Origin: a virus | Direction: 5' to 3' (one strand) | Length of the DNA stretch: 33,295 bases | Virus record (IMG/VR): IMGVR_UViG_3300020121_000025 | Coordinates: 1-33,295 of that record | Part shown: positions 1-33,295 of the stretch, in pieces | How positions within the stretch are numbered: position 1 is the first letter of the stretch | Layout of the letters: each line of letters begins with the position of its first letter | Made by a program: the position numbers and the translations under genes | The notes under the pieces: generated by a model | The model's input: only the letters and a program-made list of their open reading frames with translations | Database searches by the model: none | What the model was told of the DNA's origin: nothing

Positions 1-286
1 CTTGGGCAACACCAGTTATGAGCCCGGCCGCCTCTAGTGCGTCTGTGATCCGGCTAGCCTGTCGTTCGGCTACTTCTTCGGTCATGTTCACACTGGCGAG
101 ATTCCTGACGATGTGGCGGACGCGATCCTTTGCAACACCAGTGGTGGCAGCGGGGGCCTGTGTGTATCGAACCTCCGGCCCGATCGCCATCGGTACCGAG
201 CAGCATTGGACGTCAAAGACAATGCCGTCGTGATTTTTGACGGAGGTCACGTACAAGTCACGCGGCAGGCTTGACCAATCAGACAT
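1..286 (-). CDS. Unknown phage protein, 3' end cut by the window
   Basis: I do not recognise this protein. The minus-strand frame is open from an ATG at 286 to the left edge, giving 95 visible residues that start MSDWSSLPRDLYVTSV and end in LEAAGLITGVAQ. Its composition is that of a normal soluble protein: mixed charge, a central VRHIVRN segment and a helical, acidic C-terminal part (TEEVAERQASRITDALEAAG). The start codon overlaps the stop of the upstream gene by eight bases (ATGTCTGA), so the two genes look translationally coupled. It is the last gene visible in the leftward early operon. A shadow frame exists on the plus strand, but its sequence is not protein-like. Confidence 0.75.
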   Translation of the reverse strand, partial: MSDWSSLPRDLYVTSVKNHDGIVFDVQCCSVPMAIGPEVRYTQAPAATTGVAKDRVRHIVRNLASVNMTEEVAERQASRITDALEAAGLITGVAQ

Positions 287-530
287 GATCGCCCTCCGCT
301 TCGCAAACCAACCAGCCGTTGCCCCCACAGGCTTGGCAAGGCTTGCCGTAAACGTCGGGGTGACTGAAGCCACAGCCCGCCTCATAGACGTGGATCGTCT
401 CCAGAATCTCTCCAGACCCGCCGCAAGTCTCGCAATCTGCCAGAAACTCCGGCGTGTGATCTTCGCCAGTCAGTTGGCCTAACTTCTCAGCATCGGCCCG
501 TAGCGCTTCCATCATTTCTTTGTTGAACAT
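279..530 (-). CDS. Small protein with a DnaJ-like CxxCxGxG zinc motif
   Basis: This is an 83-aa acidic protein. It contains two motifs of the DnaJ zinc-finger type, CETCGGSG and CQACGGNG, about 30 residues apart, so it probably binds one zinc ion. The J domain and the substrate-binding domains of DnaJ are absent, so it is not a chaperone homologue over its full length. Small proteins with such motifs are frequent in phage early operons and may be nucleic-acid or protein adaptors; that role is inference. The gene lies four bases after the 63-aa Cys-rich gene and overlaps the next gene by eight bases. Confidence 0.8.
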   Translation of the reverse strand: MFNKEMMEALRADAEKLGQLTGEDHTPEFLADCETCGGSGEILETIHVYEAGCGFSHPDVYGKPCQACGGNGWLVCEAEGDHV

Positions 531-533
531 GGC

Positions 534-725
534 TCAATTTCCGCAGCAGAAGTCGCAGCAGGACTGGTCGTCCTTGCAATAGCGACGTTGAGGATACTTT
601 TCGGAAGGGCCGCCCTTGATGCAACGCTCACCCGGCACGGCCCCGCAAGCGGCGCAATCGCCATGGCCGATCCTCTTGCACAGATCGTCACCACTCTCAG
701 CGGAACACTTCTGTTGCTCAGTCAT
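534..725 (-). CDS. Small cysteine-rich, probable zinc-binding protein
   Basis: This is a 63-aa protein with ten cysteines, including CAACGAVPGERC in the middle and CCDFCCGN at the C-terminus. The middle segment resembles the zinc-binding phage fold seen as C-x2-C-x(5-6)-G-x2-C-x3-G. The function is unknown and binding of one or two metal ions is inferred. Its start codon overlaps the stop of the 28-codon membrane-protein gene (ATGA). It sits in the leftward early operon between the methyltransferase and the DnaJ-motif protein. Confidence 0.75.
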   Translation of the reverse strand: MTEQQKCSAESGDDLCKRIGHGDCAACGAVPGERCIKGGPSEKYPQRRYCKDDQSCCDFCCGN

Positions 726-808
726 GACACAAGCCTATCTATTCCGTAGGTGATGAGGATCGCAGCCAGAAGCCAGAGGCCGACCTTGATGGGGGTTTCT
801 TTGCTCAT
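722..808 (-). CDS. Tiny single-span membrane protein (28 aa)
   Basis: A 28-aa product, below most gene-caller size limits. It has a short charged N-terminus (MSKETPIK), a hydrophobic helix (VGLWLLAAILITYG) and a charged end (IDRLVS). The gene overlaps its neighbours on both sides by ATGA-type junctions: the methyltransferase stop overlaps its start, and its stop overlaps the start of the 63-aa gene. It fills an otherwise unexplained 80-base gap exactly, and this is the main evidence that it is real. It is probably an inner-membrane peptide of unknown role. Confidence 0.65.
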   Translation of the reverse strand: MSKETPIKVGLWLLAAILITYGIDRLVS

Positions 809-1557
809 GAATGCTCCGGCGATGACAGTGAGGACACCCTCATGATTGCGCGTCCGATTGCTTCCGGGATTTGGGGGATAACTGAGTTTCCGAGGGCTTT
901 GACGCGACTGCGGTGTGCTGCAACGATAGACCCATCACCGCTTCGTAAGCCGTCGAGAGCATCGTCCAATCGACGCCACGCTCTAGCAGCTTCGTCGCCA
1001 AGCTCGGGGAGTGCCTGCTCCGCTGACTCAAGAATGCTTGGCCCTGAGAGATATCCCGAAAGTCGCGAGCTGCGGGGGTAGGCAACAATCCAGAGGCGGT
1101 CACGTCGATGGGGGAGACCGGCCTTGGATGCAGGAATGCAACGCCATTCCGCGTCATACCCGATCTCGGCCAAGTCCCCGAGAACTCGTCCAAACCCGGC
1201 AGAAAGGAGGCCTGGTACATTTTCCAAGATGATAACTTTTGGTCGTAGGTGAGCGGCCAGACGCTTGACTTCTCTCCATAGTCCAGTTCGCACGCCGTCA
1301 ATTCCGACGCGGGCTCCCCACTGAGTTTGCCCGACGCTGGCGTCTTGGCAGGGAAATCCGGCACAGATGGCGTCAACGTCGGCTGCGACGCTATCGAGGG
1401 TTTGCACGTCATCATGGCAGGGGATACCCGGCCAGTGCTTGGCAAGGACCTTTCGGCAGAATGGATCGATTTCGCAGAACGCGACGGTTCGCATTCCTGC
1501 CCGCTCAAGTCCGAGCGAGAAGCTTCCGATGCCGCTGAAGAGGTCGAGGACATTCAT
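805..1557 (-). CDS. DNA (cytosine-5) methyltransferase
   Basis: The enzyme transfers a methyl group from S-adenosylmethionine to C5 of cytosine in a specific DNA site. All key motifs are visible in 250 residues: the SAM-binding LDLFSGIGSFS (residues 4-14), the catalytic FPCQ (68-71), ENVPGLL (112-118), the HRRDR block (150-154) and the C-terminal ALGNSVIPQ (221-229). The target-recognition region between about 160 and 220 is short, so the enzyme is near the small end of the family. No restriction nuclease is next to it. It is therefore an orphan methylase, most likely protecting phage DNA from host restriction or changing regulation (inference). Target sequence unknown. A second open frame runs through almost the whole gene on the same strand (see findings). 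Confidence 0.95.
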   Translation of the reverse strand: MNVLDLFSGIGSFSLGLERAGMRTVAFCEIDPFCRKVLAKHWPGIPCHDDVQTLDSVAADVDAICAGFPCQDASVGQTQWGARVGIDGVRTGLWREVKRLAAHLRPKVIILENVPGLLSAGFGRVLGDLAEIGYDAEWRCIPASKAGLPHRRDRLWIVAYPRSSRLSGYLSGPSILESAEQALPELGDEAARAWRRLDDALDGLRSGDGSIVAAHRSRVKALGNSVIPQIPEAIGRAIMRVSSLSSPEHS

Positions 1558-1606
1558 GTTATTCCGTTGCTAAAAAGTCTCACTGGCACTGCCGTAGCGA
1601 GAGCCG

Positions 1607-1780
1607 TTACGTGATGGTGAGATTGCTGACCCACCACACGAGCAACGCGATGACGACGACACCCAAGATCAACCACCACATTTTCTTTCTCCGTAGTTCC
1701 GAAACTTTCTTGGCGATCATCACCAACACAATCGCAGGGCTCACCATCGCGAACAGGATGAGAGCGGTTTGCCAGTTCAT
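1607..1780 (-). CDS. Small two-helix membrane protein (57 aa)
   Basis: A 57-aa product with two hydrophobic helices, about residues 5-22 (TALILFAMVSPAIVLVMIA) and 34-52 (MWWLILGVVVIALLVWWV). They are joined by a strongly basic, polar link (KKVSELRRKK), giving a hairpin topology with both ends probably on the periplasmic side. The start overlaps the stop of the HNH-like gene upstream (ATGA), supporting real translation. It fills most of the 220-base interval before the methyltransferase. The function is unknown; phages often use such peptides to change host membrane properties or block superinfection, but nothing here shows that. Confidence 0.7.
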   Translation of the reverse strand: MNWQTALILFAMVSPAIVLVMIAKKVSELRRKKMWWLILGVVVIALLVWWVSNLTIT

Positions 1781-2118
1781 CGCCGGACCTGGCGGCTTAT
1801 GACTTCATGCGCAAGTTCGTGGTCTCCGCTCGCCGCGAACAGGCTCAGCGCCAGCACGAACGGATTGACGCCAAGATTCGTCCAGAAGTTAATTTCGTTT
1901 CCGGCATGCTGCTGGCGATGGCAGTATCCGCATAGTGGGAGCGTCCACATGTCGCTTGGCTTCTGCTGCATCCCGGTATTGCGCTTGCCGTACTCCATCC
2001 GTTCGGATCGAAGGTGCGCGGCTTCCGTGCAGATATCGTTCCCGCATGAAATACAGGGCAGGGAGCGAATGAAATCCAGGTGTGCCGCGTCCTTGGTTTG
2101 CTTGACCTTGAGCCTCAC
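1777..2118 (-). CDS. HNH-type zinc protein, DUF968/Ref-like nuclease
   Basis: This is a 113-aa protein with a treble-clef HNH layout: CISCG at about residues 22-26, EAAHLRS, then PLCGYCHRQQH near residue 75. The order C-x2-C, A-H-L and C-x2-C-H-x3-H matches the DUF968 family and the C-terminal part of the P1 Ref nuclease, which cuts DNA in RecA-dependent recombination. It starts with GTG, whose GTGA overlaps the stop of ninB. Together with NinB and the Rad52-like annealing protein upstream, it forms a phage recombination set. The family assignment is from pattern memory, and the nuclease activity is inferred. Confidence 0.8.
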   Translation of the reverse strand: MRLKVKQTKDAAHLDFIRSLPCISCGNDICTEAAHLRSERMEYGKRNTGMQQKPSDMWTLPLCGYCHRQQHAGNEINFWTNLGVNPFVLALSLFAASGDHELAHEVISRQVRR

Positions 2119-2507
2119 GCTGCCACCCCATCGTGAAACACAACGTTGTGGTTGGCGCCGAAGGCGTGGATAAGATCGATCAAATCCGTCATCTCCGCTT
2201 TCGATAGATCGGATGAGGACCGGCCAAGGCTCACGAATCCGTTGCCGTCGAGGTTAGGCACCATGCGGACTTCGCGCTTCAATGCGTCGAGGAAGATCAG
2301 TTTCCAGTCGTCGGCCGTTAGCCGAAGCCCATGCCACTTCACTTGCGAAGCAAGGTCGGTCAGCATGGCCCACATGCGATCGTTCTGGGGCAGGGAGCGC
2401 TTTGGCGCCTTAAACTCGACGCGCGTTCCTTCCGGCAGCTTGGCGGCCCATCGGGCGGCCTTCTGTCGCTCGGTGTCTTGAGTGAGAACGATAACGGCGC
2501 GTGTCAT
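2115..2507 (-). CDS. ninB: NinB-like recombination protein
   Basis: NinB (lambda Orf) is a single-strand-DNA-binding recombination mediator that helps load annealing or strand-exchange proteins onto SSB-coated DNA. This 130-aa protein shows the family pattern: a basic N-terminal half with RSLPQNDRMWAMLTDLASQV, then LTADDWKLIFLDALKRE, a VPNLDGNGFVSLGRSSSDLSK segment in the usual position, and a C-terminal helix. The ATG at 2507 was chosen because it is preceded by a GGGGGAAG ribosome site. The frame stays open further upstream to 2765, but that stretch is not family-like. It lies 22 bases after the SSB-like gene. Confidence 0.85.
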   Translation of the reverse strand: MTRAVIVLTQDTERQKAARWAAKLPEGTRVEFKAPKRSLPQNDRMWAMLTDLASQVKWHGLRLTADDWKLIFLDALKREVRMVPNLDGNGFVSLGRSSSDLSKAEMTDLIDLIHAFGANHNVVFHDGVAA

Positions 2508-2529
2508 TGCTTCCCCCGAAGCGTAGATG

Positions 2530-2856
2530 TCAGCGGAATTCGGCGCTGAATGGTATGTCGTCGTCCATGTCTTCCTTGAGCGAACGGCCGGACGAGATTG
2601 GATCTGGCTTGCGAATGGTGGCCTGCGCTCGCTGGCTGATCGGCGCTTCCTGCTGGCTTGCCTGCGCATCTTTCGGCCTGACCGTGAAGGACAGCGACGG
2701 AGCATCAGGCGAAGCGCCTTCCTTGCGCTTCCACGCATTGATCCAGTATTCAACGCCGCCGACATTGATTGAGCCGGTAAAGTCTGCGTCCTGTTTGTCG
2801 GGCCGCTTCTTCTTGTTCGGCCAGATCGAGCCGCGATTGGTATTGTCGAAAGCCAT
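2530..2856 (-). CDS. SSB-like phage protein with acidic DDDIPF tail
   Basis: A 108-aa protein whose first 60 residues (MAFDNTNRGSIWPNK, then DFTGSINVGGVEYWINAWKRK) match a widespread small phage family with an OB-like beta pattern. It ends with a disordered linker and an acidic stretch, DMDDDIPFSAEFR. DDDIPF is the exact acidic tip by which bacterial SSB recruits RecO, PriA and other partners, though here six residues follow it. The likely role is binding of single-stranded DNA, or acting as an SSB surrogate for the neighbouring annealing protein and NinB. Start and stop are coupled: its ATG overlaps the TAA of the annealing-protein gene (TAATG). Confidence 0.7.
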   Translation of the reverse strand: MAFDNTNRGSIWPNKKKRPDKQDADFTGSINVGGVEYWINAWKRKEGASPDAPSLSFTVRPKDAQASQQEAPISQRAQATIRKPDPISSGRSLKEDMDDDIPFSAEFR

Positions 2857-3536
2857 TATTCTGCTGCCTGTTGGTTAGAGCTAGAACCGATGCGGTCCAG
2901 CGTGTCGTTAAGATGTTTTCTCATCGCTACCGGCATCTGAGCGATCGTTCCGGCGTTGCGCTCCTTGAGCTCGATTGCCTCTGCGGCGCTCGTGACAAAG
3001 TGCTTCACGACCTGGTTCGCGAAGGAATAGGCGACCCGACCGGCCCGAAGTCCCCAGCCGCAAGACGTGCAGAAGTCATCGTGGATCTGATCCAGCTTCT
3101 TTCGCTCGGCCTCCGGGATGCGATAGGAGTTGCCGGCAGCCTCAAGGGCGACCCATGGCGATTTCATCTCGTACAGGTAGCGGCCGACGCCCCAACGCAC
3201 AGCGGCGCGCTTCAGGGCATCTGAAAGCATGCCCTTCTCGCCCTCAACGTCGGTAGCGCCGGCCCCGTCCGCCTTCCAAATCCAGGAGCCGTCCGGCATC
3301 TTCACGCCGATGTTGCAGACGATCGAGCCGTTGACGCCGGGCGTATAGTTGCACTGCCAGCCATCCGGGCCGCAGACGCCATCGAGGCGATCCATCACGG
3401 CGCGGGCGTCCATGTAGGCAAGGGCCATGCCCTTGGTCTTGTCCTTGGTGGTGCTGCCGATGCGCCAGTCGATCTCCTCGGAGGCGAAAGGCCGGCATAG
3501 TTCATCGAACATGTCTTGAGGATTCTCGAAGTTCAT
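2856..3536 (-). CDS. Rad52/Sak-like single-strand annealing protein
   Basis: A 226-aa protein of the Rad52/Rad22 (Sak) recombinase superfamily, which anneals complementary single strands during phage recombination. Visible family features are the N-terminal MFDELCRPFASEEIDWRIGS, LAYMDARAVMDRLDGVCGPDGWQ (the dimerisation helix and the first strand), and the central GATDVEGEKGMLSDALKRAAVRWGVGRYLY. The last is the best-conserved Rad52 block. The C-terminal 60 residues are helical and may contact SSB. It is followed directly by the SSB-like gene and NinB, giving a complete annealing module. No exonuclease partner is visible in the window. Confidence 0.9.
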   Translation of the reverse strand: MNFENPQDMFDELCRPFASEEIDWRIGSTTKDKTKGMALAYMDARAVMDRLDGVCGPDGWQCNYTPGVNGSIVCNIGVKMPDGSWIWKADGAGATDVEGEKGMLSDALKRAAVRWGVGRYLYEMKSPWVALEAAGNSYRIPEAERKKLDQIHDDFCTSCGWGLRAGRVAYSFANQVVKHFVTSAAEAIELKERNAGTIAQMPVAMRKHLNDTLDRIGSSSNQQAAE

Positions 3537-3829
3537 CGCCGGAATACCTTCACGTTCGAGGCTTCGGTATCCGTTGCGCGCAGCTCAGAGATGAGAAGAT
3601 CAATCCGCCCCTTGATCGACCACAGATCGGCCTCGACTCTCGGGGTGAAGAAGGGGGCGGCGATTGTATCAGCGCGAAGCTTGACCAGCTCGGCGGTCGC
3701 CAACCACGCATCACGCGCGGCCATCTCAACTTTGTACTGAGCGATTTCCTGCGGGGTCTGCGGCTCTTCGGCCATATCGTCCTCCATAATCCTACGCAAC
3801 TGGTTTTCGAGAGCTTCTGAGAGGTACAT
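3533..3829 (-). CDS. Unknown helical protein (98 aa)
   Basis: I do not recognise this family. The 98-aa product is acidic in its N-terminal third (MEDDMAEEPQTPQEIAQYKVEM) and helical throughout, with a basic C-terminus (ASNVKVFRR). The start at 3829 (MYLSEALENQLRR) was chosen because it overlaps the stop of the tiny membrane-protein gene upstream (TGATG). The frame stays open further upstream, but with a basic, unnatural composition. Its stop overlaps the start of the annealing-protein gene by four bases, so it belongs to the same translationally coupled early operon. Confidence 0.75.
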   Translation of the reverse strand: MYLSEALENQLRRIMEDDMAEEPQTPQEIAQYKVEMAARDAWLATAELVKLRADTIAAPFFTPRVEADLWSIKGRIDLLISELRATDTEASNVKVFRR

Positions 3830-3915
3830 CACAGCACCCACTTTGCGATTGAGAACATGCCGAGACCGGCGATGACGCACGCGCAGAAAAGATCGATGCG
3901 GTTCTCGGGGATCAT
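3829..3915 (-). CDS. Tiny single-span membrane protein (28 aa)
   Basis: A 28-aa product with a polar start (MIPENRID) and one hydrophobic helix (LFCACVIAGLGMFSIAKWVL). It overlaps both neighbours by four and one bases (ATGA with the 115-aa gene, TGATG with the 98-aa gene). The perfect fit between two well-supported genes is the main evidence. It is one of several mini membrane proteins in this element. Its role is unknown. Confidence 0.6.
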   Translation of the reverse strand: MIPENRIDLFCACVIAGLGMFSIAKWVL

Positions 3916-4259
3916 GCTGCCTCCACACGGAAGCAGTTGGCGAACACCTCGCCTTTGCACATCGCGACGAAATCTCGCTGCTTGCGGGAAAGCTCCTTGC
4001 CGTCCTCGGCCCACCGCTGGATCACGACGCCGCAAATGTCGTCGGTCGCATCGCGAGAGGTTCCGTTAGCGAGATCGATTGCGATGACTTGGCGAAGGTT
4101 CTCGACATCTTCGGCCACATCAACAATCACCGTGGCGCGGTCTACGAGGTCGCCGCTGATGTAGGGCTCATGACGGCCGCGAAGGATGAAGAACTGTTCG
4201 GCCGACTTGATCGGCAGGATGAACTCTCGGACGTTCTCTGGCGGAAGATGCTGGTTCAT
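3912..4259 (-). CDS. Unknown protein, first gene of the leftward operon
   Basis: This 115-aa protein is not recognised. It has an alpha/beta look: FILPIKSAEQFFILRGRHEPYISGDLVDRATVIVDVAEDVENLRQVIAIDLA can be read as a strand-rich N-terminal half in separate short blocks, followed by a helical half (DICGVVIQRWAEDGKELSRKQRD). A GGGGAG ribosome site lies seven bases before the ATG. It is the first gene after the left operator cluster, so it should be expressed earliest when the repressor lets go. Its position corresponds to that of lambda N, but no N-like arginine-rich motif is present. Confidence 0.8.
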   Translation of the reverse strand: MNQHLPPENVREFILPIKSAEQFFILRGRHEPYISGDLVDRATVIVDVAEDVENLRQVIAIDLANGTSRDATDDICGVVIQRWAEDGKELSRKQRDFVAMCKGEVFANCFRVEAA

Positions 4260-4287
4260 GGTGGTCTCCCCGTTCGATGGAGGGACA

Positions 4288-4379
4288 CTACCAAAACGGT
4301 AGGAGAATGCAATAGGGTCTACGAAATATTTTTAGCCAAAATGGTAGGAGGCCAAAAATGCAATTGGCCGCATTGGTTT
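4288..4379. promoter_or_regulatory. Left operator cluster (three repressor-like sites)
   Basis: Between the repressor stop and the first leftward gene are three copies of a 15-bp motif NNNCC-AAAAN-GGTAG. Site 1 is 4288-4302 (CTACCAAAACGGTAG, a perfect CTACC/GGTAG inverted repeat). Site 2 is 4333-4347 (TAGCCAAAATGGTAG). Site 3 is degenerate on the minus strand at 4365-4379 (AAACCAATGCGGCCA). A GGCCAA-N8-TTGGCC inverted repeat (4350-4369) overlaps site 3. This is where a lambda OL/pL would be. I could not fix a convincing -35/-10 pair. Binding by the adjacent XRE proteins is inferred. Confidence 0.7.
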
Positions 4380-4396
4380 AGTGATTCCGAAAAAGC

Positions 4397-4711
4397 TCAG
4401 TTCTGCCGGCGCATAGCCGCGATAATGCGGAGGGCCTGTTCCTGCACCTCCGGGGGCTGATCGCGAAGCAGGGCATCCGCACTGGGTCGGTCAGGGGACC
4501 TGTAGAGATCCACTACCTCGATCCCAAGCACCCAGGCAATGGCCGCCTTGGCGTCATCATCCGGCTTACGCTTGCCCGTCTCCCAACGCGAAATGGTCAC
4601 ATCGCTCGTTTCTAGGCGGTCTGCGAGCTGTTGCTGGGTAAGGCCACGGTTCTCCCGCCATTCCGCAAGGAACAACTGGACGGGCTTCCTAGGTCCAATA
4701 CGAGGGGGCAT
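4397..4711 (-). CDS. XRE-family phage repressor (CI-like)
   Basis: A 104-aa DNA-binding protein that probably maintains lysogeny. A lambda-repressor-type helix-turn-helix covers about residues 14-66: GLTQQQLADRLETSDVTISRWETGKRKP, then AIAWVLGIEVVDL. The remaining C-terminal part (PPEVQEQALRIIAAMRR) is one helix, probably for dimerisation. No S24 (LexA/CI) peptidase domain is present, so RecA-stimulated self-cleavage is not expected. The ATG at 4711 was preferred; an in-frame ATG at 4747 and a TTG at 4753 are possible and would place the start codons inside the operators. It is divergent from the Cro-like gene and flanked by matching operator clusters. Confidence 0.88.
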   Translation of the reverse strand: MPPRIGPRKPVQLFLAEWRENRGLTQQQLADRLETSDVTISRWETGKRKPDDDAKAAIAWVLGIEVVDLYRSPDRPSADALLRDQPPEVQEQALRIIAAMRRQN

Positions 4712-4724
4712 ACACACAGAGTAC

Positions 4725-4795
4725 CTACCATTGTGGATAGCTCCCATGACCAAAAAGGTAGGACGGTAGGGTTGCGTGTCCTACCGTATTGGTTT
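4725..4795. promoter_or_regulatory. Right operator cluster between the repressor and Cro genes
   Basis: The divergent interval carries three more copies of the operator motif: 4725-4739 (minus strand TATCCACAATGGTAG), 4747-4761 (TGACCAAAAAGGTAG) and 4781-4795 (minus strand AAACCAATACGGTAG). A further half-site CGGTAGG (4764-4770) forms a perfect inverted repeat with CCTACCG (4780-4786). A weak promoter for the Cro-like gene may be TTGCGT (4772-4777), 17 bases, then TAGAAG (4795-4800). That would start RNA very close to the ATG at 4808. The arrangement mirrors lambda OR with pRM and pR. Binding is inferred. Confidence 0.7.
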
Positions 4796-4807
4796 AGAAG
4801 CCAAGGC

Positions 4808-5014
4808 ATGGCTGAGAACAACCATCCGTTGGCGCGATATCGTCGTGAACATGGCCTGACCCAGGCAGCTTTGGCGAGTGAGCTGGGTGTGTGGCCGCTG
4901 ACGGTGTGGCGCTGGGAAAATGGTGAGCGCACGCCGCGCCCCAAGGACGCGAGACGGATTTCACATCACACGGGAATCTCCGTTGGAGACCTGATTGAGG
5001 CGGGGGCCGAATGA
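4808..5014 (+). CDS. Cro-like XRE transcription regulator
   Basis: A 68-aa protein made almost entirely of one helix-turn-helix domain: REHGLTQAALASELGV, then TVWRWENGERTP and a closing ISHHTGISVGDLIE. The domain aligns with the divergent repressor over its whole length (GLTQ-LA-RWE-G-R-P-GI-V-DL), so the two probably share operators, as CI and Cro do. The ATG at 4808 has only a weak AAGG upstream, and the mRNA could be nearly leaderless. The gene overlaps the next one by ATGA. It is the first gene of the rightward early operon. Confidence 0.88.
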   Translation: MAENNHPLARYRREHGLTQAALASELGVWPLTVWRWENGERTPRPKDARRISHHTGISVGDLIEAGAE

Positions 5015-5706
5015 GACTCGCGAAGAAATTGGTTCTTGATCATTTGCGCGGCATCGCCGGGCAGGGGAAGACGAAGGCGCAAGCTGCGCAAGAGACAGGG
5101 CTTGCTTACAGCTATATCTGCACACTGGCCAAGAAGAATGACATCAAATTTATTCGCCAGAAAATGGCAGAGCGCCCGTCTCTCAGGCTGCGAGCCGAGG
5201 ATATGCGCCAGCGGTACGAGAATGGCGAAACTCTTGAACAAATTGGCATTCGCTATAACCGAACGCGAGAGCGCGTCCGCCAGATTTTGACTGACAGGTT
5301 CGGCATTTGTGCCCGCGATGGCGGTCAAGCGGAGATAGCTCGGCGCGGCCGGCGAGATCGACAAAAGGCGCGCGATGCGCGGTCGATGCGAGCGTGGGGA
5401 TGCACCCACAATCAATATCTTCAGATCCTCAAGTATGAAGGCAAGCCAACATACGCATACTGGGCGCAACGGAAGAACGCGATAAACCGGGGCATCTCTT
5501 GGGAGTTGAACCTCTGGCAATGGTGGTCGCTCTGGCAGCAATCCGGCTATTGGCCTGAGCGCGGTCGTGGTCGCGGCTATCAGATGTGCCGTTTGAATGA
5601 CGTTGGACCCTATTCGGTAGACAACATTTACATCGCTAAGGGCGACGACAACATGCGCGACTATTGGGTTAACCGCAGAGCCGCCGCCCTGGAGCTCGCT
5701 CAATGA
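5011..5706 (+). CDS. DNA-binding protein with sigma-region-4-like HTH and HNH-like C-terminus
   Basis: A 231-aa basic protein with two parts. Residues about 5-50 look like a first HTH (TKAQAAQETGLAYSYICTLAKK). Residues about 65-95 are a sigma-factor region-4-like HTH (MRQRYENGETLEQIGIRYN, then RTRERVRQIL). The C-terminal half has the phage module W-Q-W-W-x-L-W-Q-x-S-G-x-W, then CRLNDVGPYSVDNIYIAKGDDN, seen in HNH/AP2-like phage proteins. It may be an early regulator or a nuclease-derived DNA-binding protein; I cannot decide. It is coupled to cro by ATGA and meets a minus-strand gene tail to tail, overlapping seven bases. Confidence 0.8.
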   Translation: MRLAKKLVLDHLRGIAGQGKTKAQAAQETGLAYSYICTLAKKNDIKFIRQKMAERPSLRLRAEDMRQRYENGETLEQIGIRYNRTRERVRQILTDRFGICARDGGQAEIARRGRRDRQKARDARSMRAWGCTHNQYLQILKYEGKPTYAYWAQRKNAINRGISWELNLWQWWSLWQQSGYWPERGRGRGYQMCRLNDVGPYSVDNIYIAKGDDNMRDYWVNRRAAALELAQ

Positions 5707-5960
5707 CCTCGGCGCCGATCCATCAATTGCGAGAGATTGAAGGCTTCCTGAGCCGCAGCGCTGACCTCTCTGCTGTTGACCACAAGCTGGTCGGCTCGCA
5801 TCACGCAACTGTACAGCCAATGGATCGTGCCGCCCCGCCTTATCCCGCAGATCATGCGGACATTGGGGCCGTCGATCTCCGTAACGACTTCGCTGATCAG
5901 ATACTCCGGCAAGCCGTATGTATCGGGAATGGTAGTTGTCGGCTCCTCCAGTGCGCTCAT
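5700..5960 (-). CDS. Unknown small protein on the opposite strand
   Basis: This 86-aa protein is not recognised but is convincingly protein-like: MSALEEPTTTIPDTYG, then LPEYLISEVVTEIDGPNVRM, then beta-like ICGIRRGGTIHWLYSCVM and a helical C-terminus. A GGAG site lies nine bases before the ATG at 5960. The frame stays open upstream to 6050 and includes a CVGC-YC-RRH cysteine patch, so a longer form starting at 6044 is possible. The plus-strand frame across the same bases is not protein-like. The gene runs against the rightward early operon and could be expressed in the lysogen. Confidence 0.65.
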   Translation of the reverse strand: MSALEEPTTTIPDTYGLPEYLISEVVTEIDGPNVRMICGIRRGGTIHWLYSCVMRADQLVVNSREVSAAAQEAFNLSQLMDRRRGH

Positions 5961-6196
5961 TGTTCTTCGCTCCAGGCCGCGCTCGTGACGGCGGGAACAG
6001 TAAGCAACTGTCGGACACCCGACACAAGTAAACTTTCTCTCCATCCGCAATCATACGGTCGGTTTCAAATGTGGAACCTTTCGACTGGAGGGCGAGCATG
6101 ACTTCTTTGTCAGAATCGAGCCGCCGGGAAGTTGACGGGGGAGTCCAACTCCCCGGCGCTCTCTTGGGTGACGCATCACACACACCCAATTCCAAT

Positions 6197-6454
6197 TCAG
6201 TTGCCGTCTCGCCTCTTACCTCCCGGCGCAGGCGGTTCAACTCTCGCCCTAAGAATGGCGAGCCTTTTATTGACGATCGCGAGCTCCTCGCGGGCTTGCT
6301 TTTCTTCCTCATTCCTCTTGCGGCTGCGTTCGTCGTTCTCGCGACTGCATTCATCTATGCGGCGTTCGTTGCGTAGCCGGTTGAGAATAAGCGCGGCGTG
6401 AAAGCCGATGCTTTGGAATGCCATTTGTCCCACGAACTGAAGGTGTTGCGTCAT
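6197..6454 (-). CDS. Possible coiled-coil protein (strand uncertain)
   Basis: The minus-strand frame encodes 85 aa: a hydrophobic N-terminus (MTQHLQFVGQMAFQSIGFHA) and a long charged coiled coil (RLRNERRIDECSREN, then EEEKQAREELAIVNKRLAILRARV). No ribosome site is evident. Against it, the plus strand carries a 92-codon frame, 6098-6376, with a good GGAGGG site and a C-terminal hydrophobic helix. Antisense of a Glu/Arg-rich helix automatically reads as Leu/Phe/Ala, so one of the two is an artefact. I prefer the minus strand because the 5700-5960 gene has the same direction and because the palindromes at 6471-6517 would then lie in a divergent promoter region. The 237 bases between the two minus-strand genes hold nothing else convincing. 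Confidence 0.4.
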   Translation of the reverse strand: MTQHLQFVGQMAFQSIGFHAALILNRLRNERRIDECSRENDERSRKRNEEEKQAREELAIVNKRLAILRARVEPPAPGGKRRDGN

Positions 6455-6470
6455 GGGTGAGAAGATGAAC

Positions 6471-6517
6471 CCCAAACGTTGGGAGGCCAACGTGAACACT
6501 CCCAAAAGGCTTGGGAG
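6471..6517. promoter_or_regulatory. Twin CCCAA/TTGGG palindromes, one covering a ribosome site
   Basis: Two related inverted repeats lie just before the gene at 6526. The first is CCCAA-ACG-TTGGG (6471-6483). The second is CTCCCAA-AAGGC-TTGGGAG (6499-6517). Both are followed by the bases AGG or GG, so the unit CCCAA-N(3 or 5)-TTGGGAGG occurs twice, 28 bases apart. In RNA the second forms a 7-bp hairpin whose 3' arm contains the GGGAGG ribosome site of the downstream gene. It may be a protein operator, a translational switch, or both. A 26-codon frame (6453-6533) spans the region and overlaps the downstream start, but I do not count it as a gene. Confidence 0.5.
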
Positions 6518-6525
6518 GATCGAAA

Positions 6526-6864
6526 ATGTCTGATGCCGCGTTGATGCTCCGTGAGTTGTCCTACCCGTGGGAGCCGGGCGAGAAGATCAAGAGCGTGATC
6601 GATCGGACCTCGCGCATGTGCCGACTGAGTTACTGGCGCGCGTTCGACATCTGGTATCGCAAGGCCCGCCGCGTCGAGGACTACGAGATTGCCCAGATCG
6701 CGGAAGCCCTCCGCATCAAAAATGAAAAGGCGGCGCGGAATGAACTCCATGAACTCAAGCTCCGGCTTGCCAGGCTCGAAGCCTCCCTTTCTTCGGGAGA
6801 TCAGGACTTCCATCGCCCGTCGATTGATTTCGCTCGGGACGCTATGCGCAAGGCTGGCCGTTGA
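6526..6864 (+). CDS. Unknown helical protein, possible DNA-binding
   Basis: This 112-aa protein is not recognised. It is helical and basic. Residues about 15-55 (KIKSVIDRTSRMCRLSY, then WRAFDIWYRKARRVEDYEIAQIAEAL) could hold an HTH-like unit, followed by a coiled coil (ARNELHELKLRLARLEASL) and a basic tail. The start at 6526 has an ideal GGGAGG site seven bases upstream, which lies in a hairpin arm. The frame is open to 6511, but the ATG at 6526 is clearly better. The 118 bases after it, up to 6983, hold no gene that I can see. Confidence 0.75.
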   Translation: MSDAALMLRELSYPWEPGEKIKSVIDRTSRMCRLSYWRAFDIWYRKARRVEDYEIAQIAEALRIKNEKAARNELHELKLRLARLEASLSSGDQDFHRPSIDFARDAMRKAGR

Positions 6865-6982
6865 GATCGCACCCTGGATCGACGATGACCCACGATAGCT
6901 TCACCCACATTCACGATTCAGATCCACCACAAGGTTGAATAGCCCGCCAGCATCACCAACGCTGGCAAGTAAGGAGCAGGGG

Positions 6983-7453
6983 ATGACAGCCGGAATAGTG
7001 ACGAACTATTGGCGCAAGGAAGACATTGATCTTTTGAAGCGCCTTGTGGACGCAGACGTGCCGAACGCCGATATTTGCGAGCGGCTAGGGCGCTCTTTGC
7101 TATCGGTAAAGGCCAAGATAGCCCGCCTCAGGATGCCTGCCAGGCGCCGAACAAATCGGTCGTCGTGGTCGTCGGAATCCTCAAAGCATCTATTGATGCT
7201 GCGCGATGAAATGGGGCTAGGCTGGACTGAGATCGGCAAGCGGTTGAACCGCGCGGGCTCCAGTTGCCATACCCACTATTATATCCTCAAGAACCCGACA
7301 GTCCCGCACGTTGTAATGCAGCGCGCGCCGGTATGCTCTGAGACAGTTGAGGAATGGCGCCGCCGGCAATCGCTCTCGCCGGAGACGATAACTGCGGCAT
7401 TCTTCGGCGACCCCCTGCCTGGTTATTCCGCCCTTGACAGGAGGGCATCATGA
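6983..7453 (+). CDS. Protein with two SANT/Myb-like DNA-binding repeats
   Basis: A 156-aa protein with two tandem SANT/Myb-like three-helix units. The first, about residues 8-52, is NYWRKEDIDLLKRLVDADVP with ICERLGRSLLSVKAKIARL. The second, about residues 57-101, is SSWSSESSKHLLMLRDEMG with WTEIGKRLNRAGSSCHTHYYIL. Regular W, L and an IA-RL core mark both. Such repeats in phage proteins bind DNA as small regulators; a GcrA-like role is possible because alphaproteobacterial GcrA has the same kind of fold. The start at 6983 follows AAGGAG. The gene overlaps the next one by ATGA. Confidence 0.8.
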   Translation: MTAGIVTNYWRKEDIDLLKRLVDADVPNADICERLGRSLLSVKAKIARLRMPARRRTNRSSWSSESSKHLLMLRDEMGLGWTEIGKRLNRAGSSCHTHYYILKNPTVPHVVMQRAPVCSETVEEWRRRQSLSPETITAAFFGDPLPGYSALDRRAS

Positions 7454-7629
7454 CCCCGCTCCACGTCATGATCCGCAGGATGCAGAGGCTTCCGGTCAAG
7501 CATCGCATTGCTCACATCAAGTCACTATTGCTGGTTGAGAAACCGTATAGCCAGCGGCGCTGCGAGCTCGAAGATTTGCTTCAGGTCGAGGTGCTGAGGC
7601 AGTTGCGCAAAGAGATCCGCGCAGCATGA
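7450..7629 (+). CDS. Small basic helical protein (59 aa)
   Basis: A 59-aa product not recognised from any family: MTPLHVMIRRMQRLPVK, a middle IAHIKSLLLVEKPYSQRR and an amphipathic C-terminal helix (LEDLLQVEVLRQLRKE). Both ends overlap their neighbours by ATGA (7450-7453 with the SANT protein, 7626-7629 with rusA), which strongly supports translation. Its position just before rusA suggests an accessory of DNA metabolism, which is inference. Confidence 0.75.
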   Translation: MTPLHVMIRRMQRLPVKHRIAHIKSLLLVEKPYSQRRCELEDLLQVEVLRQLRKEIRAA

Positions 7630-8048
7630 TCCTTCTCCATCTGCCTTGGCCGCCAAGCGTCAACAGTGCGAATAACTTTGGCCGCAAGGGCTATTTCCCG
7701 AGCAAGGAAAAACAGGCGTTCGTGCGCGATGCAAATGCCCTTTTCCTGACCCAGAAACGGGCGCTGAACGGCCAGAAGATCATGGGGCCGTTCACGTACC
7801 ACCTGACGCTCAACCGCGCCCTGCGGCATCCGCTGGCCGATGGGGACAATAGGGGAAAGTACCCGCTCGATTGCGCCCAGAAGTTTGGCCTGATCGAGAA
7901 CGACAAACTCGCGGAAGGCGGATCCTGGTCGTGGGGCGAATGCGAGCACGGCGCCATGCTGAGTATCCATCCAGTAACTGTTGCGTCTGCGTCATCCGAA
8001 ACACAGCAGGGGAACGAAAATGGAAGCGGGAAGCAACAGCCAGCTTAA
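7626..8048 (+). CDS. rusA: RusA-like Holliday-junction resolvase
   Basis: RusA is a small dimeric nuclease that resolves four-way DNA junctions made by recombination or replication. The 140-aa protein has the family N-terminus LHLPWPPSVNSANNF (first strand and the P-S-x-N turn). It also has the acidic metal-binding region ADGDNRGKYPLDCAQKFGLIENDK, which matches the D-x-DN-x3-K-x2-LD pattern with the final D one residue further on. The C-terminal 20 residues after IHPVTV are polar and overlap the start of gapR in another frame. It works with the recombination genes of the leftward arm. Confidence 0.88.
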   Translation: MILLHLPWPPSVNSANNFGRKGYFPSKEKQAFVRDANALFLTQKRALNGQKIMGPFTYHLTLNRALRHPLADGDNRGKYPLDCAQKFGLIENDKLAEGGSWSWGECEHGAMLSIHPVTVASASSETQQGNENGSGKQQPA

Positions 8049-8256
8049 ATCGCTGGTTGAGCGCATAAACAAGCTGATGGATGATCGCGATGAGGTATCG
8101 TCGGACATCCGCGACGTATTCTCCGAGGCAAAATCTGTCGGATATGATCTACCGGCATTACGCGCAATTATCAAAGCCCAACGTGAAGATGCAGAGAAGC
8201 GCCGCAACCGCGAGGCGATGATCGATCTTTATAGCAGCGAGCTGGGGATCGAATAG
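8020..8256 (+). CDS. gapR: GapR-like nucleoid-associated protein (DUF2312)
   Basis: GapR is an alphaproteobacterial DNA-binding protein that clamps overtwisted DNA ahead of replication and transcription forks. The 78-aa product follows the family pattern: LKSLVERINKLMDDRDEVSSD (first helix), IRDVFSEAKSVGYDLPALRAIIK (second, best conserved) and DAEKRRNREAMIDLYSSELG (C-terminal helix). The start at 8020 was chosen because an AGGGGA site precedes it and the family begins near this point. The gene overlaps rusA by 29 bases and precedes the replication initiator by two bases, which suggests a role in phage DNA replication or topology. Confidence 0.92.
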   Translation: MEAGSNSQLKSLVERINKLMDDRDEVSSDIRDVFSEAKSVGYDLPALRAIIKAQREDAEKRRNREAMIDLYSSELGIE

Positions 8257-8258
8257 CT

Positions 8259-9098
8259 GTGGCGCGAATCCGGTCTATCAAGCCTGAGTTCTGGACATCT
8301 GAACAGGTCATGGAATGTTCGCCGAATGCTCGGCTAATGTTCATTGGCATGTGGAATTTTGCCGACGATTGCGGCCGGCTGCCGTGCTCACCAAAAACCA
8401 TAAAGGCGCAGATTTTTCCGAGCGACGACATAGCGCTCGATTCCATTCGCGGAATGATCAACGAACTATCATCGAATGGTCTGCTATTGATCTATTCGAT
8501 TGAAGATAAAGACTTTTTGCAGATAACGGGCTGGTCTCACCAGCGCATCGACAAGCCCCAACCTGCGAAGTATCCAGCTCCGTTCTTCGATGAGTCCGAT
8601 ATCATTCCACGAACGCTCCCGCCTGATAGGATAGGAGAGGATAAGAAGGGAAAGGAAAAGATCATTCGTGCGGCTTCGCCTTCGAGTGAGGACTTTGAGG
8701 AGTTTAAGCGGGACTATCCTAAGCGGGCAGGAAACTACGGCTGGAAGGCTGCCGAGAGAAAATATCTCGCGCTGGTCAAGACCGGCGTATCCCCGAAAGC
8801 GATCAGCCTGGCCGTCAAGCGCCATGCCGAGGAGATGCGAAAGCTCAAACGGATCGGGACGGAGTTCGTTCCAATGCCGGCGAGCTGGCTTGGTGCTGAG
8901 GATTTCGTTTTCGTGGCGGTCAACTCGTTCAACGACGAGCCTAAGCCGGTCGATTGGGAGAATATTGTTTCGTTCTACGCGCGTACTCGACACTGGTCCC
9001 GAGAGGCTGGGCCAGATCCGGAATCGCCGGCCTGTCGCGCGCCGGCTGAAATCTTGTTGAAGCACGGCATTCAACCCACGGGGGCATCACATGGCTGA
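8259..9098 (+). CDS. Phage replication initiator / replisome organiser
   Basis: A 279-aa protein starting with GTG. The N-terminus MARIRSIKPEFWTSEQVMECSPNARL is the hallmark of a large phage family with a winged-helix DNA-binding domain (to about residue 95). A charged linker follows, DRIGEDKKGKEKIIR. The second domain (about 140-215) has the DnaT/DnaD-type pattern FKRDYPKRAGNYGWKAAERKY, then GVSPKAISLAVKRHAEE, and MPASWLG. Such proteins bind the phage origin and recruit the host helicase. No phage helicase or polymerase is visible, so host enzymes are needed. The origin itself was not identified; it is often inside this gene. Confidence 0.82.
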   Translation: MARIRSIKPEFWTSEQVMECSPNARLMFIGMWNFADDCGRLPCSPKTIKAQIFPSDDIALDSIRGMINELSSNGLLLIYSIEDKDFLQITGWSHQRIDKPQPAKYPAPFFDESDIIPRTLPPDRIGEDKKGKEKIIRAASPSSEDFEEFKRDYPKRAGNYGWKAAERKYLALVKTGVSPKAISLAVKRHAEEMRKLKRIGTEFVPMPASWLGAEDFVFVAVNSFNDEPKPVDWENIVSFYARTRHWSREAGPDPESPACRAPAEILLKHGIQPTGASHG

Positions 9099-9294
9099 GA
9101 CGATTCTGACACCACGACAACGGCAGGTTTGCGATTTGGTTTGCCGAGGCCTCACTAATAAGCAAATCGGTAGGCAACTCGGCATCAGTCACCGCACGGT
9201 CGAGGATCACCGGGAAGAAATCTTCAGGGCGTTCGATGTGCATAACGCGGTTGGTCTGATCTTCAAGGTGATGGAGGCCCGCGTTGTCGCTTAA
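9091..9294 (+). CDS. Stand-alone LuxR/GerE-type HTH regulator
   Basis: The 67-aa protein is a complete LuxR-type (GerE) DNA-binding domain and nothing else: LTPRQRQVCDLVCRGLTNKQIGRQLGISHRTVEDHREEIFRA can be followed in blocks as the four helices, with the I-x-HRTVE-H recognition helix intact. It has no receiver or ligand domain, so its activity must depend on its amount or on a partner. Its place after the replication gene and before the late genes fits a role in the early-to-late switch. It overlaps the genes on both sides. Confidence 0.88.
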   Translation: MAETILTPRQRQVCDLVCRGLTNKQIGRQLGISHRTVEDHREEIFRAFDVHNAVGLIFKVMEARVVA

Positions 9295-9787
9295 TTATGG
9301 TCCGACTGCCGAGCGCCTCGCCAAGGCCGCTGGAGACTTCGTGGTAGGCGACGACAAGCAGGGCACCAAGGTCTATCATTTTCTCGATACCCCTCTGGCT
9401 CGCTTCTACAAGCGTTTGGGGGCGGAAGATAAATCAGATGCCGCAACTGATCAAATCCGACATGAGTTCGTTGCGCTGATGAAGTACCGAGACCATTGGT
9501 ATTATTCCGGCCTTGAGGCGCGCGTGGGCGGGATCGACATGGACCGTGTGCAGACTTCGGCTGGTGCATTGTTGGGCGGGGAAAGGCAAGCCCATCACAT
9601 GCACGTTTACAAAAATGCCGTGGCAATGCTGGGCATGTGGCCATCGCATGTTGTGGAGCATATCGTTTGCCTAGACCGGCCGATATCGCAGTGCTCAGCT
9701 TTTGGTATCGCGATCAGCCCGCACATCTTCCGCAAGATGCTTCGAGATTCCGCGAGGCGCTTGGTCGAGTTTTGGAAGATCGCATGA
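9284..9787 (+). CDS. Unknown protein, possible late-gene regulator
   Basis: A 167-aa protein beginning at a TTG (9284) with a GGAGG site six bases upstream; no ATG gives a better fit. The N-terminal half is unremarkable. The C-terminal half, from ALMKYRDHWYYSGLEARVG, is helical and reads like a sigma-like or DUF6456-type layout: VYKNAVAMLGMWPSHVVEHIVCLDRP, then SPHIFRKMLRDSARRLVEFW. A role like the Q antiterminator is suggested by its location at the end of the early region, but this is inference with weak support. Confidence 0.6.
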   Translation: MSLNYGPTAERLAKAAGDFVVGDDKQGTKVYHFLDTPLARFYKRLGAEDKSDAATDQIRHEFVALMKYRDHWYYSGLEARVGGIDMDRVQTSAGALLGGERQAHHMHVYKNAVAMLGMWPSHVVEHIVCLDRPISQCSAFGIAISPHIFRKMLRDSARRLVEFWKIA

Positions 9788-9995
9788 CACCGTGTTCCAC
9801 CGGATTCCAACCCTTTAACGAATCATCTATACGCGAGATCAGCATCCGAAATTACGCCCGCATGGAGAAATCCAGAGCGGGCGTTTCCATTTCGGGCGGC
9901 CTGAGCAAACCGTCGTGCTGCTCCCCCTGCTGATGCGCCCTTTAGGTGCGCCGAGCCGACCCAGCCAGCGCCGCCCGAAACCCACAGGACCGAAC
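9784..9995 (+). other. Interval without a convincing gene; low-quality 49-codon frame
   Basis: This 200-base stretch separates the early genes from a cluster of mini-genes. A 49-codon frame (9784-9933) starts with ATGA overlap but encodes a serine- and cysteine-rich sequence ending in CCSPC, which I do not trust. A GCCCGC/GCGGGC inverted repeat (about 9856-9882) has a loop too long for a standard terminator. A regulatory region for late transcription could be here, but I see no clear promoter. Confidence 0.3.
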
Positions 9996-10097
9996 ATGAC
10001 CAAGAAGCAGCGCAAGATGCTTGTCCGGATGATCGTCAAGGGCGAAGCCATGATTGCCAAGATCGATGGCAAACTCATTCCGGTTTCTAAAATCTGA
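9996..10097 (+). CDS. Small basic protein (33 aa)
   Basis: A 33-aa product starting MTKKQRKMLVRMIVKGEAMI, with an AGGA site six to seven bases before the ATG at 9996. It is strongly basic and amphipathic. Its stop overlaps the start of the next mini-gene (TGATG). It is the first of six tiny overlapping genes leading to the terminase. Function unknown. Confidence 0.55.
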   Translation: MTKKQRKMLVRMIVKGEAMIAKIDGKLIPVSKI

Positions 10098-10210
10098 TGG
10101 TGAGTGTGATCGGCGTCATATCCGTTGGGCTGTGTATCCTCGGGGCGCTGGCGATCATCTACCTGATTTTGCTGCTGACCGTATTCAACCCGTTCCGGAG
10201 CGGTCACTGA
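10097..10210 (+). CDS. Tiny single-span membrane protein (37 aa)
   Basis: A 37-aa product that is almost one hydrophobic helix: MVSVIGVISVGLCILGALAI, then IYLILLLTVF and a short basic tail (NPFRSGH). Both ends overlap neighbouring genes (TGATG at 10095-10099, TGATG at 10208-10212), supporting translation. It is an inner-membrane peptide of unknown role. Confidence 0.6.
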   Translation: MVSVIGVISVGLCILGALAIIYLILLLTVFNPFRSGH

Positions 10211-10371
10211 TGGGCGATCTTGTCCACATGCGCGATTTCAAGCGCAAAGAGGAACGCGAGGCGGCAGACGTTAGGCTTGCCAAGCAGGTGATGGGGCTTG
10301 ATACCGCGCCTTGCGAATTGCCGCAGGCATGGCCTGATTTCAATCATCAGCCTGAGAAAGACCCCGCATGA
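10210..10371 (+). CDS. Unknown small protein (53 aa)
   Basis: A 53-aa charged product, starting MGDLVHMRDFKRKEEREAAD, with a helical N-terminal half and a proline-rich end (PQAWPDFNHQPEKDPA). Coupled to the membrane peptide upstream (TGATG) and to the 61-aa gene downstream (ATGA). Not recognised. Confidence 0.65.
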   Translation: MGDLVHMRDFKRKEEREAADVRLAKQVMGLDTAPCELPQAWPDFNHQPEKDPA

Positions 10372-10553
10372 CCATGGGCGTCTTCGACTTCAAGGCAATC
10401 AGGCGCAAGCTCGACTGCCAGGAGCAGAAGGCCGAGTTTGACGAGAAGAACCCGAAGCCTGAGCCGGCAATGAAGATCGTTTGGACGCCTGAATGGGGTT
10501 ATGGAACGCCTGTGCCGTCCAATTGGGAAACATTCATAGGCGTGAAGCTGTGA
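10368..10553 (+). CDS. Unknown small protein (61 aa)
   Basis: A 61-aa product with a charged helix (FDFKAIRRKLDCQEQKAEFD) and a C-terminal part with conserved-looking aromatic residues (IVWTPEWGYGTPVPSNWETF). It overlaps its neighbours by ATGA upstream and TGATG downstream. Not recognised. Confidence 0.65.
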   Translation: MTMGVFDFKAIRRKLDCQEQKAEFDEKNPKPEPAMKIVWTPEWGYGTPVPSNWETFIGVKL

Positions 10554-10651
10554 TGATCTCTTGCTCGCATTGGGGAATGTTCTTCGTTCCCGTCAATTCA
10601 GGTGCAGCCAACTGCATGTACCAATACCTCAATTTCGGAGAGCTTTCATGA
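10553..10651 (+). CDS. Unknown mini-protein (32 aa)
   Basis: A 32-codon frame (MISCSHWGMFFVPVNSGAAN, ending YLNFGELS) that starts on the stop of the previous gene (TGATG) and ends on the start of the next (ATGA). The exact tiling of two coupled junctions is the only support. It could also be untranslated spacer that carries the GGAGAG ribosome site of the downstream gene. Confidence 0.45.
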   Translation: MISCSHWGMFFVPVNSGAANCMYQYLNFGELS

Positions 10652-10821
10652 GCGAACTAATCCGCCAGCGCAAGCGCTTGGCAATGGGCGAGGGCCTTGT
10701 TGAAATCCCAGGGATCGAGAATCCATTCTGCCAGGTCAAGAGCTCCGACATCCCGCGCGGCGAGATGAAGGACGGCCGGCGCAAGGGATCTGATCAGGAT
10801 CACGATGGGGACAAATACTAG
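10648..10821 (+). CDS. Unknown small protein (57 aa)
   Basis: A 57-aa product: MSELIRQRKRLAMGEGLVE, a central IPGIENPFCQVKSSDIPRGE and a very charged tail (DGRRKGSDQDHDGDKY). The ATG at 10648 has GGAGAG upstream. It lies directly before the terminase block, a place where phages often keep small HNH or packaging helpers. No such motif is visible here. Confidence 0.65.
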   Translation: MSELIRQRKRLAMGEGLVEIPGIENPFCQVKSSDIPRGEMKDGRRKGSDQDHDGDKY

Positions 10822-10835
10822 GACCGTTTCGGTCC
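10821..10835 (+). other. Perfect GGACCG-TTT-CGGTCC hairpin before the terminase genes
   Basis: A 6-bp perfect stem with a three-base loop begins on the last base of the preceding stop codon and ends 19 bases before the small-terminase ATG. There is no T-run after it, so it is not an intrinsic terminator. It may be an mRNA processing or stabilising hairpin, or part of a packaging site. The role is not known. Confidence 0.5.
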
Positions 10836-10854
10836 AAACTAGAGGAATTAGACT

Positions 10855-11127
10855 ATGGCGCTGGGCAGGAAAACCGGCGGAAGGCAGAAGGGGACACCGA
10901 ACAAGCTGACCGGGAATCTGAAGGAACAGATTCTAGAGGCGGCAACGCGAGCTGGCGACGGGGACATTGCGAATTACTTGGCGGTCCAAGCTAGAGTAAA
11001 CCCAGGTCCGTTTATGGCGCTGCTAGGCAAGGTGCTCCCGATGCAGGTGACGGGCGAGGATGGCGGGGCCATCAAGCTTGAGACCATCCAGCGCACGGTC
11101 GTCAGTGCTAAACATACCAACGGCTGA
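10855..11127 (+). CDS. Terminase small subunit (DUF5681-like)
   Basis: The small terminase recognises phage DNA and starts packaging with the large subunit. The 90-aa protein begins MALGRKTGGRQKGTPNKLTG, the basic G-R-x-K-G-T-P-N-K motif typical of DUF5681-type phage proteins, and continues with helices (LKEQILEAATRAGDGDIANY). A C-terminal VLPMQVTGEDG segment completes it. It is short for a terminase small subunit, and the assignment rests on that motif and on its position overlapping the large subunit by 23 bases. An AGAGGAA site precedes the ATG. Confidence 0.75.
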   Translation: MALGRKTGGRQKGTPNKLTGNLKEQILEAATRAGDGDIANYLAVQARVNPGPFMALLGKVLPMQVTGEDGGAIKLETIQRTVVSAKHTNG

Positions 11128-12403
11128 GGTCTTTGTCCCGCTATTGCAGCCAGCCCGATACAAGGGGGCGCATGGCGGTCGAGGCTCCGGCAAATCGCAT
11201 TTCTTTGCGGAGCTGATGGTCGATGATCATTACCGCACTCCTGGCCTTCGCTCGGTTTGTATTCGAGAGCATCAAAAGAGCCTGAAGGATTCGGCCAAGC
11301 GGCTGATCGAAGACAAGATCCAATCATTGGGTCTTGGGTCTCACTTCGAGGTGCAGACTGACCAGATAAAATCGCGTGGTGGCGGCGTTATCCTGTTCCA
11401 GGGTATGCAGGATCACACGGCGGAATCGATCAAGTCGCTGGAAGGTTTTAACCGTGCATGGATCGAAGAAGCGCAGACGCTTAGTGCTCGCAGTCTCTCG
11501 ATGCTGCGTCCTACTATTCGCGCCGAAGGCTCTGAGATCTGGGCCAGTTGGAATCCCAGGCGTAAGGTTGACGCGATTGACGAGTTTCTGCGTGGCGCGC
11601 CACCGGAAGGCTCAATCGTTGTAGAGGCCAACTGGCGGGATAATCCTTGGTTCCCCTCTGTGCTGGAGGCTGAGCGATTACTTGACCTCGAACGGTATCC
11701 CGAGCGCTACGGGCATATCTGGGAAGGCGAGTATGCGAAGGCGTTTGAGGGGGCTTACTTCGCAACGCTATTAAGCAAGGCTCGGCTGGATAAACGCATC
11801 ACGCGGCTTCCTGTCGATCCTATGATGCCAATCCGTGCGTTCTGGGATCTTGGTGGTGCCGGCGCCAAGGCCGATGCGATGGCGATCTGGCTAGTGCAGT
11901 GGATCGATCGCGAGATTTGTGTGGTGGACTACATCGAGGGCGTTGGGCAGACGCTTTCGTATTATGTGAACGAGTTGAGGCGGCGCGGTTATGGCAGCGC
12001 AATATGCTACCTGCCGCATGACGGTGTTGCCACCAACAACATCACCGGCAAGCGTTACGCCGACCATCTGAGCGACGCTGAGTTTGATGTGCATACCGTT
12101 CCAAATCAGGGAGCGGGGGCCGCGATGATGCGGGTTGAGGCTGTCAGGCGCATTCTGCCGCGCTGTGTGTTCGATGAGGCCAAGACGGAATCGGGCAGGG
12201 ATGCCTTGGGCTTCTATCACGAGCGCAAGGACGAGGCGCGGAATGTGGGGCTTGGTCCTGAGCACGATTGGTCGAGCCATGCTGCGGATGCGTTTGGTTT
12301 GATGGCGGTTTGTTACGAGGGCTCGGACAAGGCAATGACGATTGACGGGCTGTTCGACAGTGGATGGTCCGATACTACCCGCTCCAGCATTACGGGGTAC
12401 TGA
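11105..12403 (+). CDS. terL: Terminase large subunit
   Basis: The packaging motor and headful nuclease. From a GTG at 11105 the product is 432 aa. The ATPase has Walker A GGRGSGKS (residues 24-31) and Walker B WIEEAQ (119-124), with the coupling-motif region around ASWNPRR. The C-terminal nuclease domain starts near FWDLGGAGAKADAMAIW and ends with the acidic HDWSSHAADAFGLM block, as in PBSX-type (Terminase_3) enzymes. An ATG at 11060 would add 15 residues of low-complexity Ser/Arg read from inside the small-subunit gene and is less likely. The C-terminus ends RSSITGY, repeated in a neighbouring protein. Confidence 0.95.
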   Translation: MLNIPTAEVFVPLLQPARYKGAHGGRGSGKSHFFAELMVDDHYRTPGLRSVCIREHQKSLKDSAKRLIEDKIQSLGLGSHFEVQTDQIKSRGGGVILFQGMQDHTAESIKSLEGFNRAWIEEAQTLSARSLSMLRPTIRAEGSEIWASWNPRRKVDAIDEFLRGAPPEGSIVVEANWRDNPWFPSVLEAERLLDLERYPERYGHIWEGEYAKAFEGAYFATLLSKARLDKRITRLPVDPMMPIRAFWDLGGAGAKADAMAIWLVQWIDREICVVDYIEGVGQTLSYYVNELRRRGYGSAICYLPHDGVATNNITGKRYADHLSDAEFDVHTVPNQGAGAAMMRVEAVRRILPRCVFDEAKTESGRDALGFYHERKDEARNVGLGPEHDWSSHAADAFGLMAVCYEGSDKAMTIDGLFDSGWSDTTRSSITGY

Positions 12404-12407
12404 TCCA

Positions 12408-12506
12408 ATGTCGTGGGACGAGAAATATTGGATGGGAGTTGGTCTCGCCTTTTTGGGCGGCATGATCCCGGTTCTCGCTGTGCTCTTGAAGGCTTTTGTG
12501 GGCTGA
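12408..12506 (+). CDS. Tiny single-span membrane protein (32 aa)
   Basis: A 32-aa product, MSWDEKYWMGVGLAFLGGMI followed by PVLAVLLKAFVG, consisting of a charged start and one hydrophobic helix. It lies four bases after terL and overlaps the next gene by TGATG. It has no strong ribosome site and may depend on coupling with terL. Role unknown. Confidence 0.55.
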   Translation: MSWDEKYWMGVGLAFLGGMIPVLAVLLKAFVG

Positions 12507-12682
12507 TGTTTGACGCTGCAACATTGCGCGAAGAGCTCGCGGTCATGGAAGACAAGCTGAAGCAGAGCCCGCGCAACGATGAACTCTTGAACCGATACAT
12601 GCTTTACGCGCGCAAGCTGCGCCAGAAGGAATTTGAAGACAATGGCTATGTCGCCGCGCGGTCGAGCGTAACGGGGTACTGA
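12506..12682 (+). CDS. Small helical protein sharing a C-terminal motif with TerL
   Basis: A 58-aa product: helix one is FDAATLREELAVMEDKLKQ, helix two NDELLNRYMLYARKLRQKEF, which together look like a helical hairpin. It ends NGYVAARSSVTGY, almost the same as the TerL end TTRSSITGY. Both genes also end in the same DNA string ACGGGGTACTGAT. The gene overlaps its neighbours by TGATG on both sides. It may bind the same partner as TerL, for example the portal or a nuclease regulator; that is inference. Confidence 0.75.
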   Translation: MFDAATLREELAVMEDKLKQSPRNDELLNRYMLYARKLRQKEFEDNGYVAARSSVTGY

Positions 12683-12855
12683 TGCTGCATTTCAGGGGTG
12701 AGGTCCAAGAAGTCAAGTTTGGCTTCAATTTCTATCCATGGCGGGAGCGCGCATCTAGCCTTGGGTTTGTGTTCAACGCAGGCCGTCTTTACTGGACGTT
12801 CCGGTATTCGACGCGAATTGGTCGGTTGTTCAACTACGTTGAAATGGCGAAATGA
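12682..12855 (+). CDS. Unknown small protein (57 aa)
   Basis: A 57-aa aromatic-rich, basic product: MLHFRGEVQEVKFGFNFYPW, then SLGFVFNAGRLYWTFRYSTR and a short end (FNYVEMAK). The alternating pattern suggests a small beta-sheet protein. It starts on the stop of the 58-aa gene (TGATG) and ends on the start of the portal gene (ATGA), so it is well supported although short. Not recognised. Confidence 0.7.
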   Translation: MLHFRGEVQEVKFGFNFYPWRERASSLGFVFNAGRLYWTFRYSTRIGRLFNYVEMAK

Positions 12856-15086
12856 ACGACCTCGCCGCCGCCCCCGTAATGCCGACTGGAATGTCCGCGC
12901 AGAACCCGGAAGGCGTTGCCACGACTGCTCAAGCGACTGGTCCCGATCAGGAGCACATCGGTAAGCTCAAGAAGTGGATCGACGCGGTCAACATCGCGGA
13001 CGACCTCGACGAGACCCTGCTGACCACGATCGGCGCGCGGGTTGTCGAGGAATACAAGATTGACGACAACAGCCGGGCTGACTGGAAAACCAAGACCCAG
13101 GAAGCCATGGACCTCGCCATGCAGGTTGCGAAGGAGAAATCCTTTCCGTGGCCCAAGGCAGCGAATATCATCTATCCCTTGGTGACGACGGCGGCGACGC
13201 AGTTCGCGGCCCGTGCCTACCCCGCGATCATCAACGGCAGGAGCATCGTTAAAGGCGTTGTGGTGGGTCAGGACAAGGGCACGCCGCAAATCGGCCCCGA
13301 TGGCACCCCAGTGATGCAGAACGGCCCACAAGGACCGCAGCCGGTCTGGGCTGTGCCTCCTGGTGCAAAGCGTATCAAGGCAGATCAAATCGGCGATCAC
13401 ATGTCCTGGCAGCTCCTTGATGAGCAGCCGGAATGGGAGCCAGAGACCGACCAGCTCTTGCATGTGCTGCCGATCGTTGGTGGAGCAGGACGCAAGAGCT
13501 ATTTCGACCCGAGCAAGGGACGCAACGTCTCGACCTACGTTTCGTTGATGAAGCTGGTGTGGAACTACGGGGCGAAATCGTTCGAGGTTGCGCCGCGCCA
13601 TACGGAAGAGATTGAGTTCTATCCGCGTGAGATGGAGGAGAACTATCGCGCGGGTATCTGGAAGAAGCCGGATACTCCGTTCGGAGAGGCTGAGGGCGCA
13701 GAGGGCGACCGTGACAAGCCTCATGTGTTCCTGGAGCAACACCGATATTGGGATCTGGACGAAGACGGTTATCCCGAGCCGTATGTCGTCACGGTTCACA
13801 AGCCGTCGCAGAAGGTCGTGCGTATTGTCGCGCGGTATGACGCTGACGGGATTCATTTTAGCGCCGCTACGCACAAGATCAGCAAGATTGTTCCGGTTGA
13901 ATACTATACGCTGTATTCATTCCTTCCCAATCCTGATGGTGGTTCTTACCCGATCGGCTTTGGTCAACTCCTGCGGCCAATTAACGAAGGCATCAACACC
14001 GTTCTGAACCAGATGCTGGACGCTGCAACGCTCCAGAACGCTGGCGGCGGCTTCATTGGCAAGGGATTGTCCATGAACGCGGGCGCCATTCGCTTCCAAA
14101 TGGGCGAATACAAGACGGTCAACGTCTCCGGCGGGACGCTCAAGGAAAACATCGTCCCGATGGACTTCAAGGGGCCGTCTCCTGTCCTGTTCGAGCTCCT
14201 GGGCTTCCTGGTTGAGGCCGGCAAGGAGATCGCGGCCGTCAAGGATGTGCTGACGGGCGACCAGAAAGCGTCCAACGTGCCAGCGACGACCACGCTTGCG
14301 CTCATCGAGCAGGGCCTGAAGGTCTTCACGGCAATCTACAAGCGGGTTCATCGTGCTCTCAAGAGCGAGTTGAACAAGCTTTACCGGCTGAACCGCATCT
14401 ATGGTCAGCAGGAAATGCAGTTCGAGGCCGGCGGCGAGTGGCAATCGGTCCTGAAGCAGGATTACCAGACTGGATCGGGTGTCCAACCCTATTCCGACCC
14501 GTCGATGGTGTCGGACATGCAGAAGATGGCCCGCACACAGTTCCTGTTGGGCTTCCTGCCGACGCCGTTCGTGAACCCGATTAAGATCCTTGAGCGCGCT
14601 TTTGACGCGGCCGAGATTGAGAACCCGGAAGAATTGCTGAACGAGCAGCCGGCGCCGAATCCTGAGATTGCGGCCAAGGGCATGGAGCTCGAAATCAAGG
14701 GCCATGAGGCTCAGGCCAATTCGAAACTGAAGGATGCGCAGTCTGTTGCGGCCTATGCGAGCGCGATCAAGTCGCTTGCGGACGCTGATGCGGCCGTGGG
14801 AGCGCAGCATCTGGCCTGGCTCGACAAGGTTCTTAAGGCCCATGAGATCGAGGTTGATGCCGCAATGGCGCCGACCAAGGGCGCGGATGGGTCGAGCAAG
14901 CCGGCAGGAACGCCGCCCAAGACACCCAATCTGGCGCATCCCATCGTACCCGGCATGTCCAACAGCGTGCAGCCTGATATTTCGGACACCGACCAGATGG
15001 ATGGCGGGCTCAAGGGTGATCCTGACGGGAATCTGAGGATGGACCCGGATAGCAAGTTTGCTGCTGATCATGCGAGGCCAGTGTGA
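12852..15086 (+). CDS. Portal protein (P22-like podovirus type)
   Basis: The portal is the twelve-subunit ring through which DNA enters and leaves the head. The 744-aa protein has the length and order of P22-type portals: an N-terminal arm, KEKSFPWPKAANIIYPLVTTA with TQFAARAYPAIIN, a wing region, and a stem/crown region with FLPNPDGGSYPIGFGQLLRP and INEGINTVLNQMLDAATLQNAGG. It also has IAAVKDVLTGDQ and PATTTLALIEQG, then a long helical C-terminal barrel (GMELEIKGHEAQANSKLKDA) and a disordered end. It follows the terminase and precedes the chaperonin and scaffold genes. Confidence 0.92.
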   Translation: MNDLAAAPVMPTGMSAQNPEGVATTAQATGPDQEHIGKLKKWIDAVNIADDLDETLLTTIGARVVEEYKIDDNSRADWKTKTQEAMDLAMQVAKEKSFPWPKAANIIYPLVTTAATQFAARAYPAIINGRSIVKGVVVGQDKGTPQIGPDGTPVMQNGPQGPQPVWAVPPGAKRIKADQIGDHMSWQLLDEQPEWEPETDQLLHVLPIVGGAGRKSYFDPSKGRNVSTYVSLMKLVWNYGAKSFEVAPRHTEEIEFYPREMEENYRAGIWKKPDTPFGEAEGAEGDRDKPHVFLEQHRYWDLDEDGYPEPYVVTVHKPSQKVVRIVARYDADGIHFSAATHKISKIVPVEYYTLYSFLPNPDGGSYPIGFGQLLRPINEGINTVLNQMLDAATLQNAGGGFIGKGLSMNAGAIRFQMGEYKTVNVSGGTLKENIVPMDFKGPSPVLFELLGFLVEAGKEIAAVKDVLTGDQKASNVPATTTLALIEQGLKVFTAIYKRVHRALKSELNKLYRLNRIYGQQEMQFEAGGEWQSVLKQDYQTGSGVQPYSDPSMVSDMQKMARTQFLLGFLPTPFVNPIKILERAFDAAEIENPEELLNEQPAPNPEIAAKGMELEIKGHEAQANSKLKDAQSVAAYASAIKSLADADAAVGAQHLAWLDKVLKAHEIEVDAAMAPTKGADGSSKPAGTPPKTPNLAHPIVPGMSNSVQPDISDTDQMDGGLKGDPDGNLRMDPDSKFAADHARPV

Positions 15087-15343
15087 ACGTCTCGAAAGAG
15101 CAGTTCAATCTTTGGAAGCACGATCCAGTTAGTAAGGCATTCCTCGCATTCCTCAGGGATAAGCGGGAATACCTGATCAATCGCGTCAGTGAAATGTGGG
15201 TTGACGGCACAGAGATTCCGCCGGCAGTTCGCGGCCAGGTCATTGAGCTTGGCGAGATAGCAGACCTCCAATTCGAGGTCTTAGAGGCATTCTACAAACC
15301 AGAGGAAGACAATGGCGCTGAACCCCAAGGTTCTGTCGGTTAG
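15083..15343 (+). CDS. Conserved-type small protein after the portal (86 aa)
   Basis: An 86-aa product with a GTG start that overlaps the portal stop (GTGA). It is helical: VSKEQFNLWKHDPVSKAFLA, then FLRDKREYLINRVSEMWVDG and VIELGEIADLQFEVLEAFY. Such small proteins between portal and scaffold are common in this phage group, but I know no function for them. It overlaps the co-chaperonin gene by 32 bases. Confidence 0.8.
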   Translation: MNVSKEQFNLWKHDPVSKAFLAFLRDKREYLINRVSEMWVDGTEIPPAVRGQVIELGEIADLQFEVLEAFYKPEEDNGAEPQGSVG

Positions 15344-15704
15344 TCGCGTCGAGTATATCCCGGCCCCGTGGTCGGGCACGAACAAGTCAGGCTGCACCCC
15401 GGTTGGGGATCGTGTCTTGATCCTGCCCGATATCGCAATGACCAAATCGCAGGGCAATATTGCCCTTCCTGATGACGTTGTGGAGCGCATGCAACTCTCG
15501 GCATCGTCCGGCGTCATTGTCGAGGTTGGCGACGACGCATTCGTCTGGAATTCAGACCGAACCCGTCCGTTTGGCGGCTACAAGCCGAAACCGGGCGATC
15601 GGGTGCATTTCGAGAAGTACGCCGGCAAGGAAATCGTCGGCGACGATGGCGCGAAGTATCGCATCTGCGATGATAAAGCCATCGGGGCGATCAGGAAATC
15701 CTAA
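15312..15704 (+). CDS. GroES-like co-chaperonin (Cpn10 fold)
   Basis: GroES caps the GroEL chamber and helps fold substrates; phages use their own versions (T4 gp31, RB49 CocO) to fold capsid proteins. This 130-aa protein has a 27-residue N-terminal extension, then the Cpn10 pattern: CTPVGDRVLILPD (residues 28-40), a mobile-loop-like KSQGNIALPDD with the GroEL-contacting tripeptide I-A-L at 50-52, SSGVIVEVGDD, KPKPGDRVHFEKYAGKEIV and a final KYRICDDKAIGAIRKS. The AGAGGAAGA site fits the ATG at 15312. Its place between portal and scaffold strongly suggests capsid-protein folding. Confidence 0.9.
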   Translation: MALNPKVLSVSRVEYIPAPWSGTNKSGCTPVGDRVLILPDIAMTKSQGNIALPDDVVERMQLSASSGVIVEVGDDAFVWNSDRTRPFGGYKPKPGDRVHFEKYAGKEIVGDDGAKYRICDDKAIGAIRKS

Positions 15705-15718
15705 CAGGAAAATCAGTC

Positions 15719-16549
15719 ATGACAGAAGCTAACCTGGCGGAAGCCGGGAATGACGGCGCATTGCCGGAAGCCAACGAGGCCGAGGCGAAAGCCCGGCGCC
15801 TTGGTTGGGTTTCGAAGGAAGAATTCAAGGGCGACCCCGACAAGCACCGCTCCGCAGAAGAGTTCTTGCAGCGCGGCGAGACGATCCTCCCCATCTTGCA
15901 GCGCGATAACAAGAAGCTGCACGACACGGTTTCCCGCTTCGAAAAGGAGCTGAAGGAAACCAAGGAAGCCGCTGCTGGCGTTGAAGACCTGATCCGCAAA
16001 TCAGCGGAGCGGGAATACAAGAAGCAGCTTCGCGATCTCGAACGCAAGCTTGATGCTGCAATTGAGACCGCAGACGTAACGCAGGCCCGCCAGATCAGGG
16101 CTGAAATCTCCGAGCTTCAGACCGGCGAACCCGCTCCGAAGCGCGAGACCAAGCCGGTCGGTGAGCCCGATAAGCCCCAGGTTGATCCCGAAATCCAGTC
16201 TTGGATTGATCAGAACGACTGGTTCAACAAGTCGGTTGCCCTTCGCGGGTATGCGACTGAGGTCTACGGCGACCTCGAAAAGCAATTTCCCGGCAAAAGC
16301 CGTTCGGAACTGCTTGCAGAGACCAAGCAGAGGACCGTGGAGCGCTTCCCGGAGAAGTTCGGTGTCAATCCCAAGCGCGAAGGCGCGGCTGCTGTTGCGG
16401 CTCCTGGAGGGGTTGCAGGCACCAAGAAGCCTGCTGGCCGGACTTATGACGATTTGCCCGCAGAGGCCAAGAAAGCCTGCGACAAGTTTGTCAAGAATAT
16501 TCCGGGCTACACCAAAGAGAAATACGTCAAAGATTACGAATGGGATTGA
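15719..16549 (+). CDS. Capsid scaffolding protein
   Basis: Scaffolds direct procapsid assembly and leave before DNA fills the head. The 276-aa product has the expected features: an acidic N-terminus (AEAGNDGALPEANEAEAKA), the motif RLGWVSKEEFKGDPDKHRSA typical of podovirus scaffolds, a long coiled coil (RFEKELKETKEAAAG to AEISELQTG), a central WIDQNDWFNKSVALRG, and a basic C-terminal end (NIPGYTKEKYVKDYEWD) likely to bind the capsid. It lies directly before the capsid genes. Confidence 0.85.
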   Translation: MTEANLAEAGNDGALPEANEAEAKARRLGWVSKEEFKGDPDKHRSAEEFLQRGETILPILQRDNKKLHDTVSRFEKELKETKEAAAGVEDLIRKSAEREYKKQLRDLERKLDAAIETADVTQARQIRAEISELQTGEPAPKRETKPVGEPDKPQVDPEIQSWIDQNDWFNKSVALRGYATEVYGDLEKQFPGKSRSELLAETKQRTVERFPEKFGVNPKREGAAAVAAPGGVAGTKKPAGRTYDDLPAEAKKACDKFVKNIPGYTKEKYVKDYEWD

Positions 16550-16554
16550 GGCAG

Positions 16555-17022
16555 ATGAACGAACCAGTGATCGACCGTCGCACCCGCGCTTACCGCGAAC
16601 AGGCACAGACGGACATGAACGCTCCGGCAGCTCCGGCTACGGATCTCCCGCAGCGTCCAGCACGCAAGCCCTTTGGCTCAATGAGCCTCAAGCTCGATTA
16701 TCCCCAAAGGGAAGGTTTCCATCGTCATTGGTTCAATGACATCCCCGGCCGCGTTGGTCGTGCTCTTGAGGCAGGTTACGAGCACGTCAAGGGCCACGAT
16801 GGCAAGCCAGTGAGCAGAGTTGTCGGTACCGCCGAGGGTGGCGGGGCTCTGACAGCATTCCTGATGGAAATCCCTGAGGAATGGTACAACCAAGATATGG
16901 CCCAGGAACAGAAGGTCATCGACGCCAAGGAAGAGTCGATGCGCCGTGGTGTTGCTGACGGCCCCGAAGGCGAAGGTCAGTACGTGCCCAAGCAGGGCAT
17001 CAAGATCTCGTCCAAAGGCTAA
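16555..17022 (+). CDS. Probable virion-associated protein before the capsid gene
   Basis: A 155-aa product that starts at 16555 after a GAGG site. It has a disordered proline-rich N-terminus, then KLDYPQREGFHRHWFNDIPGR, VGRALEAGYEHVKGHDG and PEEWYNQDMAQEQKVIDAKE. This pattern occurs in many podoviruses between scaffold and capsid genes, where it is listed only as a hypothetical or minor structural protein. A frame start at 16540 inside the scaffold gene is possible but less likely. Confidence 0.75.
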   Translation: MNEPVIDRRTRAYREQAQTDMNAPAAPATDLPQRPARKPFGSMSLKLDYPQREGFHRHWFNDIPGRVGRALEAGYEHVKGHDGKPVSRVVGTAEGGGALTAFLMEIPEEWYNQDMAQEQKVIDAKEESMRRGVADGPEGEGQYVPKQGIKISSKG

Positions 17023-17037
17023 CTCAACAGCCTTTTT
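17014..17037 (+). terminator. Possible weak terminator before the capsid block
   Basis: AAAGGCT (17014-17020) and AGCCTTT (17029-17035) form a 7-bp stem with an 8-base loop, followed by TTTTTCG. The stem is only three G-C pairs strong and the 5' arm includes the end of the preceding gene. It may act as a partial terminator that changes the ratio of early capsid-assembly to capsid mRNA. Confidence 0.4.
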
Positions 17038-17101
17038 CGTTTCACCCGTGCCGGCCAATGGCTGAGCGCGATGCTTTATCACGCCTTTTAAGGACACCCT
17101 T

Positions 17102-17725
17102 ATGGCAAACGCGAACGTTCCGCGTGGTTTCATTCCCTATGAAACCATCTGGGGCCAGAAATACAATGGCTCCTTCAATACCTACTATGTCCCGTCGTCT
17201 TACGGCACTGCTCTCTATGTCGGCGACCCCGTCAAAATGGTCTCCGCATCGAGCGACAACTACGGTACCCCTGGCATCAATCTGGCGGCTACTGGCGACA
17301 CCGTGCTTGGTGTTGTGGTCGGCATCATCAACGGCGGAGATCCCGGCGCGATGAACACCGTCACCCGCGATCTGCCGGTGTATCACCCGGCCTCGACCGC
17401 GCAGTATCTGGCTATCTGTGACGATCCGAACATCCTGTTCATGATTCAGGACGACGCATCGACCCAGGCGACTGCTCCGAACCTGTGGGTTGGTAAGAAT
17501 GCCAACTTCGCTGCTGGTTCCGGCGGTTCGACTGTCACGGGTTATTCGAGCTATCAGCTCAATGCCTCCACGGTCGCGACCACCAACACGCTCGATCTCA
17601 AAATCGTTCGTGCCTTGCAGCAGCCCGACAACACCATCGGCACCTCTGCCAACACCAACATGAATGCCAAGTGGCTGGTCAAGCTCAACAAGTCGTTGTG
17701 GGCTAACCAGACTGCTGGTTCTTAA
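17102..17725 (+). CDS. Probable head decoration / structural protein
   Basis: A 207-aa protein rich in Gly, Ser, Thr and Asn, as virion surface proteins are: MANANVPRGFIPYETIWGQK, then ALYVGDPVKMVSASSDNYGT, DTVLGVVVGIINGG and a C-terminal WLVKLNKSLWANQTAG. It lies 14 bases before the major capsid gene, a normal place for a capsid decoration or vertex protein. AAGGA precedes the ATG. The exact role is inferred from position and composition. Confidence 0.78.
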   Translation: MANANVPRGFIPYETIWGQKYNGSFNTYYVPSSYGTALYVGDPVKMVSASSDNYGTPGINLAATGDTVLGVVVGIINGGDPGAMNTVTRDLPVYHPASTAQYLAICDDPNILFMIQDDASTQATAPNLWVGKNANFAAGSGGSTVTGYSSYQLNASTVATTNTLDLKIVRALQQPDNTIGTSANTNMNAKWLVKLNKSLWANQTAGS

Positions 17726-17739
17726 AGGAGGCGTAACAC

Positions 17740-18648
17740 ATGGCTACGATTACCACTGGTACGCATCCCAAAGCACTTTGGCCCGGCATCAAGGAGTGGT
17801 GGGGCCGGTCCTATTCGGAGCACCCGGAAGAGTACGTTGATCTCTTCGACAAGGAGACTTCCGACAAGGCATACGAAGAGGACGTGGAAATCACCGGCTT
17901 CGGCCTGGCTCCCGTCAAGGCGCAGGGCACCGCGATCAACTACGACGTTGAATCGCAGGGCGCGGTCACTCGTTATACGCACGTTGCGTATGCGCTTGGC
18001 TACGTCGTGACCTTCGAGGAATTGCGTGACGATCTCTACGAGGTCGTGTCGAAGCGGCGTGCGAAGCAGCTCGCCTTCTCGATGCGCCAGACCAAGGAGA
18101 ACGTCGGCGCGAACGTGTTCAACCGTGCGTTTTCGTCCAGCTATACGGGCGGCGACGGCGTGAGCATGATCAACTCGTCGCACCCGACCGTTGCCGGCAA
18201 CCAGTCGAACGTTCTGACGACTGCTGCGGATATGTCGGAAGCGGCGATCGAGGATCTGACGATCCAGATCATGCAGGCGCAGAATGCCAAGGGCCTTCGC
18301 ATCTCTCTGATGCCGCAGTCCCTGCACGTTCCGGTTCAGCTTTTCTACGAAGCTAACCGCATCCTGAAGTCGGTCCTTCAGAATGACTCGTCCAACAACG
18401 CAATCAACGTGTTGAAGGCGACGAACGTGTTCCCCAAGGGCATCAAGATGAACCACTACTTCACGTCGGCAACGGCGTGGTTCATCCGCACGAATGCTCC
18501 TGCGGGCCTGAAGATGTACGAGCGCGACGCCGTTACCTTTGACCAAGATAACGACTTTGATACGAAAAACGCCAAGGCAGCCTGCTACGAAAGATACTCA
18601 ATGGGCTGGTCTGACTGGCGCGGAGTGTTCGGGACGCCCGGGGTGTGA
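17740..18648 (+). CDS. Major capsid protein
   Basis: A 302-aa protein that should form the icosahedral head (HK97 fold). Features: an N-terminal arm ending in WGRSYSEHPEEYVDLFDKET, the E-loop/backbone region AQGTAINYDVESQGAVTRYT, the long spine helix REEL-type segment DDLYEVVSKRRAKQLAFSMR, NSSHPTVAGNQSN, an A-domain with AQNAKGLRISLMPQSLHVP and an end with WFIRTNAPAGLKMYERDAVT. A perfect AAAGGAGG site gives high expression. It follows scaffold and decoration genes and is the likely folding client of the phage co-chaperonin. Confidence 0.9.
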   Translation: MATITTGTHPKALWPGIKEWWGRSYSEHPEEYVDLFDKETSDKAYEEDVEITGFGLAPVKAQGTAINYDVESQGAVTRYTHVAYALGYVVTFEELRDDLYEVVSKRRAKQLAFSMRQTKENVGANVFNRAFSSSYTGGDGVSMINSSHPTVAGNQSNVLTTAADMSEAAIEDLTIQIMQAQNAKGLRISLMPQSLHVPVQLFYEANRILKSVLQNDSSNNAINVLKATNVFPKGIKMNHYFTSATAWFIRTNAPAGLKMYERDAVTFDQDNDFDTKNAKAACYERYSMGWSDWRGVFGTPGV

Positions 18649-18656
18649 CACTATAA

Positions 18657-18685
18657 TTGACAAATAGTACAGAGCACGGCATACT
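18657..18685 (+). promoter_or_regulatory. Promoter inside the endonuclease leader
   Basis: TTGACA (18657-18662) is a perfect -35 box. Exactly 17 bases later is CATACT (18680-18685), which matches four of six -10 positions. Transcription would start near 18691-18693. That is downstream of the 5' arm of the outer hairpin and inside the inner hairpin, so RNA from this promoter would leave the ribosome site free. Activity is inferred. Confidence 0.6.
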
Positions 18686-18722
18686 GGCTCCTAGCAATAG
18701 GAGGTTGGGATGCCGTGCTCTG
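18670..18722 (+). promoter_or_regulatory. Nested hairpin sequestering ribosome site and start codon
   Basis: CAGAGCACGGCAT (18670-18682) is perfectly complementary to ATGCCGTGCTCTG (18710-18722), a 13-bp stem that includes the AUG of the endonuclease. Inside it, CTCCTA (18688-18693) pairs with TAGGAG (18698-18703) around a GCAA loop of the GNRA type, hiding the AGGAGG ribosome site. Read-through RNA from the capsid gene should therefore not be translated for this gene. The logic is like T4 I-TevI, whose ribosome site is hidden in long transcripts. Confidence 0.8.
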
Positions 18723-19408
18723 CTTGTGGGAATGAAAAGATATTAGCTCGTGGGCTTTGCGGGGCCTGCTACACCAGATTGCGTCGCAACGGATCAGTCG
18801 CAAGAAAGTACGTAATCAACCTCGGTTCTTGTTCTGTTGACGGTTGTGGGAAAGAAGCGTTTTCCAAAAATCTCTGCCTTACGCACTACAACAAAGCTCA
18901 GCATCCAATCAGAAATACCTGGAAGCTCATAAGGAGCAGGTATGTGGGTGAATACCCTGCGGCATGGGATAGGTTTGAGAGATTTCTGGAAGATGTTGGA
19001 GAGAGGCCAACGCCAAGGCATCAGCTAAGGCGTATTGATCAAACCAAAAACTACAGCAAATCAAATATTCGATGGGTTGAGCCGGTACCAACTCCTCAGA
19101 GTATGACGAAGCAAGAGCGAGCGGTATACGGCCGCGAATGGCATCTGCGCCGTCGTTTCAAGCTTACGGGCGACGAGTTTGCTAAAATGCTAGCCGCGCA
19201 GAATGGTGTTTGCGCTATCTGCGGCGCCAAAGAAACGCATACGCACAAGAGCGGGAAGCTAAAAGAACTCTCAGTGGATCATTGCCACGATACCGGGAAG
19301 GTGCGCGGCTTATTGTGCGTCAACTGCAATCGTGGACTTGGATACTTCCAAGACGATATAGAGCGCATCAATCGCGCCATCGACTACCTGAGGAAATCTA
19401 CTACCTAA
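18710..19408 (+). CDS. Free-standing HNH homing endonuclease (Endo VII type)
   Basis: A 232-aa protein with three modules. The first is a pair of zinc ribbons, CSACGNEKILARGLCGACY (residues 3-21) and CSVDGCGKEAFSKNLCLTHY. The second is a DNA-contact module with LRRIDQTKNYSKSNIRWVEP. The third is a C-terminal recombination-endonuclease-VII domain with CAICGA, LSVDHCHDTGKVRGLLC and NCNRGLGYF, where DH-x(n)-N carries the catalysis. It sits alone between the capsid and next structural gene. Its DNA is less GC-rich than its neighbours: two 60-base lines gave 45% and 48% against 57% in the capsid gene. This suggests recent arrival. Confidence 0.92.
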   Translation: MPCSACGNEKILARGLCGACYTRLRRNGSVARKYVINLGSCSVDGCGKEAFSKNLCLTHYNKAQHPIRNTWKLIRSRYVGEYPAAWDRFERFLEDVGERPTPRHQLRRIDQTKNYSKSNIRWVEPVPTPQSMTKQERAVYGREWHLRRRFKLTGDEFAKMLAAQNGVCAICGAKETHTHKSGKLKELSVDHCHDTGKVRGLLCVNCNRGLGYFQDDIERINRAIDYLRKSTT

Positions 19409-19436
19409 CCCGCTGAAGAGCGAAATTGACCAAACT

Positions 19437-19463
19437 AGCCGCCTCCGGGCGGCTTTTTCTTTG
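19437..19463 (+). terminator. Strong intrinsic terminator after the endonuclease
   Basis: AGCCGCC (19437-19443) and GGCGGCT (19448-19454) form a 7-bp GC-rich stem with a TCCG loop of the stable UNCG class, followed by TTTTTCTTT. It ends transcription of the capsid and endonuclease genes. Confidence 0.92.
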
Positions 19464-19504
19464 CCCTTAACCGCTGCTCACTGGGGGCAGCAAGGAGAAT
19501 TGAC

Positions 19505-20434
19505 ATGACTACCGCAATGAAAGGCCCTCTGGTTATTTACGGCCAGCGTCCGCCGATTGGAACTGGTGCGACCGGCTCTGAAAATCCCTATCTCGCCCCG
19601 TCGATGCTCTATGGTGGCGTTGGCTACCTAGACAGTCGCGCTGGCTACAACACCACCAAGGCTGGGTGTGTCGGCTTTGTCGGTGGCGATCTCTTGGTGC
19701 TTGATGCGACCCCGGCTACCTTGTCGGCGGTCAATATCGCGGCCTCTCAGTCTCCCGGCGCTGGTGCAATCACGCTGGTGTCGACGACTGGCGCTGGTGT
19801 CACCGTTACCTCTGCCGCTCAATACATGCCAGCGTCTGGCGTGACGATTCCGGCTGGTACGCTAGCCCTTGATGGCGCGACTGGCTTTATCGGGTATGGC
19901 CGTGCCTCGAACGCCAATAGCGGGCAGTACGAGATCAGCGCTTATGATCCATCGACGCTGCTTTCGCGTGCCATTCGTCTTGTTTCTGGTAGCAACGACA
20001 GCGGTATTACCTTCACGGTCTCTGGTTGGGATATCTACGGCTTCCCGATGACGGAAACCATTACTGGCGCCAACGCCGGCACGGCAAACGGCGCGAAGGC
20101 TTGGAAGTACATTTCCGGCATTACGCACACTGGCACGGTTGCTGGCACGCTGACCATCGGAACTCAGGATGTGATCGGCCTGCCGCTTCAGGCTCTCCGA
20201 TTTGGTCGCCTTGAGATCGCCTACAACAACGCCTGGATCACGGCGAATACCGGCTTCACGGCGGCTGTTACGACCTCTCCGGCCACTGCGACCACTGGCG
20301 ATGTTCGCGGCACCTATGCGCTTCAGTCCGCCTCGGACGGTACGAAGACCATTCAGGTTTTCATTACCATCCCGCCGGCCAACCTGAACACGGTCAACGG
20401 CGCCGCCAGCGTCTACGGCGTCACACAGGCCTAA
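19505..20434 (+). CDS. Virion structural protein (Thr/Gly-rich)
   Basis: A 309-aa protein rich in Thr, Ala and Gly with a beta-strand pattern: PLVIYGQRPPIGTGATGSEN, a VGGDLLVLDATPATLSAVNI segment, GFIGYGRASNANSGQYEISA, GWDIYGFPMTETITGANAG and an end with VFITIPPANLNTVNGAAS. An AAGGAG site precedes the ATG. Proteins like this follow the capsid gene in many podoviruses and are found in virions; they may be head fibres or tail parts. It is the only gene between two terminators, so it probably has its own promoter, which I could not locate. Confidence 0.75.
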   Translation: MTTAMKGPLVIYGQRPPIGTGATGSENPYLAPSMLYGGVGYLDSRAGYNTTKAGCVGFVGGDLLVLDATPATLSAVNIAASQSPGAGAITLVSTTGAGVTVTSAAQYMPASGVTIPAGTLALDGATGFIGYGRASNANSGQYEISAYDPSTLLSRAIRLVSGSNDSGITFTVSGWDIYGFPMTETITGANAGTANGAKAWKYISGITHTGTVAGTLTIGTQDVIGLPLQALRFGRLEIAYNNAWITANTGFTAAVTTSPATATTGDVRGTYALQSASDGTKTIQVFITIPPANLNTVNGAASVYGVTQA

Positions 20435-20456
20435 GCGCCATCAACATCAACTTAAG

Positions 20457-20484
20457 GGGCTCTTTCGGGAGCCCTTTTTCTTTT
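20457..20484 (+). terminator. Intrinsic terminator
   Basis: GGGCTC (20457-20462) and GAGCCC (20469-20474) form a 6-bp stem with loop TTTCGG, followed by TTTTTCTTTT. It separates the 309-aa structural gene from the tail block. The ribosome site of the next gene (GGAG) starts immediately after the T-run. Confidence 0.9.
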
Positions 20485-20496
20485 GGAGAATGATTG

Positions 20497-20790
20497 ATGG
20501 CAACTCTCTATGTTGCAGAGTTTGAACGGCCTCGGAATCAGTGGGTCAACATTGCAAATGCGCCTCCGGTAGCCGAGCAGACCGTTGCGATTGGTGGCGC
20601 GAGCACGGCAACCACGAACGCATTTGGTAACTCCACCGCCATGATCCGTGTTCACACCGATGCAATTTGCTCAATTGCAATTGGGTCTAGCCCGACCGCT
20701 ACGACCAGCAAAATGAGAATGGCTGCTGATCAGACTGAATATTTCAGCGTTTCGCCCAACATGAAAATCGCAGTGATCAGCAACACCTAA
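20497..20790 (+). CDS. Small structural protein (97 aa)
   Basis: A 97-aa product with an all-beta look: MATLYVAEFERPRNQWVNIA, then EQTVAIGGASTATTNAFGNS, AMIRVHTDAICSIAIGSS and KMRMAADQTEYFSVSPNMK. The pattern resembles small jelly-roll proteins found in virions of this group. The start at 20497 was taken over a TTG three bases earlier. It overlaps the next gene (TAATG). The exact role is unknown. Confidence 0.72.
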   Translation: MATLYVAEFERPRNQWVNIANAPPVAEQTVAIGGASTATTNAFGNSTAMIRVHTDAICSIAIGSSPTATTSKMRMAADQTEYFSVSPNMKIAVISNT

Positions 20791-22223
20791 TGGCACCCAG
20801 GACAACCTACGCCAACCTATCGGACGGGCTTCAAAACCTATCCCTGTGGGATCAGTCGCTTGCCGACATGGGTTCGCTTGGCGTTACCCCATGCACAGCG
20901 GCTGGCACGAATGCGATCGTTCTTACTCCGATCGCAACGGCGTTTGCCCCTACCGTCTCCACGCCGCCCAGGCAGCTTCAGAGCTTCTCATTTGTTGCGA
21001 CTGCGACTTCGACAGGATCTGTCACCGTCAACGGCCTTAAGCTTTACAAGGAAGACGCAGCGACCCAGGCTGCTGCTGGCGATATCTCGATCAACGTTCT
21101 CTATGGTGTCGTCTACAATTCCGCGCTGAACGGCGCTGCTGGCGGCTATCAAATCGTCTTCCCGGTCACGAGTATCATTAATCCGGTCATTACGGGAGCC
21201 ACTATCTCTGGCTCTACGATCACAACGTCCACCTATAACGGAAATACGTGGACGGCTGGCACCGGAACACTAACGATTGCCGCTGGGAAGACGGAGACGT
21301 TCAACAATACGCTGACATTCGCCGGCACTGACGGGACGACGATGACGTTCCCCGGAACCAGCGCATCGATTGCAAGGACTGATGCGGGCCAAACCTTCAC
21401 GGGGACGAATGCTTTCGGCGCCCTGACCGCTACCACGTTCAACGGCAACACGCTGACCGCCGGAACCTACACGCTTACAGGCGCGTCATCCAAGACGCTT
21501 ACTTTCAATAACAGCCTGACGCTTTCCGGTACCGATTCAACAGTGATGACGTTTCCGGCGACCTCGGCATCCATCGCCAGGACGGATGCGGCGCAGACGT
21601 TTACCGGAACGCAAACTTTTGCCAGCCTGACCGCCTCCAGCGCTGTTGCGACGGATGCCAGCAAAAACCTTGTCAGCGTCACGAACAACGGCACTGGCAA
21701 CAACGTTCTGACTACTTCTCCTGTCCTCGTAACCCCGAATGTCGGTGCGGCGACCGCAAGCAGCATCACCTTCTCGACCACATCGGGAATCGTAGGGACG
21801 GTGACAAACGATAATGCTGCAACTGGTAGCGTCGGAGAGTACGTTGAGAGCGTCATTGCCTCTGGTTCTGCCGTCTCCATCACAAGCGGCGCCGCGAAGG
21901 ATCTGACCTCCATAACCCTTTCTGCTGGTGATTGGGATGTGGATGGTGTCTTGCAATATTTGTTTCCAGCAAGCACCAGCTACACATTCCTGGAAGCTTC
22001 GATATCTTTGACGGCCAACACAGTTGATACGACCAACGGGAGGGCCGTGATCCTCGTAGTGCCCGCGACCGTTCCCAGCGCTGGCATTACCGTCAGCGCC
22101 GCCGTTCCACCGCTGCGCTTTAGCCTATCTGGCTCGACCACAATCCATTTTGTTGGGTTGGCGCTGTTCACGGTCTCTACGCTGTCCATGTACGGCATCG
22201 TTCGGGCTAGGCGGGTGCGCTAA
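20790..22223 (+). CDS. Fibre-like virion protein with two internal repeats
   Basis: A 477-aa protein, very rich in Thr, Ser, Ala and Gly. The N-terminal 140 residues form a module with LKLYKEDAATQAAAGDISIN that also occurs in the 146-aa protein at 24938. Residues about 155-284 are two 65-residue repeats sharing TFNN-L-x-GTD-x-MTFP-TSASIARTDA-QTFTGT, a pattern common in trimeric phage fibres. The C-terminal 130 residues (SVGEYVESVIASGSAV, then LTSITLSAGDWDVDGVL) look like a globular tip. A head fibre or side-tail fibre is likely; which one cannot be told. Confidence 0.75.
   Translation: MAPRTTYANLSDGLQNLSLWDQSLADMGSLGVTPCTAAGTNAIVLTPIATAFAPTVSTPPRQLQSFSFVATATSTGSVTVNGLKLYKEDAATQAAAGDISINVLYGVVYNSALNGAAGGYQIVFPVTSIINPVITGATISGSTITTSTYNGNTWTAGTGTLTIAAGKTETFNNTLTFAGTDGTTMTFPGTSASIARTDAGQTFTGTNAFGALTATTFNGNTLTAGTYTLTGASSKTLTFNNSLTLSGTDSTVMTFPATSASIARTDAAQTFTGTQTFASLTASSAVATDASKNLVSVTNNGTGNNVLTTSPVLVTPNVGAATASSITFSTTSGIVGTVTNDNAATGSVGEYVESVIASGSAVSITSGAAKDLTSITLSAGDWDVDGVLQYLFPASTSYTFLEASISLTANTVDTTNGRAVILVVPATVPSAGITVSAAVPPLRFSLSGSTTIHFVGLALFTVSTLSMYGIVRARRVR
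21250..21640 (+). repeat. Two degenerate 195-base tandem repeats inside the fibre-like gene
   Basis: The two repeats run from about 21250 to 21445 and from 21445 to 21640. They encode matching blocks: TAGTGTLT / TAGTYTLTG, KTETFNNTLTFAGTD / KTLTFNNSLTLSGTD, TSASIARTDAGQTFTG / TSASIARTDAAQTFTG. The first and second copies are best conserved over the SIARTDA block. Boundaries are approximate because they were set by eye. Confidence 0.75.
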
Positions 22224-22576
22224 TGGGAACGGAGAGGTTTTACAAGCCGGGCTCGTTCTATCGAATTTGCGATCGGACAGGATTCGCGACTCGCGCTGAA
22301 CGAACCCGCTCGGAATGGAATAACCTGATCGTCTCTGATCGGGTCTGGGAAGCTCGGCAACCTCAGGACTTCGTCAAGGGTGTCGCTGATAATCAGACCG
22401 TTCCCTTCGCGCGTCCACGGCAACCAAACCCCTTTGTCAGTTCGTCAACAGCGGCGCAATTCCAAGTATTTGGCGACCTCCCAACCGGGCCATCTTTTGA
22501 AGTTCAGGGCGGAAAATTGAACGTGCTGCATGCCTCTGCCGTGGTAAGCGCGGCCAATTTCCCGAGTGGGTTCTGA
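22223..22576 (+). CDS. Conserved-type small protein of the tail block (117 aa)
   Basis: A 117-aa product. The N-terminal half has a strong family look: RFYKPGSFYRICDRTGFATRA, then ERTRSEWNNLIVSDRVWEAR and QPQDFVKGVADNQTVPFARP. I recall this layout from many alphaproteobacterial phages next to tail accessory genes, without a proven function. Coupled to both neighbours (TAATG upstream, TGATG downstream). Confidence 0.75.
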   Translation: MGTERFYKPGSFYRICDRTGFATRAERTRSEWNNLIVSDRVWEARQPQDFVKGVADNQTVPFARPRQPNPFVSSSTAAQFQVFGDLPTGPSFEVQGGKLNVLHASAVVSAANFPSGF

Positions 22577-23532
22577 TGACAACTTCCGGAACCTCCTCAT
22601 TCTCCTATAATCGCGACCAAATCATCAAAATGGCCTACCGGAAGCTGGGCGTTATCAATGCCAGCGAAACGCCGGCCCCGCAGATGGTTCAGGACGCCTC
22701 AGATGCCCTTAATTTGTGGGTCAAGGCGCTCAATGCCACGGGCTTGCACATCTGGACGGAAGAGGAAGCTATCCTGTTTCTCCAGCCGGGCCAGGTGTCC
22801 TATTCCCTCGGTGGGACCACAACTGACAACTGCACGGGAAGCTATTCGGCAACCACGCTGTCAACGTCTGCCGCCTCTGGGTCGTCCAGTGTTGCCGTTG
22901 CCTCAACGACGGGATTCGCTACGGGGTACTATGTCGGCGTCGTGCTCGATAGCGGGATCATTTTTTGGACGACCCAGAATGGAGCCGTGTCGGGTAGCTC
23001 AATCCCACTTACGGCGACATTGACTGGGGCTGCGTCCAGCGGAAATGCGGTCTATGTCTACCAGACCCAGATCATTCGACCGCTCCGTGTGGTTTCGACG
23101 CGCCGTTACAATTTTGCAAGCGCGATCGACACGCAAATGATCCAGATGTCGCGCATCGATTATCGCAACCAGCCGAACAAGACCGCGACTGGCGTCCCAA
23201 CCATGTCATTCTACGACCCAAGGGGCGGCGCGAATACGCAGGGCACGATGAGCGTTTGGCCTGCGCCGAGCGACGTGACAAACGCCATCAAAATGACGTG
23301 GTGGAGGCCGGTTCAGGATTTCACATCGGCGGCGAATACGCCTGATCTTCCCCAGGAATGGGGGCTTTGCCTAGTTTGGAATCTGGCAAAGGAAATGGGG
23401 CCTGAATTCGACGTTACTCCCACGCGTTGGGCGATGATCAAGGAAATGGCAGCCGGCCACCTTGATAATGTCTCGGGCTGGGATCGAGAGCCGGAATCGT
23501 ACCTGTTCGGCCAGGATAACAGTCAGGTATGA
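22576..23532 (+). CDS. P22 gp4-like tail accessory factor (head-tail adaptor)
   Basis: P22 gp4 forms the first ring below the portal after DNA packaging. The 318-aa protein has the family N-terminal helices (RDQIIKMAYRKLGVINASET, then QMVQDASDALNLWVKALNAT, GLHIWTEEEAILFLQPGQV) and a C-terminal domain with GVPTMSFYDPRGG, MSVWPAPSD and LPQEWGLCLVWNLAKEMGPE. A serine/threonine-rich insertion, residues about 85-155, lies between. It is longer than P22 gp4 (166 aa), as in many related phages. Confidence 0.82.
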   Translation: MTTSGTSSFSYNRDQIIKMAYRKLGVINASETPAPQMVQDASDALNLWVKALNATGLHIWTEEEAILFLQPGQVSYSLGGTTTDNCTGSYSATTLSTSAASGSSSVAVASTTGFATGYYVGVVLDSGIIFWTTQNGAVSGSSIPLTATLTGAASSGNAVYVYQTQIIRPLRVVSTRRYNFASAIDTQMIQMSRIDYRNQPNKTATGVPTMSFYDPRGGANTQGTMSVWPAPSDVTNAIKMTWWRPVQDFTSAANTPDLPQEWGLCLVWNLAKEMGPEFDVTPTRWAMIKEMAAGHLDNVSGWDREPESYLFGQDNSQV

Positions 23533-24941
23533 CCGTTATCCAGTTCGCGACGAACTCTTACAATTCGCGATCTCTACCACTGTCGGCTCAGCGCGTGGTC
23601 AATTGTTACGCTGAGAAAGAGCCGCCTGACGCAAAGACGCCGATTGCTGTTTTTGGGTCTCCAGGCTTGCTTCCGTTTGCTTCATGCGGCGTTGGTCCGG
23701 TTCGTGGCTATACCTTCATGAATGGCGTGGCCTATGTTGTGTCAGGGCAGCGTCTCTACAGCGTGACTTCGGCGGGGGTAGCAACGGACATTGGCGGCGC
23801 TATCGGCGGAACTGGTTTCACGCCGATGGCGAACAACGGAACGCAGGTCTGCATTGTTAACGGAGCCAACGGCTTTATTTGGTCTGCCACGAGTGGTTTC
23901 CAGGTCATCACCAGCGCGAACTTCTATCCGGCCAATACGGTCACGTTCTTTGACAACTACTTCGTGTTCGATAGGGCCAATACCAATCAGTTCTTCATTT
24001 CGGCGTCTCTTGACGGGACGACTTTCAACGGAGCGGACTTTGCTTCGGCTGAAGTGTCGAGCGACTACGTTCTTTCGATCGTCAACCAGCAAGAAAATCT
24101 GCTAATATTTGGGCAAAAGACCATTGAGAGTTGGTATGATGCCGGCGCCGTAAACTTCCCATTCCAGAGAACGGGCGCCAGCACGATCGAACGCGGCACG
24201 GCAGCGGCACTGACGCCAATCAAGGAAGACAATTCGGTTTTCTTCCTCGGCGACGATCTCATTTTCTATCGGATAAATGGCATCAACCTACAGCGGGTCA
24301 GCACGCACGCCATCGAGCAGGCATTCCAGTCCTACGCGACAGTTTCTGACGCCTATACGTTCTCGTACACGTTCGAAGGTCACAAGTTTATCAATCTTGT
24401 GTTTCCTAGCGCAAATGCCACGTGGGTCTTGGATATCGCGACCGGCTTTTGGCACGAGCGTGAATCGTGGGATCTGAATAACAATTCCTATGGCCGCTGG
24501 CGCGGGAATTGCTGCCTGACAGCCTTTGGCAAGGTTTTGGTCGGTGATGCCTATTCCGGCCAGATTGGTTATCTCGACGCCAACACGTTCACAGAGTTCA
24601 GCAACACGATGCGGGCTTTGATGACCTCGCCTCCGATCCATAAGGATAGGAAGCGGGTTTACATCTCCACGCTAGAGCTTGATATCGAAAGTGGCGTTGG
24701 CGTGGTTTCTGGACAGGGCAGCGATCCTCAGATCATGATGGATTACTCTGTCGATGGCGGACGAACCTACAAGAGCCCGCAAATCTGGAGTTCGCTAGGC
24801 GCGATCGGCGCCTATCTGCAACGGGCGAGGTGGTTTCGGCTCGGGCAGGCAAGGCAATGGGTTATCCGGATCATGATCAGCGACCCCGTCAAGCGGGTCA
24901 TTATCAGCGCCAACGCCAACATTACTGTTGGTGAATCGTGA
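23529..24941 (+). CDS. P22 gp10-like packaged-DNA stabilisation protein
   Basis: P22 gp10 forms the hub below gp4 and closes the head after packaging. The 470-aa protein starts with FATNSYNSRSLPLSAQRVVN and CYAEKEPPDAKTPIAVFGSP, the characteristic start of the Phage_stabilise family. Beta-propeller-like repeats follow (GYTFMNGVAYVVSGQRLYSV, DNYFVFDRANTNQFFISA, ENLLIFGQKTIESWYDAG, NSVFFLGDDLIFYRINGI, GTGFWHERESWDLN-type blade). The position after gp4 is as in P22. Overlaps both neighbours (ATGA, GTGA). Confidence 0.87.
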   Translation: MTVIQFATNSYNSRSLPLSAQRVVNCYAEKEPPDAKTPIAVFGSPGLLPFASCGVGPVRGYTFMNGVAYVVSGQRLYSVTSAGVATDIGGAIGGTGFTPMANNGTQVCIVNGANGFIWSATSGFQVITSANFYPANTVTFFDNYFVFDRANTNQFFISASLDGTTFNGADFASAEVSSDYVLSIVNQQENLLIFGQKTIESWYDAGAVNFPFQRTGASTIERGTAAALTPIKEDNSVFFLGDDLIFYRINGINLQRVSTHAIEQAFQSYATVSDAYTFSYTFEGHKFINLVFPSANATWVLDIATGFWHERESWDLNNNSYGRWRGNCCLTAFGKVLVGDAYSGQIGYLDANTFTEFSNTMRALMTSPPIHKDRKRVYISTLELDIESGVGVVSGQGSDPQIMMDYSVDGGRTYKSPQIWSSLGAIGAYLQRARWFRLGQARQWVIRIMISDPVKRVIISANANITVGES

Positions 24942-25378
24942 CGATTTCTGCCGCCGCCCAGGTGCCGTCATTGCTGCAACCGCAGCAGCGAACGCCATTT
25001 GTCGATAGTGCGACATTGTTGACCAATAATGGTTGGCAGACGTTGCAAGGCACGTTCGGATTCATCAACGGGATGAACCGGATCATCCCCTGCAATGCTT
25101 CCGGGACAAATATCATCACCTTGACCATGCTGGACGTGTCGCCGTTGGTTCAGGGCTATTGTGCTTTCGATTCCTACCGAGCGGTTGCCGCAAATACGAC
25201 GACGGGTTCTGTAACCGCCTTGGTCGCCACTCCGCAAGGAAATCTCGGAACTCTCAAGGTATACAAGTTGAACGGCGCGGCCCAGGCTGGAACTGGAGAT
25301 ATCACATCCGGTCTTTTGTATGAGTTCATTTATGTGGACTCGTTCGATAGCGGCAATGGGGGGTTTGTTCTGCGATGA
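24938..25378 (+). CDS. Small structural protein sharing a module with the fibre-like protein
   Basis: A 146-aa product from a GTG start overlapping the gp10-like stop (GTGA). From residue about 30 it follows the same order as the N-terminal module of the 477-aa fibre-like protein: WQTLQGTFGFINGMNRIIPC, GTNIITLTMLDVSPLVQG, TTGSVTALVATPQGNLGTLK, VYKLNGAAQAGTGDITSGLL, YEFIYVDSFDSGNGGFVL. In both, the LK-x-YK-x-A-A-GDI-x-LY block is the clearest match. A beta-sandwich virion protein is likely. Confidence 0.7.
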   Translation: MTISAAAQVPSLLQPQQRTPFVDSATLLTNNGWQTLQGTFGFINGMNRIIPCNASGTNIITLTMLDVSPLVQGYCAFDSYRAVAANTTTGSVTALVATPQGNLGTLKVYKLNGAAQAGTGDITSGLLYEFIYVDSFDSGNGGFVLR

Positions 25379-25773
25379 ACCCGAAGGTTTGGCAGCTCGA
25401 AGCGCTGATTCAGCAACTGCCGCAATGCGAGATCGGCATTAGCCATTATTTCGCAGAAGGGGTCTACGCAAGGGAAATGCGGGCTCCTGCCGGCGCGGTT
25501 GTGACAGGCAAGATCCATAAGCACAGCCAGATCAACATTCTCTCGTCTGGCACCATGAGCGTTGTTCTCGAAGATCGTACAGAGGAAGTCTCGGCGCCGT
25601 TTACGATCGTCGCGCCCGCTGGTTCAAAGCGGGCGTTCTTCTGTCATACGGACTGCGTTTGGACGACGATACTTGGCACGCACGAGCAAGACCCCGACAA
25701 GATCGAAGCAGAACTTACAACCAACTCGGAACGGGAGTTCCTTGAGTTTACCAAGCTGATCGGAAAATCGTAG
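25375..25773 (+). CDS. Cupin-fold protein in the tail block
   Basis: A 132-aa protein with the two cupin motifs in loose form: VVTGKIHKHSQINILSSGTM (G-x3-H-x-H-like) and VSAPFTIVAPAGSKRAFFCHT (P-x-G-x2-H-like), joined by a strand turn VVLEDRTEEV. Histidines at about residues 43, 45 and 85 could bind a metal. Cupin genes occur in the tail regions of several phages and may help fibre assembly or sugar binding; the role here is not known. It is coupled by ATGA to the upstream gene. Confidence 0.78.
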   Translation: MNPKVWQLEALIQQLPQCEIGISHYFAEGVYAREMRAPAGAVVTGKIHKHSQINILSSGTMSVVLEDRTEEVSAPFTIVAPAGSKRAFFCHTDCVWTTILGTHEQDPDKIEAELTTNSEREFLEFTKLIGKS

Positions 25774-26520
25774 ATGGCATTTTTCGTAAGTGGCGCAATC
25801 ATCGGCAGTGGATTGATCGGGGCGAGTGCATCGCTCTACGCTTCAAATAAGCAATCTGAGGCCGCCGGAAATGCGCTTAATTTCCAAAAGCAGACCTTTG
25901 ACACCAATCAGCAGAACATGCGCGCGGCGCAAGGCACCTTGCAGCCGTATTTGGATATCGGCAAGAACGCGACCTACACGCTAGGGCAATTGACCGGGGC
26001 AAACGGCAATACCCAGCCGGACTATTCCTCGTTCTTCAAAGACCCTTCCTATGCATTCACCCAGCAGCAAGGCGAGCTCGGTATTGAGCGCGGCGCCAAT
26101 GCTCGGGGCCTCAACTTGTCCGGCGGCGCTCTCAAGGATCTGGCGACATTCAACAGCGGGTTAGCTTCCCAGCAGTACGGGAATTATTTCAACCGACTGA
26201 TGGGCCTTGCTGGTATCGGACAGACTGCGACCCAGACGAATGCGAACCTTGTCACCGGCAACGCCTCGACCAACACCACGGGGGCAGGCCAGATCGGCAA
26301 TACAATGATGGGCCAGGGGCAGGCCCAAGCATCCGGCGCAGTCGGTGTCGCAAACGCGGCCAATGGCGCGGTCGGAAATTCGCTCATGTACAATTACATG
26401 AACCGCAACCCCAGTGCTTATGGCACTAGCGAGGCGTATGGCGGTGGTGGAGCCTGGGGCGGTAGTTCTTCCAATCCTCTCGCGGGGTTGAGCGCGTCTG
26501 ATTATGGAGCCGGCTTCTAA
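25774..26520 (+). CDS. DNA ejection / internal virion protein (P22 gp7-like)
   Basis: A 248-aa protein with an N-terminal hydrophobic segment (FFVSGAIIGSGLIGASASLY), a helical part (NKQSEAAGNALNFQKQTFDT) and a Gly/Ala/Asn-rich end (SSSNPLAGLSASDYGAGF). The conserved block YLDIGKNATYTLGQLTG and FFKDPSYAFTQQQGELGIER is typical of a podovirus protein class annotated as DNA transfer protein. It should be stored in the head and pass into the cell envelope with the DNA. Confidence 0.78.
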   Translation: MAFFVSGAIIGSGLIGASASLYASNKQSEAAGNALNFQKQTFDTNQQNMRAAQGTLQPYLDIGKNATYTLGQLTGANGNTQPDYSSFFKDPSYAFTQQQGELGIERGANARGLNLSGGALKDLATFNSGLASQQYGNYFNRLMGLAGIGQTATQTNANLVTGNASTNTTGAGQIGNTMMGQGQAQASGAVGVANAANGAVGNSLMYNYMNRNPSAYGTSEAYGGGGAWGGSSSNPLAGLSASDYGAGF

Positions 26521-27779
26521 TGGCTGAAATCGACAACTCGCTCGCTGCAAGCATCAAGCCGCTGGATGTTGGCGGCGCACTTGCAAAGGCTGCCCAGCTC
26601 CGTGAGGCCACGGCCAATGCTGATCTTGCCCAGCAGCGCTTCCAGCACAACGAGCGGGAATATGGTGAGAATGCCGGGCTGACTTCTGGCGAGCGGGCCA
26701 CGATGTCCAAGACCCAGCAAGAGGCCATGGGTCCGATCGGCAATATCCTGGCGAACGATCAGAGCCCGCAGGCGCGGCAGCAAGCCATCAGTCTCGCCAA
26801 GCGGGCTGGTATCCCAATGGACGACATGACAGCCGGCCATCTGATGTCGGCCCCTCCCGAGCAGATCAAGCAGTATGGCTTGAACGCCCAGAGGCTCGGA
26901 CAGTCGTCGTCGTTGAATATTGAGCAGAACCCCAAGGCAATCGCTCAGCGGGCGCAGGGACATGCTGGCGGCTCCGAGCTTGGTACAATGTATGGCCCTG
27001 GTGGAGGCCCCTCAGAGGCCGCGCCTGCGGCTCCAAGGGGCGGTCCAGCGCCGGCCGGCGCCAATGCGCCTCCTGGAGTCGTCCCGGCTCCAGCGGCTGG
27101 CCTTAGCCTTCAGGAACGCAAGCTGGAGGCGGCAGGCAATGCCCAAAAGCGCGTTGACGAGTTTAACCAGTATCGGCAGGAAAATGAGGGAGCGGGCGTC
27201 CAGAAGGTTGCCCTGCGTCAACTCATGTCCGACGCCGAGCGGGTTCGAACTGGCGCTGGCGCTGATAAGGAACAGGCGGCTCGAAAGTGGCTGCTTGCGG
27301 CCGGCCAAGTCATACCCGGTCTAAGCGGCCTTGCGGACAAGGTTGCAGACCCCGTGGCAGCCTTTGAGAGCATCAACAAGAACGCTGGCTTGATCGCCCG
27401 CACCGCCATCAAGCAGGTTGGCGGAACGGCGGCCTCCGAGCTCGACGCAATTTCCAAGTCGCTTGTCGGCACGGAAACCTCGCAGAAGGGCATCCAAATC
27501 AACGCATCCCAGCTTGTCGGACTTGAAACTTATAAACAGGCTCGCTTCCAAGCTGCCCAGCAGTACCAGGACGCCAACGGCACTTTAAAGGGCTTTGCGG
27601 CTGACTTTAACCAGAAGGCCGGGCCGGCGGCTTGGGTCTATATGTCGCTTCCGCCGGAAGAGCGCGCCAAGGTTGGCGAGTCCATGCGTAAGAGCCCGGA
27701 TGGTCAGCGGACACTTAAGTCGATCGCCAAGCAGCTCAAATTCATCCACGACAACAAGCTTGATGAAGGTGTCGAGTAA
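26520..27779 (+). CDS. DNA ejection / internal virion protein (P22 gp20/gp16-like position)
   Basis: A 419-aa helical, Ala/Gln-rich product. The N-terminal part (SIKPLDVGGALAKAAQLRE, then ADLAQQRFQHNEREYG) is typical of phage internal proteins. A Pro/Gly/Ala linker lies at about residues 157-190. The C-terminal half is long helices (AGNAQKRVDEFNQYRQENE, KWLLAAGQVIPGLSGLADK, FNQKAGPAAWVYMSLPPEE). Second of three consecutive ejection-protein candidates; starts and ends on TAATG junctions. No lytic transglycosylase motif was seen. Confidence 0.7.
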   Translation: MAEIDNSLAASIKPLDVGGALAKAAQLREATANADLAQQRFQHNEREYGENAGLTSGERATMSKTQQEAMGPIGNILANDQSPQARQQAISLAKRAGIPMDDMTAGHLMSAPPEQIKQYGLNAQRLGQSSSLNIEQNPKAIAQRAQGHAGGSELGTMYGPGGGPSEAAPAAPRGGPAPAGANAPPGVVPAPAAGLSLQERKLEAAGNAQKRVDEFNQYRQENEGAGVQKVALRQLMSDAERVRTGAGADKEQAARKWLLAAGQVIPGLSGLADKVADPVAAFESINKNAGLIARTAIKQVGGTAASELDAISKSLVGTETSQKGIQINASQLVGLETYKQARFQAAQQYQDANGTLKGFAADFNQKAGPAAWVYMSLPPEERAKVGESMRKSPDGQRTLKSIAKQLKFIHDNKLDEGVE

Positions 27780-29755
27780 TGGGGTCGGCTGCCGACGCTC
27801 TTTCGGATTTGACGGGTGTCAAGCCTGTCACCAGGCCGACGCAGGCGCAGAAGCTTGATTTGCAGCCAACCGACACCGGATCGGCAGCTAATGCATTGCG
27901 CTCGCTGTACGGCATCGAGCAGCCGACGACCTTTTCTGATCGCTTTGCGCCTGCTGAAGAGCGCCCATTGGAACGGGTTGAGTCGAACGCCATCCCGCAA
28001 AAGGTCGGTGTCTACGGCCATATCCTTTCGGATGTTCTGAACGTACATGCGGGCGCGCAGCAGGGCACGACGCCAAACCCGCAATATTACAAGAAAACGC
28101 TATCGTCAGACATCTACGAAAACGACTCCGGCGATATGACGTTCAAGGACGCCAGCGGCAAATTCATTACCGTTGATCCGTCGAAACATGTCGTTTTGCT
28201 CGATCCGACCGATGCAAGACCGAAGGTCTATGAACGGTCCAAGGACACGGATGAAGGCTTTCTGACTTCTGCTGGCCGTTTGGTTGGGCAGGGGATGGCA
28301 ACCGGCGCCCCTGTCAGCCGCGCGTCCCAGGCCGTCAAGGCGGCCGGGGAGGGTGTCATTGAGGCGTCAAGCCGCCTCTCACAAACCGGCGCGCCCGTTG
28401 TCGTTCCACGCGCCATCTCCAGCGATTCTCCTATTGCGCAGGAGGCCGGGGCGATCGTGCGCAACGTGCCCATCGCGAATGCCCCTCTGACCAAGGCGGC
28501 AGAGAATACGCTGTCGCAGTTGGGAGAGAAGTCGGCGGAAGTGGCTGGAAAGTATGGCTCTGCGGCGTCCGCTGATGCGGCAGGAAATACCGCCAAAGAG
28601 TCCATCAAGGACTGGATTACGAAATCCAGCCGGGCCAATGAGTCCAAGCTTTATGATCGCGTCGACTCCCTGATCAATCCGAATGTCAGGGGCACGCTCG
28701 GGAAAACCGAGGCTATCGCAAACACGATCAACGCCGAGCGCGATGCTGCGGCATTGGGTGAGAGCGGCGCCGTTAAACAGGTACAAGCCGCTATAGATCG
28801 GGGCGGATTGACCTATGATGGTGTCAAAAAGCTCAGGACAACGATCGGAGAGCAGCTTGACTCCGGGATCTTGCCGGATGGCGTCTCGAAGGGCGAACTG
28901 AAGCGCATTTATGGCTCTCTGACAGATGATCTGAAGGCAACCGTTGAAGCCTCTGGTAACAAATCGGCACTGGAGGCGTTCAACCGAGCCAACACCTATT
29001 CGCGGCTGGCTAACGAGCGCCGCGAGAGCTTGGCAAAGATCGTCGGATCGCATGGCGATGCGCCGGCCGAGGCCGTCTTTGACAAGATCAAGACCATGGC
29101 CGGTAGTTCGTCACGCGCCGACATCAGCAAGCTTGTCCAGGCCCGCAAGGTTATGGGCTCAAGCGATTGGAATGAAGTGGGCTCGACCATCGTTAGCAAG
29201 TTGGGCCGTGACGTAGAGGGCAATTTTAGCCCCCGGCGTTTTTTGACCGACTACGGGAAAATATCGGATGCCGGAAAGAACATCCTGTTTCGTTCTGGTG
29301 GCAAATCCTCGCTCGCGGATTCGCTGGATGACATCGCGACGATCTCCAGCCGGTTTAAGGAACTTGAGAAGTACGCAAATCCAAGTGGAACGTCTCGAAG
29401 CATGATGGGCGGTCTGATTGGGGCCGGAGGTTTTGCCTCGGTTAAGGCTGCCATCGCGACCGGATCAGTTGCAGAGCCCCTAACGATGTTAACTACCGTT
29501 CTCGGCGGCCGGGCGCTGGCGAGCTATCTGGCGAGCCCAGCGGGTGCCTCCTCTATCGCCAAATGGTCACGGGCAAACCTCTTGCTCAATCAGGCGCCGA
29601 CGCCAGCAAGGCTGGCTGCCTTTGAAACCGCATCGAGGAACTTGATTTCGACCACGGGAGCGAACGTTTCCGTCCCTGACTTCCTAAAGGCGCTTCAATC
29701 TCCAGCGGCAAGCCGCGCCAACGAGAATGAAGTTCCAGGGAAACCAGGCCAGTAA
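27779..29755 (+). CDS. Large DNA ejection / internal virion protein
   Basis: A 658-aa protein, the third and largest of the ejection candidates, comparable to P22 gp16 (609 aa) in place and size. It has two short N-terminal repeats (ADALSDLTGVK and ANALRSLYGIE). A helical body follows with IKDWITKSSRANESKLYDRVD, VKKLRTTIGEQLDSGI and ALEAFNRANTYSRLANERRE. Near the C-terminus is a hydrophobic stretch (MMGGLIGAGGFASVKAAIAT and VLGGRALASYLAS) that may insert into the membrane. A terminator follows. Confidence 0.72.
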   Translation: MGSAADALSDLTGVKPVTRPTQAQKLDLQPTDTGSAANALRSLYGIEQPTTFSDRFAPAEERPLERVESNAIPQKVGVYGHILSDVLNVHAGAQQGTTPNPQYYKKTLSSDIYENDSGDMTFKDASGKFITVDPSKHVVLLDPTDARPKVYERSKDTDEGFLTSAGRLVGQGMATGAPVSRASQAVKAAGEGVIEASSRLSQTGAPVVVPRAISSDSPIAQEAGAIVRNVPIANAPLTKAAENTLSQLGEKSAEVAGKYGSAASADAAGNTAKESIKDWITKSSRANESKLYDRVDSLINPNVRGTLGKTEAIANTINAERDAAALGESGAVKQVQAAIDRGGLTYDGVKKLRTTIGEQLDSGILPDGVSKGELKRIYGSLTDDLKATVEASGNKSALEAFNRANTYSRLANERRESLAKIVGSHGDAPAEAVFDKIKTMAGSSSRADISKLVQARKVMGSSDWNEVGSTIVSKLGRDVEGNFSPRRFLTDYGKISDAGKNILFRSGGKSSLADSLDDIATISSRFKELEKYANPSGTSRSMMGGLIGAGGFASVKAAIATGSVAEPLTMLTTVLGGRALASYLASPAGASSIAKWSRANLLLNQAPTPARLAAFETASRNLISTTGANVSVPDFLKALQSPAASRANENEVPGKPGQ

Positions 29756-29782
29756 AATCACGAGCACGCAATAGACCAATAG

Positions 29783-29809
29783 GGCGCCTTTCCGGGCGCC
29801 TTTTTCTTT
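29783..29809 (+). terminator. Intrinsic terminator after the ejection proteins
   Basis: GGCGCC (29783-29788) and GGCGCC (29795-29800) form a 6-bp all-GC stem with loop TTTCCG, followed by TTTTTCTTT. The T-run is followed within 11 bases by the tail-fibre start, so the terminator also lies in that gene's leader. Confidence 0.92.
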
Positions 29810-29819
29810 GGGAGCCGCA

Positions 29820-31229
29820 ATGTCCAATCGCTTCTACTCCTCTAACCAGCAGTTTTGCGACGGGACTGGTGCGCCCTATGCCGGCGGATCGCTTGCGTTC
29901 TATGCTTCGGGCACATCGACGCCTCTTGCGACATATTCGGACTCGGCCCTCACGATCGCCAATGCCAATCCGGTTGTGCTGGATTCCGCCGGCAGAGCAG
30001 GCAACATCTTCCTGCAAAATCTGGCATATAAGGTAGTCCTTTCCGACGTTAACAGCAATCCGATATGGACCGCCGATCCGGTCTATAGCTCGGACTATTC
30101 GACTAGGGCCAAGCTGCTTTCGGGGGCGGGAAGCCCGAATGGTAACACCGCTGGAACGGCCGGGTCTGCCTCGATTGGCGCGGACACCTATTGGGATACG
30201 ACCAACAACATTCTTTATGTCTGCACGCAGACGGGTACGACCTCTACGGCAGTTTGGACGGCTGTCAATTCCGCGTCAGCGGCTGCGATTACTCCGGCTC
30301 CGCAAGGTTATCTTACGCCTGTTAGCGGGTTGCCGGTCATCAATTCCGATTCGATCAGCGTCACCCAGATTTATTATACGCCCTTCGTCGGCAACCTGAT
30401 CCCGGTCTACAACGGGACAAGCTTCGTACCGACCGTATTTTCCGAAATCAGTCTTGCGCTTGTTTCCCAGCATGCGGCCAGCACGATCTATGATGTGTTT
30501 GTCTTTAACAATTCCGGAGTTCTGACGCTCGCCACTGGGCCGGCTTGGAGCGCGTCCACGGCCGGCGGCGGGTCGCGCGGGGCTGGTGCGGGAACCACTC
30601 AGCTATCCCGCCTAAACGGTCTTTGGGTGAACACTGTTTCGATGACGGGTCGAAATGGTTCGACCACATATACGATCCCGGCCAGCCAAGGGACTTATGT
30701 TGGCTCAATCTTCATCGATGGATCTGCTGGTCAGGTCAGTTGCTATCGGTCTTATGGTCAATCCCGGAAATGGGGTGTCTGGAACGCCTACAATAGGCAA
30801 TCGATCTATTTGAAGGCTGGCGATTCCACCTCGTCTTGGTCGTTAAACAACGCGACAGGACTTCATGCCGTAAACGGCAATGCAGCCAACAGCCTTACGG
30901 TTTTCGCTGGGTTGCCCGAGGAATTGGTTGACTTTAGATACAGCGCGCGAGCGTCGGCTTCGCCAACAACTGGCCTTATCGCAACTGTCGTTTCTGGGAT
31001 TGGCTTTAACAGCACGTCTAGCACGTCGGGCAACGTCGGCAATTTTACTGAGTCACCAAGCGGCGCCTCATACACCTTCGTGCGTCAGATCAATGCTGAA
31101 TATCTATCTACAACGTGGATAGGTATCAACACGGCCACAGCACTTGAAACTTCTCAGACATCAACCACAACGGTCACGATGACCGGGGCCGAGGGAGCGA
31201 TGCTGCTATCAGCTCAATGGCGCGGTTAG
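29820..31229 (+). CDS. Tail fibre / tailspike protein
   Basis: A 469-aa adhesin. The N-terminal head-binding domain is highly typical: NQQFCDGTGAPYAGGSLAFYA, SGTSTPLATYSDSALT, IANANPVVLDSAGRAGNIFL and YKVVLSDVNSNPIWTADPV. The middle (LVSQHAASTIYDVFVFNNSG) and C-terminal (YLSTTWIGINTATALETSQT, then MTGAEGAMLLSAQWRG) parts follow a pattern known from phage receptor-binding proteins with a knob-like end. No hydrolase motif was seen, so it is probably a fibre rather than an enzymatic spike. The ATG at 29820 follows GGGAG; a TTG four codons earlier is less likely. Confidence 0.88.
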   Translation: MSNRFYSSNQQFCDGTGAPYAGGSLAFYASGTSTPLATYSDSALTIANANPVVLDSAGRAGNIFLQNLAYKVVLSDVNSNPIWTADPVYSSDYSTRAKLLSGAGSPNGNTAGTAGSASIGADTYWDTTNNILYVCTQTGTTSTAVWTAVNSASAAAITPAPQGYLTPVSGLPVINSDSISVTQIYYTPFVGNLIPVYNGTSFVPTVFSEISLALVSQHAASTIYDVFVFNNSGVLTLATGPAWSASTAGGGSRGAGAGTTQLSRLNGLWVNTVSMTGRNGSTTYTIPASQGTYVGSIFIDGSAGQVSCYRSYGQSRKWGVWNAYNRQSIYLKAGDSTSSWSLNNATGLHAVNGNAANSLTVFAGLPEELVDFRYSARASASPTTGLIATVVSGIGFNSTSSTSGNVGNFTESPSGASYTFVRQINAEYLSTTWIGINTATALETSQTSTTTVTMTGAEGAMLLSAQWRG

Positions 31230-31387
31230 TTGCGCCATCGGCGCTCGATGGAATTCTCGTGCGCCTTCCATGCCGGCAGGCCATCTTCTTCGGTTTGACG
31301 TTTGCGCAATCCAAAAATGCCGATCAACAGGACCGTGAAGATAGTCCCGAAGATCCAGCAAGCCATGACCAGCTGACCGTGATCCAT
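31226..31387 (-). CDS. Small membrane protein on the opposite strand (53 aa)
   Basis: A 53-aa product with an N-terminal hydrophobic helix (LVMACWIFGTIFTVLLIGIFGL) given here in two parts: LVMACWIFGTIF and TVLLIGIFGL. A charged tail follows (RKRQTEEDGLPAWKAHENSI). The topology is N-out/C-in by the positive-inside rule. Its stop overlaps the tail-fibre stop. The ribosome site is weak. It lies alone against the direction of the late genes, so it may be expressed in the lysogen as a conversion or exclusion factor; that is inference. Confidence 0.55.
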   Translation of the reverse strand: MDHGQLVMACWIFGTIFTVLLIGIFGLRKRQTEEDGLPAWKAHENSIERRWRN

Positions 31388-31412
31388 ATCCGGTACTGAC
31401 TGCACAAGGGGT

Positions 31413-31431
31413 TCCTCCCATTACGGGAGGA
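31413..31431. promoter_or_regulatory. Perfect TCCTCCC-ATTAC-GGGAGGA inverted repeat
   Basis: A 7-bp perfect inverted repeat with a five-base spacer lies between the opposite-strand membrane gene and the endolysin gene. There is no T-run on either side. It could be an operator controlling the two divergent genes, or an RNA hairpin in either leader. No clear promoter was found in the 72-base gap. Confidence 0.5.
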
Positions 31432-31459
31432 GTCTAACACCTCAACCACGGATAGAGCA

Positions 31460-32155
31460 ATGGTAGATCTCAACGCGCTCACTCGCGCGAACGCTGATCG
31501 CTGGTCCAAAGCCAAGCTGACCCGAAAGACCGCTGCGGCCTTGATCGCCGCCAGGCTCTACAAGGCAAAAACTAGGTACAAGGCCGTTGAGAAACTAACC
31601 GGCGTGCCCTGGTGGTTTGTCGCATGTGTCCATGAACGAGAGGCTTCTCAGAACTGGAATACTCAACTCGGGCAGGGCGACCCGCTGGACAGGGTTTCGG
31701 TCCATGTCCCCGCCGGCCGTGGACCGTTCACCACATGGGAAGCGGGGGCCGTGGATGCGTTGAAAAACTGCCAGCCATATTCGGCCCGCAATAAAGACTG
31801 GAGCATTGGCGGGGCTCTGGCTGCCTTTGAAGCATACAACGGGCTGAAGTATTTCGTTGCGGGCCGCCCGTCGCCTTACGTGTTCTCCGGCACATCGATC
31901 TATGACCCCCCGACTGGCCCCGGTGGCAAGGTGGTGGTTGACCACGGCCCGATTGAGAACGTTGTCGATAAGCAGATGGGCTGCGCCGCCATGCTGATGG
32001 CCCTCATGGCGATTGACCCGACCATCACGTTTACGGGTACAAAAATCACTCCTGCCCCGGAACCCAAGCCATCCATCACGAACCCGCCGAAAGGCTCGAT
32101 CGGCGATTTCGTTGCAACCCTGATCGCAGCCATCCTGAGGATATTCAAGAAATGA
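31460..32155 (+). CDS. Endolysin (lysozyme-like, H-E-R-E / G-D-P-L family)
   Basis: This 231-aa enzyme should cut the peptidoglycan at lysis. The catalytic block is GVPWWFVACVHEREASQNW (residues 48-66), with acidic residues E59 and E61. It is followed by LGQGDPLDRVSVHVPAGRGP (70-89) and TWEAGAVDAL (92-101), the signature of a lysozyme-like family frequent in Rhizobiales phages and prophages. FEAYNGLKYF and PYVFSGTSIYDP complete the domain. A proline-rich link (ITPAPEPKPSITNPP) leads to a C-terminal hydrophobic helix (IGDFVATLIAAILRIF), so it may be membrane-attached before lysis. Confidence 0.87.
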   Translation: MVDLNALTRANADRWSKAKLTRKTAAALIAARLYKAKTRYKAVEKLTGVPWWFVACVHEREASQNWNTQLGQGDPLDRVSVHVPAGRGPFTTWEAGAVDALKNCQPYSARNKDWSIGGALAAFEAYNGLKYFVAGRPSPYVFSGTSIYDPPTGPGGKVVVDHGPIENVVDKQMGCAAMLMALMAIDPTITFTGTKITPAPEPKPSITNPPKGSIGDFVATLIAAILRIFKK

Positions 32156-32379
32156 TTGCCAAAATCAAAGCCGCCGCGCTCTGGGTCTGGAACTGGATCA
32201 CGGTTCTGGTTGCAACCATCATGGGCGTGCTGAGCGAGGCCGTTAAATATATCGACCATCTCACGGGCATGGATTGGTCTCAGGTCGTCTCGAAAGAACG
32301 TGCTGTGGCTATAGTGTTCTGGACTGGTGTTATCAAGGCAATCGTTGCGACTTGGCAGGCGCAGAAGGCCAAGAGCTAG
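32152..32379 (+). CDS. Holin-like small membrane protein (75 aa)
   Basis: A 75-aa product with two hydrophobic helices: about residues 9-29 (ALWVWNWITVLVATIMGVLS) and 50-68 (RAVAIVFWTGVIKAIVATW), and a basic C-terminus (QAQKAKS). The size and location right after the endolysin (ATGA overlap) suit a class II-like holin or holin accessory. The central part with D-H-L-T-G-M-D could be periplasmic or cytoplasmic. Assignment by context. Confidence 0.7.
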   Translation: MIAKIKAAALWVWNWITVLVATIMGVLSEAVKYIDHLTGMDWSQVVSKERAVAIVFWTGVIKAIVATWQAQKAKS

Positions 32380-32771
32380 TGTTCGCCTTCGCATCTCTGA
32401 TCTTCTCGTTTCTCGGCGGACCTGTCGCCAAGGCGTTGATCGAGGCGTATCACGCCAAGCTCGACACTGAAACGAAAGACAACAAAATCGCCGCCGATCT
32501 AGCTGGCGCCGAGATCGCTGCGCAGGCTTCCGAGACACAGGCTATCACGCAATACCGTATCGCAGAGCTCGGGCATTGGTCTGAGCCTGACAAGTTGATG
32601 GGATACTTTGTTGCAGCCTATTTCGGCAAGCTCCTGATCTGGGACAAGGTGCTCGGACTCGGGACGACTGATCCGCTCGCAGGGTTTGCGGCAGTCACGG
32701 CGAACCTAGTCGTGTCGTTCTATTTCGCAAAGCGCGGCTTCGAGAACGTTGCTCGGATTATCCGCAAATGA
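32379..32771 (+). CDS. Three-helix holin-like membrane protein (130 aa)
   Basis: The GTG at 32379 overlaps the upstream stop (TAGTG) and gives 130 aa. Three hydrophobic segments are visible: residues 1-18 (FAFASLIFSFLGGPVAKAL), about 79-98 (LMGYFVAAYFGKLLIWDKVL) and 105-122 (LAGFAAVTANLVVSFYFA). An Ala/Gln/Glu-rich helical part (TKDNKIAADLAGAEIAAQAS) lies between the first two. The layout resembles the GTA_holin_3TM family used for gene-transfer-agent release, though I am only moderately sure. An upstream frame to 32274 is a shadow. Confidence 0.72.
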   Translation: MFAFASLIFSFLGGPVAKALIEAYHAKLDTETKDNKIAADLAGAEIAAQASETQAITQYRIAELGHWSEPDKLMGYFVAAYFGKLLIWDKVLGLGTTDPLAGFAAVTANLVVSFYFAKRGFENVARIIRK

Positions 32772-33010
32772 ATGACAAGACGGACACCACAATCCTTCTG
32801 GATATCTACGAGCGTCTAGGTTCGATCGAAGCCAAGATGGGTGCCGTTGAAAAGTACGAGCCTCGAATTGTGCAGCTTGAGAAATTCGAGGGGAAAATAT
32901 CCGCCTACATCTGGGTTGGCGGTTCCATCGTGTCAGGCGTTCTGTTCTTCCTCTGGGAGGGCATCAAGTATGTCCTCGAAAACGGGATAGGTCAGTGGCT
33001 GCATCGCTGA
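32768..33010 (+). CDS. Holin-associated protein with coiled coil and one TM (80 aa)
   Basis: An 80-aa product: a polar coiled-coil N-terminus (LLDIYERLGSIEAKMGAVEK, then YEPRIVQLEKFEGKI) and one hydrophobic helix (AYIWVGGSIVSGVLFFLWEG). The layout is that of XhlA-type haemolysin/holin partners. ATGA overlap with the gene before. It ends the lysis cassette, and a terminator follows within 11 bases. Confidence 0.75.
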   Translation: MNDKTDTTILLDIYERLGSIEAKMGAVEKYEPRIVQLEKFEGKISAYIWVGGSIVSGVLFFLWEGIKYVLENGIGQWLHR

Positions 33011-33295
33011 AGCTTTCAATGGCCCTCACGGGCCTTTTTCTTTGCCTGCCAGCGCAAGCTAGAGACAATGGACAATGGGAAGATAACGAGGTTAGCCGTT
33101 GGTACAAATCACTGATGCAGCCGGACGTTCCAACGCTCTCATGTTGCGGAGAGGCTGACGCCTATTGGTGCGATGATATCCACGTCAAAGGCGATAAGGC
33201 GTATTGTCGGATTACTGATAATCGTCCTGATGCTCCTCTCGGTCGTATACATCGTGAGATCGGCGAGGAATACGAAATCCCGCCGAACAAGCTGA
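32995..33295 (+). CDS. Secreted protein, 3' end cut by the window
   Basis: The frame is open from a GTG at 32995 to the right edge (100 codons). The first 22 residues are a good Sec signal peptide (MAASLKLSMALTGLFLCLPAQA), here in two parts: MAASLKLSMALTG and LFLCLPAQA. The mature part begins RDNGQWEDNEVSRWYKSLMQ and continues with TLSCCGEADAYWCDDIHVKG and AYCRITDNRPDAPLGRIHRE. Paired cysteines fit an exported, disulfide-bonded protein. I know this pattern from small Rhizobiales phage-linked proteins without function. An ATG at 33019 is the alternative start. The signal-peptide codons overlap an intrinsic terminator. Confidence 0.75.
   Translation, partial: MAASLKLSMALTGLFLCLPAQARDNGQWEDNEVSRWYKSLMQPDVPTLSCCGEADAYWCDDIHVKGDKAYCRITDNRPDAPLGRIHREIGEEYEIPPNKL
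33021..33043 (+). terminator. Intrinsic terminator at the end of the lysis cassette
   Basis: GGCCC (33021-33025) and GGGCC (33030-33034) form a 5-bp all-GC stem with loop TCAC, followed by TTTTTCTTT. It lies inside the signal-peptide codons of the next gene, so it may act as a leaky terminator or be relieved by translation. Confidence 0.85.

Follow-up and report, generated by a model that had tools for sequence, protein, structure and literature searches.

A free-standing homing endonuclease gene lying behind the major capsid gene of the window (the whole 33,295-nt stretch of virus DNA analysed) was found to begin within a nested hairpin overlapped by a sigma70-like promoter. We regard it as highly probable that the hairpin is a lock on read-through RNA which the promoter bypasses, and this arrangement is real and very probably functional. 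In the proposed mechanism, an Endonuclease VII-type (DHHRN) homing gene would have entered the major capsid gene at its 3' end, bringing its own control region; read-through RNA from the capsid gene would fold into the nested hairpin, burying the Shine-Dalgarno sequence and the AUG and leaving the nuclease untranslated, while RNA from the sigma70-type promoter would begin within the hairpin, lack the 5' arm and be translatable. The RNA starts, the silencing of translation, the use of the host polymerase and the activity of the nuclease are all predicted, and the presumed purpose would be to prevent a DNA-cutting enzyme from being made from the strong late RNA of the capsid gene.

The nuclease gene and traces of its insertion

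The major capsid protein gene occupied nt 17740–18648 on the plus strand, as do all features described below unless stated otherwise, and ended in GTG TGA; its product matched Phage_capsid_4 (Pfam PF25209, E 4.6e-8) and was 98% and 96% identical to the capsid proteins of two relatives, L002 and L003, respectively. The next gene (nt 18710–19408) encoded a protein of 232 amino acids matching PF02945 (E 4.7e-24) and the PHROG endonuclease VII, with the nuclease motif being C-terminal (PF02945 spanned residues 145–229). Residues D190, H191, H193, R199 and N207 and the CxxC pairs were conserved in the nuclease alignments, with C168, C171, D190, H191, H193, R199, C203, C206 and N207 being invariant in alignment A2. 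A C-terminal Endonuclease VII motif, the residues D, H, H, R and N, and two CxxC pairs are the features described for DHHRN homing endonucleases of the F-CphI type (PMC6083498), and all were present here. The earlier note had called the gene HNH, which is less exact than Endonuclease VII-type. As a single query against IMG/VR, the 232-aa protein gave no match, and a distant DNA search of the phage collection returned one capsid match only, which was without the nuclease.

Elsewhere in the window, a GroES-like co-chaperonin was encoded at nt 15312–15704 within the structural operon, and groeS is annotated at a similar place in the related phage MW202785. Two open reading frames resembling helix-turn-helix regulators by eye (nt 4397–4753, minus strand, and nt 4631–5014, plus strand) overlapped head to head and possibly form a lysogeny switch. 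No open reading frame of at least 800 aa, such as might encode a T7-type polymerase, was present in this possibly incomplete contig.

The nuclease was absent from L002 and L003 in spite of their near-identical capsid proteins. At this empty site the capsid gene ended in GTC TAA CCCGCTGAAGAGCG, and the nuclease gene of the window ended in ACTACC TAA CCCGCTGAAGAGCG; at the right junction (nt 19406–19408) the TAA of the nuclease coincided with the stop codon of the empty-site capsid gene, with TAACCCGCTGAAGAGCG common to both. The shared TAA and downstream sequence indicate that the right edge of the insert is the old capsid stop codon. On the left side, third-position identity between the window and L002/L003 fell from 0.85/0.82 to 0.36/0.44 from capsid codon 264 (nt 18529) onwards, and past this codon L002 and L003 matched each other at 0.93; the tail that was replaced is thus the window's own. 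The last 39 capsid codons (120 bp, nt 18529–18648, codon 264 to the stop) had been recoded with the encoded protein nearly unchanged, and this stretch is a probable co-conversion tract, left by homing and brought along with the nuclease. The recoding could also have removed the cutting site of the nuclease. Mobility of DHHRN genes is recognized by absence of the gene from near-identical relatives and by co-conversion of flanking DNA, and this locus showed both. An intrinsic terminator at nt 19437–19461, which also follows the capsid gene in the empty-site relatives, once stood between the capsid gene and the next gene and is now 3' of the nuclease in the window, so capsid read-through has to traverse the nuclease gene.

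Hairpins, promoter and modelled RNA at the nuclease start

The outer hairpin was formed by the arms CAGAGCACGGCAT (nt 18670–18682) and ATGCCGTGCTCTG (nt 18710–18722), which were perfectly complementary over 13 bp, lay 27 nt apart and constituted the longest perfect short-range inverted repeat of the 33-kb window. The 3' arm comprised the nuclease AUG and the codons next to it, placing the start codon inside the repeat. Nested within was a second hairpin, consisting of the anti-Shine-Dalgarno arm CTCCTA (nt 18688–18693), the loop GCAA and the arm TAGGAG (nt 18698–18703), which covered the Shine-Dalgarno sequence GGAGG (nt 18700–18704; arm and Shine-Dalgarno sequence together TAGGAGG, nt 18698–18704). 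The sequence TTGACA-N17-CATACT, with the -35 element at nt 18657–18662 and the -10 element at nt 18680–18685, had the top sigma70-like score of both strands of the window in a weight matrix scan with E. coli values as weights, which may not hold for the host. The 5' arm of the outer hairpin lay within the promoter spacer and the -10 element, the CAT of CATACT being the anti-start-codon end of the arm. The leader had no match in Rfam. The 13-bp stem with its AUG, the inner hairpin over the ribosome site and the promoter had all been proposed in the earlier note, and the inverted-repeat search, the fold and the promoter scan recovered each of them at the positions proposed.

The read-through RNA folded at -82.4 kcal/mol over 201 nt (z = -4.0), a value reached by none of 200 dinucleotide shuffles, and the fold was lost in RNA starting at nt 18692 (z = +1.4). 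The modelled cost of opening the Shine-Dalgarno sequence and the AUG was 21.1 kcal/mol in the read-through RNA versus 6.1–6.2 kcal/mol in RNA starting at nt 18692 or 18693. Over the predicted transcription starts, nt 18691–18693, located 6–8 nt past the -10 hexamer, it ranged from 6.1 to 7.2 kcal/mol, and the purine at nt 18693 was as plausible a start as nt 18692, with equal opening energy. Modelling of the two RNA forms, a check put forward with the original proposal, was in line with it, the opening cost falling from 21.1 to about 6 kcal/mol. As computed, the ribosome site and the AUG are paired in the read-through RNA and the local promoter yields RNA without the 5' arm, which are the elements of I-TevI/mobE-type control.

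Leaders of capsid-linked and other nuclease genes

Relatives were collected by a capsid protein search followed by searches with nuclease alignments. The capsid-linked set comprised 62 non-identical Endonuclease VII-type genes, that of the window included, which start no more than 350 nt from the end of a capsid gene, and 116 nuclease relatives located elsewhere served as controls. A single automatic rule assigned the start codons of both groups; its choices for L087 and L102 looked wrong and were replaced manually in the promoter, swap and truncation tests but stood in the comparison of opening energies, and leaderless cases were kept in unchanged. The capsid-linked leaders differed in sequence, being too divergent to align across the set, and mostly shared the same layout.

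Identity of the nucleases was only loosely related to that of the capsids (r = 0.51), and in L299/L232/L105, L218/L087/L091 and L114/L092 capsids about 89–94% identical were followed at the same site by nucleases only 29–36% alike, which indicates repeated entry of different nucleases at the same place. Genes of P22-type coat proteins lay directly 5' of the same nuclease family in L277 (nt 632–1837), L278 (nt 230–1405) and L283 (nt 1218–2414), with strong hairpins at the nuclease starts and, in the leader of L283, TTGATG-N17-CATTCT as read by eye; the association of nuclease and capsid therefore crosses capsid families. These three were kept among the controls, which makes the comparison conservative. 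In three named phage records the Endonuclease VII genes adjoined tail or portal genes instead of standing directly behind the capsid gene, and among the genome_contigs matches only that of L162, a contig of an Opitutae metagenome bin, followed a capsid gene.

The median cost of opening the start was 16.5 kcal/mol in the 62 capsid-linked genes versus 9.3 kcal/mol in the 116 controls (p = 8e-12); an initial set of 29 loci gave a median of 17.0 kcal/mol for nuclease starts versus 8.6 for capsid starts and 7.4 for starts of the next gene. Sigma70-like promoter scores exceeded those of shuffles in the capsid-linked leaders (combined p = 7e-25) and not in the controls (p = 0.37); with leaders of common ancestry such combined values are optimistic, and it is the contrast with the controls and the swap test that carry the argument. 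A 17-bp promoter spacer was present in 45 of the 62 leaders, and in 54 the predicted RNA start fell between -36 and -10 relative to the start codon. When the RNA was cut at the predicted start, the opening cost dropped by a median of 11.7 kcal/mol in the capsid-linked genes versus 1.0 kcal/mol in the controls (p = 2e-8); with the start shifted 30 nt upstream, 15.1 kcal/mol remained in the former, leaving most of the lock intact. The promoter is thus placed where the RNA escapes the lock.

Pairing energy between the 5' and 3' halves of the capsid-linked leaders was -24.5 kcal/mol for matched halves versus -16.0 kcal/mol for halves swapped between loci (z = -16.9). A smaller excess in the controls (z = -5.8) probably arose from composition and ordinary hairpins, and the excess per locus differed between the two groups (p = 6e-7). 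In seven of eight aligned clusters, a total of 20 base pairs had both sides changed with the pair kept, a pattern suggesting that the pairing rather than the sequence of the leader is maintained. Retention of pairing in homologous leaders, another check put forward in the earlier note, was accordingly seen in dozens of leaders together with the promoter, a combination absent from the controls; this supports the claim that read-through RNA would be silent for the nuclease and RNA from the local promoter translatable.

The layout varied in detail. The -10 element lay in or at the 5' arm in L017 (TTGCAT-17-CATAGT), L035 (TTGACT-17-CATTCT), L050 (TTGACA-17-CATCCT), L085 (TTGACA-17-CATGGT) and L013 (TTGACG-17-TATACT), while in L290, L300 and L338 the 5' arm was over the -35 element instead, with the -10 element within the loop. 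In L106, L108, L137 and L238 (nt 1390, 205, 2977 and 2465, respectively) the predicted RNA start was at or beside the AUG, so that the local RNA would be leaderless, and a long read-through stem enclosed the start. In about five relatives (L089, L097, L099, L100 and L101) the lock was weak or the promoter hard to discern. The hairpin was followed by a U-run in seven of the 62 by automatic count; in leaders of this kind, such as those of L234, L241, L285, L111 and L237, the lock may at the same time serve the capsid RNA as an intrinsic terminator.

Alternative readings and comparison with known systems

Its position just past the capsid stop codon, and the U-run found in the seven relatives, would suit a hairpin that mainly terminates the capsid mRNA or protects it as a barrier to exonuclease, with cover of the nuclease start as a by-product. 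We consider this unlikely, since the remaining 55 of the 62 by the same count, the window among them, have no U-run, a separate ordinary terminator seems to follow the capsid gene ahead of the lock in L050, L067, L089 and L096, and the terminator which the window has in common with the empty site stands 3' of the nuclease; the lack of a U-run and the place of this terminator led to rejection of the hairpin as the capsid terminator of the window. Moreover, the 3' arm is consistently on the Shine-Dalgarno sequence and the start, RNA from the promoter begins past the 5' arm, and nuclease relatives elsewhere do not have this combination.

The inverted repeat might instead be a DNA operator, bound as a palindrome by the nuclease or another protein that represses the promoter. 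It does overlap the -10 element, and I-TevI of T4 represses its own promoter through an operator resembling its homing site (PMC2988022), but the sequence of the arms varies among relatives with similar nucleases, the pairing is kept by compensatory change and the 3' arm is repeatedly on the ribosome site and start, which makes an operator alone very improbable; autorepression could occur in addition to the lock. Least credible of all is a chance structure of GC-rich phage DNA beside a coincidental promoter-like match. Hairpins are common in such DNA, structured starts also occur among the controls and promoter-like matches in 9 kb were no commoner than in shuffles, but no shuffle reached the fold, the promoter is the window's top site of its kind, and the pattern recurs in dozens of leaders and is absent from the controls.

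The reading as a lock with a bypassing promoter has precedents. I-TevI of T4, the precedent correctly cited in the earlier note, is an established case of control by a hairpin in read-through RNA together with a promoter located beyond its 5' arm, and a similar arrangement has been described for I-TevII, I-TevIII, segB and Aeh1 mobE; the T4 systems use a phage middle or late promoter, and their lock holds the nuclease back until late infection (PMC2988022). As in I-TevI and mobE, a phage homing endonuclease has its ribosome site hidden in a hairpin, with a nearby promoter starting past the 5' arm. The enzymes of T4 and Aeh1 are of the GIY-YIG or HNH type, whereas that of the window is of the Endonuclease VII type; their promoters are phage middle or late ones, whereas that of the window, TTGACA-N17-CATACT, is sigma70-like with its -10 element overlapping the 5' arm, so the T4-type promoter, which characterizes the T4 members and not the control principle, is not shared; and the transcript that reads through is here that of a capsid gene. 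The timing in the window is probably opposite to that in T4. With a sigma70 promoter beneath a presumably late capsid transcript, the lock would more likely serve to cap late over-expression of the nuclease.

In the transposons IS10 and IS50, which unlike the present gene are not homing nucleases, transcripts from outside fold over the ribosome site of the transposase by means of the terminal repeat of the element, and a sigma70 promoter of their own yields translatable RNA. With respect to the enzyme, the window's nuclease resembles F-CphI of cyanophage S-PM2, the founding DHHRN homing endonuclease, in being free-standing and having a C-terminal Endonuclease VII motif with the same conserved residues; F-CphI adjoins psbA and acts together with an intron at that locus, whereas the gene of the window stands behind a capsid gene, and the main text of the paper on F-CphI never uses the word "hairpin" (PMC6083498). 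A literature search, outside which most subscription literature lay, found no paper describing a capsid-linked Endonuclease VII version.

The present system differs from T4 in its enzyme family, type of promoter, location at a capsid gene, spread and, probably, timing, while the logic of the switch was already known; by comparison of the leaders, this appears to be a separate and widespread version of it with a host-type promoter. More tentatively, and with slightly more doubt than confidence, it may be a repeatedly evolved general insulator of capsid-homing nucleases in unrelated capsid families, each with a promoter incorporated in the 5' part of the lock, which would keep the nuclease off late capsid RNA and express it from a host-type promoter in the reverse of the T4 timing; its forms would be a pure translation lock (the window), a lock plus terminator (the relatives with a U-run) and a leaderless form (L106, L108, L137 and L238). 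The unit is compact and testable (about 65 bp), a -10 element inside an anti-start arm offers a marker for finding capsid-linked homing genes, and the question is raised whether nuclease expression is early or constitutive as opposed to late. Dozens of phage lineages seem to have arrived at such a lock with unlike sequences, which suggests that excluding a selfish nuclease from read-through transcripts is commonly required and not a peculiarity of T4.
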